Source: Nitrospiria bacterium (GTDB taxonomy: Bacteria; Nitrospirota; UBA9217). From it: a stretch of 56,906 bases of DNA. The stretch covers positions 1 through 56,906 of the forward strand of contig CAKKRC010000049.1 of NCBI GenBank assembly GCA_919902495.1, given 5' to 3'. Below, in pieces: positions 1-56,906 of the stretch. The position numbers and the translations under genes were made by a program. The notes under the pieces were generated by a model. The model searched no databases, was not told the origin of the DNA, and saw only the letters and a list, made by a program, of their open reading frames with translations. The number at the start of each line of letters is the position of its first letter. The stretch's first letter is position 1.

Positions 1-1110
1 GGCAACGCTGGTCTTGAGCGCCTTCAGGAAGAAGTAGGTGAAGAGGCTGTGGTTCTTGTCGGGATACCACGAGCTGATCTGGTTGCCCTTGGCGCTCGTG
101 AAGACCGCGGTGTTCTTCTGGTTCAGGGCGGAGGTGGTCGTCTCGATGAAGATGGGGCTGGCGTCGGGGATGATCATGCCTTCCTGGGACCCGCCGCTGA
201 AGCACGAGTCGAGGACGATGGTGATGTTCTTCGGCATCTTCTCCTTGTTCAGCTTCGCAAGGTTCATGTAGAGCGTGTCGAGGGGATAGGCCGTGAGCCG
301 GATCACCGTGGGGTCCGCGTCGGCGGGCACGAGGTAGGCTTTCTTCGACACACTGTCCGGTGCGCCGTGGCCGGAGTAGTAGATGAAGACCTCCGAGGAG
401 CCCTTGCGCACCCGGTTGTACAGGATGCCCCGGTGGTCCTGGGCGTCGCCGAAGAGCTTCACCAGGTCGATGAACGTAGCGTCGCGCATCAGGATGATGT
501 TGTTCTCGTCGTAGCCGAGCGAGTCCACCAGGTAGCGTTTCATGATGGCCGCGTCCTGGGCCGCGAACTTCACGGCGGGCAGGGTGGGGTTGCGGTAGTT
601 CTTGTTCCCGATGATCACGCCGATGGCGTCGGGGCGGCTCTGGCCGGTCTTTGGCGGCGTGTCCACGTTCGCCGTGTACAGCTCCAGCGTGACCTTGTAC
701 TGCCGGTTGTTCGGCTCGAGCTCAACGGCCTTGGCCGCGAGGCCCTCGCCGAACTTCTTGTCGCCGCCCGCCTTGACGTACTGGATGTAGGCCATGGCGT
801 TCAGGGCTTTGGCGTAACTCGCGTTCAGCAGGATGGCCTGGCTGATCCGGTCCTCGGCGTCCTTGAGCCTGCCGCTCTGGAAGTAGACCATGCCGAGGTT
901 CAGGTGGAGCGAGGCGCTCTTGGGGCAGAGGCCGATGGCCTCCTTGAGCTTCTTCTCGGCCACGGTGGGGTTTGTCAGGAAGACCTCGCTGGCGTCGTCG
1001 GACAGCTTTGCCGCGGACTCGCAGTCTGCCGGTGAGTTCGCGGCCGGGGCCGGGGTCGTCAGGATGAAGGAGAAAAAGGCGAGGCACAGGATCCATGACC
1101 ATCGGCGCAT
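1..1110 (-). CDS. TPR and caspase-like (peptidase C14) protein, 3' end outside window
   Basis: The gene starts at an ATG at 1110 behind a CAGGAGGG ribosome site and stays open to base 1 (370 codons), so the C-terminus is missing. A signal peptide (MRRWSWILCLAFFSF, cleaved near APAA) implies export. Residues about 30-150 look like TPR helices (LHLNLGMVYFQSGR, ALNAMAYIQYVKAGGD, AVELEPNN). From about residue 160 a caspase-like fold follows: the VIIGNKNY strand, His248 in YYSGHG and Cys303 in LDSCFSGG, which is the catalytic dyad of family C14. Known members are Cys proteases, usually cutting after Arg or Lys; substrate and partner here are unknown. It is divergent from the thi operon. Confidence 0.88.
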   Translation of the reverse strand, partial: MRRWSWILCLAFFSFILTTPAPAANSPADCESAAKLSDDASEVFLTNPTVAEKKLKEAIGLCPKSASLHLNLGMVYFQSGRLKDAEDRISQAILLNASYAKALNAMAYIQYVKAGGDKKFGEGLAAKAVELEPNNRQYKVTLELYTANVDTPPKTGQSRPDAIGVIIGNKNYRNPTLPAVKFAAQDAAIMKRYLVDSLGYDENNIILMRDATFIDLVKLFGDAQDHRGILYNRVRKGSSEVFIYYSGHGAPDSVSKKAYLVPADADPTVIRLTAYPLDTLYMNLAKLNKEKMPKNITIVLDSCFSGGSQEGMIIPDASPIFIETTTSALNQKNTAVFTSAKGNQISSWYPDKNHSLFTYFFLKALKTSVA

Positions 1111-1244
1111 GGGGGAACCCTCCTGAAAGATAGGATCAACACTTGAGAGGGAAATGTTCGTAGTGGTTCGGTGCTGGTATCATGCCCTAAAATGCAAGTC
1201 CTTGTCAAGTGGATCGGCGGGGTATATTCGGGGGAGGAAAATCG

Positions 1245-1274
1245 TTGACTTGCGAGCGCTTTCTGCGGTATTGT
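1245..1274 (+). promoter_or_regulatory. Sigma-70-type promoter of the thi operon
   Basis: TTGACT (1245-1250), an 18-nt spacer and TATTGT (1269-1274) lie just before the TPP riboswitch. Transcription would start near 1281, placing the aptamer at the very 5' end of the message. Found by eye. Confidence 0.5.
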
Positions 1275-1286
1275 ACCAAAACATAA

Positions 1287-1371
1287 AGCTGGGGGAGCCG
1301 CATGGCTGAGAGTCCTTTTGAGGACGACCCTTGGAACCTGATCCGGGTAGTTCCGGCGTAGGGAAGGCGAG
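1287..1371 (+). ncRNA. TPP riboswitch (THI box)
   Basis: The conserved aptamer blocks occur in order: GGGGGAGCC, GGCTGAGAG, GACCCTTGGAACCTGATC, then GGGTAGTTCCGGCGTAGGGAA. These match the THI-box core, including the CTGAGA motif that reads the pyrimidine and the ACCTGATC...GCGTAGGGAA segment. It stands upstream of thiS, thiG, thiE, thiC and thiD and should lower their expression when thiamin pyrophosphate is plentiful. Confidence 0.95.
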
Positions 1372-1399
1372 AATGAACGTGCATATCCAACCTCTCAAG

Positions 1400-1428
1400 C
1401 CGTATCCTATCCCGGGATGCGGTTTTTT
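1400..1428 (+). terminator. Riboswitch-linked intrinsic terminator
   Basis: CCGTATCC pairs with GGGATGCGG and is followed by TTTTTT, about 30 nt after the aptamer. Its position suggests TPP binding ends transcription here, before thiS. The pairing partner that would act as anti-terminator was not worked out. Confidence 0.75.
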
Positions 1429-1477
1429 GTTTGTCATAGGGGAACTGCAAAGGAGAACGTCAACAACTAAAAGAATA

Positions 1478-1584
1478 TTAACCACAGATGAACACAGATA
1501 AAGTCATAAATAACTAAAGATGCTATTTTCAGCGGCAATACTTCCCTTGCCGTATCTGTGTCCATCTGTGTTTATCTGTGGTTG
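1478..1584. repeat. Armed heptamer repeat R1 (CACAGAT / ATCTGTG)
   Basis: The left arm has two CACAGAT words 10 nt apart; the right arm has three ATCTGTG words at the same step and ends in GTGGTT. The middle is unrelated and AT-rich. It lies between the riboswitch terminator and thiS. The left arm (1481-1500) is the uninterrupted counterpart of the interrupted arm at 20452-20495. Confidence 0.85.
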
Positions 1585-1604
1585 CAATGGGTTGAACTGA
1601 ACAT

Positions 1605-1805
1605 ATGACCATTATCCTCAACGGTAAGAAGAAGGACGTCCCCGACGGCATCACGGTCATCGGCCTGCTCGGACACCTGAACATCCAGCACCAGCGGGTG
1701 GCGGTGGAGCGGAACGGGGAGATCGTCAAAAAAGCAGATTACGCAGTAACCGTACTCAAAGATGGTGATGCCCTGGAAGTGGTGAGTTTCATGGGAGGCG
1801 GGTAA
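1605..1805 (+). CDS. thiS: Sulfur carrier protein ThiS
   Basis: This 66-aa ubiquitin-like protein ends in MGGG, the glycine tail that is adenylated and thiocarboxylated so that it can give sulfur to thiazole synthase ThiG. The N-terminal MTIILNGKK strand and the PDGITVIGLL segment fit the beta-grasp fold and the usual 65-70 aa length. It is the first gene after the TPP riboswitch and terminator and lies upstream of thiG. The ThiF-type adenylyltransferase and the ThiH or ThiO enzyme that would complete thiazole synthesis are not in the window. Confidence 0.93.
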   Translation: MTIILNGKKKDVPDGITVIGLLGHLNIQHQRVAVERNGEIVKKADYAVTVLKDGDALEVVSFMGGG

Positions 1806-1869
1806 AGACGGACACGGGGAAAAATATAAAGACAAGACCACTAGTCAAGATTCAAAAAAGGAGGATTTC

Positions 1870-2202
1870 ATGGAGAAAAAACCTTTTCTGAAACACTGGT
1901 CGAAACTGCGTGCGAACCAGAAGCTGAGCCCCAAACCGGTGCGGTACACCCACGAGGGCAGCACCTACGCCGAGGACGGCGTCAGGATCACCGGCAGCAA
2001 GGCCTTTGTGGACAGCGTGCTGTCCCGGCTCAAAGATCTCTTGAAATTCGAGGAAGAGGAGACGCGGCTCCAGGTGGTATATAAGAAGAGCACGGACCGC
2101 GAGAGCGGAAAGACGCTCACCTCCTATAATTGTTATGTGCAGGTCCATGCGCGGGGCGGCGTGCCCGCGAAGAAGAAGGCTGAGAAGAAAAAGACAAAAT
2201 AG
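1870..2202 (+). CDS. Small basic protein of unknown function within the thi operon
   Basis: A 110-aa ORF with a strong AAGGAGG site just before the ATG. There is no signal peptide or membrane segment. The N-terminus (MEKKPFLKHWSKLRANQ) and the lysine-rich tail (PAKKKAEKKKTK) are basic; the middle (GVRITGSKAFVDSVLSRLKDLLKFEEEETRL) mixes strand and helix. I do not recognise the family. Lying between thiS and thiG suggests co-transcription, but the basic composition would equally suit a nucleic-acid-binding protein unrelated to thiamin. Confidence 0.7.
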   Translation: MEKKPFLKHWSKLRANQKLSPKPVRYTHEGSTYAEDGVRITGSKAFVDSVLSRLKDLLKFEEEETRLQVVYKKSTDRESGKTLTSYNCYVQVHARGGVPAKKKAEKKKTK

Positions 2203-2207
2203 AAGCT

Positions 2208-2344
2208 TTTACCGCGAAGGCGCGAGGGACGCGAAGGAAACACGGGCGTTGATTTATGTAGGGGCAACCCTATGTGGTTGCCCTGATGCGGGCGGCCACG
2301 CAGGGCCGCCCCTACAACATCCTCCGTGTTCATCCGTGGCAAAA
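2208..2344. repeat. Armed heptamer repeat R2 with nested GC-rich inverted repeat
   Basis: The left arm is a CGCGAAG-type array (ACCGCGAAGGCGCGAGGG) ending in CACGG; the right arm is CCGTGTTCATCCGTGG. Between them lies a different inverted repeat (2258-2315) with GTAGGGGC and GCCCCTAC ends enclosing GGCAACC/GGTTGCC and GGGCGGCC/GGCCGCCC pairs. It looks like one dispersed repeat sitting in another. Confidence 0.75.
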
Positions 2345-2374
2345 CATTAGTCTGTTGTTCGGAGGTATTTAAAA

Positions 2375-3154
2375 ATGTCAAACGATAATCTTGTCATAGC
2401 AGGCATCGAGTTCAAGTCCCGGCTCTGGGTGGGCACGGGGAAGTACAAGGATTTCGACGAGACGCGGCGGGCCATCGAGGCATCGGGCACGGACGTGGTG
2501 ACGGGCTCGGTGCGGCGCGTGAACATCGTCGACAAATCCAAGGAGAACCTGCTCGACTACATCGATCCGAAGAAATATAAGATCCTTCCCAACACGGCCG
2601 GCTGCTACACCGCCAAGGACGCCATACGGACGGCCATGCTGGCTGCCGAGGCGGGCATCACGAAGCTGGTGAAGCTTGAGGTGATCGGCGACGAGAGGAC
2701 GCTTTTTCCCGATAATGAAGCCACGCTCGAGGCCGCGAAGGTGCTGCTGAAGGAAGGGCTGATCGTCCTGCCCTACATGAGCGATGATCCCATCATGGCG
2801 AAGAAGCTTGTGGACATCGGCTGCCCGGCGGTGATGCCGCTGGCCGCGCCCATCGGTTCCGGGCTCGGCATCAGGAACCCCTACAACATCAGGATCATCA
2901 TAGAGACCGTGAAGGTGCCGGTCATCGTGGACGCCGGCGTGGGCACTGCCTCGGACGTTGCCATTGCCATGGAGCTTGGCTGCGACGCCGTGCTGCTGAA
3001 CACGGCGATCTCGGCTGCCAGGGACCCGATCATGATGGCCGAGGCGATGAAATACGGCGTCATGGCAGGACGGCTCGCCTACAAGGCGGGCAGGATGCCG
3101 AAGAAGCTCTATGCTACTGCCAGCAGCCCGATCGAGGGGATGATCGGGGGGTAA
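2375..3154 (+). CDS. thiG: Thiazole synthase ThiG
   Basis: 259 aa, normal ThiG length, with a CGGAGG site before the ATG. ThiG is a TIM barrel that joins 1-deoxy-D-xylulose 5-phosphate, ThiS thiocarboxylate and dehydroglycine into the thiazole phosphate of thiamin. Seen here: [14 protein letters not shown] at the N-terminus, [17 protein letters not shown], the [10 protein letters not shown] segment with the expected Schiff-base lysine, and the C-terminal phosphate-binding [20 protein letters not shown]. The order thiS, unknown, thiG, thiE, thiC supports the assignment. Confidence 0.97.
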
Positions 3155-3170
3155 AGACGGAGGCGGGAGG

Positions 3171-3258
3171 CATTGGAAATTGCAGATTGTAAATAGCAAA
3201 TTTCAAATTGAACTGCGCAGTTCAATTTACATTTTACAATTTGATATTTCCAATTTGA
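3171..3258. repeat. AT-rich inverted repeat with a 24-bp perfect palindrome
   Basis: Arms made of TTGNAAATTT-like words surround a perfect palindrome at 3205-3228 (arms AAATTGAACTGC and GCAGTTCAATTT). It fills the whole thiG-thiE gap and ends two bases before the thiE start, leaving no clear Shine-Dalgarno site. It could form a long hairpin in the thi message. Confidence 0.8.
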
Positions 3259-3259
3259 A

Positions 3260-3916
3260 ATGATGCTCGATTTTAGGATCTATCTCATAACCGACCGTAA
3301 GGTCGCGACGAAGCCGCTGCCCGAGGCGGTTCGCCTGGCTCTCGAGGGCGGGGTCCGGTGTGTCCAACTCCGGGAGAAGGACCTGCCTATCCGGGAGTTG
3401 CTGGCGCTGGCGCAGGAGCTTCGGTCCATTACCCGCGAGTTCGGGGCAAAGCTCTTTATCAACGACCGGGTGGATATAGCGGTGGCCGTGGATGCCGACG
3501 GGGTGCATCTCGGGCATCAGAGCATTCCGGCCAATGCAGCCAGGAAGGTAGTTGGAACGTCCATGCTGATCGGCGTTTCGACCCATAATTTGGAAGAAGC
3601 TAAGGCAGCGGTGGCAGGCGGAGCCGATTTCATAACTTTTGGACCCATATTCGAGACGCCTTCAAAGGTGAAATATGGGGCGCCGGTGGGATTAAATGAC
3701 ATAAAACAACTCATTGTAGATGTTGCTGTCCCAATATTCGCCATTGGCGGCATTAATGGTGGGAATATCCAGCAAGTCGTTATGTCCGGCGTAGCCGGTG
3801 TGGCAATGATATCGGCGATACTTGCTGCTCCCGACATCAAGACGGCCGCGAGCAAGTTCGCTCAGGCGGAAAAGATCATAGAAAAGTTCCGTTGCAGCGA
3901 TTGCGCTCCCCGTTAG
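3260..3916 (+). CDS. thiE: Thiamin-phosphate synthase ThiE
   Basis: 218 aa. ThiE couples HMP diphosphate with thiazole phosphate to make thiamin phosphate. Family marks: FRIYLITDRK at the N-terminus, CVQLREKDLPIRELL (pyrophosphate-binding QLREK), FINDRVDIAVAVDADGVHLG, and the thiazole-phosphate loop GPIFETPSKVKYGAPVG. The start has MM in a row, so the ATG three bases later is equally possible. The AT-rich repeat runs up to the start and no Shine-Dalgarno site is visible; translation may depend on the upstream gene. Confidence 0.96.
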   Translation: MMLDFRIYLITDRKVATKPLPEAVRLALEGGVRCVQLREKDLPIRELLALAQELRSITREFGAKLFINDRVDIAVAVDADGVHLGHQSIPANAARKVVGTSMLIGVSTHNLEEAKAAVAGGADFITFGPIFETPSKVKYGAPVGLNDIKQLIVDVAVPIFAIGGINGGNIQQVVMSGVAGVAMISAILAAPDIKTAASKFAQAEKIIEKFRCSDCAPR

Positions 3917-3954
3917 GCCCGCTATCCGCAGGAGCCAGAGAGGTGAGGTAGGTC

Positions 3955-5277
3955 ATGAACCAGATCATAGAGGCACGAAAAGGAAACATCACTCCCGAGA
4001 TGGAGGCCGTTGCGCGGGCCGAACGCGTGAGCGTCGAATATGTCCGCGACGGCATCGCTACGGGCACCATCGTCATCACCCGGAACACCCGGCACACGAG
4101 CATCACGCCACTCGGCATCGGCAAGGGCCTCCGGACCAAGATCAACGCGAACATAGGCACCTCCAAGGACCGCATGTCCATCGAGGACGAGATCGAGAAG
4201 CTCAAGGTGGCGGTCGCGTCGGGCGCCGACGCGGTGATGGACCTCTCGACGGGCGGGCCGATCGTCGGGATCCGGAAGGAGATCCTGCGGCAGTCCACCG
4301 TTGCCATCGGCACGGTGCCCATCTACCAGGCAGCGGTCGAGACCGTGGAGCAGGGCAGGTCCATCGTCCAGATGGACCCGGACCTTCTGTTCCGCGTCAT
4401 CGAGCAGCAGTGCGCCGAAGGCGTGGACTTCATCACGGTGCACTGCGGCGTGACCCGGGAGAGCGTGGAGCGGCTCAGGAACCAGGGCAGGATCATGGAC
4501 GTGGTGAGCCGCGGCGGCGCGTTCCATCTGGAGTGGATCATCACCAACGACGCCGAGAACCCGCTCTTCGAGCAGTATGACCGCCTCGTTGAGATATCGA
4601 AGAAATATGACGTGACCCTGTCGCTCGGCGACGGCATGCGGCCGGGCTGCCTTGCCGACGCCACGGACCGCGCGCAGATCCAGGAGCTCATCACCCTGGG
4701 AGAGCTTCGCGACCATGCCCATGACGCCGGCGTGCAGGTGATGATCGAGGGGCCGGGGCATGTTCCGATCAACCAGGTGGAGACGAACATCAAGATCCAG
4801 AAAGAGCTTTGCAAAGGCGCGCCGTTCTACGTGCTCGGGCCGCTCGTGACCGACGTCGCGCCCGGCTACGACCATATCACCTCGGCCATCGGCGGGGCCA
4901 TCGCGGGCGCCGCGGGCGCGGACTTCCTGTGCTATGTCACGCCGTCGGAGCACCTGCGCCTGCCCGATCTCGAGGACGTGCGCGAGGGCGTCATTGCCTC
5001 ACGCATCGCGGCCCACGCAGCCGACATCGCCAAAGGCGTCCCGGGCGCCATGGAGTGGGACAAGGAGATGGCGCGGCGGAGGAAAGCGCTCGACTGGAAG
5101 GGGCAGATCGAGCTGTCCATCAACCCCGAACGGGCGAGGAAACTGCGCGAATCCAGTCTGCCGAAGGAATCCGACGTCTGCAGCATGTGCGGCGAGTTCT
5201 GCTCCATGAAGGGAGTGTCGAAGTACCTCAAGAAGGAGCCAGGAGCCAGGAGCCAGAAGTCAGGAGAAAGAAAATAA
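3955..5277 (+). CDS. thiC: Phosphomethylpyrimidine synthase ThiC (short form)
   Basis: 440 aa, the shorter ThiC type. ThiC is a radical-SAM enzyme that rearranges aminoimidazole ribotide into HMP phosphate. Visible: the N-terminal MEAVARAERV segment, VMDLSTGG, DFITVHCGVT, RPGCLADATD, MIEGPGHVPINQVETN, GPLVTDVAPGYDHI and a C-terminal cluster motif Cys409-x2-Cys412-x3-Cys416. Classic long ThiC has C-x2-C-x4-C, so the last spacing is one residue shorter. The last ~13 residues (EPGARSQKSGERK) come from a 7-nt tandem array and are probably non-functional. BzaF, the benzimidazole-forming paralogue, is the alternative, but the thi context favours ThiC. Confidence 0.93.
   Translation: MNQIIEARKGNITPEMEAVARAERVSVEYVRDGIATGTIVITRNTRHTSITPLGIGKGLRTKINANIGTSKDRMSIEDEIEKLKVAVASGADAVMDLSTGGPIVGIRKEILRQSTVAIGTVPIYQAAVETVEQGRSIVQMDPDLLFRVIEQQCAEGVDFITVHCGVTRESVERLRNQGRIMDVVSRGGAFHLEWIITNDAENPLFEQYDRLVEISKKYDVTLSLGDGMRPGCLADATDRAQIQELITLGELRDHAHDAGVQVMIEGPGHVPINQVETNIKIQKELCKGAPFYVLGPLVTDVAPGYDHITSAIGGAIAGAAGADFLCYVTPSEHLRLPDLEDVREGVIASRIAAHAADIAKGVPGAMEWDKEMARRRKALDWKGQIELSINPERARKLRESSLPKESDVCSMCGEFCSMKGVSKYLKKEPGARSQKSGERK
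5235..5267 (+). repeat. 7-nt tandem array (CCAGGAG) inside the thiC 3' end
   Basis: Four to five units of CCAGGAG with one CCAGAAG and one TCAGGAG variant, at exact 7-nt steps. The array is translated as the last residues of ThiC before the TAA. Confidence 0.85.
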
Positions 5278-5322
5278 TAATGCGAAATGCGGGATACGAC
5301 AAGGGTCAGGGGGAACAGTTCA

Positions 5323-5349
5323 GTGCGGAAGGCGGAGTGCGGAGTGAAG
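5323..5349 (+). repeat. 7-nt tandem array (GTGCGGA) at the start of the M23 gene
   Basis: Units GTGCGGA, AGGCGGA, GTGCGGA, GTGAAG at 7-nt steps. It appears to supply both the GGAG-like ribosome site and the GTG start of the downstream peptidase gene. Confidence 0.75.
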
Positions 5350-6192
5350 AATAAAGTAATCCATATCATTTTCATTATCCTCATCGGTCTGGTCTCAGGA
5401 AAATATTCTTTTGCCGTGGAGCCGTCGATCGTGCTCTCACCGAAGAAGGTCGGACCCGGGGATCTTATGACTGTGACCGTGAAGAATGCCGCCGGACCTG
5501 TCGAGGGATCGTTCAACGGGAAACACCTTTACTTCAATCCCGTGAAGAACGCCTTCAAGGCCGTCGTCGGCATAGACCTCAAAACCGATCCGGGGACCTA
5601 TCCGCTCAGCCTGACCGTGGACGGAAAGCCGCTCACTAGCGACGTGGTGATCGCCAAAAAGAAATATCCCGTACAAAAGTTGACGCTGCCGGAGGACATG
5701 GTGGTCCTCTCTCCGGAGAACGAGGCGCGGGCGGACAGGGAGCAGAGGAAGATGGCGGCCATCTGGCCGTTCGATTCCCTCCGCGTCTGGCAGGGAAGTT
5801 TTATGGACCCGCTGCCGGGGAAAGCGATGGGCACGCCCTTCGGTGTGCGCCGCATCATCAACGACATCCCGAAGAACCCCCACTCGGGGGTGGACATCAC
5901 CGCCGACGAAGGGGAGCCGGTGAAGGCGCCGAACGACGGCGTCGTCATCCTTGTGGACGATCAGTTCTACTCGGGAAACAGCGTCGTGCTCGACCACGGC
6001 CAGGGCATCTACACCATGTTCTTCCATCTCTCGAAGATCAACGTCAAGTACGGCCAGGCGGTCACGAAGGGCGATGTGATCGCCCTTGTGGGGTCGACCG
6101 GCAGGTCAACGGGCGCGCACCTGCACTGGGGCGTGCGCGTGCAGGGAGCGAAGGTCGATCCGCTGGCGCTGATAAAGCTGAAATTGGATTGA
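5344..6192 (+). CDS. Secreted M23-family (LytM-type) peptidase
   Basis: The frame is open from an ATG at 5287. I prefer the GTG at 5344 (282 aa), with GGAG six bases upstream and a clean signal peptide (VKNKVIHIIFIILIGLVSG, cleavage near SFA). Residues ~25-110 form a beta-rich Ig-like region. The M23 domain is C-terminal: HSGVDI (zinc His and Asp), HGQGIYTMFFH and the HLHWGV signature. Such enzymes cut peptidoglycan cross-bridges or act as amidase activators; with all ligands present this one is probably active. It interrupts the thi genes and has no obvious thiamin role. Confidence 0.88.
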   Translation: MKNKVIHIIFIILIGLVSGKYSFAVEPSIVLSPKKVGPGDLMTVTVKNAAGPVEGSFNGKHLYFNPVKNAFKAVVGIDLKTDPGTYPLSLTVDGKPLTSDVVIAKKKYPVQKLTLPEDMVVLSPENEARADREQRKMAAIWPFDSLRVWQGSFMDPLPGKAMGTPFGVRRIINDIPKNPHSGVDITADEGEPVKAPNDGVVILVDDQFYSGNSVVLDHGQGIYTMFFHLSKINVKYGQAVTKGDVIALVGSTGRSTGAHLHWGVRVQGAKVDPLALIKLKLD

Positions 6193-6237
6193 TTCGAGAA
6201 GATCTGATCCGATAAAGTAAAAATTCGTAAATCTTCT

Positions 6238-6334
6238 TTTGCCACAGAGAGCACAGAGGTCACCGAGAAAAACAACACAAGCATCTGTTGTTGATCTGGC
6301 CGTCCTCTGTGCCTCCGTGTCTCCGTGGTGAAAT
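6238..6334. repeat. Armed heptamer repeat R3 (CACAGAG)
   Basis: Left arm GCCACAGAGAGCACAGAGG, right arm CCTCTGTGCCTCCGTGTCTCCGTGG. The right arm ends GGTGAAAT only five bases before the thiD start codon. Confidence 0.85.
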
Positions 6335-6338
6335 CTTT

Positions 6339-7106
6339 ATGATAAAGGTTCTTTCCATCGCCGGCTCCGATCCGTCGGGGGGCGCGGGCATCCAGACAGA
6401 CCTCAAGACCTTCCAGGCGCTCGGCGCCCATGGCATGGCCATACCCGCCGCGCTGACGGCGCAGAACAGCGCTAGCGTCACGGGAAGTTATTCCATTCCT
6501 CCCCGGGAATTGTCGCAGCAGATCGATACACTTCTTTCCGACATCAAGCCTGATGCCGTGAAGACCGGGATGCTGCTTACGCGGCAGACGGTGATTGCGG
6601 TAGCGAGCGCAATGCGCAACTACCGGATCGTGAACCTTGTCGTCGATCCGGTCATTCGCTCCAGTTCCGGGAAGACACTGCTTAAGCGTGATGCCGTCCG
6701 AGCCATGCAGAAGGAGCTTTTTCCCCTGGCGCGGGTGATCACGCCGAACATCCCCGAGGCCGAGGTCCTGACAGGGATGAGGATAATGACCGACGAGGAC
6801 ATGGATTTCGCGGCCGGGACGCTCATGGACATGGGGCCGCGGTATGTGCTGATCAAAGGCGGACATGGAAAAGGACCGGCAATTGACACTCTTTATGGCG
6901 GAAAAACGGTCCTGAGCTTTTCCACGGAACGTCAAGAAGGCGAGTTTCACGGCACGGGATGCGTGCTTTCCTCGGCGATTGCCGTGTTCATAGGGAAGGG
7001 ATTGCCTGTGGAAAAGGCTGTGGAAAAGGCGAAACTGTTTGTGGAAAAGATGTTGAAAAGGACGAATCGCGTCGGGAAGGGCAGAGCGAAGTATTTTCAA
7101 TTCTGA
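6339..7106 (+). CDS. thiD: Hydroxymethylpyrimidine (phosphate) kinase ThiD
   Basis: 255 aa from the ATG at 6339; an upstream in-frame ATG at 6288 lies inside a repeat and is unlikely. ThiD phosphorylates HMP and HMP-P to the diphosphate used by ThiE. Ribokinase-fold marks: AGSDPSGGAGIQTDLKTF at the N-terminus, a VDPVIRSSSGK substrate loop, TPNIPEAEVLTG, LIKGGHG and the C-terminal anion hole FHGTGCVLSSAIA. The GGTGA at the end of repeat R3, seven bases upstream, is the only visible ribosome site. It belongs with the thi operon despite the M23 gene between. Confidence 0.95.
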   Translation: MIKVLSIAGSDPSGGAGIQTDLKTFQALGAHGMAIPAALTAQNSASVTGSYSIPPRELSQQIDTLLSDIKPDAVKTGMLLTRQTVIAVASAMRNYRIVNLVVDPVIRSSSGKTLLKRDAVRAMQKELFPLARVITPNIPEAEVLTGMRIMTDEDMDFAAGTLMDMGPRYVLIKGGHGKGPAIDTLYGGKTVLSFSTERQEGEFHGTGCVLSSAIAVFIGKGLPVEKAVEKAKLFVEKMLKRTNRVGKGRAKYFQF

Positions 7107-7121
7107 AACACATCGAACATT

Positions 7122-7294
7122 GGTAACCACAGGCGACCTCGTCGCACACGGGGCTTCGCCACACGGATAAAGACAAACCAAAGTTCTTCTTGATATAAAG
7201 ATAAAAAATACGGAATTGTTGCTTCTTTCGATTTATTTGTTTCGGTCGTACCGTGTCCATCAGTGTGTCCCGTATTTCGGGACCCGTGGTTAAA
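7122..7294. repeat. Armed heptamer repeat R4 carrying small inserted hairpins
   Basis: Left arm begins GTAACCACAG and continues ACACGGATAAAGAC; right arm has CCGTGTCCATCAGTGTG and ends CCCGTGGTTAAA. The arms are broken by hairpins: GCGAC-CTC-GTCGC at 7133-7145, GGC-TTC-GCC at 7152-7160 and GTCCCG-TATTT-CGGGAC at 7267-7283. Removing them restores a better match between arms. Confidence 0.75.
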
Positions 7295-7310
7295 TTTCAT
7301 GGAGGATTCA

Positions 7311-8018
7311 ATGCGTATTGACGGCAGAAAGGCGGACGAGCTCCGCAAGTTGAAGATCACCAGGAACTACATAAAATCCGCCGAAGGTTCCGTCCTGATC
7401 CAGATGGGCGATACCTGGGTCATCTGCACGGCCACGGTGGAGAACTCGGTCCCCCCGTTCCTGCGGGGCAAGGGCACCGGATGGGTGACCGCGGAATACG
7501 CAATGCTGCCGCGCTCCTCGGCCCAGCGCATCCAGCGGGAGCGGGCCAGGATCGGCGGCCGGACCCACGAGATCCAGAGGCTCATCGGCAGGGCGCTCCG
7601 CTCCGTCGTGGACATGAAGGCCCTGGGCGAACGGTCGGTGCTTATCGACTGCGACGTGGTCCAGGCGGACGGCGGGACGCGCACGGCCTCCATCACCGGC
7701 GCCTACATCGCCCTGGTGGATGCCCTGCGGCATGTGAAGAAGCAGGGGACGATCGCGCACGTTCCGGTCCTCGACCACCTCGCCGCGGTGAGCGTCGGCA
7801 TTGTGGACGGCAAACCCATGCTTGACCTCTGCTATACCGAGGATTCCGGCGCCGAAGTGGATATGAACCTGGTGATGACCGGGAAGGGCGGGATCGTCGA
7901 GATTCAGGGCACGGCGGAGGGGGAACCGTTCTCCAAGGCCGAGCTCGCGAAGCTGCTGGCATTGGGAGAAAAAGGCATTAAACAGCTGATCCAAAAGCAA
8001 AAGGAAATACTGAAATGA
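7311..8018 (+). CDS. rph: Ribonuclease PH
   Basis: 235 aa from the ATG at 7311, which has GGAGGA upstream; a longer in-frame start at 7263 runs through a repeat and is rejected. RNase PH is a phosphate-dependent exoribonuclease that trims tRNA 3' ends. Marks: [16 protein letters not shown] at the start, [16 protein letters not shown], the basic [26 protein letters not shown] helix, [20 protein letters not shown], and [19 protein letters not shown] with acidic metal ligands. No HAM1/rdgB gene follows, although rph is paired with one in many genomes. Confidence 0.97.
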
Positions 8019-8025
8019 AATGTTC

Positions 8026-8154
8026 TCACCGCAGCCAGAAGTAGGCGCCTCCAGGCGAGGGCGCTGAGTGCGCAGAGTAGGCAGGGCCTTATAATGATCT
8101 TATGGTCGTTTGAAAGATATTTCTCCGCGTTCTCTGCGATCTCTGCGGTAAAAT
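8026..8154. repeat. Armed heptamer repeat R5 (CGCAGAG), interrupted by the 23-nt module
   Basis: Left arm CACCGCAG | AGGGCGCTGAGTGCGCAGAG is split by the 23-nt hairpin module at 8035-8057. Right arm CTCCGCGTTCTCTGCGATC continues TCTGCGGTAAAA. It fills the rph to GDT1-gene gap. Confidence 0.85.
8035..8057 (+). repeat. 23-nt hairpin module, copy A
   Basis: Begins CCAGAAGTAGG and ends in the hairpin CGCCT-CC-AGGCG. One base differs from the other copies near its start (CCAGAAG against CCAAAAG) and one in the loop. The flanks join to CACCGCAG-AGGGCGC, a normal arm of this repeat family (compare 39730-39743). Confidence 0.85.
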
Positions 8155-8200
8155 AGGGTGCTGTTCAGCCTGAGAAGCAGTAAAAAAGAGGAATTCTATA

Positions 8201-8764
8201 ATGATCGCATTCTGGACCTCGCTTGCCTTCGTCGTGCTCGCCGAGATGGGCGACAAGACCCAGCTCCTTGCCATGGCGTTCGCTGCCCGGATCCGGTGGC
8301 AGACGGTGATGTGGGGCGTCTTCTGGGCCACGGCGGTGAACCATCTCCTTGCGGTGCTTGCCGGCAACTACCTCACGCACCTCGTCCCGATGCAGTACAT
8401 CAAGATCGCGGCCGCTGCATCCTTCATCATCTTCGGGCTCTGGACCATCAGGGGAGACAAACTTGAGGGCGAGGATAAGAAGTATAACTTCAGCCCCTTC
8501 TGGACCGTGGCCATCGCGTTCTTTTTCGCCGAGATGGGCGACAAGACCCAGCTTGCCACGGTGGCCCTTGCCGCGGACTTCAACACCATCATCCCCGTCT
8601 GGACCGGGACCACTGCGGGTATGCTCATCGCCGACGCCATCGGCATCATCGTCGGGATCGTCCTCCATAAGAAACTTCCGGAAAAGCAGGTCAAGTGGTT
8701 CGCCGCGATCACGTTCATCCTGTTCGGTGTATGGGGATTGTACGAGGCCATTCAGGGAGGTTGA
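8201..8764 (+). CDS. GDT1/TMEM165 family (UPF0016) cation transporter
   Basis: 187-aa polytopic membrane protein. It carries the two family signatures ExGDKT in a duplicated architecture: AEMGDKTQLL near residues 14-23 in helix 1, and FFFAEMGDKTQLA near residues 108-120 opening the second half. About six membrane helices are visible. Characterised family members export Mn2+ (bacterial and cyanobacterial homologues) or move Mn2+/Ca2+ into the Golgi in eukaryotes, so manganese efflux is the likely role; the metal here is inferred. No riboswitch such as yybP-ykoY was seen upstream; the gap holds repeat R5. Confidence 0.9.
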   Translation: MIAFWTSLAFVVLAEMGDKTQLLAMAFAARIRWQTVMWGVFWATAVNHLLAVLAGNYLTHLVPMQYIKIAAAASFIIFGLWTIRGDKLEGEDKKYNFSPFWTVAIAFFFAEMGDKTQLATVALAADFNTIIPVWTGTTAGMLIADAIGIIVGIVLHKKLPEKQVKWFAAITFILFGVWGLYEAIQGG

Positions 8765-8813
8765 TGCCGGCCCGGTATTCTGTGCCGGCAGTTCCCCTGG
8801 CCATCAGGGAGGG

Positions 8814-8842
8814 TTGACAAGGGAGAAAGACGTGTCTATAGT
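8814..8842 (+). promoter_or_regulatory. Near-consensus sigma-70 promoter
   Basis: TTGACA (8814-8819), a 17-nt spacer and TATAGT (8837-8842), one mismatch from consensus. It lies about 45 bases before the repeat-lipoprotein gene at 8889 and is the best promoter in the window. Confidence 0.75.
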
Positions 8843-8888
8843 TGAATTATAGGTAATGCGCTTACTCCTTGAGTCAAGAGCGTGGACG

Positions 8889-9227
8889 ATGCGTATCGCG
8901 GCATGCTATAGGACAGCAGCGATCATTGTTTGTGTGATCATGATAACGGCTGGATGTTCAAGTCCTGTCCGTTACATTGATGAGGCGCCGCAGTTCAGGA
9001 GTGTACTGGAACCGGAACCGTATTCCAGGAGCATGCTCGATCAGGATATAAAATTACACGGTGTTCTGGAGTCAGAACCATATTTCAGGAGCGTGCTCGA
9101 TGCGGATATCAAGCTGCAGGGTGTCCTCGCTGCAGAGCCGTACTCCAGGAGCATGCTTGATCCGGACGCCAAGCTGCGAAGCGAACTTGATGAACAACCT
9201 TTATTGCGGCCTGTCCTTGGACGTTAG
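8889..9227 (+). CDS. Small lipoprotein with three 20-residue tandem repeats
   Basis: 112 aa from the ATG at 8889 (an in-frame ATG at 8856 would add 11 residues). A hydrophobic stretch leads to the lipobox ITAGC-SS, so it should be lipidated and membrane-anchored. The mature part is almost entirely three 20-aa units beginning EPYSRSMLD, EPYFRSVLD and EPYSRSMLD, each continuing with a D-(I/A)-KL block, plus partial units at both ends (QFRSVLEP and QPLLRPVLGR). The 60-bp DNA repeat spans 9015-9194. I know no family with this repeat; a structural or surface role is a guess. A near-consensus promoter lies upstream. Confidence 0.75.
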   Translation: MRIAACYRTAAIIVCVIMITAGCSSPVRYIDEAPQFRSVLEPEPYSRSMLDQDIKLHGVLESEPYFRSVLDADIKLQGVLAAEPYSRSMLDPDAKLRSELDEQPLLRPVLGR

Positions 9228-9317
9228 TACAGGAGAGCATGTAGAGGCTTGGAACCGCATGCTCTGTCCATAGGTCCTGTCCCGTACGCGTCTGGTGCAT
9301 GCAAAGCTGAAAAAAGC

Positions 9318-9349
9318 AAAGGCGGTGAGGTCATTCCCTCACCGCCTTT
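9318..9349 (-). terminator. Intrinsic terminator of the GNAT/coaE transcript
   Basis: A long hairpin (AAAGGCGGTGAGG / CCTCACCGCCTTT with a short loop) lies between convergent genes. Read on the minus strand it is followed by CTTTTTTC (9316-9310), so it terminates the coaE-GNAT transcript; it may also stop plus-strand reading from the lipoprotein. Confidence 0.85.
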
Positions 9350-9387
9350 GTTCGTTCATGATGCCTGAAGCAGTTAAGACCGGGATA

Positions 9388-9843
9388 TCACCGCAGTTTC
9401 TTCCAGTAGATATACTCCGCCGCGCCTTTCCGGATAAGACCCTCGATCTTGCCGACCTTTGTATATCCGCATTTCCGGTAGAAGGCCTGCGCGGACCGGT
9501 TGAAGGACGAAACGCAGAGAAAGAAGTTTGGGGCTTGCTTTGCCGTGGACTTTTCAGCGAAGGCCATCAGGAGCTTCCCTATGCCGAACCCCCGTATCGC
9601 AGGCGACACGCCGATGGCGCGGAGGTAGCCGCCGCGGGCGAAGACCGGCTCATGGGTAAAGACCACGAACCCCGCCACAGCCCCCTCGATCACCGCCACA
9701 AAGGCCTGCTTCCTTTTTATGGATGGCAGGAAATCAACGCTTTCCCGCAGGGACTTCCAGGGCTCCGAGGACGCCACGATGTCGCTGCACGCAATGATAT
9801 GGGCCTTCGTCATGGGGACAATTCTGGTGCTGCTCTGTTTCAT
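9388..9843 (-). CDS. GNAT-family N-acetyltransferase
   Basis: 151 aa. The acetyl-CoA binding core is clear: YLRAIGVSPAIRGFGIGKLLM (strand 4 and the R/Q-x-x-G-x-G/A loop), followed by LCVSSFNRSAQAFYRKCGYTKVGKIEGL, the usual N-x-x-A-x-x-F-Y-x-x-x-G-F segment. The substrate cannot be read from sequence; the C-terminal IRKGAAEYIYWKKL resembles many small-molecule GNATs. It overlaps the upstream coaE stop by four bases (ATGA), so the two are translationally coupled. Confidence 0.9.
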   Translation of the reverse strand: MKQSSTRIVPMTKAHIIACSDIVASSEPWKSLRESVDFLPSIKRKQAFVAVIEGAVAGFVVFTHEPVFARGGYLRAIGVSPAIRGFGIGKLLMAFAEKSTAKQAPNFFLCVSSFNRSAQAFYRKCGYTKVGKIEGLIRKGAAEYIYWKKLR

Positions 9844-10454
9844 TCCCGCCTCCCTGATTCCTGCTTGAGCTTCTCGTAGATCTCCCGGGTCTGCTGCTCC
9901 GATGATTCACGGGTCCCCGTATTGTCGATCACGTAGTCGGCATGCTTCCGCTTTTCCTCCAGGGGCATCTGGCTCGAGATCCTCGCCAGCGCCTGCTCGA
10001 GGGTGAAACGGTCCCGTTCCATAAGCCTCTTCACCTGGTCCTTCTGCGCGGCATAGACCACGATGAGCTTGTCCATCCTCTTGTGATAACCGGTCTCGAT
10101 CAGGAGCGCCGCGTCCATCACCACGATGGCGTCGGGCTGGCGTTCACGCAGGTGGTGGACCCGGGTCTGGTAGGCCTGGAACACGCGGGGATGGATGCAC
10201 TGGTTGAGCCAGGCGCGTTCTTCGGGATGATTGAAAATGATATCTCCCAGCTTCCTTCGGTCAATGGTGCCGTCAGGCAGCTGGATGCTCCCGCCGAAAT
10301 GGCCGATAACCTCGTTGCACGCGTCCTCACCGGGCGACAGGAGGTCATGCACGATCTTGTCGGCGTCGATGATCTGCGCCCCCAGGTCCCTCAGGACCCG
10401 GGTCACGAGGCTTTTGCCGCTGGCGATCCCGCCGGTGAGTCCAACGATGAGCAT
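9840..10454 (-). CDS. coaE: Dephospho-CoA kinase
   Basis: 204 aa. CoaE carries out the last step of coenzyme A synthesis, phosphorylating the 3'-OH of dephospho-CoA. The P-loop GLTGGIASGKS is at residues 5-15, then ADKIVHDLLSPG, the CoA-binding region with HPRVF, VVMDAALLIETGYHKRMDKLIVV, and the lid segment QKDQVKRLMERDRFTLEQALARISSQ. Length and motif order are typical. It shares a message with the GNAT gene downstream and with no other CoA gene here. Confidence 0.96.
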   Translation of the reverse strand: MLIVGLTGGIASGKSLVTRVLRDLGAQIIDADKIVHDLLSPGEDACNEVIGHFGGSIQLPDGTIDRRKLGDIIFNHPEERAWLNQCIHPRVFQAYQTRVHHLRERQPDAIVVMDAALLIETGYHKRMDKLIVVYAAQKDQVKRLMERDRFTLEQALARISSQMPLEEKRKHADYVIDNTGTRESSEQQTREIYEKLKQESGRRE

Positions 10455-10493
10455 ATGTTTGTCTCTAGAAAGGAATTGGTCTCAACAACACTG

Positions 10494-10600
10494 CCGAACA
10501 CGAATGGCACGAATGGACGAATGGCACGAATGAAAGACCAGACCTTACATCATTTGACGTATTTGTGTCATTCGTGCAGTTATTCGTGAAATTCGTGTTA
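10494..10600. repeat. Armed heptamer repeat R6 (CACGAAT / ATTCGTG)
   Basis: Left arm has four ACGAAT words (GAACACGAATGGCACGAATGG and on); right arm has ATTCGTG words ending ATTCGTGTT. Part of the left arm (GGCACGAATGGACGAATGGC, from 10506) is the uninterrupted counterpart of the interrupted array at 26195. It occupies the space upstream of coaE. Confidence 0.85.
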
Positions 10601-10626
10601 GGGCTATTTTCAAGGGTAAAGAAAAT

Positions 10627-11301
10627 CTACTGCGCGATCCATCCATACAGCTTTAAGATAACCAACGCGATCAATCTGACACTTTTCATTATACCATCAA
10701 TCAGGTATGCGGGATAGCTCATGTCCTGGGCGAGCAGGAGGCGGATGAGGAGCGCCGTAAGAATGATGTTGAACAGGAAGATGAGCGGATAGGAGAAGAA
10801 CGCGCCGTGCTCCCTGATGTCGTTCTGGTCGGTCTGCAGAAAGATCGCGGTCAGGACGATATGGAACGCGAACGAGGCGCCGGCGAGAAGGACCAGCCAC
10901 GGCTCCAGGGCGGGCGCGTTTGCCGCCCGGGCAAGCCAGATGGCGACAAGCGTGATGAACGTATACAGGGGAAAGAAGTAGGGCGCAAGCGTAATGACGA
11001 AGTTTGACTTTGTAAGGTGGACCTGGCCGCCTTTCTCGCTCGCGTGGAAGGCCTTGACCGAACCGCCGAAAAGGATGGCAAAAAGCGCGTGGGTCAGTTC
11101 GTGGCCGACCACGTAGCTCAGGATCGGTTGTTTGAAGAGGAAATGGATGATGAGATAGAGCAGGAAGCCGCCGGTAAACCAGTAGGGGATAAGAGGCCGG
11201 TAGGTGATGATGAACACGGTGTCCGCGAGCTGCCAGGAAAATCCAATGCAGAAAGGGATGAGGAAGATGCCGAGGAGAATTGTGCCGGTCCGTCTGAGCA
11301 T
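10627..11301 (-). CDS. Integral-membrane metallopeptidase-like protein (HExxH, M50-like)
   Basis: 224 aa with about six hydrophobic segments. HELTH at residues 67-71 lies within a membrane segment (ILSYVVGHELTHALFAILFGG), the arrangement of zinc-dependent intramembrane proteases of family M50. A second motif of the NPxxDG kind typical of S2P/RseP is not evident; the best later acidic candidate is in LQTDQNDIREHG, so activity is uncertain. It follows the 149-aa unknown gene by 17 bases, in one transcription unit. Substrate unknown. Confidence 0.7.
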   Translation of the reverse strand: MLRRTGTILLGIFLIPFCIGFSWQLADTVFIITYRPLIPYWFTGGFLLYLIIHFLFKQPILSYVVGHELTHALFAILFGGSVKAFHASEKGGQVHLTKSNFVITLAPYFFPLYTFITLVAIWLARAANAPALEPWLVLLAGASFAFHIVLTAIFLQTDQNDIREHGAFFSYPLIFLFNIILTALLIRLLLAQDMSYPAYLIDGIMKSVRLIALVILKLYGWIAQ

Positions 11302-11318
11302 GGAGTATTGGGAGGACC

Positions 11319-11768
11319 TCAGAGCAGATTGTCCATAATGAACTTGGAGAGCTGATCGTCGTCAGACGCTTTTTCCGCGGCCGGTTCAGCCGCGGTCACC
11401 GGCGGTCCCTCCTGCTTTGCCCCGGGTGTCACGGCTGTCTCAACGGGTTTCGCTGCCGGCGGTTGGCCGGGGACGTTCTTTTCCGCGATGTATCCGGGAT
11501 CGGCCTGGTAGGCGATGTCCCGGTAAATGATGGAGTCCATGTAGATCTCCGCGCCCAACTCCTTGAGCTCGGCCTCGGACCTGATCTGCCCCACGAGGCC
11601 GTTGAGATCGGCCGAGTCGTCGATGGTCTTGACGAAACGGTACGCCTGTTTCAGTTCAAAGGTGGGATTGTCGCCCGTAAGCATGGTCAGGACGCCTTTG
11701 TCCACCTTGATCTTGCCGGCATCCACCATGCTGTCGAGCATGCTTTGGGAGAAAAAAGTTCGTTTCAT
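11319..11768 (-). CDS. Conserved-looking protein of unknown function
   Basis: 149 aa, no signal peptide. The first ~95 residues are well ordered (FFSQSMLDSMVDAGKIKVDKGVLTML; FELKQAYRFVKTIDDSADLNGLVGQI), followed by a Pro/Ala-rich linker (about 105-135) and an acidic tail DDDQLSKFIMDNLL. The short C-terminal helix after a disordered linker resembles docking tails. I do not recognise a family. It is upstream of the membrane metallopeptidase in the same direction, 17 bases apart. Confidence 0.75.
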   Translation of the reverse strand: MKRTFFSQSMLDSMVDAGKIKVDKGVLTMLTGDNPTFELKQAYRFVKTIDDSADLNGLVGQIRSEAELKELGAEIYMDSIIYRDIAYQADPGYIAEKNVPGQPPAAKPVETAVTPGAKQEGPPVTAAEPAAEKASDDDQLSKFIMDNLL

Positions 11769-12072
11769 GCTGGTCTATCTCTCACTCCTGGCACAACGTA
11801 ACACCCTGACCGGTGAATGTCAATATACCTGACCCGGACAAGCCCCGACTAGTCGGGGCAGGCCGGCAGAGCCCCGCGTCCTATTTCTTTGACAAGGTGC
11901 GGGGAACTAAAAGGCTACGGTAACGGTGACGACGCCCGTTTCGTCCAGCGGTTACGCTATTCGATCTTTTTCATTACCGTTACCCGAAAGACATTTGACG
12001 ATACGGGCATCGTAACCATAAGACGTTACAAAGAAATTCCGCCATTTTGGCTGGAATTTCATTTATAACTGA
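11769..12072. other. Gene-free stretch with palindromes
   Basis: Seen: an 18-bp perfect palindrome GCCCCGACTAGTCGGGGC (11842-11859), an inverted pair CGGTAACGG / CCGTTACC around 11920-11985, and the lptG terminator at the far end. No promoter or ORF stood out; the upstream region of the 149-aa gene must lie here. Confidence 0.5.
12033..12060 (-). terminator. Intrinsic terminator after lptG
   Basis: Read on the minus strand: GAAATTCC-A-GCCA, loop AAA, TGGC-GGAATTTC, then TTTG. The stem is nearly perfect and starts 12 bases after the lptG stop. The following T run is short. Confidence 0.7.
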
Positions 12073-13158
12073 CTATACTTGTCGCTGCATCCGGTAGATG
12101 GCCAGCAGCGCTATGACCGCGAAGACGAAGTTGGCGAGCCAGGCCGCCTGCAGCGGGGCCATGGTGCCCGAGAGTCCGAGCGCCCGCCCTCCGCTGGAGA
12201 GGGCCCAGTAGATCGCTGTGATCAGCAGGGCCAGGGCTATGCCGCGAGCAGCTCCACCGCTCCGGACCGACTGGAGCGAGAAGGGAGTGGCGATCAGGAC
12301 CATCAGCAGGCTCGCAAAAGGAAAGGCCACCTTTTCGTGCAGGTCCACCTCGTACCGGACCGCCTTATAACCGCTCGACTTGAGCCGCCGTACGTAGTCC
12401 CAGAGCTCTTTGAAGCTCATTTCGCCCGAGCTCTTGACGATCATGCTCATATCTTCCGGTTTTTCCACGATGTTGTAGATCTCGCCGTCCGCCGGCTTCG
12501 TGATGACGGCTTCGCCCTTCGTAATGAACTTCTGGCCGTCCCGGAGCTTCCACGCCGTGTCCTCCCAGACGAGCCGTTCGGCTTTGATCCGCTCGCGTAT
12601 GCTGAAATCGGGGTTCAGCTTGTAGATGTTGATGCCGATCATCTCCTTGCGGTCCGGGGTCACGAGATTGATGTTCGCGATGCTGTTGTCCGGGCCCCGG
12701 AGCCAGAGGCGCCGCTGCTGGAAAACGACGCGCTGCTTCTTCTTCCCCACCTCCACGTTCTTTATGTGGGCGGCGCGGGCGGCATAGGCCGGCATGATCA
12801 CTTCGTTGTTCAGGAACCCGAGGCAGGAGACGAGGATACCGCCGAACACGACCGGTGCGACGATGCTGACAAGGCTGACGCCTCCGGCGCGCATGGCGGT
12901 TATCTCCTGGTGCCGGGATAGGTTGCCGAGGGAGAGCAGGGTCCCGATAAGAGCCGCGAACGGCAGTGCCTGGCCCGCCATGCCCGGAATGCTGTAGAGA
13001 TAATACATCGCGATCTGGATGACGCTGGCATGCTGTTTGATAAAGTCGTCGGCCTCCCGAAGGAAGGTGACGCACAGGAACAGGACCAGTATCCCCGAGA
13101 GGATGGTGAACGAGGTCCGTATGAACTCGATGAATATGTAGCGGCTGAGCAGTTTCAT
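12073..13158 (-). CDS. lptG: LPS export permease LptG (YjgQ)
   Basis: 361 aa from the ATG at 13158; the frame is open further upstream but that part is not protein-like. LptG with LptF forms the inner-membrane half of LptB2FG, which extracts lipopolysaccharide and passes it to LptC. YjgP/YjgQ pattern: N-terminal MKLLSRYIFIEFIRTSF, helices 1-3 up to residue ~130 with LSRHQEITAMRAGGVS (coupling helix), a large periplasmic beta-jellyroll (~140-270), then three C-terminal helices (FPFASLLMVLIATPFSL; IALALLITAIYWALSSGGRALGL). It follows lptF with a 106-base gap, unusually wide for this pair. Confidence 0.93.
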   Translation of the reverse strand: MKLLSRYIFIEFIRTSFTILSGILVLFLCVTFLREADDFIKQHASVIQIAMYYLYSIPGMAGQALPFAALIGTLLSLGNLSRHQEITAMRAGGVSLVSIVAPVVFGGILVSCLGFLNNEVIMPAYAARAAHIKNVEVGKKKQRVVFQQRRLWLRGPDNSIANINLVTPDRKEMIGINIYKLNPDFSIRERIKAERLVWEDTAWKLRDGQKFITKGEAVITKPADGEIYNIVEKPEDMSMIVKSSGEMSFKELWDYVRRLKSSGYKAVRYEVDLHEKVAFPFASLLMVLIATPFSLQSVRSGGAARGIALALLITAIYWALSSGGRALGLSGTMAPLQAAWLANFVFAVIALLAIYRMQRQV

Positions 13159-13264
13159 TCCATGATATCCCGTACAACGATACGAAAAAGAGCGGTCCTC
13201 TATGGTGCGGCAGAGAACAACGCGATGACCGTGCGCTTCGGCAGGACCGTCTGCGGCGGCCGAG

Positions 13265-14455
13265 TTACGGTGTCTTGTGCTCCTTTTTGAACAATGACAA
13301 CAGGGAGCGCAGGAAAGCGTTGACACGGAACCCGATGCCGAAGTAGATCTCGTTCCCTTTTATATAGACCAGAGCGATTGCGGCCGCGGTGATCATTCCG
13401 TTCGGGATCCAGGTGGCGGCGGCAGGAGACAGGGCCCCGCTTTCCGCGAACCGTGACGCCGTCCCGAGAACGAGATAGTAAACGAGAATGACGCCGATGG
13501 AGATCGTGATCCCCGCCGACTTGCCGGACCGGCTCTTGCGGATGCCGAGCGGCGCGCCGATGAGACCAAAGACCAGACAGGCATAGGAGACGGACATGCG
13601 TTTCTGGAACTCGATCTCCAGGTCCTTCGTGGGGAGGTTGCCGGCGCGCGCAGACCGCCAACTCTGGTACAGCGAGAGGGTGTCCAGTTCATCGATGTTG
13701 CGCCCCGCGGCATCATTTCTTCTGAAACTTGCCTCATCGATATCGAGAAAGAGCTTCCCGGCATCAAAGGACATGAGCGAATAGACACCGTCGCCATGCG
13801 GCTGCGTGTTGATGGTGCCCTGTTCCATGACGAGGGTGACCTTGAAATTGTCAGGGTTGGTGATGAGCCTGCCCTGCTTTGCCAGGATCGTGTAGGGCTC
13901 GCTGCCCGAGCGTTCGTCGGAGATGAATATGCCGCTGATGTCGTCCAGAGAGTTCATCTTGTCAACGTAGATGACCATGCCGTTGAAGGTGCTGCTGAAC
14001 ACACCCTGGTCCAGGCCGATCATGGCGCGTGATTTCACCATGTTAAAGAGGTGCGCCTTGAAAGCGTACGTCGCATGGGGCGCCAGGAAATGTGCGATCA
14101 CGGAGGTAACGATGAACAGGATGATGGAGAACTGCATCACCGGCCGTACCATGGCGTAGAGGCTGATCCGGGAGGCCTTCATGGCGGTCACTTCCGAGTC
14201 GGAGGAGAGACGGCTGAATGCCGTGAGCGCCGCGACGAGAAGCGACATAGGGATGGTTATCGAAAGGAAACCGGGCATGATAAACAGCAGGAGCTTTCCC
14301 GTCGCGGCCAGCGTGGATCCTTTGGACAGCACGAGTTCCATGAGGCGGAACATCCTCTGCAGGAAGAGGGCGAGCGTGAGGACTGCGATGCTCAGGAAAA
14401 AGGGCGCCAGGAGCTCACGCATGATGTACCGGTCGATGATCCGTGCTCTGAACAT
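13265..14455 (-). CDS. lptF: LPS export permease LptF (YjgP)
   Basis: 396 aa. Same architecture as LptG: N-terminal helix IIDRYIMRELLAPFFLSI, LSSDSEVTAMKASRISLYAM (coupling-helix E-x-x-A-x-x-A pattern), a periplasmic jellyroll of about 170 residues (VVYVDKMNSLDD-like strands), and C-terminal helices with VFGLIGAPLGIRKSRSGKSAG and YLVLGTASRFAESGAL. It partners LptG downstream; LptB, LptA and LptC are not in the window. The start is two bases after the stop of the 606-aa gene, so the three genes are probably one operon. Confidence 0.93.
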   Translation of the reverse strand: MFRARIIDRYIMRELLAPFFLSIAVLTLALFLQRMFRLMELVLSKGSTLAATGKLLLFIMPGFLSITIPMSLLVAALTAFSRLSSDSEVTAMKASRISLYAMVRPVMQFSIILFIVTSVIAHFLAPHATYAFKAHLFNMVKSRAMIGLDQGVFSSTFNGMVIYVDKMNSLDDISGIFISDERSGSEPYTILAKQGRLITNPDNFKVTLVMEQGTINTQPHGDGVYSLMSFDAGKLFLDIDEASFRRNDAAGRNIDELDTLSLYQSWRSARAGNLPTKDLEIEFQKRMSVSYACLVFGLIGAPLGIRKSRSGKSAGITISIGVILVYYLVLGTASRFAESGALSPAAATWIPNGMITAAAIALVYIKGNEIYFGIGFRVNAFLRSLLSLFKKEHKTP

Positions 14456-14457
14456 GG

Positions 14458-16278
14458 CTATTTTCGGAGTTCCTCAAGGATGTCCATATCTATCTGGTTC
14501 ATGTCGAAGTAGTCCCGCTCCAGTTCTTCCACATAGAAGCGATCAAGGCCGCTGTTCGTGAGGAAATCCTCCCGGACGCGGTTGTCCCGCGACACAATGA
14601 TGTGCGGAAGGAGATTATTGAGATAGAACGACTCCTTCCTGATGTCGAGGATGATGTCCTCATAGATGTGGTGCACGATGGGACCCTTGACGATCCCTTT
14701 GGCCTGGATCTCCCGGTTCAGGTCCTGGATGAAGATCTCCTGGTCCTCCTTGGAGTTCAGCTCGGCATAGATGCTCTTGAACCGGTCCTTGATATAGCGG
14801 TGGATCGCCATGGAGGTCCGCTCATCGGCATTGACGGCATTCAGCGTTGACGACACCTCGCGGTAGGTGCTGTCGCCGGACCGGATCTTCTCCAGTCCCT
14901 CATAGAGCTTTTCGACCTTCTTCCTGCCGTACCGCGTCAGATAGCGGTTTTCCTTCAGCTCCGCGATGAACAGCTCCTTGAAAAAATCGGGTTTCACCTT
15001 GTCGAAGACGGCCATGTTGCCGGCGAGGCTCCGGATGCTGTCCTCGCCGAGGGATGAGCGTTCCATGAATGCAAGATTGTTGATCACGGTCGCGGTGCTG
15101 TCATACCGGTCGAAGTAGGTGAGGACGCTGCTCATGCCTTCCATGATGCTCAGGTCGTTGGTGTCCCGGGCGTGTTCGTCGCCGGCGCGGACGGTATCCA
15201 GGAGCAGGCTTTCGAATGCCGGGTCGCGGTTCGTCATGGAACGCTGTTTTGCCTTCAGGAGCTTGACGAGGTCCTCGGGACCAACATGGCTCCTGAGCTC
15301 TCCGGTCTTGAGGAAGAACCCTTCGCAGATGGCGCGGGTCTCGCGAATGTAGTCCGGTTCCTCCACCTCGATGATCTGCATGTCCTTCAGGAGCAGTTCG
15401 TCAAGGGTGTCGAAGAGGTTGTTGGGGATATTGAGGCGCAGGCTCAGGGTGCGGAGCCGCGAAAGTTTCGCCAGTTCGGACGGGTTGACCTCCCCCGTTT
15501 CCGAAACGGCGATCAGGATGTCCTTATATTCGTCGACGACCTTCTTGTTCTCGGTCAGCTTGTACATCCCGTCGATCTTCATGCGCTCCTGCTGGTAAGG
15601 CGGGATCTCGTGGAGATCGGACAGGGCGCTCAGGATCTCCACGTCTTGGGGAGGGATCTGCTTGTGCTCGGCGTAGACCTGGTTGAACGAGGTGAAATAC
15701 TCCTCGTTGTGCAGGTTGACGAACCGGAACAGGAATACAAAGGCCTTGGGGTCCTCCAGGGCATCATAGATCTCGCCGCAGAACCGGGAGTCATCCCGGG
15801 CGCCCACGGCCTGGCTCCGCTTTACCTGTTTGCCGAGCTTCCGGAGGATCTCCCGCTGCAGCTCCCTGATCTCGTTCTTCTGGGTCATATCCGCGAAAAA
15901 AAAGTAGTTGGAGACGGCGTTGCCGGTGAGGAAGATGCGGTCGAAGGACTCTTCGCCCACCGTGGTGTTGGTGAAGCTGATGCTGTCAGCCTTGTCGTAG
16001 TAGGCGCCGAACATGACCAGGCGGTTCGAGACGTCCTTGCGGAGGAGGTCCTTGAGCGGCAGGTCCACGCCGAACATGTACTGGCAGACCTGGCCGCCGG
16101 TGCCCATGTAGCGGACGCCGTTCCTGGTGATGATGAACTCGTTCCCGCCGGAGAAGAAACGGTCCCCCTCGGGGACCGACTCGTAGTAATAGCGGTTGCT
16201 GAGGTCGGCGCCCATGATGGTGACGGTGTAGTCGACCTTGTCGTTGGCCTTTCCCAGCAATTTTATTTCGCGGATCAT
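14458..16278 (-). CDS. 606-aa protein of unknown function upstream of lptF
   Basis: A long, well-behaved reading frame with no signal peptide or membrane helix. The N-terminal ~130 residues look beta-rich (KVDYTVTIMGADLSNRYYYESVPEGD; NGVRYMGTGGQVCQYMFGV); the rest is mostly helical and charged, with repeated acidic-leucine segments up to the C-terminal DMNQIDMDILEELRK. It is probably cytoplasmic. I do not recognise it and see no nucleotide-binding or catalytic motif. It precedes lptF by two bases, suggesting co-expression with the LPS export permeases and possibly an envelope-related role. Confidence 0.85.
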   Translation of the reverse strand: MIREIKLLGKANDKVDYTVTIMGADLSNRYYYESVPEGDRFFSGGNEFIITRNGVRYMGTGGQVCQYMFGVDLPLKDLLRKDVSNRLVMFGAYYDKADSISFTNTTVGEESFDRIFLTGNAVSNYFFFADMTQKNEIRELQREILRKLGKQVKRSQAVGARDDSRFCGEIYDALEDPKAFVFLFRFVNLHNEEYFTSFNQVYAEHKQIPPQDVEILSALSDLHEIPPYQQERMKIDGMYKLTENKKVVDEYKDILIAVSETGEVNPSELAKLSRLRTLSLRLNIPNNLFDTLDELLLKDMQIIEVEEPDYIRETRAICEGFFLKTGELRSHVGPEDLVKLLKAKQRSMTNRDPAFESLLLDTVRAGDEHARDTNDLSIMEGMSSVLTYFDRYDSTATVINNLAFMERSSLGEDSIRSLAGNMAVFDKVKPDFFKELFIAELKENRYLTRYGRKKVEKLYEGLEKIRSGDSTYREVSSTLNAVNADERTSMAIHRYIKDRFKSIYAELNSKEDQEIFIQDLNREIQAKGIVKGPIVHHIYEDIILDIRKESFYLNNLLPHIIVSRDNRVREDFLTNSGLDRFYVEELERDYFDMNQIDMDILEELRK

Positions 16279-16425
16279 AGATCGTTATTATATCAGAGCG
16301 CCCGGTTTATTTATACCACATTTTTGCTTGCTCGCGCGGAAATGAAGGGTTATAATGCCCTCCGCATCTGCATCCGGGAGCATACGGCTGGGAGCACAAA
16401 GCGCTCGCAAAGGATGGTAAACGGA

Positions 16426-16956
16426 ATGAAGAAGGCAACACTGATCGGGATCATTGCTGTCCTGGCTGCCATCGGTTTCCTGTTCGTCTATGGACAGAAC
16501 AGCGGTCAGCGGGTGAAGATCATCCGTGAAGGCGACCGTGCGCCGGAGTTCCGCCTTCTTTCTCTTGAAGGCAAGGAGATCAGCCTGTCGTCCTACCGGG
16601 GGAAGGTGGTCATGGTGCATTTCTGGGCCACCTGGTGTCCGCCGTGCGTCGAGGAGCTTCCCACGCTTGAACGCCTGCACCGCGCCTATTTCGGCAAGAA
16701 CCTCGAGATCCTCGCCGTGAGCGTCGACGAAGGCGGCGCGGGGGCTGTCGGGCAGTTCATGCAGAGGAACAAGTTCGCGCTTCCGGTGCTGTTGAATCCC
16801 GACCAGTCGGTGGCAAGGTCGTACGGGACCTTGAAATTCCCCGAGACCTACCTCGTTGATCGCGAAGGGATCGTCCGGAAAAAGATCATTGGCGCCGCGG
16901 ACTGGATGAGTCCCGCGGCCCATGAGATCATTCAGAACATGGTGGGGAAGAAGTAA
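16426..16956 (+). CDS. TlpA/ResA-type membrane-anchored thioredoxin
   Basis: 176 aa from the ATG at 16426, which has AAAGGATGG nine bases upstream; an ATG at 16414 is possible but lacks spacing. An N-terminal anchor (ATLIGIIAVLAAIGFLFVYG) puts the thioredoxin domain in the periplasm. APEFRLLSLEGKEISLSSYRGKVVMVHFWATWCPPC carries the WCPPC active site, and FPETYLVDREGIV holds the cis-proline region. Such proteins reduce disulfides for c-type cytochrome maturation or act as peroxiredoxin-like reductants. The multiheme cytochrome at 41066 is a possible client, but they are not adjacent. Confidence 0.92.
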   Translation: MKKATLIGIIAVLAAIGFLFVYGQNSGQRVKIIREGDRAPEFRLLSLEGKEISLSSYRGKVVMVHFWATWCPPCVEELPTLERLHRAYFGKNLEILAVSVDEGGAGAVGQFMQRNKFALPVLLNPDQSVARSYGTLKFPETYLVDREGIVRKKIIGAADWMSPAAHEIIQNMVGKK

Positions 16957-16976
16957 GTCAGGGGTCAGGGGTCAGG
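16957..16976 (+). repeat. 7-nt tandem array (GTCAGGG)
   Basis: Nearly three exact units directly after the TAA of the thioredoxin gene. The same word, reverse-complemented, forms the array inside the kinase gene at 47572-47603. Confidence 0.85.
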
Positions 16977-17198
16977 AACATCTCCTGTCAGCACGTTTTC
17001 ATAAAATTTAATAATGTTCTTCGGTGATCACTTATGTCTGACAACCAGTTCATCAATATTCTCATCGGCGTCGCTTTCATGCTCGTCATCGGCGCGCTCC
17101 GGCGCGGCGGCGGGGGCTGAGGCGTCGACTCCGGTCCCGTCTGTAGACGGGATGAGCCGCACAAGGACCCCAAGGACGAGAAGAAGTAACCGCGAACC

Positions 17199-18389
17199 AT
17201 GAAGAAGACCCTCCTCGCAGCCCTCGGCGCCGTTGTGCTCGTCGTCCTTTTCCTTGCCATCTGGGTCGTCCGGACCCTTTCCGACCTTCCCGATGTAACC
17301 GCCCTGAAACACTACCGGCCTGCCGCGGCATCCGAGGTCATGGACCGGGACGGCAGGATCCTCGCGCACTATTACGATCGCAAATTCCGCATCTGGACGC
17401 CTATCGCGTCGATCCCGGACAGCATCATCCAGGCGGTCGTGACCGCCGAGGACGATACCTTTTTCGGCCACCAGGGGATCAACTACAAGGCCGTGTGGGA
17501 TGCCTTGCGGCACGACGTGCAGAAGAAGCGGTTCGCCCGGGGCGGCAGCACCATCACCCAGCAGATGATAAAGAACGTCCTCTTGTCAAAAGAGAAGACG
17601 CTGACACGGAAACTGCGCGAGTTCGTGCTGGCGAGAAAGGCTGAAGAGGTCCTGACGAAACGACAGATCCTGGAGATCTACCTGAACGAAGTGGAGTGGG
17701 GCGAGAACATCTACGGCATCGAAGCGGCGGGACGGTATTATTTCGACAAGCGCGCGGCCGAGCTCACCAGGGCCGAGACCGCGCTCCTGGCCGGCATGCT
17801 GCCGAACCCTCGCTATTACGATCCGTACAAGCGGATGGACAAGGCCCGCCAGCGGCAGGAGCAGGTCCTGTTCAATATGTTCCAGGCGAAGCTCATGACC
17901 CAGGACGAGTATGGCCAGGCCATGGATGCCCCGGTGACGCTCCGGGATGCTTCGTCGCGCAGGTTCGACCTCTCGATGCTGTCGCCGGGAAGCGGACGTC
18001 CCTGCCACCTGAAGGCGCTGGAAGAGGTGCTGCTGGCATACGTTGGTGAACAGGGGTTGTACCGCGAGGGCCTCACGATACGAACGACCATCGATAAATC
18101 CATCCAGGACAGCCTCATCGCGTCCTCTCCGACGGGCACTGTTCCTCCCGATGCAGCACTTGACCGCGTTCTGCTTCTGAAAGAAGGGAATGAGATCCGC
18201 GCGCTGACCTGCGAGGGGCATGAGGATCAGGCCCGGTTCTTCGTGAGTTCGCTTGGCACACCGAACCCGGTCTATGAGATCATTACGGGACCGCTCAAAG
18301 CGATCAGGAAGGACGATATCATTGCTCCCGAGCCGTCGGCACCAAAGCCGGCCGCTGATGCGTCAACGGGGCCGGGGCGTGAGCGGTAA
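17199..18389 (+). CDS. GT51 peptidoglycan glycosyltransferase without transpeptidase domain
   Basis: 396 aa. An N-terminal anchor helix (LLAALGAVVLVVLFLAIWVVR) precedes a full GT51 domain: VVTAEDDTFFGHQGINY (catalytic Glu of the EDxxFxxHxG motif), RGGSTITQQMIKNVLLSKEKTLTRKLREF, LTKRQILEIYLNEVEWGENIYGIEAAGRYYF, and LLAGMLPNPRYYDP. It polymerises lipid II into glycan strands outside the inner membrane. After residue ~260 it continues as in class A PBPs (GLTIRTTIDKSIQDSL), but the SxxK and KTG transpeptidase motifs are absent and the protein ends in a Pro/Ala-rich tail. It looks like a class A PBP reduced to the glycosyltransferase. Confidence 0.9.
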   Translation: MKKTLLAALGAVVLVVLFLAIWVVRTLSDLPDVTALKHYRPAAASEVMDRDGRILAHYYDRKFRIWTPIASIPDSIIQAVVTAEDDTFFGHQGINYKAVWDALRHDVQKKRFARGGSTITQQMIKNVLLSKEKTLTRKLREFVLARKAEEVLTKRQILEIYLNEVEWGENIYGIEAAGRYYFDKRAAELTRAETALLAGMLPNPRYYDPYKRMDKARQRQEQVLFNMFQAKLMTQDEYGQAMDAPVTLRDASSRRFDLSMLSPGSGRPCHLKALEEVLLAYVGEQGLYREGLTIRTTIDKSIQDSLIASSPTGTVPPDAALDRVLLLKEGNEIRALTCEGHEDQARFFVSSLGTPNPVYEIITGPLKAIRKDDIIAPEPSAPKPAADASTGPGRER

Positions 18390-18483
18390 CGACTGCATGA
18401 ACAAAATAAACGACAGAAAACCTCAGAAAAATGCTTAATATGCGCATTCCGCAATGATCTTCCCCTGCGCGTCCTCAAACCGC

Positions 18484-18512
18484 TTGACTCTCTCTGAACA
18501 ATTCATTACTAT
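18484..18512 (+). promoter_or_regulatory. Sigma-70-type promoter of the beta-barrel gene
   Basis: TTGACT (18484-18489), 17-nt spacer, TACTAT (18507-18512), 68 bases before the start codon at 18580. Confidence 0.55.
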
Positions 18513-18579
18513 TGCAACTCGATGGTCGGGGATCTCGATCCGCTGACCAGCGTCATCTTAGCGGGGGGAGGAATAACGC

Positions 18580-19146
18580 ATGAAAAAAGTATTGATCGTT
18601 GCTGTTCTGGTCCTTACGGCGGTGCTCATGGCCGGACCGGTGTTCGCTGCCGCAGGCGGCACCACCATCGACGGTTCGCTGGTGTTCGCCACCGAACCCA
18701 TCGGAGGGTACGATTCCACGGTCGGGATCGGTGTGGGCGCTCTCATCGACATGGCCGGCCGGATGAAGTCGTCGTCAAAGGATATGAAGCTCGGGATACG
18801 GGCGGATATGACCTACTTTGATTGGGACGGGCACTTCTACGGGATCGATGTTTCGTACCAGCGGCTGATGTTCTTCGGCGGACCGCGGCTGACCTTCCAG
18901 CCGGGCGGCAAGAGCGCCATCGCTCCCTATGTGGAAGGCGGGCTCGAACTGGGCTATGGAAAAGCCGAGGTAGTTGTGCCGGGTCTGGGGAAGGCCAGCT
19001 CCACCGAGATCGATCTCGGCCTTGCCGGCGGGGGCGGCGTCGACTTTGCACTTGCCAAGAACGTCAAGCTCGGCGTCAGCGGCAGGCTGCATCTCATCGC
19101 TGATTCGTTCCTGACCCTGGCCGTTACCGTTGGCGTGGAGTTCTGA
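18580..19146 (+). CDS. Small outer-membrane beta-barrel-like protein
   Basis: 188 aa with a GGGGGAGG site. Signal peptide MKKVLIVAVLVLTAVLMAGPVFAAA with an AxA cleavage site. The mature ~165 residues alternate hydrophobic and polar positions (GIRADMTYFDWDGHFYGIDVSYQ, YVEGGLELGYGKAEV, NVKLGVSGRLHLIADSFLTLAVTVGVEF) and end in Phe, the insertion signal read by the BAM complex. About eight strands fit an OmpW/OmpA-like barrel. Role unknown. It has its own promoter and a strong terminator. Confidence 0.82.
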   Translation: MKKVLIVAVLVLTAVLMAGPVFAAAGGTTIDGSLVFATEPIGGYDSTVGIGVGALIDMAGRMKSSSKDMKLGIRADMTYFDWDGHFYGIDVSYQRLMFFGGPRLTFQPGGKSAIAPYVEGGLELGYGKAEVVVPGLGKASSTEIDLGLAGGGGVDFALAKNVKLGVSGRLHLIADSFLTLAVTVGVEF

Positions 19147-19182
19147 TCGTCCCGAAGATCCATTCGTATCGTACAACAAACA

Positions 19183-19211
19183 GGGCCGGCCTCGTACTCA
19201 GAGGCCGGCCC
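19183..19211. terminator. Bidirectional hairpin between convergent genes
   Basis: A perfect 11-bp stem (GGGCCGGCCTC / GAGGCCGGCCC) with a 7-nt loop lies between the plus-strand barrel gene and the minus-strand gene ending at 19280. T-rich runs are weak on both sides. Confidence 0.7.
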
Positions 19212-19279
19212 GTTTGCGTCCCGCGTCGTTCCCGCTCTTCCCGCCCAGTGCCCCGGTACCCGCGTTCCTGACAGAGATA

Positions 19280-20272
19280 TCAGAACTCGAGGTTCGGCCG
19301 GAGGATGATCTGGGTCTGGCTGCCCGTGTGGTCGGCGGCGAGAGCGCCTGAATACTTATTGGCCGATTCCCAGACGAAACCGGTGGCAAGCGAGAAGGCC
19401 ATCTTCTTGTTCGCGAAGGGCCACTTCTTGTCCACGAAGAAATAGTGGCGGATCGGGGTGAACGTGCCGCGCTCCATGTCCACCGTATATTCGAAACCGC
19501 TGTTATTGAACACCGAGCTCTTCTCGGTCTTGAAGTCAAGCCTGCTCCTCCGGAAGGACAGGTAATAGATGTCGGTGATCTCCGGATTCCCGTGGATCTT
19601 TGCGCCCACCCGGAAGCTCCAACTCATCTTTCTGTCCTGCGTTCTGCGGTCGCCCTTCACCTTCCATTCCACTTCCCACCAGTCGTCCCGGATCAGCTCA
19701 CTGCTCTTGATGTGATAGGTGCCAGCGCTGTAGAGCAGGCCGCTGTAACCCAATCCCTTGCTCTTGGGATCTTCAGGGATCGAGAAGTCCACGATGTTTC
19801 CGAGGAAGACCGAGTAGGCATAGGGTTCCTCGAATCCCGCGGTCACGGCCTTGATCCAGTTGAAGCTGCCGGTCACCCGGGCCTCATCGTAGAAGTTGGC
19901 GTGATGCTCCTTGATGTTGGTGCCAAGATAGGGCAGCGGATTGACGCTGCCCTCGATCACCAGGAACCGCGGCGCATAGGCGCGGGACAGCAGCGTCAGG
20001 TAGAGGTCCTTCTCTGACTGGTTCCCGACATGGGGGATGGGGCTTTTTGTCAGTGCGAGATACAGCCCGAGGCTGGTGTAATAGGCGTCGGGTTCGAACT
20101 CCACCTTGACCCATTCGGGGGCGGCCGCAGGTTCCGCCGGGGAGGCCGGCACAGCAGGTGCCTGTACAGGGTCCGCTCCGAGGGAGGGTGCGGCAGGGAA
20201 CGACAGGGAGATCAGGGCGATGAGGAACAGTCTCCGGAAGAACGATCGTATGGAAAAGGCAGTGTACATCAT
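19280..20272 (-). CDS. Exported beta-rich protein, probable outer-membrane barrel
   Basis: About 330 aa. I take the ATG at 20272 (MMYTAFSIRSFFRRLFLIALI), though the frame also opens at 20290; neither has a good ribosome site. The signal peptide ends near SLGA and a Pro/Ala-rich linker follows. The mature part is rich in aromatic strand-like segments (AYYTSLGLYLALT, GYSGLLYSAGTYHI, WWEVEWKVKGD, MSWSFRVGAKIHG, SGFEYTVDMERG, MAFSLATGFVWES) and ends TQIILRPNLEF with a terminal Phe. This fits an outer-membrane barrel of unknown function. Confidence 0.78.
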   Translation of the reverse strand: MMYTAFSIRSFFRRLFLIALISLSFPAAPSLGADPVQAPAVPASPAEPAAAPEWVKVEFEPDAYYTSLGLYLALTKSPIPHVGNQSEKDLYLTLLSRAYAPRFLVIEGSVNPLPYLGTNIKEHHANFYDEARVTGSFNWIKAVTAGFEEPYAYSVFLGNIVDFSIPEDPKSKGLGYSGLLYSAGTYHIKSSELIRDDWWEVEWKVKGDRRTQDRKMSWSFRVGAKIHGNPEITDIYYLSFRRSRLDFKTEKSSVFNNSGFEYTVDMERGTFTPIRHYFFVDKKWPFANKKMAFSLATGFVWESANKYSGALAADHTGSQTQIILRPNLEF

Positions 20273-20331
20273 GTTGCAGGAATCTAACATGCCTGAACAG
20301 CGATTGCAAGACCGGGCCGTGCAATAAAAAA

Positions 20332-20354
20332 CAGGACCGGCACGGCCGGTCCTG
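20332..20354 (-). terminator. Intrinsic terminator of smc
   Basis: CAGGACCGG / CCGGTCCTG with a 5-nt loop, followed on the minus strand by TTTTTT (20331-20326). It lies about 240 bases after the smc stop, beyond repeat R7. Confidence 0.75.
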
Positions 20355-20449
20355 CCTGAAACGGACTGTCAGGGCCGTCCCCTGTCGTCAGGGCAAGTCT
20401 GGCGACAAGGGAACAGCACGGACAGGGAAAACACGGTTAAAAAACATTG

Positions 20450-20562
20450 GAACCACAGATGACCAAAAGTAGGCGCTTCTAAGCGACACAGATAACGTCA
20501 AGATCAACGACTGCACGGCTAATCCCTTTAAGTTTTGCTTCTATCAGTGTTCATCTGTGGTT
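20450..20562. repeat. Armed heptamer repeat R7 (CACAGAT), interrupted by the 23-nt module
   Basis: Left arm AACCACAGATGA | ACACAGATAA is split by the module at 20463-20485; right arm is CAGTGTTCATCTGTGGTT. Without the module the left arm equals 1481-1500. Confidence 0.88.
20463..20485 (+). repeat. 23-nt hairpin module, copy B
   Basis: Begins CCAAAAGTAGG and ends in the hairpin CGCTT-CT-AAGCG. Inserted between GATGA and ACACAG with no target duplication. Identical to the copy at 26213. Confidence 0.9.
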
Positions 20563-20592
20563 GCCTGAAGTTGGTCGTTTTCTTAAGGACTC

Positions 20593-23500
20593 TTACGCCA
20601 TTGCCGCCTCGCGGAGCTTCACCGAGACGACCTTCGAACAGCCGGGTTCGTCCATGGTGATGCCGTAGAGCGCGTCCGCCATCTCCATGGTCCCTGTTTT
20701 GTGGGTGATGACGATGAACTGGGACCGGGCGCTCATCTCGCGGACAAGACGGGTGAACCGCATGACGTTGGAGGCGTCCAGCGGGGCGTCGGCCTCGTCG
20801 AGCATGCAGAAGGGGCTCGGCTTCACGAGGAAGGCCGCGAAGAGCAGGGCGATCGCCGTAAGCGCTTTTTCGCCGCCGGAGAGCGACGTGATGCTCTGGA
20901 CCTTTTTGCCCCGGGGCTGGGCGATGATCTCGATGCCCGATTCGAGGACATTGGACGGATCGAGCATGACGAGCTCCGCGCGCCCTCCTTCGAAGAGGCG
21001 GGTAAAGACCTCACGGAACTTATCATGGATATCGTTGAACGACTGGGTGAATAGTTCGATGGTCTCCACGTCGAGCTTGGCGATGGTCTCCTTGAGATTG
21101 GCGATGGAGTCATGGATGTCCTGCTGCTGGGCCGACAGGAGGTCATAGCGTTCCCGGAGCTCATTGTATTCCTGCAGGGCGTCCACGTTGATGGGCCCCA
21201 TCTGTTCGATCTTCAGGCGAAGTTCATCGAGGCGCAGCTTCGATTCGTCCAGGTTGATCTCGAACCGGCCCAGCTCCTGCACCATGGCCTCGAGCTCGGT
21301 GTGGTAGGCGGTCCAGATGTTGTCCTTGAGGTGCTCGATCTTCATGCGGAGCTCGGTACGCCGGACCTCGATGGCCGAGAACCGCTTCTGCGCGGCGTCG
21401 ATGTCGTGCCGGATCTGACGGGCCTCCTCCTCGTGCGAGGTGAGGGCCCGGGTCTTCTCGGCATGGGCCTCCTGCTTCACGGCCAGCGCCTCGCGCTCCC
21501 TCTCAAGGACCGCGATGTTCCCGCGGATATCTTCTTCTGCGGACGCAATGGCGGCCTCGAACTCCCTTACCTTGTCCGCGATCTCGCCGATCTCGGACTG
21601 GCGTTTCCGGAGCCGTTCCGCCAGGTCCAGCGCGGTCAGGGCGAGGGCCGCGAGGCCTTTCTCGGCCGCGGCCTGCTTCTCCTGGAAGGACGTAACGGCC
21701 ATGCGGACCTCGGTGATCCCGGTCCTCGCCGCTTCCAGGTGCTCGCGCTCCGCGGCAAGCTCGCGCTGGATGCTCTCGATGCTGGCCTGGGCGCTGCTGT
21801 GGCCGTCCTCGAGGTCCTTGAGCATGGTGGAGGAACGCTCGATCTCCGCGCGGAACTCGGTCCGCCGGGCGGCCCGTTCAGCGCCTTCCGAAGCGAGCGT
21901 GCTGACCCGCGTCCCGGTGCGCCCCGTTTCCTCCCGGAGTGCGGATGCGTCCTTTTCCTGGTGCAGCAGCTCCAGTTCCGCCTTGTGGACCTCCTCGGAA
22001 AGCCGTGCTTCGGACCGCGTGTCCTCTGCGATGGCCGCCTCCAGGGCCTGGACGGCGGTCTCGAGCTCCACAATGCGCGTCGTGAGCCCCACGACCTCGC
22101 TCTCCAGGTCCTTGATCTCGCGCCGTTTCCGGAGCATGCCCGAGCCGCCCGCCTCGACGGCGCCGCCCGTGAAGGCGCCCCAGGGATCGACGATCTCGCC
22201 GGTGAGCGTCACGATCGTCTTGTGGATGCCGTTCTTGTGAAAGAGGTAGAGCGCCGTGTCCATGGTGTCCACGACGACCACGTCGCCCAGAAGGTACTGT
22301 GCCACATTCTTGTAGTCTTCCTTGAACTTGACGACGCCCAGGGCGCTGCCGATGACCCCTGAGTGGCCGTTCTTCACGAAGGGCTCGGTTTTTATTTCGC
22401 GCGGGGATTCGGGGATGAAGGTGCTCCGGCCGCCGCTGCTCGATTTGAGATATTCGATGGCCTTGAGGGAATCGTTCTGGGAGCCGACGACGACGTTCTG
22501 GAGCCGGTCGCCGAGGACCGCCTCGATGGCCGTTTCGTACTTCGGTTCCGTCTCGATGAGGTCGGCCACGAGACCGTGAACGGTGCCCACCCGTTCCGAC
22601 GCGGACTGTTTCTTCGCCGCCATGACGGTCTGGACGCCTTTCTGATATCCATCGAGGCTCTGTTCCAGCTCGATAAGGGAATGGAGGCGGGAATTCTGGC
22701 CGGCGAGGCGGTTCTTCGTTGTGCCGAGCTCCTCGTCGAGCGTTTTCTTCCTGGCGACGGCGTCGGCGAGACGCGTGGTGACGCGGGCATGCTCCTCCTG
22801 CAGGGCGGCGCGCCGCGATGCGGTCTGCCCGATCTCCTCCTCTTTCTGGGTGAGGAGCACCTTGAGGCCTTCCAGTTTCTTCGCCAGTTCGCCCGACTCG
22901 CCCTGCGCCGCGTGGTCCTGTTCGTCGAGGTGCTGGATGCGCGATTCGATGTTCGCGATGCGCGTCTTTTCCGCGGCCGATTCGGTCATGGCGCTGTACA
23001 CGCCTGCCCGTGCTGCCTCCAGGGCGGTTTCCTTGCTCTTCAGCGCCTGGCTGAGGTTCTCGAAGGCCACGGTCTTCTCAAGCAGCACGATGTTCTGGGC
23101 GGCCAGTGAGGCCGCGATGCTGCCGGACTCTTCTTCGAAACGCTTCTTCTGCTCGGCGTTCCGTTCGGACTCCTGGTTGAGATATTCGATATCCTTGAGG
23201 TCCCTGCCGCGCTGCTCGGTGAGCGCGGAGATCTGGGTGCGTGACATCTCGACGCGGTGCTCCGCCTGGCGGAGGGAGTTCTCGGTCTCGTGGAGCTGGC
23301 CCTGGAGATGGGCAAGCTCGCGCTCCGACGACAGGGCCTCGGCGCGGGTCTCTTCGATGGCAGCCTCGATGGTGCTCAGGGAGGCGTGGAGCCCGGTGAC
23401 CTCGTCCTCGATCGTCTTGAACTCGTCCGTGGATGCGGTCCACTCCCGCCCCAGGTTCGAGTACTCGACGCTGGCCAGGCGGAACTCGAGGTCCTTCATT

Positions 23501-24168
23501 TCGCCCCGGAGCTTCTGGTAGCGTTCGGCCTTCTTGGCCTGGCGGTCCAGTGAGTTCACCTGGCGCTTCACCTCGATCAGGATGTCGTTGACCCGGAGCT
23601 GGTTCTGCTGGGTGGACTCGAGCTTGGAGAGGGCTTCCTGCCGCCGGGCCTTGTACTTCATCACGCCCGCAACTTCCTCGAAGAGGAACCGGCGGTCCTC
23701 CGGCTTGGAATCGATGATCTTTTTCACGCGGTCCTGTTCGATGATGGCGTGGAGCTTGGCGCCCACACCGGCGTCCATCATCAGGTCGCGGATGTCCTTG
23801 AGGCGGCAGGGGATCTTGTTGATCAGATACTCGCTCTCACCGGAGCGGTAGAGCCTGCGGGTGATCTCGATCTCGCTGTACTGGCCGAACTCGGACGGAA
23901 GTCCCGAGACGTTCGCCAGGGTAAGGGTCACTTCGGCCAGGCCGAGGGGCTTGCGGGACTCGCTGCCGCTGAAGATCACGTCCTCCATTTTGTCGCCGCG
24001 AAGGTGCTTGGCGCTTTGCTCGCCCAGCACCCAGCGGATGGCGTCGGAGATATTGCTCTTGCCGCACCCGTTGGGACCCACGACGGCTGTCACGCCGGGC
24101 TGGAACTGGAGCGTGGTCTTCTCGAAGAAGGATTTGAAGCCGAGCATGTTGAGGGACTTGAGCTGCAT
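20593..24168 (-). CDS. smc: Chromosome segregation protein SMC
   Basis: 1191 aa from the ATG at 24168, with GCAGGAGG upstream. SMC dimers with ScpAB compact and segregate the chromosome. N-terminal head: GFKSFFEKTTLQF and Walker A GPNGCGKSNISDAIRWVLGEQ; two long coiled coils (about 170-500 and 660-1020) around a hinge (about 510-650, with GLVADLIETEPKYETAIEAVLGDRLQNVVV); C-terminal head with signature LSGGEKALTAIALLFA and Walker B PSPFCMLDEADAPLD. Typical length. ScpA and ScpB are not nearby. Transcription ends at the hairpin near 20340. Confidence 0.98.
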   Translation of the reverse strand: MQLKSLNMLGFKSFFEKTTLQFQPGVTAVVGPNGCGKSNISDAIRWVLGEQSAKHLRGDKMEDVIFSGSESRKPLGLAEVTLTLANVSGLPSEFGQYSEIEITRRLYRSGESEYLINKIPCRLKDIRDLMMDAGVGAKLHAIIEQDRVKKIIDSKPEDRRFLFEEVAGVMKYKARRQEALSKLESTQQNQLRVNDILIEVKRQVNSLDRQAKKAERYQKLRGEMKDLEFRLASVEYSNLGREWTASTDEFKTIEDEVTGLHASLSTIEAAIEETRAEALSSERELAHLQGQLHETENSLRQAEHRVEMSRTQISALTEQRGRDLKDIEYLNQESERNAEQKKRFEEESGSIAASLAAQNIVLLEKTVAFENLSQALKSKETALEAARAGVYSAMTESAAEKTRIANIESRIQHLDEQDHAAQGESGELAKKLEGLKVLLTQKEEEIGQTASRRAALQEEHARVTTRLADAVARKKTLDEELGTTKNRLAGQNSRLHSLIELEQSLDGYQKGVQTVMAAKKQSASERVGTVHGLVADLIETEPKYETAIEAVLGDRLQNVVVGSQNDSLKAIEYLKSSSGGRSTFIPESPREIKTEPFVKNGHSGVIGSALGVVKFKEDYKNVAQYLLGDVVVVDTMDTALYLFHKNGIHKTIVTLTGEIVDPWGAFTGGAVEAGGSGMLRKRREIKDLESEVVGLTTRIVELETAVQALEAAIAEDTRSEARLSEEVHKAELELLHQEKDASALREETGRTGTRVSTLASEGAERAARRTEFRAEIERSSTMLKDLEDGHSSAQASIESIQRELAAEREHLEAARTGITEVRMAVTSFQEKQAAAEKGLAALALTALDLAERLRKRQSEIGEIADKVREFEAAIASAEEDIRGNIAVLEREREALAVKQEAHAEKTRALTSHEEEARQIRHDIDAAQKRFSAIEVRRTELRMKIEHLKDNIWTAYHTELEAMVQELGRFEINLDESKLRLDELRLKIEQMGPINVDALQEYNELRERYDLLSAQQQDIHDSIANLKETIAKLDVETIELFTQSFNDIHDKFREVFTRLFEGGRAELVMLDPSNVLESGIEIIAQPRGKKVQSITSLSGGEKALTAIALLFAAFLVKPSPFCMLDEADAPLDASNVMRFTRLVREMSARSQFIVITHKTGTMEMADALYGITMDEPGCSKVVSVKLREAAMA

Positions 24169-24215
24169 AGGCCTCCTGCGGAACATTGACGGACAGTGAT
24201 CAGGATAACTATTGT

Positions 24216-24339
24216 TAACCACGGGTCCCGGAGTACCAGGACACACAGATAAACACGGTTAGGATTGTATGGTTTTCAAACCAAGATCAGTTAAAAACCG
24301 TGCGGCGCAGCCCCGTGTGCGCGCAGCGCCCGTGGTTAT
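24216..24339. repeat. Armed repeat R8 with different inserted hairpins
   Basis: Left arm TTAACCACGG ... ACACAGATAAACACGGTT; right arm AACCGTG ... CCCGTGTG ... CCCGTGGTTA. A hairpin (GTCC-CGG-AGTA-CC-A-GGAC) interrupts the left arm at 24225-24242, and GC-rich inserts (CGGCGCAGCC, CGCGCAGCGC) interrupt the right arm. It lies upstream of smc. Confidence 0.75.
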
Positions 24340-24469
24340 ACCTCAATCGGAATAGTTGATGATTTTCAACAGCGTTTATATCATATGGCTGGGGTTTTGT
24401 AAAGGGAAAATTACAAGGTAAGGTATATTTTTTCTAAGACACCACAATATATAGTGGCCAGGCAGGGGG

Positions 24470-26158
24470 CTATATTTCCCGGTCTAAAAGCCGTTTCAGG
24501 CCTATTTTCATGGGCAAAATCACGGCAAGGACGACCAGGGCGATGACGAGCAGGAAGGTCAGGGCGATCCAGGCCCCTTTGGCGGGCCCCATGCTCGTGC
24601 CCATGGACTGGGCCAGGAAGATGCGGTAGACGGGCCATGCTTCGAGCGTGATGACCGTACCGATGAACAGCATGGTCACGATCATGTAGGCGATGCCGCC
24701 GAAACCGGTGGGGATCTGGGCCACGTTCTCATAACGGAACCGCGGGAACGCGGCGCCCATGCCGACGCCGAGGGCGGCGATGCCGACGGTCATCAGGAAG
24801 ACCGTCGCCACGCCGATGATCATCATGAGGCCCGAGACCTTGAGCAGGATATTCGACAGCACGATCAGGACCTCGGCAAGGACAAGCAGGGGGAGCACGC
24901 TCGACCAGAATTTCGCCCACAGGAGGTCCTTGAGCGGCAGCGGCGATGAACGGATGATCCAGAAGGACTCGCCTTCGAGGCTGACCGCCGGGAAGACGAA
25001 GCGGACCGCCACTGCCGATGTGACGAAGCCGACCATGCCGAGGTTCAGGAACGAGATGAGGTTCTGGATATAGATCGTGGGCAGGGGAGACCGTTCCAGG
25101 GGCAGCAGTTTGAAACTGTAGATATACACCACGGTGAGCGCCAGCAGCAGGAAGAGCTGCGACCACTGGGAGGCGTCCCGGAAGAACAGCTTGATGTCCT
25201 TCAGCACGATGGCGCGCATCGTGCCGCGGAAGGGCAGGACGGCAAGGCGGAAGAACAGGTCCGCTGCCCGTGAGCGTGAGAGCTTCGCCCGCTTGCCTTC
25301 CTGCGACCGGGACCAGCCGGCATAATAGATCCTGCCGCAGACCCACTCGGCGATGACGATGCCCGCCAGGGCCGTGCTCCAGAGCATGAGCAGGAAGAAG
25401 ATGGCGTCGCCGGCGTTCTTCCTGAGCAGGGGCGCCAGCGCGTCCGATGCCCAGGAACTGGGGATGAGCGGAGAAACGGGACCGCGCATGGCCGTAAGGT
25501 ATTGCACGAGCGTGGGGAAGGCGTCCGGGTCCACGAGATTCTCGGGCCGGAGCATGCGGAACAGGATGTAGAGGACCACGAAGATCAGCAGGCCCATGAG
25601 CACCAGGATGTCCCGGGCGCGCCGCGCCGGGAAGGCGGAGACGAGCAGCATGGTCACGATGATCCCGATGGCCGCGGGGATGATCAGGAACGGCACGATC
25701 ATGAACAGGAGCCCCGCGAAGTAGGCGGCCCCCGCCTTGAAGACCGCCCCGTAGGCGAGAAAGACCGGCAGGCCGTAGATGAGCGTCATCCACGAGGAGT
25801 CGATCAGGGTCTCGATGAACTTGGCGCGGTAGATGCTCTCGATCCTGACGGGGGACGAGTGCAGGATGTCCAGTTCGCCCGAGAGATAGAAGGTGGAGAG
25901 CGAGGTGACGACGTTGCTGAACACCAGGATCGAAAAGAACGTCAGCAGGACCATGGACAGAAGCCGCAAGGCCAGCAGGTCGCCGAGCCCTTCGACGGTA
26001 CGGAAATAGGAGAGCACGCGGTAGGAGACGATGAACATGAAGGCCCAGAAGGCAACGCCCAGGAGGGCAAGGACGGCCGTCTTGAGCCCGTCGCCTTTTT
26101 TCAGGCGCGTGAGCCGGTTCTTGACGGCGTGGAAACGGGGATGGAGGAGAATTAACAT
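24470..26158 (-). CDS. ABC exporter permease (ABC-2-like)
   Basis: 562 aa from the ATG at 26158; the longer open frame overlaps the SulP gene and a repeat and is rejected. About 12 to 14 hydrophobic segments in two halves, with a cytoplasmic region in the middle (RAIVLKDIKLFFRDASQWSQLF, an amphipathic coupling helix common to ABC-2 type permeases). Such permeases pair with a separate ATPase and export lipids, peptides or polysaccharides. The ATPase at 28231-28959 on the same strand is the obvious partner, although a SulP gene now lies between them. Substrate unknown. Confidence 0.82.
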   Translation of the reverse strand: MLILLHPRFHAVKNRLTRLKKGDGLKTAVLALLGVAFWAFMFIVSYRVLSYFRTVEGLGDLLALRLLSMVLLTFFSILVFSNVVTSLSTFYLSGELDILHSSPVRIESIYRAKFIETLIDSSWMTLIYGLPVFLAYGAVFKAGAAYFAGLLFMIVPFLIIPAAIGIIVTMLLVSAFPARRARDILVLMGLLIFVVLYILFRMLRPENLVDPDAFPTLVQYLTAMRGPVSPLIPSSWASDALAPLLRKNAGDAIFFLLMLWSTALAGIVIAEWVCGRIYYAGWSRSQEGKRAKLSRSRAADLFFRLAVLPFRGTMRAIVLKDIKLFFRDASQWSQLFLLLALTVVYIYSFKLLPLERSPLPTIYIQNLISFLNLGMVGFVTSAVAVRFVFPAVSLEGESFWIIRSSPLPLKDLLWAKFWSSVLPLLVLAEVLIVLSNILLKVSGLMMIIGVATVFLMTVGIAALGVGMGAAFPRFRYENVAQIPTGFGGIAYMIVTMLFIGTVITLEAWPVYRIFLAQSMGTSMGPAKGAWIALTFLLVIALVVLAVILPMKIGLKRLLDREI

Positions 26159-26194
26159 AATTCCATATTCAATATTCAAGATAACGGCAACAGC

Positions 26195-26256
26195 TGAACA
26201 CGAATTGCACGACCAAAAGTAGGCGCTTCTAAGCGATGGACGAATGACGCGAATAA
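26195..26256. repeat. Solo left arm R9 (CACGAAT), interrupted by the 23-nt module
   Basis: GAACACGAATTGCACGA | ATGGACGAATGACGCGAAT with the module at 26213-26235. No matching ATTCGTG right arm is visible in the following 60 bases, so this is a half-copy. The same words without the module occur in R6. Confidence 0.85.
26213..26235 (+). repeat. 23-nt hairpin module, copy C
   Basis: Identical to copy B (20463-20485), including the CGCTT-CT-AAGCG hairpin. Inserted between GCACGA and ATGGACGAAT with no target duplication. Confidence 0.9.
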
Positions 26257-26313
26257 GGGCCGGCCCTGATCCCTGTTCTTTCCCCCCGTCTCCGCGTCTC
26301 AGTGTCGGATTCT

Positions 26314-28056
26314 TCAAGCCCCCGGCATTGCCGCACACTCGCGGAAGATCCGTGCCGTGCAGACACGGCACCGCTCCGGGTCGAGGTGTGGAACGATCCG
26401 GTCGATCGCTTCGCGCTTGGAGGGAAAAACGTTCTCGTCGCCTATGCGCTGGAGATAGCCGCCCCGCCGCAACGTGTCCAGGGCCTCGCCTTTCAGCGTG
26501 CAGAGATACAGCTGTCTGCCGCTCACATGAAGCCGGTGAGCCTCATTGGCAAGCGCTTCGCATCCGGCGACATCGATGAAATTGATCCCGCTCCCCACGA
26601 GCAGGATATGCGCCTGTTCGGGAGAGTCCCGGGTCATTGCGCGCAGTTCCTGCGCGAAGTGGTCCACGGCCCCGAAGAACAGCGAGCCATCGATGCGTAT
26701 GACCTTGAGCTGCGGGCATTCCTCCACCGGTTTCCTCGTGATATTGATGAAGCTCCGCCGTTCGCTGTCCGGGTCCGGAGCAAGAGTGATGAAGTGCGGA
26801 TGCGACGTCCGGTTGAGGTACAGCAGCAGGGAAAGGATGACGCCCACGTAGATCGCGAATTCCAGTTCGACCAGGAGCGTCGCCAGGAAGGTCACGGCGA
26901 GCACCGCTGCTTCCGGGGTGCTTGTCCTGATGATCGTCCGGATGTGGGGGAAGTCGATGAGCCCGTACGCCACGACCAAAAGCACTCCCGCCATGGACGC
27001 GATGGGGAGATACGCGGTCAGAGGGGCGATCAGCAGAAGGATGGCCGCGAGGGACAGCGCGGCAAAGACCGCCGCCAGCGGTGTTTTCGCGCCGGACTCG
27101 TAGTTCACCCCGGTGCGGGTGAAGGAACCCGACGCCGCGTAGCTCGAAAAGAAACTGCCGATGATGTTGGAGAGGCCCTGGCCGATGAACTCCTGATTGC
27201 TGTCGATGCGCTGGTGAGAGCGTGTGGCGACCGCCCGGGCGATGGACACCGCTTCGGCGAGGCCGAGCATCGCCACGGCAAGCGCAGCCGGGGCCAGTTG
27301 GCGCACCGAGGCGGTCGAGAGGTCGGGGCTGGACAGGGGGGGCAGATGCGCGGGCAGTGAACCGATGAGCCGAACGCCGTGTTCCTTTGCGTCCAGGAAC
27401 GAGGCCAGCACGCTGCCGATGACCATGGCGAAGAGCATGCCCGGCAGGCGCGGTAAAAAGCGCCGGAACAGGATCGCGGCGATCAGCGTCACGACGGCGA
27501 CGGCGGCCACATACGGGTTCGTATGGGGCAGTGCGCTCAGCAGGTCCTCCCACACATGAATGAACGCGTGCCGTTTCGACCCGGTGACGCCGAAGAAGTT
27601 GCTGAGCTGGCTTGTGGCGATAAGCAGAGCGGCGCCGGTGGTGAACCCTATGACCACGGAATGGGACACGAAATTGACCAGCGCTCCGAGCCGGGCCATG
27701 CCCAGGCCGAACTGGAACAGTCCTGCGAGGAACGTGAGGGTCAACACCATCTGGATGTAATGTGTGCCCGCCGGTTCGGCCAGCGGGCTCACCGTGGTGA
27801 AGATGACGATGGAGATGGCGGTCGTCGGGCCGGAGATGAGATGATACGAGGAGCCGAGCAGCGCCGCGATGATGGCCGGCACGATCGCCGAGTAGAGCCC
27901 GTATTCCGGGGGAAGGCCGGCGATGACGGCGAAGGCGACGCCCTGGGGGAGCACGATGACCGCGCCGGTGATCCCGGCCATGAGATCGGCGCGCAGCGTG
28001 CGCCGCGTGACCGTCGGCCACCAGTTAAGTAAAGGAAGATAGTCCTTGATCTGCAT
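26314..28056 (-). CDS. SulP-family anion transporter with STAS domain
   Basis: 580 aa from the ATG at 28056. SulP proteins move sulfate, bicarbonate or dicarboxylates across the inner membrane. Visible: about 12 membrane segments starting from LMAGITGAVIVLPQGVAFAVIAGLPPEYGLYSA (the classic SulP signature), GPTTAISIVIF, and NIIGSFFSSYAASGSFTRTGVN. A C-terminal STAS domain (~440-550) contains IRIDGSLFFGAVDHF and LLVGSGINFIDVAGCEAL. The tail ends with CRVCTARIFRECAAM, a small Cys cluster. Substrate cannot be read from sequence. It separates two genes that look like one ABC exporter. Confidence 0.94.
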   Translation of the reverse strand: MQIKDYLPLLNWWPTVTRRTLRADLMAGITGAVIVLPQGVAFAVIAGLPPEYGLYSAIVPAIIAALLGSSYHLISGPTTAISIVIFTTVSPLAEPAGTHYIQMVLTLTFLAGLFQFGLGMARLGALVNFVSHSVVIGFTTGAALLIATSQLSNFFGVTGSKRHAFIHVWEDLLSALPHTNPYVAAVAVVTLIAAILFRRFLPRLPGMLFAMVIGSVLASFLDAKEHGVRLIGSLPAHLPPLSSPDLSTASVRQLAPAALAVAMLGLAEAVSIARAVATRSHQRIDSNQEFIGQGLSNIIGSFFSSYAASGSFTRTGVNYESGAKTPLAAVFAALSLAAILLLIAPLTAYLPIASMAGVLLVVAYGLIDFPHIRTIIRTSTPEAAVLAVTFLATLLVELEFAIYVGVILSLLLYLNRTSHPHFITLAPDPDSERRSFINITRKPVEECPQLKVIRIDGSLFFGAVDHFAQELRAMTRDSPEQAHILLVGSGINFIDVAGCEALANEAHRLHVSGRQLYLCTLKGEALDTLRRGGYLQRIGDENVFPSKREAIDRIVPHLDPERCRVCTARIFRECAAMPGA

Positions 28057-28089
28057 GATACCCTTCGTGATTTCTGAAATACACCCCAC

Positions 28090-28185
28090 CTGACCTCCCC
28101 TTGGTAAGGGGAGGGAGTCTTTTACGGCCCCTCGATCATGAAGCACCCTCTCCCTTTTTCCCTCTCTCCTCCGAGGGAGAGGGGC
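28090..28185. repeat. Two short palindromic repeats upstream of the SulP gene
   Basis: CTCCCCTTGGTAAGGGGAG near 28097-28115 is a hairpin with an 8-bp stem. CCCTCTCTCCTCCGAGGGAG near 28160-28179 and its GAGGGG continuation is a second. Both are of a GC-rich dispersed type; no promoter function is evident. Confidence 0.5.
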
Positions 28186-28230
28186 GGGGGTGAGGGGAAT
28201 TATGATTGAGGGGTTGGGGAGGTGGACACG

Positions 28231-28959
28231 CTATATCGTCTCATCCCCGCCCGTCAACTTCAGGAAGATGGGCTCCAGGTGGCTGTTCTCCATCCGCGCC
28301 AGACGGCCCAGTTCCCCGACGCTTCCCCCGGCGATGATCTCTCCCTTGTTGATGATGGCAACGCGGGTGCACATGGCCTCGACGATCTCGAGCGTGTGGG
28401 TGGACATGAAGACCGTCACGCCCTTCGCGGCGAGGTCCTTGAAGAGGTCCTTGACCAGCCTGGCGCCGCGGGGGTCCAGGCCCACCATGGGTTCGTCCAC
28501 GACGAGGACCTTCGGTTCGTGGAGCAGCGCCGACGCCATGACCAGACGCTGTTTCATGCCGTGCGAGAAGTTCTCGACGAGCTCACCGGCCCAATCGGCC
28601 AGGCCGAACAGCTCGAGCAGGTCGCGGATCCGTGCTGTTGCATCGGTCATCGTGTACAGCTCCGCGACGAACCGCATGAACTCCGCGGCGGTGAGCTTCT
28701 CGTAGAGGTACGGACGGTCGGGGATGAAGCCGGTGATGGCCTTGGCCCGGAGCGGGTCCTTCTGGACGTCGAAACCGCCGATCTCCACGCTTCCGCCCGT
28801 GGGCTGGAGGAGCCCGGCCATCATCTTGATGGTCGTGGTCTTGCCCGCGCCGTTGGGGCCGAGGAACCCGAAGACCTCGCCGGCCTGGACCTCGAGGTTG
28901 ATGTTCTTGACGGCGGTGAAGCTGCCGTAGTCCTTGGTAAGATTGGTAAGCTTGATCAT
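28231..28959 (-). CDS. ABC transporter ATP-binding protein
   Basis: 242 aa. Walker A GPNGAGKTTTIK (about 35-46), Q-loop region TGFIPDRPYLYEKLT, signature NFSHGMKQRLVMASAL (an SHG variant common in ABC-2 exporters), Walker B KVLVVDEPMVGLDPRG and H-loop FMSTHTLE. It hydrolyses ATP to drive an exporter, most likely with the permease at 24470-26158. A SulP gene lies between, so expression may still be linked through a shared minus-strand transcript. Confidence 0.93.
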   Translation of the reverse strand: MIKLTNLTKDYGSFTAVKNINLEVQAGEVFGFLGPNGAGKTTTIKMMAGLLQPTGGSVEIGGFDVQKDPLRAKAITGFIPDRPYLYEKLTAAEFMRFVAELYTMTDATARIRDLLELFGLADWAGELVENFSHGMKQRLVMASALLHEPKVLVVDEPMVGLDPRGARLVKDLFKDLAAKGVTVFMSTHTLEIVEAMCTRVAIINKGEIIAGGSVGELGRLARMENSHLEPIFLKLTGGDETI

Positions 28960-28981
28960 TCAGGTACTCCAATAAGTATCT

Positions 28982-29096
28982 TGAACACGAATGTCACGAA
29001 TAACTGCCGAATGGCACGAATAAATCCTTTAATCCAGGTCTTGGTTTTCACTGCAGTTATTCGTGAGATTCGTCCATTCGTGTAATTCGTGTTCGA
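28982..29096. repeat. Armed heptamer repeat R10 (CACGAAT / ATTCGTG)
   Basis: Left arm GAACACGAATGTCACGAATA, ACTGC, CGAATGGCACGAAT; right arm GCAGT, TATTCGTGAGATTCGTCC, ATTCGTG, ATTCGTGTTC. Both arms contain the same extra ACTGC/GCAGT block, also found in the right arm of R6 at 10576-10580. Confidence 0.87.
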
Positions 29097-29121
29097 TTGT
29101 GTTTATCTCTGCGCGTTTTTC

Positions 29122-30570
29122 TCATTTATATTCCACCACGTCCACTTTCAACTTCCCCACGAGCCTCAGGATCTCAGCCTGCTTCGCGAGGTCGCCGGTG
29201 ACGAACCGGATGTGCGTGGCATCGGCGGGGAACTGATCGAACGTGGGGTCGATGGCCGTCCACTCGCCCAGCCACACCTCGGGCCATGCGTGGTAGTAGA
29301 AGCCGTTCTTCATATAGACGATGCCGGCGGCCATGCGTGTCGGGATGCCCGCAGCGCGCGCCAGAGCCGTGTAGAGCGTCGTATGCTCGTTGCAGTCGCC
29401 GACCTTCTGCTTCAGGACTTCGACCGCGCTCGGGATGCTTACCACCGGCTGTTTGTTGATCGCTTCGTAGACCCAGGTGTTCAGCTTCCGTGCCGCTTCG
29501 AGAGAGTCCTTCTCTTTCCCGATGATATCCGATGCCTGCTCCCGGATGTTCCTGTCGTCGCTCTGTACCAACAGGGTGGCCTGTAGGTCCGGGAGATGGT
29601 CCTTCCCGGCGTAGGGGACGGAATAGGAGGTGATCGTCGTCGCGGAGCGGACCTCGATGACGCCGTCCTTCCAGGTCTGACCGCCGCCGGCCAGCTCGAA
29701 CCCGTCGAGTGTTGCCCCGGAAAGCCGGGCCTTCAGCAGCTTCACCCGGTTGGGATTAATGATCGGGCTCGACGGGATCTTCACCAGGGCGATGATGTCC
29801 ACCGCCGGGCCGCGCTTGTCCAGCTTCAGGGCCTCGGTCCTTGTTTCCTTGAGCAGGGAGTACCCCAGCGGGCTTTCCTCCTTGATGGTCTCCCCCTCAT
29901 GGGTGATCCAGGAGGTAGCCTCCATCCCCTGGAAGGATTCCTTCAATTTATACACCGTCTGTTCCGCGTCGCCGACCTTGATGGTCTCCTTTGCCTCCAC
30001 GGTGACGAAGGCGTCCTCGGTGCTCATGGTGGCCGGGTTGAAGAGCGGGAACCGGTACCGCTTTCCCGGTTCCAGTCCCAGCCGTACGACAGCAGGCCGG
30101 ATGTTGGGCGTGAGATAGATGGGCTCCTTGAGCGGAAAACGCTCTTTCCGCGTCTCGCCGCCGGTGATGATATCGACGACCAGCTGCGTTCCGACGACGG
30201 CGCCCTTGATGTCCATGGTCGTGACGCCGGACCGTAGCGTAAAGTCGAAGTACTTGAGCATGAAGGTCCTGGTCGTATAGGCATTGATCACGGTGCTGAC
30301 CCGCTGGACCCGCTCCAGGGCCAGGACGTCCATCGTCGATTCCTCAAAGACGTGGTAGGTGTCGCCTTCCACGCGCGTCTGCGTGTGGGCATACCCGATC
30401 TTCCGGCCCTTTTGGTAAATGCCGAACCATTCGTCGCCGGCCTTGATGCCTTCCTCCGTGACGATGTCGAGCGCGACGACCGACGCCGGACGCAGATAGG
30501 TCCGCTCGATGAGCAGGCCCAGCATCACGAACCAGAAGAGCAGGATGACGGTCTTGATCACTTTCGCCAT
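29122..30570 (-). CDS. Membrane-anchored transglutaminase-like protein
   Basis: 482 aa from the ATG at 30570. One N-terminal helix (TVILLFWFVMLGLLIERTYL) anchors it, with the rest likely periplasmic. Residues ~40-330 are beta-rich and unassigned. The C-terminal domain has the transglutaminase-like (papain-fold) triad Cys393 in GDCNEHT, His427 in YYHAWPEVW and Asp441 in AIDPTFDQFP. Bacterial members are thought to act as proteases or peptide cross-linkers; the substrate is unknown. A longer start (30624) is possible but would place non-hydrophobic residues before the anchor. Confidence 0.9.
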   Translation of the reverse strand: MAKVIKTVILLFWFVMLGLLIERTYLRPASVVALDIVTEEGIKAGDEWFGIYQKGRKIGYAHTQTRVEGDTYHVFEESTMDVLALERVQRVSTVINAYTTRTFMLKYFDFTLRSGVTTMDIKGAVVGTQLVVDIITGGETRKERFPLKEPIYLTPNIRPAVVRLGLEPGKRYRFPLFNPATMSTEDAFVTVEAKETIKVGDAEQTVYKLKESFQGMEATSWITHEGETIKEESPLGYSLLKETRTEALKLDKRGPAVDIIALVKIPSSPIINPNRVKLLKARLSGATLDGFELAGGGQTWKDGVIEVRSATTITSYSVPYAGKDHLPDLQATLLVQSDDRNIREQASDIIGKEKDSLEAARKLNTWVYEAINKQPVVSIPSAVEVLKQKVGDCNEHTTLYTALARAAGIPTRMAAGIVYMKNGFYYHAWPEVWLGEWTAIDPTFDQFPADATHIRFVTGDLAKQAEILRLVGKLKVDVVEYK

Positions 30571-30709
30571 AATGACAATAGTAACCGTACCGCGGCAGGA
30601 TGTCAAACGAACGTTGATTGCCATCTGCGCGGAGATCTATGCTATCATACTAACGACAAGTGTCCTGATGATTGGTCTATACAAGGAACAGGATGTTGTC
30701 TTGGTAGCC

Positions 30710-30725
30710 GCAGGCTTTAGCCTGC
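30710..30725 (+). repeat. GGTAGCCGC-type hairpin repeat, copy 1
   Basis: GGTAGCC followed by GCAGGCT-TT-AGCCTGC. Two further copies, in opposite orientations, lie at 50414-50429 and 50470-50485. A REP-like dispersed hairpin. Confidence 0.75.
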
Positions 30726-30795
30726 GAAATCGAGCTTTTCAATATCCTGTTACGTTACTATCATTGATATGCTGGACAACGCGAAGGGAGCTGCC

Positions 30796-31263
30796 ATGAA
30801 GATACACAGGTCAATGCTTATGCTCGCGATCCCGGTCCTTCTGCTTACCGCCTGCCCGAAGGAGACGGAGGAGGACAAGGTGAAGAAGGTCGTCACCAGC
30901 ATCCAGCAGGCTACGGAGGAGAAAAAGATCGGCGCGGTGCTGGAGCATATCTCGAAGACCTACCGCGATCCCCAGGGCAACGACTACAACGGCATCAAGG
31001 GACTTCTGGCCTTCTACTTCTTTCGCCACCAGAAAGTCTCGGTGTACATGCCGAACATCGACATCGTGGTGACCGGGCAGACGGCAAAGGCGGTCTTCCA
31101 GGCCATCCTGACGGGAAGAGGAGCAGGCGAGGCGTCAGGCGGCATCCTTCCCGAGTCTCTCGGCGCGTATAATTTCGAGGTGCTCTTAATTAAGGAAGAC
31201 GGCACGTGGAAGGTCACGTCGGCCAAGTGGGAGCGGGCGGGGGAGGGAACACTTCCGCAATAA
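30796..31263 (+). CDS. Lipoprotein, possible NTF2/SnoaL-like fold
   Basis: 155 aa from the ATG at 30796 (AAGGGAG upstream). The signal sequence ends in the lipobox LLLTAC, so the protein is probably lipidated. The mature part starts with helices (EEDKVKKVVTSIQQATEEKKIGAVLEHIS), then KTYRDPQGNDYNGIKGLLAFYFF and paired strands (DIVVTGQTAKAVFQAIL; YNFEVLLIKEDGTWKVTSAKWER). This helix-then-curved-sheet pattern resembles NTF2-like domains, but that is inference. No catalytic residues are identified. It has its own upstream region with a REP-like hairpin. Confidence 0.75.
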   Translation: MKIHRSMLMLAIPVLLLTACPKETEEDKVKKVVTSIQQATEEKKIGAVLEHISKTYRDPQGNDYNGIKGLLAFYFFRHQKVSVYMPNIDIVVTGQTAKAVFQAILTGRGAGEASGGILPESLGAYNFEVLLIKEDGTWKVTSAKWERAGEGTLPQ

Positions 31264-31564
31264 TCAGTTTCAGTTCAATCATGCTGTTTGAAACATGTGC
31301 GGTATGATATAGTCGCTGTGCGATAGCTTCTTCCTGTACGTATTATGGTTTTCTAATAGTTGAAACACTTCAAGCATCAACCTGCATTCGTTTGCATATA
31401 CAATTGCAAAATTCCACCGCTGTCGTTGAAGCGACCGCAGAAAAGACTCACAATTATTCTTGCCAGGACTTGTTTCTTATTGTATCTTTGCACGCAGTGA
31501 CAGGGGAATCGTTTTGGGTCAGACATGACCTTGTAGTTATTTGGACTTCACGGGGGTAGATCAT
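31264..31564. other. AT-richer gap with no recognised gene
   Basis: About 300 bases between the lipoprotein stop and the S41 protease start. Short minus-strand reading frames exist (for example one beginning near 31527), but none has a ribosome site or familiar sequence. No repeat of the dispersed families is present. Confidence 0.4.
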
Positions 31565-33610
31565 ATGAAAAAATTCCTTCAGAAAAAAAGCTATTTTATC
31601 TTCATCGTACTATCTTTCCTGGTCTTATTACCACAGGCTGTGGTTGCGGGAAGAACGCCTGATGTGTTCGAAAAGGCCTTTTCCGTTGTAATGAAAAACC
31701 ATGTCGAAGCTCCGAACCCATCTTCACTCTCCGCCAGTGCCATCCGGGAAATGATCGAGCTGCTTAGATCAAAGAAGATCGACCATAAAATGCCTGACGG
31801 TGATGGAAGCGCCGCCCCCCGGAACAGCGATGAAGCCGTCAGGCAGGTCGTCGCATTCTATAAAGAGATCGCTGGCTCGACCGATATCTCACCGGAAGAA
31901 CTTGAGGGCGCCGCAATAAAGGGACTGTTAAAAGCCCTTGACCCTCACTCGCAGCACATGTCGGTAAGGCAAGTTAAAGATATGAGTACGGACATTACAG
32001 GCAAATTCACCGGGGTCGGGCTTCAGATAGGCATAAAGAACGAACAGCTTGTGGTGGTCGCGCCGATCGAGGACTCGCCTGCATTTCGTGCCGGCATCCA
32101 GGCCGGCGACGCCATAATGAAGATCGACAACGTACCGACGAAAGGGATGTCAATAACAGACGCCGTCGATAAATTGCGCGGTAAGAAAGGGACCCGGGTG
32201 AATATTACGATCGCCAGGGCTTCTTTCAAGGATCCTTACGATGTCACCATAGAAAGGGATACGATCACGGTGCGAAGCGTCAAGTCCCGGATGCTGGACG
32301 ATGGCATCGGCTATATAAAGATCAGCCAATTTCAGGGACAAACGGCAAATGACGTTGAGGCGGCCTTGCGCGATCTCGAATCGAACGGGATGCGGAAACT
32401 GATCCTTGATCTGAGAAGCAATCCGGGCGGCCTGCTCGATGCAAGTGTGGGAGTCAGCGGTAAATTTCTCGTGAAGGGCAGTCTTGTCGTCACCTTGCAG
32501 GGAAGAGAACGGGCGGACAGAAAGGAATTCAAGACCTCGGGATCGTATATCGCACCTGATCGCCCGATGATCGTGTTGGTTGACAACGGCAGTGCGAGCG
32601 CGTCCGAGATCCTGTCGGGCGCCCTGAAAGATCATCAACGCGCGGTGATCGTCGGCGCAAAGACGTTCGGCAAAGGGTCAGTTCAGACGGTCTTCCCGTT
32701 GAATGATGGTTCGGCGCTGAGATTGACGACGGCGCTCTACTATACACCTGCGCATACAAATGTAGAAAAGGCAGGCATTACGCCTGACGTGGAAGTGGTC
32801 GAGAAAGAGAATGACGATGCCTCCCTCAAGGTGGCGCAAGCAGCTCTTCGGTCGTACAGTGAACCAAATGTCTCACATGCCAAGTTAGCACAAATTGCGT
32901 TACGGTTCGCCAATGATAAAAGAGAAGAGTTCGAACAGGCGAAGGCGGCGAATACGTTCGATGCATACGACAAGTTCCTGAAGGCATTCCCTTCTTCCGC
33001 CAACAGAAAGCCGGCCTTGCAGGCAATGGCTGTTCTCATCGAGAAGCAGAACAGGGGGTACGAGGAATACAAGAAGTTCGTCGCTGCCTATGAGGACGGG
33101 CTGGAATTCGTCCCCGGGAAATACCGCCTCGGCCTGACCGGACCCGAAGGCCTGCGGGTCGGCGATATCGCGGGGTTCCGGAAGAAGGGCGTCGGGGATA
33201 ATATCATTGCGGCAAAGATCCGGTCGGGCAAGGGCAGGTACAGGGACTATTCTTTTGACGAGATAGACCAGCTCAAGAAGATGGGTATTCCCGAGGTGGT
33301 GATCGAGGCGATGATCGAATCGACGTCGCGGGTGACCCGGGACGAGGAAGAGTCGCAGAAGAAAAAGAACATGGAGGAGCTCCTGGCCGAGATCCAGCGG
33401 ATGCAGAAAAAACTCGACGAAATGAGGACCGCGCAGGCATCGGGCGCCGCCGTACCGGTCTCCGCGGGCCAGAGTCAGGGTCCGTCGGTGGTCGATACCG
33501 TGCAGAATTGCGCCGCCCAGATCACGGCTTTGGAAGCGTGCAAGCATCTCCCGAGGCTCGGGGCCATGATATGCAGGGCTGCAGCGAAATCGCAGTTTCC
33601 CTGTGAGTAG
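31565..33610 (+). CDS. S41 C-terminal processing peptidase with extra C-terminal region
   Basis: 681 aa from the ATG at 31565. Signal peptide/anchor (FIFIVLSFLVLLPQAVVAG), periplasmic. N-terminal helical region to ~140 with LLKALDPHSQHMS; PDZ domain (~145-235, GKFTGVGLQIGIKNEQLVVVAPIEDSPAFRAGIQAGD); S41 domain with RKLILDLRSNPGGLL, catalytic Ser345 in GSASASE and Lys370 in TFGKGSV, spaced 25 residues as in Tsp/CtpA. After ~445 comes a long extension: helices, a lysine-rich coiled coil (SQKKKNMEELLAEIQRMQKKLDEM) and a Cys-containing tail (CAAQITALEACKHLPRLGAMICRAAAKSQFPCE) with four cysteines. The extension is not a standard CtpA part and may direct substrate choice. Confidence 0.93.
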   Translation: MKKFLQKKSYFIFIVLSFLVLLPQAVVAGRTPDVFEKAFSVVMKNHVEAPNPSSLSASAIREMIELLRSKKIDHKMPDGDGSAAPRNSDEAVRQVVAFYKEIAGSTDISPEELEGAAIKGLLKALDPHSQHMSVRQVKDMSTDITGKFTGVGLQIGIKNEQLVVVAPIEDSPAFRAGIQAGDAIMKIDNVPTKGMSITDAVDKLRGKKGTRVNITIARASFKDPYDVTIERDTITVRSVKSRMLDDGIGYIKISQFQGQTANDVEAALRDLESNGMRKLILDLRSNPGGLLDASVGVSGKFLVKGSLVVTLQGRERADRKEFKTSGSYIAPDRPMIVLVDNGSASASEILSGALKDHQRAVIVGAKTFGKGSVQTVFPLNDGSALRLTTALYYTPAHTNVEKAGITPDVEVVEKENDDASLKVAQAALRSYSEPNVSHAKLAQIALRFANDKREEFEQAKAANTFDAYDKFLKAFPSSANRKPALQAMAVLIEKQNRGYEEYKKFVAAYEDGLEFVPGKYRLGLTGPEGLRVGDIAGFRKKGVGDNIIAAKIRSGKGRYRDYSFDEIDQLKKMGIPEVVIEAMIESTSRVTRDEEESQKKKNMEELLAEIQRMQKKLDEMRTAQASGAAVPVSAGQSQGPSVVDTVQNCAAQITALEACKHLPRLGAMICRAAAKSQFPCE

Positions 33611-33786
33611 TTCGTTGGCGGCTGATGGAATGCTTTTGCAGGCAGGGATCTGTTGGTCGTTCTTGACCCTGGACAGCCCTGGGTCTGACTGGATCTGTAG
33701 AGTTGTTGGCAACAAACGTCATGGCATCGCGCGAGATCAAGAGGCCATCCTCTGATGATGCCTGGCAATGAACGAAACGAGGATAC

Positions 33787-35361
33787 TTGGATTTACTCCT
33801 GAACAATTTGCGCATACCCGTTGAAAAGGACGGGAGAGATGAGTATAGAAAAGCAGCAGCCCAAAAGCTGAACGTCAGCGAAGCGGCCCTGCACATCGTC
33901 AAAGTGCTGAGCAAGTCGCTCGATGCCGGCGATCAGGAGCAGTTCTACTACGACATATCCCTCGTGGTCCATGTTTCCGACAGCTTTGCCAACCAGGATA
34001 ACCTTCCTCTATATACCGAAACAATAACGAAAGAGCGAGTACTGCAAGACAGCGCAGAGAGGCCGGTTGTCATAGGTTTCGGTCCTGCCGGTATGTTCGC
34101 CGCTCTGGAACTTATCGCCTATGGGCTGAAGCCGATCATATTCGAACGGGGCAAAAGGCTGGAAGAGCGCCATGTCGATGTTCAAAAGTTCATGCAGGAA
34201 AAGGTGCTCGACCCTGAATCGAATATCCAGTTCGGCGAAGGCGGCGCGGGCTCCTATTCCGACGGGAAACTGTTTTCGCGGAAGATCAATACGGACCATA
34301 TCAACAAGGTGCTTGATACGTTCATCAAGTTCGGCGCGCCCGGGGAGATAGGATATGTCAGCAAACCCCATCTGGGCACGGACGTGCTGCGCGGGATCGT
34401 CCGCAACATCCGGAACCATATCCTCGAGCAGGGCGGTGAGATACACTACCGCTCGAAAATGACGGATATCCTGCTGTCGGACAATGCGGCCGTCGGCGTC
34501 GTCATCAACGGAGAAAAGGAATATCAATGTTCAAGCATCTATCTTGCCCTGGGACATTCCGCGCGAGATACCTTTGAGATGCTCCGGAACAAGGGCATCG
34601 CTCTTGAACAGAAGCCGATCTCTGTCGGGGTGAGAGTGGAGCACCCCGTGGAGGTCATCAATCGCATGCGCTACGGTGATAAGTATAAGGACTTCCCCGG
34701 CATCGGGGCTGCCACGTATTCTCTTAATTACACCGATCGAAAAATAGGAAGGGGCGTGTACACCTTCTGCATGTGTCCGGGCGGCGAGGTGGTGAACGCT
34801 TCATCGGAGCAGGGCATGCTGGTCGTGAACGGCATGAGCTACTCCCGCAGGGCATCGGAATTTTCCAATGCGGCCATCGTGGTAACCTGCCGGACCGGCG
34901 ATTACCGGTCAACCGATCCCCTGGCCGGGGTCGAGTTCCAGAAAGATATCGAACGAAAGGCCTTTCATGCGGGGGGAGGGACCTGGGGGGTACCTGCCCA
35001 GAATCTGCCGGATTATTTGAGCGGCAAGGGTTCGGGCAGTTTGAATAGGAATTCCTGTGCAACAGGAACGGTCGCGGCGGATATGCGTGAGATGTTCCCC
35101 GCGTTCATAAATGATTCGCTCGTGGCCGCCTTCAGGACCTGGGAAAAGACCTATCCGACCTTTGTGTCCGCTCACGCCCTGTTGATTGGCGCTGAAACGA
35201 GAACGTCGGCGCCGCTCAAGATAACGCGCAGCGACAAATTTGAATCAGTGAATATCAGGAACCTGTACCCCATAGGCGAAGGCTCCGGCTATACCGGCGG
35301 GATAACGAGTTCGGCGGCTGATGCGATACGGGCGGTGGAGGCTGCACTGTCGGGCAGCTAA
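33787..35361 (+). CDS. FAD-dependent dehydrogenase (COG2509 type)
   Basis: 524 aa from a TTG start with GAGGA five bases upstream. Residues ~15-75 form a small N-terminal domain (EYRKAAAQKLNVSEAALHIVKVLSKSLDAG). Then a Rossmann dinucleotide motif (RPVVIGFGPAGMFAALELIAYGLKPIIFERG), SNIQFGEGGAGSYSDGKLF, a middle segment IYLALGHSARDTFEML, and a C-terminal FAD motif NLYPIGEGSGYTGGITSSAADAIRAVEAAL. This pattern matches uncharacterised FAD dehydrogenases related to the BaiN/HI0933 group. Substrate unknown; no Fe-S motif seen. Confidence 0.9.
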   Translation: MDLLLNNLRIPVEKDGRDEYRKAAAQKLNVSEAALHIVKVLSKSLDAGDQEQFYYDISLVVHVSDSFANQDNLPLYTETITKERVLQDSAERPVVIGFGPAGMFAALELIAYGLKPIIFERGKRLEERHVDVQKFMQEKVLDPESNIQFGEGGAGSYSDGKLFSRKINTDHINKVLDTFIKFGAPGEIGYVSKPHLGTDVLRGIVRNIRNHILEQGGEIHYRSKMTDILLSDNAAVGVVINGEKEYQCSSIYLALGHSARDTFEMLRNKGIALEQKPISVGVRVEHPVEVINRMRYGDKYKDFPGIGAATYSLNYTDRKIGRGVYTFCMCPGGEVVNASSEQGMLVVNGMSYSRRASEFSNAAIVVTCRTGDYRSTDPLAGVEFQKDIERKAFHAGGGTWGVPAQNLPDYLSGKGSGSLNRNSCATGTVAADMREMFPAFINDSLVAAFRTWEKTYPTFVSAHALLIGAETRTSAPLKITRSDKFESVNIRNLYPIGEGSGYTGGITSSAADAIRAVEAALSGS

Positions 35362-35477
35362 CAGCGAGCGGAAAAACGTGTACGCTTGTCTTGCAGTGAT
35401 CACCGGGCGGTTTCCTCAGTCTTGGGTCCAGACTCGAACGCTTTCGTCGTAGTTTTAAGAAGAGCACTTGATTCGTC

Positions 35478-35506
35478 TTGACTTCCTGCCTGTGTGCTGC
35501 AATAAT
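35478..35506 (+). promoter_or_regulatory. Promoter of the first toxin-antitoxin pair
   Basis: TTGACT (35478-35483), 17-nt spacer, AATAAT (35501-35506). Just downstream, two near-identical 11-nt units (AGTCATAGTGA, ATCATAAGTGA) in tandem look like an operator for the antitoxin. Confidence 0.65.
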
Positions 35507-35550
35507 AGAGTCATAGTGAATCATAAGTGAGTCACAGGAAGGCGGTGATC

Positions 35551-35817
35551 ATGAAACAGATAACCCTGAGGAGCATTCCCGACGAAGTAGAGAAGACGGT
35601 GAGGAAAGAGGCAGAACGCAAAGGTGTGAGCCTGAATAAAGCGATCATTTCTCTCCTCGAACGGTCGGTGGGGACGAAGGTTCCGGAAAAGAAGAAACGG
35701 GTCATGTACCACGACCTCGACCATCTCGCCGGCCTCTGGTCGAGGGAGGAAGCTGCGTCATTCGACAAGACCTTGAAGGCCCAGAGAAAGGTGGATGCAG
35801 AGTTATGGAAAAAATAA
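35551..35817 (+). CDS. Ribbon-helix-helix type antitoxin
   Basis: 88 aa from the ATG at 35551. N-terminal MKQITLRSIPDEVEKTVRKEAERKGVSLNKAIISLLERSVG is a CopG/Arc-like ribbon-helix-helix DNA-binding domain; the C-terminal half (HDLDHLAGLWSREEAASFDKTL) is the usual toxin-wrapping part. It overlaps the PIN gene by 13 bases, the normal coupling in VapBC-type modules. Preceded by a good promoter and direct repeats likely bound for autoregulation. Confidence 0.88.
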   Translation: MKQITLRSIPDEVEKTVRKEAERKGVSLNKAIISLLERSVGTKVPEKKKRVMYHDLDHLAGLWSREEAASFDKTLKAQRKVDAELWKK

Positions 35818-36209
35818 AAGTAATGCTCGATACCTCGGCATACTCGGCATACTTGAGGGGAAACGAGGATATCAAACGCGTGATCCGGGAGGCTGATGAA
35901 CTCTACGTGAATCCGGTGGTGTTGGGAGAGTTGTATGCCGGCTTTGCCCACGGCGGCAAGGAAAAGAGGAACAGGGAAATTCTCAGGGAGTTTCTCGCTT
36001 CACCGCGCGTGCAGGTTGCCATTATCGATGAAGAAACATCGGAGCGGTACGCGGCGATCATCGCCTACCTTTGGGCGAAGGGAACGCCGCTGCCTACAAA
36101 CGATCTGTGGATTTCAGCCACGGCCATGCAATATGGTTTCAAATTGCTTACAACGGACAGCCACTATCGGAATGTGCCCCAGATCATTGTCGAGTGTTGT
36201 GCTGTTTAA
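35805..36209 (+). CDS. vapC: PIN-domain toxin (VapC-like)
   Basis: 134 aa. PIN nuclease marks: VMLDTSAYSAYLRG (first Asp), VLGELYAGFAHGG (Glu), and LPTNDLWISATAMQYGFKLLTTDSHYRNVPQI (later acidic residues). VapC toxins are Mg-dependent RNases, often cutting initiator tRNA or the sarcin-ricin loop. All expected acidic residues are present, so it is probably active. It overlaps the antitoxin gene by 13 bases. Symbol given by family; target unknown. Confidence 0.88.
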   Translation: MEKIKVMLDTSAYSAYLRGNEDIKRVIREADELYVNPVVLGELYAGFAHGGKEKRNREILREFLASPRVQVAIIDEETSERYAAIIAYLWAKGTPLPTNDLWISATAMQYGFKLLTTDSHYRNVPQIIVECCAV

Positions 36210-36274
36210 TAAACGGAACGGCAGTCTTCCCCTGCATCTCACTTGATGAACGCCGCATCCCTTCAAGATGTAGT

Positions 36275-36288
36275 GATATCAGTATATC
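36275..36288. promoter_or_regulatory. Small palindrome before the orphan antitoxin
   Basis: GATAT-CAGT-ATATC, 20 bases before the antitoxin start at 36308; a plausible autoregulatory operator. Confidence 0.4.
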
Positions 36289-36307
36289 CTGACGGAATAT
36301 TACTATT

Positions 36308-36556
36308 ATGAAAACGACGATATCAATTCCTGATGATATGTATAAAGAGATCGAGAAGATTGCGAAGGAGTCCCGCTTACCACGAAGCGAGGTAATCGTC
36401 ACGGCGGTGAGGGAACGCCTGGAAAAGAGAAAATCCGTCAAGCTGTTTGAGGCGATCAACAAGGCGTTTGCAGGTGAGGAAACCACCGGAGATGGCCGCG
36501 TCAGGCAGATGAGCAAAAAACACTATAGCATGACCGTCCTGAAGGAGCGTCCCTGA
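36308..36556 (+). CDS. Orphan ribbon-helix-helix antitoxin
   Basis: 82 aa. MKTTISIPDDMYKEIEKIAKESRLPRSEVIVTAVRERLEKRK is a CopG-like DNA-binding segment, followed by a short tail (AINKAFAGEETTGDGRV) of the kind that binds a MazF- or RelE-type toxin. No toxin gene follows: the next gene, 126 bases downstream, is livM. It may be a solitary antitoxin or the remains of a broken module. Confidence 0.8.
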   Translation: MKTTISIPDDMYKEIEKIAKESRLPRSEVIVTAVRERLEKRKSVKLFEAINKAFAGEETTGDGRVRQMSKKHYSMTVLKERP

Positions 36557-36681
36557 AATTATAAAGATTTATGAAAAAGGAATGTAATAGCAGCTTTAAT
36601 CTTACCACCAATAAGGCTTACGTCCCTTCCCCAACTACTCCTTGAATTCCCCCCATGGTTATGCGATAATTTCGCTCCACG

Positions 36682-37836
36682 ATGAGCGAATCCCGGATCA
36701 CTGTAACGCGGTGCCTCTCTTTTCTTGCGGTCCCCCTGTGGGCGGGGGCCCTTGCGTTCCCTTTTGCCGGTCCGTGGCGGGCGGTCCAGGTCGTCCTGGT
36801 CATCCTGGCCGGCGTCGCGCTCTGGGGCCTCCTGAAGACCGACACCGCATCACGGATCGTCGAAGCGGTCATATACAAAGCTTCTGGCCTCCGTGCAACC
36901 GCCACTAGTGTTCTTTCCCGGACCCGTTCGCCGCTCTTCCTTTCCCTATTTGTCGTCCTCCTGTTCGTCATTCCCTTCTTCCAGAACGATTATTACCGCG
37001 ACGTGCTGACCCTGACAGGCATGTACGCTGTTCTGGCGCTTGGCCTGAACATCATGGTGGGGCAGACGGGTCTCCTGAACCTGGGATACGTTGCGTTCTA
37101 CGCGATCGGCGCGTACAGCTACGCTATCCTCTCGACGCGGTTCGGGCTGAACTTCTGGCCGGGACTGGTTGTCGGCGCCGCGTCGTCGGCGTTCATGGCG
37201 CTCCTGATCGGGCTGTCCACCCTGCGGCTGCGCGGCGATTATTTCGCCATCGTCACGCTGGGCCTGGGCGAGATCACGCGCATCGTGCTGAACAACTCGG
37301 ACGCGATCACCGGCGGCCCGAACGGCATTTCCCGCATCGGCAGGCCGTCCATCGGCGGCACGGTCCTGTCAACGCCCCTGGACTTCTACTATCTCATCCT
37401 CGTCATCGCCATCATCACGGTCTTCGCCATGAACCGGCTCATGGTGTCGCGCATCGGCAGGGCATGGATCGCGATCCGCGAGGACGAGATCGCCGCCGAG
37501 GCCATGGGCGTCAACACCTTCCGGCTGAAGCTCCTGGCCTTCGTGGTGGCGTCGGCCTGGGCGGGGTTGGTGGGCGTGTTCTTCGCGGCGAAGATGGCCT
37601 TCGTCTCTCCCGAGAGCTTCACCTTCTTCGAGTCCGTCATGATCCTGTGCATGGTGGTCCTGGGCGGGATGGGGAGCATCCCCGGCATCATCCTCGGGGC
37701 GTTCCTCCTGGTCACGCTGCCCGAGGTCTTCCGGGATTTTGCCGACTACCGCATGCTCGGATTCGGCGTCGCGCTGGTGCTGATGATGGTCTTCCGGCCC
37801 CAGGGGCTGCTGGGAACGGCGAAGAATTCAAAATAA
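36682..37836 (+). CDS. livM: Branched-chain amino acid ABC permease LivM
   Basis: 384 aa, about ten membrane segments. LivM with LivH forms the membrane channel of the high-affinity Leu/Ile/Val importer. Family marks: YAVLALGLNIMVGQTGLLNLGYVAFYAIGAYSYA, LRLRGDYFAIVTLGLGEITRIVLNN, TGGPNGI, and MGVNTFRLKLLAFVVASAWAGLVGVFFAA (EAA-like loop). The extended N-terminus (to ~100) is longer than the core. No Shine-Dalgarno site is evident. livH and a binding-protein gene are absent upstream, where toxin-antitoxin genes now lie. Confidence 0.93.
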   Translation: MSESRITVTRCLSFLAVPLWAGALAFPFAGPWRAVQVVLVILAGVALWGLLKTDTASRIVEAVIYKASGLRATATSVLSRTRSPLFLSLFVVLLFVIPFFQNDYYRDVLTLTGMYAVLALGLNIMVGQTGLLNLGYVAFYAIGAYSYAILSTRFGLNFWPGLVVGAASSAFMALLIGLSTLRLRGDYFAIVTLGLGEITRIVLNNSDAITGGPNGISRIGRPSIGGTVLSTPLDFYYLILVIAIITVFAMNRLMVSRIGRAWIAIREDEIAAEAMGVNTFRLKLLAFVVASAWAGLVGVFFAAKMAFVSPESFTFFESVMILCMVVLGGMGSIPGIILGAFLLVTLPEVFRDFADYRMLGFGVALVLMMVFRPQGLLGTAKNSK

Positions 37837-37841
37837 TATCG

Positions 37842-38092
37842 CTTTACCGCAGCCAAAAGTAGGCGCCTCTAGGCGAGATCGCAGAGAACGCTGAGAAAGA
37901 CAAAGACCAACAAATCGTCATTCCCGCAGCGATTCTGAGCGGGAATCCAGTTCTTCAGTTAATTTGCTGGTTCCCCGTTTCCACGGGGACGACATCTGGA
38001 TCCCCGATAAAGGCACTCGGGGATACGGTAATAAACAGAAAACATTGAGAACTATATTTACTCTGCGTTCTCAGCGTGCTCTGCGGTGAAAA
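37842..38092. repeat. Armed heptamer repeat R11 (CGCAGAG) with 23-nt module and a nested repeat
   Basis: Left arm TTACCGCAG | AGATCGCAGAGAACGCTGAG, split by the module at 37853-37875; right arm CTCTGCGTTCTCAGCGTGC then TCTGCGGTGAAAA. The middle (about 37917-38033) holds another dispersed repeat with CGTCATTCCCGC ... GCGGGAATCCAG and CCCCG...CGGGG hairpins. The right arm ends eight bases before the livG start. Confidence 0.85.
37853..37875 (+). repeat. 23-nt hairpin module, copy D
   Basis: Begins CCAAAAGTAGG and ends in the hairpin CGCCT-CT-AGGCG. Compared with copies B and C, one stem pair changes from T-A to C-G on both sides, a compensatory change. Inserted between CCGCAG and AGATCGCAG without target duplication. 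Confidence 0.9.
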
Positions 38093-38100
38093 CTTGCCCT

Positions 38101-38874
38101 ATGCTCTTACTTGAAACCAAAAACCTTACCAAGCACTTCGGCGGCCTCAAGGCCATCGAGGGCATCGACATCCGCGTCGAGCGCGAGCGCATCGTGAGCA
38201 TCATCGGCCCGAACGGCGCCGGGAAGACCACGCTCTTCAACTGCATCACGGGCATCTACCGGCCCACGCAGGGAAAGGTGTCCTTCACCGACCGGGACGT
38301 GACCACAATGGCGCCCCACGACATAACCGCCCTGGGCGTGGCGCGCACCTTTCAGAACATCCGGCTCTTCGGCGGCATGACCTGCCTCGAGAACGTCATG
38401 GTGGCCGCCCATTGCCGCACGAAGGCGGGGTTCTTCGGGGCCATCATCCGTCCTTCGAAGGTGAAGAAGGAAGAGCGGGACATGAGCTACCGCGCCATGG
38501 ACATCCTGAAGTTCGCCGGGCTCGAAGCGAGGCATGCCACGGTCGCGGCGAACCTGTCCTACGGCGACCAGCGCAGGCTCGAGATCGCCCGGGCACTGGG
38601 GACCGAGCCGCACCTCCTTCTGCTGGACGAGCCCGCGGCAGGCATGAACCCGCAGGAGACGCAGGAGCTTATGAACCTCGTTCGCAGAATTCGCGACAAC
38701 GGCGTGGCGATCATCCTGATCGAGCACGATATGAAAGTGGTCATGGGCATCTCGGACCGCGTGGTGGTGCTCGACCACGGCGTGAAGATCGCCGAGGGCC
38801 TGCCGAAGGACATCCAGCAGGACCCCGCGGTGATCGAGGCGTATCTGGGGAAAGACCATCAACAGCACACATGA
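38101..38874 (+). CDS. livG: Branched-chain amino acid ABC ATPase LivG
   Basis: 257 aa from the ATG at 38101. Walker A GPNGAGKTTLFNCITG, the LivG-type insert around GVARTFQNIRLFGGMTCLENVMVA, signature NLSYGDQRRLEIARALG, Walker B LLLLDEPAAGMNPQE and H-loop ILIEHDMKVVMGI; it ends near PAVIEAYLG, as LivG does. It energises import with LivF. Only the GGTGA from repeat R11 stands upstream as ribosome site. A 264-base repeat-filled gap separates it from livM. Confidence 0.96.
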   Translation: MLLLETKNLTKHFGGLKAIEGIDIRVERERIVSIIGPNGAGKTTLFNCITGIYRPTQGKVSFTDRDVTTMAPHDITALGVARTFQNIRLFGGMTCLENVMVAAHCRTKAGFFGAIIRPSKVKKEERDMSYRAMDILKFAGLEARHATVAANLSYGDQRRLEIARALGTEPHLLLLDEPAAGMNPQETQELMNLVRRIRDNGVAIILIEHDMKVVMGISDRVVVLDHGVKIAEGLPKDIQQDPAVIEAYLGKDHQQHT

Positions 38875-38907
38875 TTGCGGATTTCGGATTGCGGAATGCG
38901 GAATGAA
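38875..38907 (+). repeat. 7-nt tandem array (GCGGAAT)
   Basis: Units GCGGATT, TCGGATT, GCGGAAT, GCGGAAT at 7-nt steps, starting at the livG stop. A closely similar array follows livF at 39659-39690. Confidence 0.85.
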
Positions 38908-38917
38908 CGTCAAGGTC

Positions 38918-38945
38918 CTTGAACTTTGAACCTTGAACTTTGAAC
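38918..38945 (+). repeat. 7-nt tandem array (CTTGAAC/TTTGAAC)
   Basis: Four alternating units CTTGAAC and TTTGAAC fill the space up to five bases before the livF ATG, leaving no Shine-Dalgarno site. Confidence 0.88.
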
Positions 38946-38950
38946 TCGCT

Positions 38951-39652
38951 ATGCTTCAACTGAACGACATATTCGTCTCCTACGGCATGATCGCGGCGCT
39001 CAAGGGCGTGAGCCTCGAAGTGCGGCAGGGCGAGATCGTGGCGCTCATCGGCGCGAACGGCGCGGGCAAGTCCACGACGCTCATGTCCATCTCCGGCGTC
39101 TCGGGACTTACCACCGGATCGATCCGGTACGGTGACCGGCTGATCTCCGGGATGCCTCCACACGAGATCGTCGCCCTCGGCATTTCCCAGGTCCCGGAAG
39201 GCAGGCGCATCCTGCCCCGCATGACGGTGCGGGAGAACCTGGAGATGGGCGCATTTCTGAGGGACAAGGATCAGCTCGTTCCGGATATGGACCGCGTGTT
39301 CGCCATGTTTCCGGCGCTCGCCGATCGGAGCGGGCAGCTCGGAGGGACCCTCTCGGGCGGAGAACAGCAGATGCTGGCCATCGGCAGGGCGCTCATGTCC
39401 CGGCCGAAGCTCCTGCTCCTGGACGAACCGTCGTTGGGACTGGCGCCGATCATCGTGAGCAGGATATTCAAGATCATCGAGGAGATCAACGGTCAGGGGA
39501 CGACCATCCTGCTCGTGGAGCAAAATGCGAAAGCCGCGCTGCGCCTCGCCACGCGGGCCTATGTGATGGAAAGCGGCAGGGTCGTGATGCAGGGCCCGGC
39601 ATCGGAGCTTGCCAGCGACCCGGGGATCAAGAAGGCGTATCTTGGAGAGTGA
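38951..39652 (+). CDS. livF: Branched-chain amino acid ABC ATPase LivF
   Basis: 233 aa from the ATG at 38951. LivF is the second ATPase of the importer. Marks: GANGAGKSTTLMSISG (Walker A), QVPEGRRILPRMTVRENLEMGAFL (LivF-specific), GTLSGGEQQMLAIGRALMSRPKLLLLDEPSLGLAP (signature and Walker B), TTILLVEQNAKAALRLATRAYVMESGRVVMQG. Upstream DNA is a pure 7-nt array, so initiation may rely on re-initiation after livG or on an unstructured leader. Confidence 0.96.
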   Translation: MLQLNDIFVSYGMIAALKGVSLEVRQGEIVALIGANGAGKSTTLMSISGVSGLTTGSIRYGDRLISGMPPHEIVALGISQVPEGRRILPRMTVRENLEMGAFLRDKDQLVPDMDRVFAMFPALADRSGQLGGTLSGGEQQMLAIGRALMSRPKLLLLDEPSLGLAPIIVSRIFKIIEEINGQGTTILLVEQNAKAALRLATRAYVMESGRVVMQGPASELASDPGIKKAYLGE

Positions 39653-39658
39653 ATAAAT

Positions 39659-39690
39659 CGCGGATTTCGGATTGCGGAGTGCGGAGTGAA
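39659..39690 (+). repeat. 7-nt tandem array (GCGGAGT)
   Basis: GCGGATT, TCGGATT, GCGGAGT, GCGGAGT at 7-nt steps right after livF, nearly the same as the array after livG. Confidence 0.83.
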
Positions 39691-39726
39691 ATTCATCGAA
39701 TCGCAGATCAAGGTCTTAAAAGCATT

Positions 39727-39847
39727 TCACCGCAGAGAGCGCAGAGACCGCTGAGAAAGAAGATTTAAGATAAAATTATGAATTTAGATTTAAGAATTAT
39801 GAATCAAGATTAAACTCTGCGATCTCTGCGTCCTCTGCGGTGAAAAA
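39727..39847. repeat. Armed heptamer repeat R12 (CGCAGAG)
   Basis: Left arm TCACCGCAGAGAGCGCAGAG then ACCGCTGAG, uninterrupted; right arm CTCTGCGATC, TCTGCGTCC, TCTGCGGTGAAAA. The left arm is the empty counterpart of copies A and D. The right arm ends in GGTGAAAAAGG, likely used as the truA ribosome site. Confidence 0.88.
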
Positions 39848-39857
39848 GGTTCTTAGT

Positions 39858-40610
39858 ATGCTCCGCAACATTAAATTAATTCTCGAATACGACGGCACGA
39901 ACTACCACGGCTGGCAGTCCCAGCAGGGAAGCGGCATGCCGACCATCCAGGACGCCCTCGAAGAGGCCCTTCGGAAGCTCACGAAGGAGGACATCAGGAC
40001 GGTCTCGTCCGGCAGGACCGACGCGGGTGTTCACGCCCTGGGCCACGTGGCGAATTTCCCAACGGAGAGCCCGATCCCCGCGGAGGCCTGGGCGCCCGCC
40101 CTGAACCGGCTGCTTCCCAAGGACATCCGGGTCATCGTCTCGGACGAGGTGAAGCCGGACTTTCACGCGCGGTTCAGCGCCCGGGGAAAACAGTACCGGT
40201 ATGTCGTCCTTGCCCGCAGCGCCCCATCGGCGCTCCTGCGTGAACACGCCTGGCATGTAGACCGGAAATTGAACCTTACGAAGATGCGGCGGGCTGCCCT
40301 GCACCTGCTCGGAAAGCATGACTTCTCGGCCTTCCGGAGCTCTGCATGCAACGCAAAGGTGCCGGTCAGGAGGCTCAAGACACTGTCGCTACGGAAGAAG
40401 GGCGACCAGATCGAGTTCATCCTCGAAGCGGACGCCTTTCTGATGCACATGGCCAGGAATATCGTCGGCACGCTCGTTGAGGTCGGGCTCGGCAGGTTCT
40501 CTCCCGATGACGTGAAAAAGATGCTCAAGTCCCGGGACCGGACCACGGCAGGCAGGACGGCCCCGGCGTACGGACTTTACCTGGTACAGGTATTTTATTC
40601 CCGCTCCTGA
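39858..40610 (+). CDS. truA: tRNA pseudouridine(38-40) synthase TruA
   Basis: 250 aa from the ATG at 39858 (a GTG at 39840 lies inside repeat R12 and is less likely). TruA converts uridines 38-40 of the tRNA anticodon arm to pseudouridine. Marks: IKLILEYDGTNYHGWQSQQ, catalytic Asp in VSSGRTDAGVHALGHVANF, ARFSARGKQYRYVVL, AFRSSACNAKVPVRRL, and FLMHMARNIVGTLVEVGLGR. Full length. Unrelated in function to the liv genes before it. Confidence 0.97.
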   Translation: MLRNIKLILEYDGTNYHGWQSQQGSGMPTIQDALEEALRKLTKEDIRTVSSGRTDAGVHALGHVANFPTESPIPAEAWAPALNRLLPKDIRVIVSDEVKPDFHARFSARGKQYRYVVLARSAPSALLREHAWHVDRKLNLTKMRRAALHLLGKHDFSAFRSSACNAKVPVRRLKTLSLRKKGDQIEFILEADAFLMHMARNIVGTLVEVGLGRFSPDDVKKMLKSRDRTTAGRTAPAYGLYLVQVFYSRS

Positions 40611-40630
40611 TCCTTCCTTCTTCAAATACT

Positions 40631-40676
40631 TTTGACACGGAATTACACGGGTAACAGCTATGATAACGGCGGATAC
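40631..40676. repeat. Partial armed repeat R13 (GACACGG)
   Basis: TTTGACACGGAATTACACGG followed by a 19-nt block CTATGATAACGGCGGATAC (40658-40676). The same block, also after TTTGACACGGA, occurs at 46795-46813. Confidence 0.75.
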
Positions 40677-40702
40677 AACGAAATCGGTCAAATGCTAAAT
40701 CA

Positions 40703-40793
40703 TCTTTGACACTGAAGACACTGACAACAGCTATGATCACAGGTTTATCTACATGTATTTCTTGCCGATCCATCAGTGTCCTCAGTGTCTAAA
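40703..40793. repeat. Armed heptamer repeat R14 (GACACTG / CAGTGTC)
   Basis: Left arm TTTGACACTGAAGACACTGA, right arm ATCAGTGTCCTCAGTGTCTAAA. AACAGCTATGAT in the middle is shared with R13. Confidence 0.82.
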
Positions 40794-40924
40794 TGGTCCG
40801 CCTTTATCGCATTACCAAGCCGTTTATGTCCGCGCCAAAGAATTTATCTTCTCTCTCCTATCTTCCCCTCTCAAGCTCCAACTTTGCAAAATCTACTTGC
40901 CTAAATTACTCTGTTGTGCTACTG

Positions 40925-40970
40925 TTGCAACTTGCAACTTGCAACTTGCAACTTGCAACTTGCAACTTGC
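40925..40970 (+). repeat. Perfect 7-nt tandem array (TTGCAAC)
   Basis: Six full TTGCAAC units and a partial seventh without a mismatch, about 100 bases before the multiheme cytochrome gene. Length variation by slippage is likely. Confidence 0.95.
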
Positions 40971-41065
40971 TGTACCTCGATCATTCGAACGGGGGAGGCG
41001 GCCGCGTGGTCCCTTTGCGGCTGTTCCGCATCACAATAAAAAATATCTTTTTGAAAGGAGTGAGT

Positions 41066-41977
41066 ATGAGGATTTGGCTGAATGCATTACTGTCGATGCT
41101 GTTCACCTTTCTTCTGATCACGACAGCGGGCGCGGCGACCGATTCGGCAACGTGCCTGAGCTGTCACGGATCGATGGAAGGGGCTGTCAATGTCAGCAAG
41201 GATAAGTACGAGAAGTCCGTCCATGGTTCCTTTGACTGCGTCATGTGTCACGTAGCGCCCAAGGGCGCACAGCACCAGGGCATGGGCGGCGCTGCGCCGG
41301 ACAAGGCGGTCAAGGAGTTCGCCGCCGCCATCGCGCCGAAGGGGCTCAAGGACACCCTTGCCGCGGCCGCCTGCGTGGGCTGCCATCCGGACAAGGTGGA
41401 GGACTACAAGGGCAGCATTCACGGACAGAACGTGATCGTCAAGAAGTCCGCCGACGGACCGGTCTGCACGAGCTGCCACGGGGTTCCCCACTACATAGAG
41501 AAGCGGCCGAGCATGGCGTCGAAGGTGTACCGATTCAACATCGTCGAAAGCTGCGGCAAATGCCATGAGGAAAAGCACATCACGGAGAAGTACAAGTTCT
41601 CGCCGCTCGTGATGGAGCGGTATAAAGAAAGCTTCCACGGCAGAAAGCTCAAGCTCGGCCATGCGGGCGCTCCGTCCTGCGCCAACTGTCATGGCTCCCA
41701 CGCGATCGTGAGCGCCAAGGACCCGAAGTCGCCCGTCAGCTCGGTCGAGGCCAAGAAGAAGACCTGCGGCAACGCCGCATGCCATCCGGGAGCGACCGAG
41801 AAGTTCGTGGCCGCCATCACCCACCAGCCGCTCCACCCGGTCGCCCACTTTGCCGAGATCGCCCTGATCCTTCTCACCGTGGGCGTGTTCATGTTCATCA
41901 TCATCCATGTGCTTCTTGACATATTCGCGGACATTCGCGACCGTCTGTTCAGGAAGGGAGGCGACCACCATGAATAA
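41066..41977 (+). CDS. Heptaheme c-type cytochrome with C-terminal membrane anchor
   Basis: 303 aa from the ATG at 41066 (AAAGGAG upstream). Signal peptide ends near AGAA. Six CxxCH haem sites are visible (CLSCH, CVMCH, CVGCH, CTSCH, CGKCH, CANCH) and one expanded CGNAACH (CX4CH), so up to seven haems. A C-terminal helix (IALILLTVGVFMFIIIHVLLDIF) anchors it, with a short basic tail. It overlaps the cytochrome b gene by eight bases. Together they look like a quinol-linked periplasmic electron-transfer module; the terminal acceptor is unknown. Haem spacing resembles NapC/NrfH or cytochrome c552-like multihaem proteins only loosely. Confidence 0.93.
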   Translation: MRIWLNALLSMLFTFLLITTAGAATDSATCLSCHGSMEGAVNVSKDKYEKSVHGSFDCVMCHVAPKGAQHQGMGGAAPDKAVKEFAAAIAPKGLKDTLAAAACVGCHPDKVEDYKGSIHGQNVIVKKSADGPVCTSCHGVPHYIEKRPSMASKVYRFNIVESCGKCHEEKHITEKYKFSPLVMERYKESFHGRKLKLGHAGAPSCANCHGSHAIVSAKDPKSPVSSVEAKKKTCGNAACHPGATEKFVAAITHQPLHPVAHFAEIALILLTVGVFMFIIIHVLLDIFADIRDRLFRKGGDHHE

Positions 41978-42680
41978 GAACATTCCGCAGGAGATCCAGC
42001 GGTTCGACCTTTCCGCGCGCATCCAGCATATCATCATGTTCACGACGTTCCTGATCCTGTCCTTCACGGGCTGGGGGCTCAAGTACGCCTACGCCGAGCC
42101 TTCAAGCGCCTGGATCAGCATCTGGGGCGGCCCCAGGGTCGCGGGCATCATCCACCGTATCGCCGGCATCGCCATGCTGCTCGATTTCATCTACCACCAG
42201 TTCTACCTGCTCAACCTGGCGCGGAAGAAGGACCTCCGGCTCACGATCATCCCGATGCCGAAGGACCTGGTGGACATGATCCATCAGTTCATGTACTACT
42301 TCGGCCTCCGGAAGGAGCGGCCTTACTTCGGCAAGTTCACGTACCTCCAGAAGTTCGATTACTGGGCGGTGTACTGGGGCATGTTCATCATCGGGACCTC
42401 GGGCTTCTTCCTCGCGTTCCCGGTGACCGTGTCGGCGCTGTTCCCGACATGGACCCTCGCCTGGGCCTGGGACGTGCTGTTTATCATGCACAGCGATGAG
42501 GCGCTCCTGGCCATCGTGTTCATCCTTATCATCCACTTCTACAATGAACACCTGCGGTCGGAGTATTTCCCCATGAACTGGTTGTGGCTGACCGGCAAGA
42601 TGCCGATCGAACAGTTCAAGCACCATCATCCGGCCGAATACGATCATCTCTACGGCAAGGGTTCGGAGAAGAAGAAGTAG
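41970..42680 (+). CDS. Membrane cytochrome b (b561/formate dehydrogenase gamma-like)
   Basis: 236 aa from the ATG at 41970 (GGAAGGGAGG upstream). Four or so helices with histidines suited to b-type haem: RFDLSARIQHIIMFTTFLILSFTG (first His), VAGIIHRIAGIAMLLDFIYHQFYLL, FDYWAVYWGMFIIGTSGFFLAFPV, and VLFIMHSDEALLAIVFILIIHFYNEHL. This fits the di-haem quinol-oxidising subunit family. With the heptaheme cytochrome it would carry electrons from the quinone pool to the periplasm. Confidence 0.9.
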   Translation: MNKNIPQEIQRFDLSARIQHIIMFTTFLILSFTGWGLKYAYAEPSSAWISIWGGPRVAGIIHRIAGIAMLLDFIYHQFYLLNLARKKDLRLTIIPMPKDLVDMIHQFMYYFGLRKERPYFGKFTYLQKFDYWAVYWGMFIIGTSGFFLAFPVTVSALFPTWTLAWAWDVLFIMHSDEALLAIVFILIIHFYNEHLRSEYFPMNWLWLTGKMPIEQFKHHHPAEYDHLYGKGSEKKK

Positions 42681-42721
42681 CTGTACGCGAGGTTTCCAAC
42701 AGAGAGAACAAAGAATAACAG

Positions 42722-42744
42722 ACGGCGGCCGCTCAGGCCGCCGT
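42722..42744 (+). terminator. Terminator after the cytochrome operon
   Basis: ACGGCGGCC-GCTCA-GGCCGCCGT followed by TCTTATT. The same stem with another loop occurs at 43773-43795. Confidence 0.75.
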
Positions 42745-42811
42745 TCTTATTAATAACTCATGATAGAATTGGTTCATTCGGTATTAAAATCGAAAAGCAA
42801 CGACGGACTTC

Positions 42812-42914
42812 TGTCTCTCGCAAAGCCGCCAAGACGCCAAGAGGTCAAAGTCCTTAGGCTTGTTTTCTTAAAAGCCGTGCTTTTCTTTGCGCCTTTGCGT
42901 CTTTGCGAGAGATG
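42812..42914. repeat. Armed heptamer repeat R15 (CGCAAAG / CTTTGCG)
   Basis: Left arm TCTCGCAAAGCCGCCAAGAC, GCCAAGAGG; right arm CTTTGCGCC, TTTGCGTC, TTTGCGAGAGA. Lies before the DUF4197 gene. Confidence 0.85.
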
Positions 42915-42987
42915 CCTTTTATTTCAGGTTTGTCCGGGTTAGGTCTGTTCAAGTATGTTTCAAACACTATTCTCACGGAGGTGTTCC

Positions 42988-43731
42988 ATGCGCAGCACGG
43001 CTCCCGGTATCATGATCATTGCCGCCACCCTGTTTCTCACGACCGCGGCCCATGCCGACCTGATGGACAAGGCGAAAGCGATGTTGAACAAGGACAAATC
43101 CAAACCGGGCGGGCAGGCCGACGCCACGCCGGACAAGGACATGGTGGCCGCAGGCCTCAAGGAGGCCCTCACCATCGGTTCGCAGAACGCCGTGAAGTCA
43201 GGCGCGCAACCGGACGGGTTTTTCATGAATCCTGCCATCAAGATACCCCTGCCGGAGAAGGTCCAGAAGGTGGAGAAGCCGCTCCGGAAGATCGGCCTCT
43301 CCAAGCAGGTCGATGAGTTCGTGCTGACCATGAACCGGGCGGCCGAGAAAGCGGCGCCGGTAGCGAAGGACATCTTCGTGGGGGCAGTAAAGGAGATGAC
43401 CATCCTGGACGCCATCACCATCCTGAAAGGGGGTGACACGGCGGCCACGGACTACATGCGGTCCAAGACCTACGACAGGCTCTACGGGGCCTTCAAGCCT
43501 CCCGTGACCCAGGCCGTCATGTCCGTGGGCGTTACGAAGGCCTATGCGAACCTGGTCGACAAGGCGAAGAAGACCAGGCTCATCAAGGACGAATCCCTGG
43601 ACCTGGATCACCACGTGACGATCAAGGCGCTGGACGGGCTGTTCTACCTGTTGGGGCAGGAGGAGAAGAAGATCCGGAAGGACCCGGTGGCCCGGGTGAC
43701 GGACCTGTTGAAGAAGGTGTTCGGGAAGTAG
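42988..43731 (+). CDS. DUF4197 exported protein
   Basis: 247 aa from the ATG at 42988 with CGGAGG upstream. Signal peptide ends at AHA. The mature part matches the DUF4197 pattern closely: AGLKEALTIGSQNAV, PDGFFMNPAIKIPLPEKVQKVEKPLRKIGLSKQVDEF, MNRAAEKAAPVAKDIF, ILKGGDTAATDYMRSKTYDRLY, SVGVTKAYANLV and the C-terminal DGLFYLLGQEEKKIRKDPVARVTDLLKKVFG. The family is periplasmic and helical with no established function. Confidence 0.93.
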   Translation: MRSTAPGIMIIAATLFLTTAAHADLMDKAKAMLNKDKSKPGGQADATPDKDMVAAGLKEALTIGSQNAVKSGAQPDGFFMNPAIKIPLPEKVQKVEKPLRKIGLSKQVDEFVLTMNRAAEKAAPVAKDIFVGAVKEMTILDAITILKGGDTAATDYMRSKTYDRLYGAFKPPVTQAVMSVGVTKAYANLVDKAKKTRLIKDESLDLDHHVTIKALDGLFYLLGQEEKKIRKDPVARVTDLLKKVFGK

Positions 43732-43772
43732 CGCTTTTATTTATATAGTAGGACTCAGGAAGGGAAATGCGA

Positions 43773-43795
43773 ACGGCGGCCGATGAGGCCGCCGT
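43773..43795. terminator. Hairpin terminator between DUF4197 gene and vapC
   Basis: ACGGCGGCC-GATGA-GGCCGCCGT, then TATTTTGTT on the plus strand; lies between convergent genes. Confidence 0.75.
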
Positions 43796-43827
43796 TATTT
43801 TGTTGGAGCTTTAGAACAGGGAAGGGG

Positions 43828-44202
43828 CTATTTATGTGAGGCGATCGAGTAGCGCACGCCGAGTGTCGCGGCTGCATCGCCGAGCCGTTTATCAAGGGTC
43901 CAAAGGGGCGCGTGTGATAAGAAGGATGACGCAAGCAGATGTGCATCGATGTATCCGAGGCCCCTGCCCATCAGACGGTGTCGTTCAATGAACTGCAGGA
44001 CCTCATCGTCTTCGGCAAAGCGAACGACGGGGAGTGTCCGAAGCAAGGAGAGGATGTCCGATCGGTTCCTGAGGTTGCCGCACGCAAGTTCGCCGATGAT
44101 GAAGGGATGGCAGAGAACCTGGCCCTCGCTCAAGGCAGGGTCAAGCCCGACCATACCCCGCCTCAAGTGGTCGACCCATACCGACGTATCGACGAGGACC
44201 AT
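43828..44202 (-). CDS. vapC: PIN-domain toxin VapC
   Basis: 124 aa. VLVDTSVWVDHLR (first acidic pair), FIIGELACGNLRNR (Glu), GRGLGYIDAHLLASS (Asp), LWTLDKRLGDAA (last Asp): a complete PIN nuclease of the VapC type. It starts one base after the vapB stop. It is probably an RNase restrained by VapB. Confidence 0.92.
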   Translation of the reverse strand: MVLVDTSVWVDHLRRGMVGLDPALSEGQVLCHPFIIGELACGNLRNRSDILSLLRTLPVVRFAEDDEVLQFIERHRLMGRGLGYIDAHLLASSFLSHAPLWTLDKRLGDAAATLGVRYSIASHK

Positions 44203-44203
44203 A

Positions 44204-44401
44204 CTACTTTCCCGCTGCCCTTCTGCGGGGGATCGGTTTCAGGCCTTTTTCTGACCCTCCCAGACGGGCAAGGCGCTTCCCGTTCTCGATCGCGATCAAG
44301 GACTCGAGCCCGCGCCTGACAAGGGATGTCTTTTCCTTGATGCCGGTCAATTTTGCTGCCCTGCTCAACAGGTCGTCCTCTATATTCAGGGTGGTTCGCA
44401 T
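44204..44401 (-). CDS. vapB: Antitoxin VapB
   Basis: 65 aa from the ATG at 44401, which has GGAGG upstream. MRTTLNIEDDLLSRAAKLTGIKEKTSLVRRGLESLIAI matches the VapB type with a ribbon-helix-helix N-terminus; the basic tail (PIPRRRAAGK) follows. Together with VapC it should bind the palindrome upstream. Confidence 0.9.
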   Translation of the reverse strand: MRTTLNIEDDLLSRAAKLTGIKEKTSLVRRGLESLIAIENGKRLARLGGSEKGLKPIPRRRAAGK

Positions 44402-44419
44402 GGCGCCTCCAGGAATGAT

Positions 44420-44447
44420 ATGCATATAATGATGCTATAATATGCAT
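44420..44447. promoter_or_regulatory. VapBC operator palindrome
   Basis: ATGCATAT (44420-44427) and ATATGCAT (44440-44447) with a 12-nt centre, directly upstream of vapB. TTGACA about 20 bases further upstream on the minus strand fits a promoter overlapping it. Confidence 0.65.
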
Positions 44448-44543
44448 CAATCAGATGCCTTTGTCAAGGTGTTCGGAAGCTGGATCATGCGGGAAATCTG
44501 AGTGAAGGGGAGAACGACGAGTTCATACGCCGCTCTTTTGCGC

Positions 44544-44891
44544 TTATGCTTTCCGGTGTGCCGGCGCCTTTCCCCGGTCCAATGCGTCGAGGAATTCCCG
44601 GACCGGCGCGGGATCGCATTTCCGCATCAACGAGCCGACATACCGCATTTGCCGGCCAAGCGGGCCGTGTTTTTTTATGGTCTTCGCCGCCTTCACGGCC
44701 TTGAGAACTTCTTCGGGCAGACCGATCCGGCAGAGCTGTGAGTCGGACAGCTTCACCAGCCGTTCGCCCAGGTCCTGCAGGGACTGTACCGCTTTTTTCT
44801 GCTGCGTTCTGCTCAAGAGCGCCGGCTGCTCTCCCTGCTCCTGCCCCGGTTTCGCCGTCTTCTTCAGGTCTTTTTTCCTTACCAGTCCCAT
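44544..44891 (-). CDS. DarP/YjgA-like ribosome-associated protein
   Basis: 115 aa from the ATG at 44891. LQDLGERLVKLSDSQLCRIGLPEEVLKAVKAAKTIKKHGPLGRQMRYVGSLMRKCDPAPVREFLDAL follows the DUF615 pattern. The E. coli protein (about 183 aa) acts in late 50S assembly. This copy lacks part of the N- and C-terminal helices of the E. coli form, so it is shorter than usual. It is on one message with the thioesterase gene, 10 bases apart. Confidence 0.8.
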   Translation of the reverse strand: MGLVRKKDLKKTAKPGQEQGEQPALLSRTQQKKAVQSLQDLGERLVKLSDSQLCRIGLPEEVLKAVKAAKTIKKHGPLGRQMRYVGSLMRKCDPAPVREFLDALDRGKAPAHRKA

Positions 44892-44901
44892 GCCTTCACC
44901 T

Positions 44902-45330
44902 TTATGTTCCCTTCCGGGTGATCTTCTCCTGCATCTTCGAATCGAACATCTCTTTGTTGATGACAAAGCGTTCGTGTTTTCCCTTGGAGATCAGCTCCAC
45001 GCCGTCGTGGGCCTCGACCTCGAACAGCAGCCGCCGTTTATCGACCTCGATCAGTTTTACCTTCGCGGTGACGTCAAAGCCCGCCGGGGTCGCGGCAACA
45101 TGGCTGACGTCGATATGGGTGCCGACGCTCTGTTCAGCCGGCCAGTCGAGGTGCGGATTGATCGCTTGGATGCAGGCCCACTCGAGAAAACCCACGAGGA
45201 AGCCCGTCGCGAACACCTCCGGCATTTCCTGAAATTCAGCTGATTCAGGGTAGAGCGCGGGGACGGTCTTTGTGCCGGGGACATGAAAGGTGAAGGTTGA
45301 TTCGATCCCGGGTTTCAATGTGTCCTTCAT
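44902..45330 (-). CDS. FlK-like hot-dog thioesterase
   Basis: 142 aa. PEVFATGFLVGFLEWACI has Thr42 and Glu50, the same numbers as the catalytic Thr and Glu of fluoroacetyl-CoA thioesterase FlK; GTHIDVSHVAATPAG supplies the likely catalytic His77. The strand pattern (GFDVTAKVKLIEVDKRRLLFEVEAHDG) fits a single hot-dog domain. Most family members are not fluoroacetate-specific, so the acyl-CoA substrate is open. It is followed by the darP-like gene. Confidence 0.85.
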   Translation of the reverse strand: MKDTLKPGIESTFTFHVPGTKTVPALYPESAEFQEMPEVFATGFLVGFLEWACIQAINPHLDWPAEQSVGTHIDVSHVAATPAGFDVTAKVKLIEVDKRRLLFEVEAHDGVELISKGKHERFVINKEMFDSKMQEKITRKGT

Positions 45331-45337
45331 AAGCGTT

Positions 45338-46699
45338 TTATTCCTCCTCCAGCCCGTACTTCTTGAGCTTCCGCCAGAGCGAGACGCGGTCGATGCCGAG
45401 GATCTGCGCGGCCAGGGTCTTGTTGCCGCCGGCCTCGTTCAGCACCCACTTGATGTAGGTCATCTCCTGTTCTTCCAGTGAAGGGATCTTCCCCTCCACT
45501 TTCCGGAAGGTCTTGAGGCTCAGCTCTTTCAGGTGTTCCGGCAAATGGGCCAGCTCGATGGTGTCTCCATTGGCGAGGGCGATCCCGCGCTCAATGATGC
45601 TTTCCAGTTCCCGTACATTGCCCGGGAAACCGTACTCCGTAAGCAGGCCGATCACCTCTTCCGCGATCTCCTGCACGGGCTTCTTCAGGGCATCCGCGTA
45701 CTTCTTCAGAAAATAATAGGACAGGAGGGGGATGTCCGCCTTCCGGCCGGAAAGCGGGGGAAGGTGCAGCGATACGACATTCAGACGGTAGTAGAGGTCC
45801 TGCCGGAACGGGGCCTGTCCCGGCGCTTCGAGCGGTTCCTGCTCGGCGGCGGCGATGATCCGCACATCAGTCTTGACGGACCGTGTCCCGCCGATGCGCT
45901 GGATCTCCTTCGCTTCGAGCACCCGGAGCAGCTTTGCCTGGACCGGTAGATGCATCGCGGTGATCTCTCCAAGAAAGAGCGTTCCGCCCGCAGCTTCCTC
46001 GATGGCGCCTTTCTTCGCGGCCGGCCCATCCGGAGACATGCCTTTTTCATGGCCGAACAGTTCGTCCGCGAGCTTTTCCTCGGTGAAGCTTCCGCAGTGT
46101 ACGGCAACGAAGGGATGTTCGAAACGCTTGCTCTTGGCATGGATCGAGCGCGCGAAGAGCTCTTTCCCCGTGCCTTTCTCTCCGATGATGAGCACATTGG
46201 ATTCAACGAGCGCGACCTGACGGGCGGTATCCAAGGGCTTCTGCATCGCCCGGTCACGGCTGATGATCCCGCCTTCTCCCGGGAAGTCCTCAGCGCGTTC
46301 CTTCAGACGCTTGATCCCTTTCTTCATTTCGACGCGACTGACGGCCTCGGAGACCGCCTTCCTCACCTCGTCGAGCTTGAAGGGCTTCGCGATATAGGAG
46401 AACGCCCCGTGCTTCATCGTCTCGACGGCCGCCTCCAGCGTCGCGTACCCGGTGATCATGATGACCTCGGTGTCGGGTTGGCGCTCGCGGCATTTTTTCA
46501 ATACCTGCATGCCGTCCACCTTCTCCATACGCATGTCGGTAAGCACCACGTCGAACTGCTGTTCATCGAGATAGCGGATGGCATTCGAGCCGCTCTGCGT
46601 GCCCACGACCTCGTAGCCTTCCTTTTTCATGATGTACTCGAGGTTCTTGAGCGCCACACGCTCATCATCAACGATCAATATCTTTGCAGGATTATTCAT
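45338..46699 (-). CDS. NtrC-family response regulator with degenerate sigma-54 motifs
   Basis: 453 aa from the ATG at 46699. Receiver domain with Asp55 (VVLTDMRMEK) and the conserved Lys in YIAKPFKLDE. AAA+ domain with Walker A GEKGTGKELFARS, but the GAFTGA loop is replaced by GMSPDGP and Walker B has LFLGEI where LFLDEI is normal. Later elements are intact (RQDLYYRLNVVSLHLPPLSGRKADI, GFPGNVRELESIIERG). A C-terminal HTH (GNKTLAAQILGIDRVSLWRKL) remains. GAFTGA contacts sigma-54 and the Walker B Asp is needed for ATP hydrolysis, so this protein probably binds DNA but cannot open sigma-54 promoters. Partner is the kinase at 46923-48479. Confidence 0.93.
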   Translation of the reverse strand: MNNPAKILIVDDERVALKNLEYIMKKEGYEVVGTQSGSNAIRYLDEQQFDVVLTDMRMEKVDGMQVLKKCRERQPDTEVIMITGYATLEAAVETMKHGAFSYIAKPFKLDEVRKAVSEAVSRVEMKKGIKRLKERAEDFPGEGGIISRDRAMQKPLDTARQVALVESNVLIIGEKGTGKELFARSIHAKSKRFEHPFVAVHCGSFTEEKLADELFGHEKGMSPDGPAAKKGAIEEAAGGTLFLGEITAMHLPVQAKLLRVLEAKEIQRIGGTRSVKTDVRIIAAAEQEPLEAPGQAPFRQDLYYRLNVVSLHLPPLSGRKADIPLLSYYFLKKYADALKKPVQEIAEEVIGLLTEYGFPGNVRELESIIERGIALANGDTIELAHLPEHLKELSLKTFRKVEGKIPSLEEQEMTYIKWVLNEAGGNKTLAAQILGIDRVSLWRKLKKYGLEEE

Positions 46700-46730
46700 T
46701 TGTATAACCTCAGAACAGAAATACCCTCTT

Positions 46731-46917
46731 GCCACGGAGGCAGGTCGACACGGTGAAAATAAAAACCTTTGACACGGATAAAATCCGATAGAAACTATGA
46801 TAACGGCGGATACGGCAACTGCTTATATCATATTTCATCCGAGTTGTTTCCGGTCTTCTTTTCCCTGTCCCCCTGTCGGTTCTTCTTTGTCCCCGCGTCT
46901 CCGCGTCCCCGTGTCGG
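46731..46917. repeat. Armed repeat R16 (GACACGG) with shared core
   Basis: Left arm GCCACGGAGGCAGGTCGACACGG then TTTGACACGG; right arm CCGCGTCTCCGCGTC and CCCGTGTCGG. Contains the 19-nt block (46795-46813) shared with R13. Lies between the regulator and kinase genes. Confidence 0.78.
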
Positions 46918-46922
46918 CTTTT

Positions 46923-48479
46923 TCACTTCACCGGCAGTCTGATCAGGAACGTTGTGCCTTTTCCCGGTTCGCTGCTGACCGCGATGCATCCGTCATGCTC
47001 CTCGATGATCTCATGGACGATGTAGAGCCCGAGCCCGGAACCCTTGCCCACGTCCTTGGTAGAGAAGAACGGGTCGAAGACCTTGGGGAGGACCTCGGCG
47101 GGGATCCCGGCACCGTTATCCATGAACTCGATGTCCACGGTGTCATCTTCGATGGTGCATTTGCCGCGGTACTTGAGATACGTGGTGATCCCCGTGTCGT
47201 CGTCCGCCTTGTCCACGGCGCGGCGCTTCCGGGCTCCGATGGAAATGGCGCCATTTCCCGTGACCGCCTCGATGGCGTTCTTGATGAGGTTCAGGAATGC
47301 CTGCTGGATCCGCTGCTTGTCGGCAGTGATGGAAATATCGTCCGGCACGTTCAGGGTGATGGTCACGTTCTTGGGCATCTGTCCTTTCACGAACCGGATG
47401 GTCTCCTCCAGCGTGTCTCTGAGCGGCAGGGACTGCTTGCTGAAATCCATGGTGCGTGAGAACTCGAGGAGGGACCGCACGATGTTCCGTGCCCGGTCCG
47501 TCTGCTCGTTGATCTGGCTGACCAGCTCGATCATAAACGCTGAATCCGGGACCGGTGTTGCCTGTCGTGTCCCCTGAGCCCTGACCCCTGACCCTTGACC
47601 CTCCTTCAGTTCCTCTGAAAGGATCTGTCCCGACGAAGAGATGTTCGAAAGGGGATTGTTCAGCTCATGGGCCACCCCCGAGAGGAGCGTGCCGAGCGAG
47701 GCGAGCTTTTCCGACCGGACAAGATGGCGCTGCCGGAGCTCGAGCTCGCGGATCATCCTGTTGAAGGCCCGGGTAAGCGAGACGATCTCCTGCTCATGGG
47801 ACCCGATCTGGATGTTGACGAACTTCCCATCAGCGATCTCGTCCATGGTCGTCTCGATGCGCTGCAGGGGCAGCAGGACGATCCGGGAAAGGACCCTGCC
47901 CGCGATGACCACCAGGACGGCAAGCACCACGATCGATCCGATGACGATCCTCTGGGTACCATGGCTTTGCTCGATGAGGCTCTTGCGTTCGCTCATTTCG
48001 ACGTCCAGGGCAGCGGTCGTGATGTTGTCCCCGATGCTCCGTATCCTGAAGTCGATCATGTTCTTGCGCTCCTGGATGGACGGGGCGAAGGTGAAGGATA
48101 TCTTGCCGGAGAGGGCAAAGTGCCGCTCCATCTGCTCCCGGTACTGGTCAAGGAGCTTCTGGACGGCCTGGATGCGGTCGGGGGACGCGATGGTGTCGAA
48201 CCGTTTGCTCTTCATGACGAGCAGGTCCTGTGCCTGGGCAATGTATCGCGCATTCTCCCGGTAGTCGGTCTGCCGCTCATAGAGCAGGTAGTTCTTCTCG
48301 AAGCGCCTTACCTCGAGGACGGTATCGAGGAACTCATGGACCGCGGCGCCGAAGATCATCCTCGTTTCCATGAATTCCATCTGCGCCAGCGTGATGATGG
48401 AAAGGCCGATGACCATCCCCATGAAGGCATAGTATCCGAAGGTGATCTTTTGCCGTATGCTGAGCTTTGCGTTGACCAT
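46923..48479 (-). CDS. Sensor histidine kinase, partner of the degenerate regulator
   Basis: 518 aa from the ATG at 48479. Two membrane helices (FGYYAFMGMVIGLSIITL; IVIGSIVVLAVLVVIAGRVL) frame a periplasmic helical sensor of about 160 residues; a HAMP domain follows (~205-260). HisKA with phospho-accepting His271 ([13 protein letters not shown]); ATPase with N box FLNLIKNAIEAV, G1 MDNGAGIP, F box VFDPFFSTK and G2 GSGLGLYI. The loop between the two DHp helices is enlarged by about 15 residues (GQGSGVRAQGTRQATP) encoded by a 7-nt tandem array. Divergent from the second kinase. Confidence 0.93.
   Translation of the reverse strand: MVNAKLSIRQKITFGYYAFMGMVIGLSIITLAQMEFMETRMIFGAAVHEFLDTVLEVRRFEKNYLLYERQTDYRENARYIAQAQDLLVMKSKRFDTIASPDRIQAVQKLLDQYREQMERHFALSGKISFTFAPSIQERKNMIDFRIRSIGDNITTAALDVEMSERKSLIEQSHGTQRIVIGSIVVLAVLVVIAGRVLSRIVLLPLQRIETTMDEIADGKFVNIQIGSHEQEIVSLTRAFNRMIRELELRQRHLVRSEKLASLGTLLSGVAHELNNPLSNISSSGQILSEELKEGQGSGVRAQGTRQATPVPDSAFMIELVSQINEQTDRARNIVRSLLEFSRTMDFSKQSLPLRDTLEETIRFVKGQMPKNVTITLNVPDDISITADKQRIQQAFLNLIKNAIEAVTGNGAISIGARKRRAVDKADDDTGITTYLKYRGKCTIEDDTVDIEFMDNGAGIPAEVLPKVFDPFFSTKDVGKGSGLGLYIVHEIIEEHDGCIAVSSEPGKGTTFLIRLPVK
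47572..47603 (-). repeat. 7-nt tandem array inside the kinase gene
   Basis: Plus-strand units CCTGAGC, CCTGACC, CCTGACC, CTTGACC at 7-nt steps; on the coding strand GGTCAGG words. Same word family as the intergenic array at 16957-16976. It encodes the loop extension after His271 helix 1. Confidence 0.88.
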
Positions 48480-48630
48480 GGTTTCGTCCCGGTGCTGCGT
48501 TCGAGCGGCCACGTCTTCGTTTCTGCAAGGATGCCGAGTGAAGAAGCCTAATGCTGCCATCCTGCTGCCGGACCAGCGCAATGATGCATTTTACAACACA
48601 ACCGGCGAATACGCAACTGCCCGGTTCCTT

Positions 48631-48704
48631 GCCGCAAAAAGGCACAAAACACGCAAAAAGCCTTGCTGCTTCCCTTTTTGCGCCTCTTGCGCTTTATTGC
48701 GGCT
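48631..48704. repeat. Armed repeat R17 (GCAAAAAG)
   Basis: Left arm GCCGCAAAAAGGCACAAAAC, ACGCAAAAAG; right arm CTTTTTGCGCCTCTTGCGC, TTTATTGCGGC. Lies between the two divergent kinase genes, where their promoters must be. Confidence 0.8.
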
Positions 48705-48777
48705 ACTATTCTTGCTTCTGACTTCCCGGTTGCTTTGGCGGCCCGGACAGGATTTCCTGTTGCCTCCAGGGAGCTCA

Positions 48778-50370
48778 ATGTGCTACATTCGAATCAACCC
48801 TACCATGTCCCTTAAGAAAAAAATAGCGCTCGGCTTTTTTATCAGTGCCTCCATCATCGCCATCCTTGCCGCGTTCATGTACGTCAATTTCATCGAGATC
48901 CGGAAGGAGATCCGGTATCTCGAGGTCACGGACACCTTCACCCGCAAGTCGCTCCAGCTCCGCAGGCACGAGAAGAACTATTTCCTGTACAGCCCCCAGA
49001 AGGCGGACGAGGAATCACAGGCCGTGCATGCCTACCTCGCAGAGCTCAAGGGCATCCTGGAGCAGCACCCGAACATGGAGAAGGTGGATACCGAGGCGCT
49101 TCGTTCGTATCTCGCTGAATACGAGCAGCGGTTCAACCATATAGAGTCTTTGGTGCGACGGTTAACGGCGGCATTCGGCAGAACAAAGGACGAGCATATG
49201 CAGCATGCATTGTTCATTTCCCTGGCGGAGCTGGCCTTCATAGAAAAGCCGTCTCAAACAGCGATCTTTTTGAGCAAGGTGATCTCATTCCCGGCCGGCC
49301 ATGCGCTGATCAGCGGGCTGAGGGAGCTCGAATCGGATAACGCCTTGCTCCGTAAAACGGGCGAGTCGATCGTGGAAACGGCCAAGGACCTGGACAAGGC
49401 AGCCCGTGAAAAGGTCGAATCGGTCATTCGTCTTTCGCAGATCGCGATTGTGGTGATCTTTCCGTTGTTCTTCGTCGTGGGCATCGGGACGCTCTTTTTT
49501 ATAAGCAGGTCCGTGTCCCGGCGGCTGATGCTGCTGATCAGCGTCGTGGAGAAGACCGGGACGGGGGCGTTCCCGCACGTCGCGGCGCCTGAGCGGAAAT
49601 GGGGGAACGACGAAGTGGGCCTGCTTATCCGGAAGTTCGATCACATGGAGGACCAGCTTGCCGAACATGCGGCCGAGATCGAGCGGAAGAACAGGGAGCT
49701 TATCCAGGTCAAGAAGCTCGCCGCCATCGGGACGCTTGCCGCGGGCGTTGCCCATGAGCTGAACAATCCCCTGAACAACATCCATCTTTCGGCGCAGGTG
49801 CTCGCGAAACAGGCGGGAGAAGACTGTTCTCCGATTATGCACGAGGCGGTCGACGATATCCTGGGCCAGACGGTCCGGGTGAAGCGGATCGTGAGCGAGC
49901 TCCTGGAGTTCGCCCGGGGACGCGAACCCCGCCTGCAGAAGGTCGACCTGTGCGAACTGATGGGCGGTGTCTACAAGAAGCTCAGCGTGGACACGGCGAA
50001 GGTGAGGTTCTCCCTGGATGCAGGATCGGAGTGCGTCATTCTCGCGGCGGACCCCGAGCAGATGGAGCAGGTTTTCATCAACCTGTTCACCAACGCTGTG
50101 GAGGCCATGCCCGACGGGGGAGACCTCGCTGCGAGTGTCAGGGCGAGCGACGGCGCCGTAGTCGTCACCGTCTCGGACAGCGGCAAAGGAATAGCGAAGG
50201 AATCGCTGGACAAGGTCTTCGAGCCGTTCTTCACCACCAAGGACAAAGGCACGGGCCTGGGCCTCGCCATCGTGTTCAACATCATCAGAAAGCACTACGG
50301 AGAGATCGCGGTGGCAAGCGAAGAGGGAAAGGGCACGACGTTCACGATCACGATGCCCCGGGAGCTGTGA
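48778..50370 (+). CDS. Sensor histidine kinase, partner of the intact sigma-54 regulator
   Basis: 530 aa from the ATG at 48778 (GGGAG upstream); an ATG at 48805 is possible. Helix 1 [22 protein letters not shown], a periplasmic helical sensor with [18 protein letters not shown] (the other kinase has RRFEKNYLLYE at the same place), helix 2 [24 protein letters not shown]-like region, HisKA His326 ([13 protein letters not shown]), N box [13 protein letters not shown]1 SDSGKGIA, F box [10 protein letters not shown]2 GTGLGLAIV. Same layout as its divergent neighbour, so the two are probable paralogues. It lies 187 bases before its regulator. Confidence 0.94.
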
Positions 50371-50413
50371 AGATCGGAGATCCGTCTTGGTAGGGTGTTG
50401 CATAACTAATATC

Positions 50414-50429
50414 GCAGGCTAAAGCCTGC
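50414..50429 (-). repeat. GGTAGCCGC-type hairpin repeat, copy 2 (inverted)
   Basis: GCAGGCT-AA-AGCCTGC followed by GGCTACC; reverse orientation of copy 1. Forms an inverted pair with copy 3. Confidence 0.75.
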
Positions 50430-50469
50430 GGCTACCAATGTGTAATGCATTGTTTTATGCTAGGTAGCC

Positions 50470-50485
50470 GCACCCTTTAGGGTGC
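50470..50485 (+). repeat. GGTAGCCGC-type hairpin repeat, copy 3
   Basis: GGTAGCC followed by GCACCCT-TT-AGGGTGC. The stem sequence differs from copies 1 and 2 on both sides, so pairing is kept. Confidence 0.75.
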
Positions 50486-50557
50486 GTTCTTGAGTCATGA
50501 GACCTTTTTCAGCCACCTGTTATAGACGAAAACACTTCCGGATCGCAAGGAAACACC

Positions 50558-51892
50558 ATGGCATTCAAAGTACTCATAGCAGAGGATGAAGAGATAACCG
50601 TCAAACATCTGACGAACGCGCTCAAGGCGGAAGGCTGCCTGGTCACCAGCACGATGAACGGCCTGGACGCCCTGCAGAAGATCGAAGCGGGGTCCTTCGA
50701 CCTGCTGATCGCTGACATCAAGATGCCGGGGATGACGGGCATCGAGCTCCTGGCTCGGGTCAAGGAGAAGTCCCCGGAAACCGATGTGGTCATCATCACC
50801 GGCTTCGGCAGCATCGGCTCGGCGGTGGAAGCGATGAAGAAGGGCGCCATCGAGTACATTACCAAGCCCTTCGACCTCGACGAGCTGACCCTGAAGGTGA
50901 ACAAAATACGCGACCGCAAGGGCCTGCTCAGGGAGAACATCGCGCTCAAGACCTACCTGGGCATGGACAAGAAGGTGTCCATCATCGCCCGGAGCAAGAG
51001 CATGAAGGACATCCTCGAGACCATCGAGGGGATCAGGGATTCGGAGAGCAACATCTTCCTGACCGGCGAGACCGGCGTGGGCAAAAGTCTGCTCGCGCGG
51101 ATCGTCCACTTCACCAGCAAGCGGCAGGAGCGGCCGTTCCTGTCCATCAACTGCGCCACCCTGACCGAGGAACTGCTCGCGAGCGAGCTCTTCGGCCACG
51201 AGCGGGGCGCCTTCACCGGCGCCGTCAAGACCAAACAGGGTCTTGTGGAGATCGCTGACACGGGCACGCTGTTCCTCGACGAGATCGCCGAGATGGTCCC
51301 GAACCTCCAGGCCAAGCTGCTCAAGGTGATCGAGGACGGGGAGTTCTACCGCGTCGGCGGGACGCGGCCGATCCACGTGGACGTGCGGTTCATCGCCGCC
51401 ACGAACCAGGACGTGCGGGGCATCATCGCCGCGGGAAAGTTCCGCGAGGACCTCTACTACCGCCTGAACGTCATGGACATCTTCATCCCGCCGCTCCGCG
51501 ACCGCCGGGAGGACATCGAGCCGCTGGCAAGTTATTTCCTCAAGAAGCATCTGCCGAAATCGAACAAGAAGATAACGAGCTTCACGAAAGAGGCCATGGA
51601 CGTGCTCCGTCACTACAGCTTTCCCGGGAACGTCCGCGAGCTCGAGAACATCGTCGAACGCGCCATCATCCTCGAAAAGAGCGGAGCGATAACGGCCGCG
51701 AGCCTTCCCCAGAGCATGAAGGCATTCCAGATCGAGACGCTGCAGCCCGGCAAGGTCAAGACCATCGAGGAGTTGAACAAGGAATACGCGGAGTCGGTGA
51801 TCGAACTGTACGGCGGCAACAAGTCCAGGGCAGCGGAGGTCCTCGGGATATCGAGGACGAGCCTGTGGCGCATTTTGAAGGAGGAAGAGTAA
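50558..51892 (+). CDS. Sigma-54-dependent response regulator
   Basis: 444 aa. Receiver with Asp53 (LLIADIKMPG) and ITKPFDLDE; AAA+ domain with Walker A GETGVGKSLLARI, intact GHERGAFTGAVKTKQG, Walker B GTLFLDEIAEM, sensor AATNQDVRGII and FREDLYYRLNVMDIFIPPLRDRREDI; C-terminal HTH GNKSRAAEVLGISRTSLWRIL. It should hydrolyse ATP to open sigma-54 promoters when phosphorylated by the kinase upstream. Target genes unknown; no clear -24/-12 promoter was found in the window. Confidence 0.95.
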   Translation: MAFKVLIAEDEEITVKHLTNALKAEGCLVTSTMNGLDALQKIEAGSFDLLIADIKMPGMTGIELLARVKEKSPETDVVIITGFGSIGSAVEAMKKGAIEYITKPFDLDELTLKVNKIRDRKGLLRENIALKTYLGMDKKVSIIARSKSMKDILETIEGIRDSESNIFLTGETGVGKSLLARIVHFTSKRQERPFLSINCATLTEELLASELFGHERGAFTGAVKTKQGLVEIADTGTLFLDEIAEMVPNLQAKLLKVIEDGEFYRVGGTRPIHVDVRFIAATNQDVRGIIAAGKFREDLYYRLNVMDIFIPPLRDRREDIEPLASYFLKKHLPKSNKKITSFTKEAMDVLRHYSFPGNVRELENIVERAIILEKSGAITAASLPQSMKAFQIETLQPGKVKTIEELNKEYAESVIELYGGNKSRAAEVLGISRTSLWRILKEEE

Positions 51893-52253
51893 TCCCGGCG
51901 AAACACATTATTGAAAACCGGTTTCTCGCAGAGACGCCAAGCTCGTAGAAAAAAAATCCTTGAATGTGTCTACGTCTTAACCTCTGCGGGCTCCGCGAGA
52001 GACGACCCACATTGCTTTCCGACCTACCCGTCCGGTTAGGTGCATACATCCGCATATATAATGCAAATTCTTGACTCCAGCGCTCAGATCTTATATTCTC
52101 AAGCCGTCGGGAGTTCCGCGCGGTAGTTCCTTCCTATTCCTCACCCTCCCGTCGCCTATATGTAGAAGAAAGAAGTGACTTCTGCCCTCTTAATTCTTAA
52201 TTCATTCTTGTACAAAAGCGGAAGACGGTTTGCAGAACCACGGGAGAGCGATC
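51893..52253. other. Intergenic region with repeat R18 and a promoter
   Basis: Armed repeat R18 (51922-52003: TTTCTCGCAGAGACGCCAAG left, CCTCTGCGGGCTCCGCGAGAGA right) and a promoter at 52071-52099. No ORF stands out. Confidence 0.6.
52071..52099 (+). promoter_or_regulatory. Sigma-70-type promoter of the small lipoprotein
   Basis: TTGACT (52071-52076), 17-nt spacer, TATTCT (52094-52099), about 155 bases before the gene at 52254. Confidence 0.6.
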
Positions 52254-52472
52254 ATGATCCGACCGGTAAGTAGCATCAAAATAACCACGCTGATGATCCT
52301 GTTTGCCTGCACGGGTTGCGCGCAGGTAGCCTATGACAGCCTTCGACAGAACCAGTCTATGAACTGTCAGCAGATGCAGGGTACGGCAGACAGGGATGAC
52401 TGCATGAGGCGCTCGGACATGAGCTATGACGAGTATCAACGGCAGATGAACAAACAGAAACAGGAAAGATGA
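52254..52472 (+). CDS. Small lipoprotein of unknown function
   Basis: 72 aa from the ATG at 52254 with GGGAGAG upstream. Hydrophobic leader to the lipobox FACTGC; mature part of about 50 residues contains QSMNCQQMQGTADRDDCMRR with two cysteines and a polar Q-rich tail. Similar tiny Cys-pair lipoproteins are common in Gram-negatives; function unknown. Confidence 0.75.
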   Translation: MIRPVSSIKITTLMILFACTGCAQVAYDSLRQNQSMNCQQMQGTADRDDCMRRSDMSYDEYQRQMNKQKQER

Positions 52473-52581
52473 CCTTAATGATGTACGATCGTGGGGGATT
52501 CTCGGTCTGACCTCGGACCAACGTCCTGCAGCGTAATTGAATTGCCAGAGCATTAGGTCAGGCAGAGAAAGGTTAACGGGG

Positions 52582-53124
52582 ATGCAGGAAAGACGACAAG
52601 GAAAGGCTGTAAAGATCTTCATAAGACTGATCAACCAGATCATCGATCCCTATTTTATACTTCAGTGCTGTATTGCCGGTTTTCTCGGATATGCCCTTCT
52701 CGGATTCTTCGATATTATCGTAAGGGTGCCGATGTTCCTCTATGTATCGGCGGTCTTCGGCGCATGCCTGCTGGTCGCCGTATTTCGCTGGGATTGGGCG
52801 GCATTGATGAAAGAGGTGACCATCGACGAGGAAGCCGTCAGGCGTGCCGTCGAGACAAATGCGCATTATCACAGCGCCGTTCTGGCTGAGCGGAAGGAGA
52901 ACTACGGCAACGCCGCGGAGCTGTATGAAAAGGTGCTTGACCATGATGGTTCGAACATGCAGGCGAGGTTCAATCTGACGAGGATCTATATGGGAAAGCT
53001 GAGCGACCGGGACAAGGGGCTCAGCCACCTGCAGATATTAGCGGAAACGGCGCCCAAAGGGCATCCTTACCATAACTATGCGTTGGGTCAGATGGCAAAG
53101 ATGAAGAAGGAGAAAGGGCTTTGA
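52582..53124 (+). CDS. Membrane protein with TPR-like domain
   Basis: 180 aa from the ATG at 52582. Two helices (FILQCCIAGFLGYALLGFFDI; MFLYVSAVFGACLLVAVFRW) followed by a cytoplasmic or periplasmic helical part with TPR-type spacing (AVLAERKENYGNAAELYEKVLDHDGSNMQARFNLTRIYMGKLSDRDKG, LQILAETAPKGHPYHNYALGQM). Probably a scaffold protein; partner unknown. Confidence 0.82.
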   Translation: MQERRQGKAVKIFIRLINQIIDPYFILQCCIAGFLGYALLGFFDIIVRVPMFLYVSAVFGACLLVAVFRWDWAALMKEVTIDEEAVRRAVETNAHYHSAVLAERKENYGNAAELYEKVLDHDGSNMQARFNLTRIYMGKLSDRDKGLSHLQILAETAPKGHPYHNYALGQMAKMKKEKGL

Positions 53125-53245
53125 TCGCAGGCAGCGCCAAGTGGTCGCTCTACCGGGCGCTTGGCGGTTCGGAGAACGGCAGGAAAGCGTAGATAGAATG
53201 ATGTCCCCAAAGATATCACGACCAAAAACTCGGCTGTTGACTAAT

Positions 53246-53263
53246 GGTAGCATATATGTTACC
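53246..53263. promoter_or_regulatory. Palindromic operator of higBA
   Basis: GGTAGCATATATGTTACC, a near-perfect palindrome (one central-flank mismatch), 13 bases before higB and just after a TTGACT at 53237. Fits autoregulation by HigA. Confidence 0.65.
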
Positions 53264-53276
53264 TTAAGAGAAATTG

Positions 53277-53609
53277 ATGGCCCAACGAAAAGTCATCGAA
53301 TATGTAAGGGCAGGCTCATCAACCTTTGCCAAGTGGTTCTCGGCGCTCGACGCGCAGGCAGCCGCAAAGGCGGCCGTCGCGCTCTATCGTCTGGAACAGG
53401 GGAATTTCTCCAACGTAAAGTCCGTTGGAAAGGGTGTGTCGGAATATAAGATAGATTTCGGCCCAGGGTACCGGATCTATTTCGGCCAGGAGGGAGACGA
53501 ACTGGTCATCCTGCTTGGTGGTGGCGCCAAGAAGACCCAGCAAAAGGACATCCAAACAGCCCAGATGCACTGGGCGGAGTATAAGCAGGCCAAATCGAGA
53601 CAGAAATGA
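53277..53609 (+). CDS. higB: HigB/RelE-type toxin
   Basis: 110 aa from the ATG at 53277. VIEYVRAGSSTFAKWFSALDAQAAAKAAVALYRLEQGNFSNVKSVGKGVSEYKIDFGPGYRIYFGQEGDELVILLGGGAKKTQQKDI matches the RelE/ParE superfamily group (addiction module killer protein) whose genes precede the antitoxin. Members cut ribosome-bound mRNA. The basic residues R and K near the C-terminus are present. Antitoxin follows at 10 bases. Confidence 0.9.
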   Translation: MAQRKVIEYVRAGSSTFAKWFSALDAQAAAKAAVALYRLEQGNFSNVKSVGKGVSEYKIDFGPGYRIYFGQEGDELVILLGGGAKKTQQKDIQTAQMHWAEYKQAKSRQK

Positions 53610-53618
53610 GGTAGCAAC

Positions 53619-53945
53619 ATGCCCATTACGCGAAAATTCAGAACAACCATCCTGGACCGTGCCGTAAGCGATCCGGCATTCAGAAGACAGATGCTGATCG
53701 AGGCCGTGAACGAACTGCTGGCAGGAGACCTCGATGCGGGCAAGGCCATGCTCCGCGACTATATCAACGCGACAATCACCTTCCAGCAGCTGGCAAAGAA
53801 GCTCAAAAAGACGGACAAGAGCGTTCACCGCATGCTGGGACCGCGAGGCAATCCACGTGCGGATAACATTCTGGAGATCATCAAAATTCTTCAAACGAAC
53901 GAGCGGGTGAAGCTCCGCGTGGAAGCGCATAAGGCTGCGGCGTAG
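53619..53945 (+). CDS. higA: HigA-type HTH antitoxin
   Basis: 108 aa. A C-terminal helix-turn-helix (ITFQQLAKKLKKTDKSVHRMLGPRGNPRADNILEIIKIL) of the Xre-like kind and an N-terminal toxin-binding part. Toxin-first gene order is the HigBA arrangement. Likely represses its own promoter through the palindrome at 53246. Confidence 0.88.
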   Translation: MPITRKFRTTILDRAVSDPAFRRQMLIEAVNELLAGDLDAGKAMLRDYINATITFQQLAKKLKKTDKSVHRMLGPRGNPRADNILEIIKILQTNERVKLRVEAHKAAA

Positions 53946-54049
53946 GCAATGTCAAGCCGCACGACCTGACCCTCAGGGGTTCCCCAGCCGACCGTCTACG
54001 CCGGTGGCTGCAGCGGGCGTTAGTGTTTTTGACAAAGGGAGGTCATTGC

Positions 54050-54757
54050 ATGAATAATTTGATGACGCTGCGATATCGAACCGCTATAACTGTTTGCCTT
54101 ATCTCAATTTTAAGCACAGGGTGCGCCACCACCTATCAAGAAGTCGATGCTGCCTTACTAGAGCAAAACAAAAGTAAAACCTTTAAACTTGGAATAGTCA
54201 AAGCTGCAGGGAATCCGTTGGTCGGCCTTTTTGGATCATCTTATATTGATGAAAAAAAGAAGGCTTTAGATAATGTGCCGATTGCAGAAATATGCTCAAT
54301 ACTGAGCAACAAGTATTCGATCACCATTGATACTAACGTGGACAAGACAGTTAAAGTCGTCACGGAGGCAATGCGTTCCGGTCCTCCCACAGGAGGTAAT
54401 CAGCCGGGCGTCTTCATTACGTTAAATCGCCCGATCGAAAATGCCTATTACGGAAATCTCGTATACGAAAACGCAAGTACCCTGGGGTTAGTGTTCGGCA
54501 GCAGCTCTCAGATCATCAACAAGAAAGAATTTCCCGATGTCGTAAATGTGACCTATTCGTTGGACCCAGGGTTTAAACAAACATTTTTCTATGATATCAA
54601 TATAATTTCATCCGAACAAGTGATCCTTAAGATGCACGGCATTGTCGGAAGCATTGAACCTGATAGCATAGGGTTTAACTACGATTCATATGTTGACTAT
54701 GCTGGACGCATCAGTGAGGCCTTAAAAAAAGATCTGTTTGAAACGGCCAATAAGTGA
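54050..54757 (+). CDS. Lipoprotein of unknown function, AT-rich
   Basis: 235 aa from the ATG at 54050 with AAAGGGAGG upstream. Leader ends in the lipobox ILSTGC. The mature part shows alternating strands (KTFKLGIVKAAGNPLVGLFG, KYSITIDTNVDKTVKVVTEAM, VFITLNRPIENAYYGNLVYEN, FFYDINIISSEQVILKMHGIVGS). The gene is clearly richer in A+T than its neighbours, a sign of recent acquisition. No family recognised. Confidence 0.8.
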   Translation: MNNLMTLRYRTAITVCLISILSTGCATTYQEVDAALLEQNKSKTFKLGIVKAAGNPLVGLFGSSYIDEKKKALDNVPIAEICSILSNKYSITIDTNVDKTVKVVTEAMRSGPPTGGNQPGVFITLNRPIENAYYGNLVYENASTLGLVFGSSSQIINKKEFPDVVNVTYSLDPGFKQTFFYDINIISSEQVILKMHGIVGSIEPDSIGFNYDSYVDYAGRISEALKKDLFETANK

Positions 54758-54851
54758 GTGCCGCGAGATATGTTTTTTTGTTAAATAATGAATTGATATG
54801 AAAGTAGACCTGAATCCCAGGGGTTCGCTCCCGGGTCTTCAAGGAGGCTTC

Positions 54852-55679
54852 ATGAGCCTGTTCACCATCGACGAAAAGAAATGCAAACGCGACGGCATCT
54901 GCGTTGCCGAATGCCCCATCAAGATCATCGCGATGAAGGATGCTTCCTCAACGCCTGAGCCGACGCCTGACGCGATGGAGCGCTGCATCCGGTGCGGCCA
55001 CTGCGTCGCGGTCTGTCCACATGGCGCGTTCACCCACTCGATGCTGAAGCACGAGGACTTCCCGGCTGTCGACCGGGCGCTCAGCCTGTCGCCTGCACAG
55101 GCCGAGCAGTTCCTCCGCTCCCGTCGCTCCATCCGCACGTACCAGGACAAACCGGTTGAGCAGGAGAAGCTCCAGAAGCTGGTCGAGCTTAGCCGATACG
55201 CGCCCACGGGCGGGAACAGCCAGCTCATAAGCTGGCTCGTCGTCAATTCCCGCGACGAGGTGAAGAAGATCGCCGGCATGGTCGTTGATCACATGCAGGA
55301 ACTGGTCAAGGCCAAGGCCCCGATCGCGCTGAACTACCGTCTCGACCGCGTTGTGGACGGATGGAAGCAGGGCATAGACGGCGTGACGCGCGGGGCACCG
55401 GCGCTCGTCCTTGCTCATGCGCCGAAGGCCTACGGCCTGGGCGCCGTTGACTGCACCTCCGCGCTCGCCTATTTCGATCTTGCAGCGCCCACGTTCGGCC
55501 TCGGCGCCTGCTGGGCCGGCTTTGTCATGGTGGGTTTGCTCCAGTGGCAGCCGCTCCGGGAGGCCCTGAAGGTCCCCACGGACAACGCTGTCCATGGCGT
55601 CCTGATGGCGGGATATCCGATGTACCGGTACCAGCGGCTGGTGCCCAGGAATGCGCCGAAGATCGAGTGGAGGATGTGA
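54852..55679 (+). CDS. Nitroreductase-family protein with N-terminal 2[4Fe-4S] ferredoxin
   Basis: 275 aa from the ATG at 54852 (AAGGAGG upstream). Residues ~8-65 hold two cluster motifs: CKRDGICVAECP and CIRCGHCVAVCPHGA. The rest is a nitroreductase (flavin) domain: RRSIRTYQDKPVEQEKLQKLVELSRYAPTGGNSQLISW, then GAVDCTSALAYFDLAAPTFGLGACWAGF and GVLMAGYPMYRYQRLVPRNAP. Electrons probably enter through the clusters to FMN; substrate unknown. Confidence 0.93.
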   Translation: MSLFTIDEKKCKRDGICVAECPIKIIAMKDASSTPEPTPDAMERCIRCGHCVAVCPHGAFTHSMLKHEDFPAVDRALSLSPAQAEQFLRSRRSIRTYQDKPVEQEKLQKLVELSRYAPTGGNSQLISWLVVNSRDEVKKIAGMVVDHMQELVKAKAPIALNYRLDRVVDGWKQGIDGVTRGAPALVLAHAPKAYGLGAVDCTSALAYFDLAAPTFGLGACWAGFVMVGLLQWQPLREALKVPTDNAVHGVLMAGYPMYRYQRLVPRNAPKIEWRM

Positions 55680-55787
55680 GGACGGGGAAAGCCTGGCGGG
55701 TGAGAAGGTGAATTCTGAAACTTGACCTACAACCGACCCGAATCTCAATAATTAAGTTTAACCCCGGGTTGGTCCTGATGAACTATT

Positions 55788-56474
55788 ATGACAAAGCTCA
55801 TGGAGTATGCGTCCGACTGGAATGATTTCCTGACACGATTACGAGGGGATCTTGTGCTGCGCACACCGAGAGGGCAGGCGCGCATGATTGGTCTGCTGTT
55901 CGTGCGACCAGATTCAGAACTGGCGAAAAATGGTGTGCTTCCACATCTCGGATACTATCACGTGCGCTCAGCGGAACATATCACGTTCTATTGTGTGGGG
56001 TACGCGCAAGAATCATCAGAGGGCGACGAAAAGATCGTTGTAGAGTTCGAAAGGAATCGCTGGACGTTCAGCAATAGCAAGTTCAACAGCATGCGCGAAA
56101 TGCTGGAATACAGAACGAAATGGCGATATAGCGGTATGGTCGACCTGATCATCGCCAATAGCACTATCCCTGCTCAGCCTGGCGAGACCCTAACCGCGTC
56201 GATTGATTTTTCGACCGCCATCTGCATCAATCTAGACAGGCTGGTGGAGACAAAGGCGATCACCGGCGTTGAAGCATTGTTCGAGCGTATCTTCAGATAT
56301 GCAGAACAACCCGATCCCCTTGACCCGACATCCGGGCTAAGTGATGCGGCGGGGATTAAGATAGTGCGTTCCGCTTTCAGGAAGATGGTTTTTTCTCTCA
56401 TTCCCGAACATCTGAGACCGGAGATGGAACAAGCGTTTCAGTTGGCCGTCCGCGATATCGAAACAACTGATTGA
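55788..56474 (+). CDS. Protein of unknown function
   Basis: 228 aa without signal peptide. It mixes strands and helices (HITFYCVGYAQESSEGDEKIVVEFERNRWTFSNSKFNSMREMLEYRTKWRYSG; ICINLDRLVETKAITGVEALFERIF). I recognise no family or catalytic motif. Lower GC and small-gene surroundings suggest an accessory gene of the kind often linked to defence or mobile islands, but nothing here proves that. Confidence 0.75.
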   Translation: MTKLMEYASDWNDFLTRLRGDLVLRTPRGQARMIGLLFVRPDSELAKNGVLPHLGYYHVRSAEHITFYCVGYAQESSEGDEKIVVEFERNRWTFSNSKFNSMREMLEYRTKWRYSGMVDLIIANSTIPAQPGETLTASIDFSTAICINLDRLVETKAITGVEALFERIFRYAEQPDPLDPTSGLSDAAGIKIVRSAFRKMVFSLIPEHLRPEMEQAFQLAVRDIETTD

Positions 56475-56551
56475 TGGATTTCCCAAAAGGCTACGCGCAA
56501 AAGATGGTGTCGTTCCTGTATCAGCGGTTCATGACAGGGAAAAAGAACAAT

Positions 56552-56640
56552 AGGGGATGTTGTGTCCTGGGTGTCCTTATACTATACAAAGTCGATTTTG
56601 TATTATGATTCTTAATGCCATGTCGGACACAACGTCCCCT
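56552..56640. repeat. REP-like inverted pair
   Basis: AGGGGATGTTGTGTCC (56552-56567) and GGACACAACGTCCCCT (56625-56640) match in 15 of 16 positions as an inverted pair, 57 bases apart. The spacer is AT-rich. It resembles REP/RAYT-linked or miniature elements. Confidence 0.75.
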
Positions 56641-56642
56641 AA

Positions 56643-56855
56643 GTTGTACGGCGCGAAGGGATCGCCGAGCACAAGATGGAGGCGATGCTGGAACCTGCGT
56701 CGGAATATCTATGGACCGTGAGAGCGCGTTTCAAGATCGACGGAAAGACACGGATCACACCGTGGTCGCATTATTACACATCGATCAATCGACAGCAATG
56801 TCTAGGACGCGACCTGCCTGGCTCTGGTATGAACTACTGGTTCAGGACGCCCTAG
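56643..56855 (+). pseudogene. Gene fragment beside the REP-like pair
   Basis: An open stretch of 70 codons begins right after a stop at the repeat edge (REGIAEHKMEAMLEPASEYL ... GMNYWFRTP, TAG). The sequence is protein-like, but it has no ribosome site and begins at the repeat, so it reads as the C-terminal remnant of a broken gene. Family not recognised. Confidence 0.3.
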
Positions 56856-56906
56856 TACAGCGTAAAATAAGTTCTTGCTAGTTAATGCTTTTCATGGCAC
56901 ACTCTT

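Follow-up and report, generated by a model that had tools for sequence, protein, structure and literature searches.

The window, the whole 56,906-nucleotide stretch of DNA analysed here, belongs to the draft genome of a Nitrospiria bacterium (genome G000, of family f1) and carries a two-component gene pair with a seven-nucleotide tandem array inside the kinase gene. The features concerned are as follows.

45338–46735, minus strand: partner response regulator of the NtrC/AtoC sigma-54 type; the kinase-regulator order is kept in relatives
46923–48479, minus strand: sensor histidine kinase of 518 amino acids, AtoS/ZraS-like, with Pfam domains HAMP (residues 196–247), HisKA (262–342) and HATPase_c (387–517)
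47667–47669, minus strand: codon of the phospho-accepting His271 (HELNN)
47551–47606, minus strand: extended inter-helix loop of the DHp domain, about 17 codons longer than in short-loop orthologues (from a length comparison of 26 kinases, the gap against ZraS and CckA, and pLDDT)
47572–47603, minus strand: heptanucleotide array with units GGGTCAA, GGGTCAG, GGGTCAG and GGCTCAG followed by GGG, coding for residues ~293–303 (EGQGSGVRAQG)
16957–16976, plus strand: intergenic array of GTCAGGG x 2.9, directly 3' of the stop codon of a TlpA-like thioredoxin gene

The kinase has the marks of a two-component sensor, namely a HisKA domain with the HE-x-x-N histidine, a HATPase_c domain and an adjoining response regulator gene; its match to the NCBIfam AtoS/ZraS model falls below the cut-off. 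Kinase and regulator are 61% and 66% identical to their counterparts in a congener (G001), and PrfC and TrpE are 97% and 87% identical between the same two genomes. The low identity of the two-component pair at 45338–48479 suggests that it has either evolved rapidly or been replaced.

Read on the minus strand from 47603 to 47572, the array consists of four 7-nt units and about 3 further nucleotides, in frame with the open reading frame 46923–48479. Its place in the protein agrees with the preliminary description, which put it at the hairpin end of the DHp domain, in the loop that follows helix 1 with its His271. The same description called it an exact-step array; the step is indeed exactly 7 nt, but the units are not identical, position 7 being A or G and position 3 of the fourth unit having changed from G to C. 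Two observations establish that the tandem units exceed chance, as in long simple sequence repeats (SSRs). First, the window contains five two-unit matches when up to one mismatch is allowed, against 0.04 expected from dinucleotide shuffles, and these five make up the kinase array and the array at 16957, so that the word said to be common to the two sites is indeed shared. Second, the self-match at lag 7 is 19 of 21 in the best 21-nt stretch, compared with 6–11 at other lags (p=0.0005 by letter shuffle; p=0.001 by random synonymous recoding of the same peptide with approximate codon weights). Because the array is purer than synonymous recoding gives, the period resides in the DNA and is not imposed by the protein, and something keeps or renews the similarity of the units there.

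Related arrays are dispersed through the genome. The exact two-unit word GGTCAGGGGTCAGG has 25 matches in the whole of G000, and the reversed control has 0; GTCARGGGTCARGG is enriched in f1 and in a second family of the same phylum, f3, and is nearly absent from other families. In a 426-kb sample of G000, chosen partly for array-bearing stretches and hence biased upward in its share of GGGGTCA arrays, period 7 is the commonest among non-overlapping arrays (n=28, with 12 of period 8 and 8 of period 9), and a Markov control of the sample contains no period-7 arrays. Several other heptamer units occur in it, among them ATTGCGG, TTGCAAC and GAGTGCG. As in long SSRs, the arrays are spread over many sites and are mainly intergenic, often 50 bp or less from the end of a gene; clear in-frame arrays within a protein are those of the kinase and of trpE, others lying at a C-terminus or right before a start codon. 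Sampled relatives have fewer arrays than G000. All genomes compared are draft assemblies, and three contigs of G000 (C13, C37 and C62) have their first bases inside heptamer arrays; assembly thus probably fails across longer arrays, which are undercounted as a result. TTGCAAC x 6.6 at 40925–40970, without a mismatch, is the purest heptamer array in the window, and further heptamer arrays occur nearby at 38873, 38917 and 39660. In addition, an apparent coding stretch at 8996–9177 holds three imperfect tandem repeats of 60 nt (20 codons).

The nearest solved kinases, ZraS and CckA, are 13–17 residues shorter at the loop. In an AlphaFold model of the kinase, built on a shallow alignment of seven sequences (mean pLDDT 68) and used only for loop confidence, a helix extends to residue ~296, pLDDT is below 50 at ~296–309, and helix 2 follows. 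The DHp loop is thus without confident structure in this model and lies between the two helices. Its absence from the solved kinases and its lack of confident structure both count in favor of an array that is tolerated at this position.

In a draw of 396 genomes from the phylum, 25 close homologues of the kinase were found, the G000 kinase included; the taxonomic class of G000 comprises 14 genomes, all of one family. A kinase search of genome contigs matched distant kinases alone, mostly from Acidobacteria. Most homologues are short-looped, with 14–15 residues. A long loop of 24–40 residues is present in nine kinases, seven from f1, one from f3 (G053) and one from f30 (G169), and is missing from the kinases of G004, G005 and G006 and from nearly all orthologues outside f1. 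In a kinase tree built without the loop, the nine are scattered with weak support and the G000 kinase sits on a long branch; many losses, transfers between families or several gains are therefore all possible.

The kinase of the congener G001 has a loop of equal length in which 16 of 23 residues are kept (EGQGSGGKGQGTRQGAPFPDPAF in comparison with EGQGSGVRAQGTRQATPVPDSAF). Of the 27 codons compared in the loop region, 9 are unchanged, 9 differ synonymously and 9 encode another residue; the 92-residue DHp segment is 85% identical, against 61% for the whole kinase. The array itself has decayed in G001 by point changes, its lag-7 match being 14 of 21 and not significant against synonymous recoding (p=0.13). 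The preliminary description held that an orthologue keeping the protein loop without the array would speak against a tandem insertion in this gene, and the closely similar loop of G001 comes essentially to that. Nor is the array peculiar to the G000 gene copy. A GGGTCAR profile set in one phase relative to conserved codons fits four kinases from three families (30/32 in G000, 27/32 in G001, 25/32 in G053 and 21/32 in G169), a fit to these arrays that 0 of 2000 shuffles equal; the same profile detects no significant array in G002, G008 or G013. This shared phase makes an independent origin of the four arrays unlikely, unless a flanking anchor fixes the phase, and the comparisons indicate that the long loop predates the species, for which reason the term insertion does not hold.

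The trpE array lies outside the window, on contig C38 at about 41130–41160, where four pure GGGGTCA units form an in-frame part of the linker that joins the two TrpE domains (gene and domains assigned by sequence recognition). A period-7 stretch is present in this linker in all eight f1 genomes with this TrpE (lag-7 match 16–21 of 21; letter-shuffle p ≤0.001, synonymous-recoding p 0.0005–0.024), and three genomes outside f1 have a TrpE linker without a period-7 array. The period is thus not forced by the protein here either. The repeated word differs between species and genera, being GGGGTCA in G000 and G003, GGGTCAA-like in G002, GGCGTCA in G001 and G010, GGCGKGA in G008, GGKRGCC in G004 and AAGTTCA in G005. 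The stretches compared measure 75–81 nt, and a length so nearly fixed is not the mark of simple net slippage.

The most probable reading, to which we assign a probability of about 0.72, is that the kinase array belongs to a dispersed and mostly intergenic set of heptanucleotide simple-sequence arrays, is of old origin, is tolerated in a flexible DHp loop and is not a working switch. The position of the TrpE array, likewise in a linker, counts toward this reading. Counting against it are the purity of the G000 array beyond what the peptide needs and the weakly supported kinase tree with its long G000 branch, which leaves room for several separate gains or for transfers between families. The array would have arisen by polymerase slippage at a flexible, length-tolerant site between DHp helices 1 and 2. 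It would have survived there for want of a stop in any G-rich frame and because a Gly/Gln/Ser/Arg peptide makes a harmless linker, while selection keeps the length and frame of the loop. A net change of one unit in a frame-locked array is a knock-out, and homogenization must then be length-neutral or compensated. The similarity of the units may be upheld by length-neutral exchange between adjoining units, either through transient misalignment, in which a base is copied from the neighboring unit before realignment, or through gene conversion between units.

The preliminary description had remarked that the frame is kept despite a unit that does not make up whole codons. The array is in frame, but this is unremarkable. 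Reading GGGGTCA or GGGTCAA cyclically gives seven triplets with no stop among them, and the opposite strand has one TGA, so that the array can be read through in the G-rich orientation only; the kinase and trpE arrays both have this orientation, and only open alleles survive. The same rule of a stop-free orientation was reported by MacGregor for TAACTGA repeats (PMC4679880).

Other explanations fare less well. It is unlikely that the loop is selected as protein, as a flexible basic peptide acting on bundle geometry or partner binding, with the DNA period as a by-product. Compared with G001, the loop is conserved to much the same degree as the remainder of the protein (16/23 residues, against 61% identity), and DHp loops are reported to decide between cis and trans phosphorylation (Ashenberg 2013, as cited in PMC5956149); by analogy, a role of this loop in the kinase is possible. 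However, the long loop ranges from 24 to 40 residues where it occurs, several f1 orthologues lack it, a sign that it is dispensable, and selection on the peptide does not account for a lag-7 purity above that of synonymous recoding. Quite improbable, too, is a modulation of kinase expression by a G-quadruplex (G4) formed in the mRNA or the coding strand, as proposed for the GGGNATC repeats of Xanthomonas and Nostoc. The kinase arrays of G000 and G001 do contain at least four G3 runs with short loops, a predicted four-G-tract motif, and in period and G-rich type they match the repeats for which Rehm et al. reported G4 formation in vitro (PMC4692102). However, most orthologous arrays lack the motif, which is absent from the G002, G053 and G169 kinases and from the TrpE array in five of eight genomes, one of them with the G-poor unit AAGTTCA. 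Conservation of G4 potential is rejected on this distribution, and a G4 function appears unlikely as a conserved property. The weakest proposal, that slippage gains and losses of units make this a contingency locus that frameshifts the kinase and turns the two-component system off and on, is very improbable: heptamer switches within reading frames exist (neuO, PMC13001214) and a one-unit change would frameshift the gene ahead of the ATPase domain, but the kinase array has only four units with mismatches where a long, pure, slippage-prone array is called for, the G001 loop is of equal length, all nine long-loop kinases, compared between species, are open reading frames with no internal stop or frameshifted allele, and the arrays of G000 are chiefly intergenic.

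Among six gap-free TrpE sequences, 67 differences are shared between positions 7 nt (one unit) apart, and each other lag between 3 and 12 yields no more than 9, a descriptive count among related sequences. Such an excess is nonetheless the expected mark of concerted change. Selection on the protein would not be expected to alter one unit position alike in all copies, because a 7-nt unit does not make up whole codons. In an alignment read by eye, the gap-free arrays also appear to share one phase. Transposition of a ready-made array into trpE is unlikely, for the only two-unit GGCGTCA word of G001 is the one within trpE, and this favors change in place. Independent de novo arrays at one TrpE or kinase site are likewise unlikely given the shared phase, save with a flanking anchor that fixes it. 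The replacement of the TrpE repeat word between species is thus length-neutral, or nearly so, and unusual. Unit differences, judged by eye, are also seen at two intergenic sites: G001 has ACAGCAG x 3 after the tlpA-like gene where G000 has GTCAGGG, and the region upstream of prfC holds GGGGTCA/GGGTCAA in G000, NNGTTCA in G002 and no array in G001. It is conceivable, at somewhat less than even odds, that short arrays in f1 persist at fixed coding and intergenic sites while their units all change together to a new word and length and phase stay the same or nearly so. The TrpE linker is the foremost candidate, and the kinase loop, the tlpA 3' spacer and the prfC 5' region are perhaps others.

Heptamer arrays as such are already a known kind (Mrazek 2007; Rehm 2015; MacGregor 2015). 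As Mrazek et al. (2007) are cited in PMC4679880, heptamers are the commonest class of long repeat in most genomes studied; slippage is the usual explanation and 7 nt perhaps the stretch held by the polymerase. Relative to the long SSRs as presented there, the present case differs in having two arrays in frame in core genes and in one phase across genera or families. The GGGNATC repeats of Xanthomonas and Nostoc are similar in being 7-nt, G-rich, often of about four units, dispersed and mainly intergenic near gene ends (PMC4692102); the unit here is instead GGGGTCA/GGGTCAA, and its G4 potential is not conserved among orthologous arrays. The TAACTGA repeats of Beggiatoaceae, cyanobacteria and Bacteroidetes are likewise dispersed heptamers, rare in open reading frames, where they are either oriented so as to avoid stops or placed at gene ends (PMC4679880). 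They consist, however, of one unit, whereas several units occur here, and the unit at a given site differs between species. Borg tandem repeats also give rise to flexible or disordered protein segments, and a conserved gene, TolA, hosts different units in different genomes; they are perfect amino-acid repeats on archaeal extrachromosomal elements, unlike the short 7-nt unit and conserved length found here (PMC9879509). The neuO gene of E. coli K1 shares with the kinase a 7-nt array in coding sequence with the frame set by unit number, but its 3–53 AAGACTC units lie in the 5' region, vary among strains and give the ON state if divisible by three (PMC13001214), whereas the kinase array, with four impure units and a constant length, lies in the middle of the protein.

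The kinase array is a warning that a heptamer array in coding DNA need not be a phase switch. The TrpE arrays are the more important of the two. If true, concerted rewriting of the unit would amount to length-neutral concerted evolution on 30-nt arrays, for example by transient-misalignment (dislocation) copying, a process of which, to our knowledge, there is no description for bacterial heptamers. With the TrpE arrays, the long-standing question of the origin and uniformity of bacterial heptamer repeats becomes testable at one conserved gene across a family.
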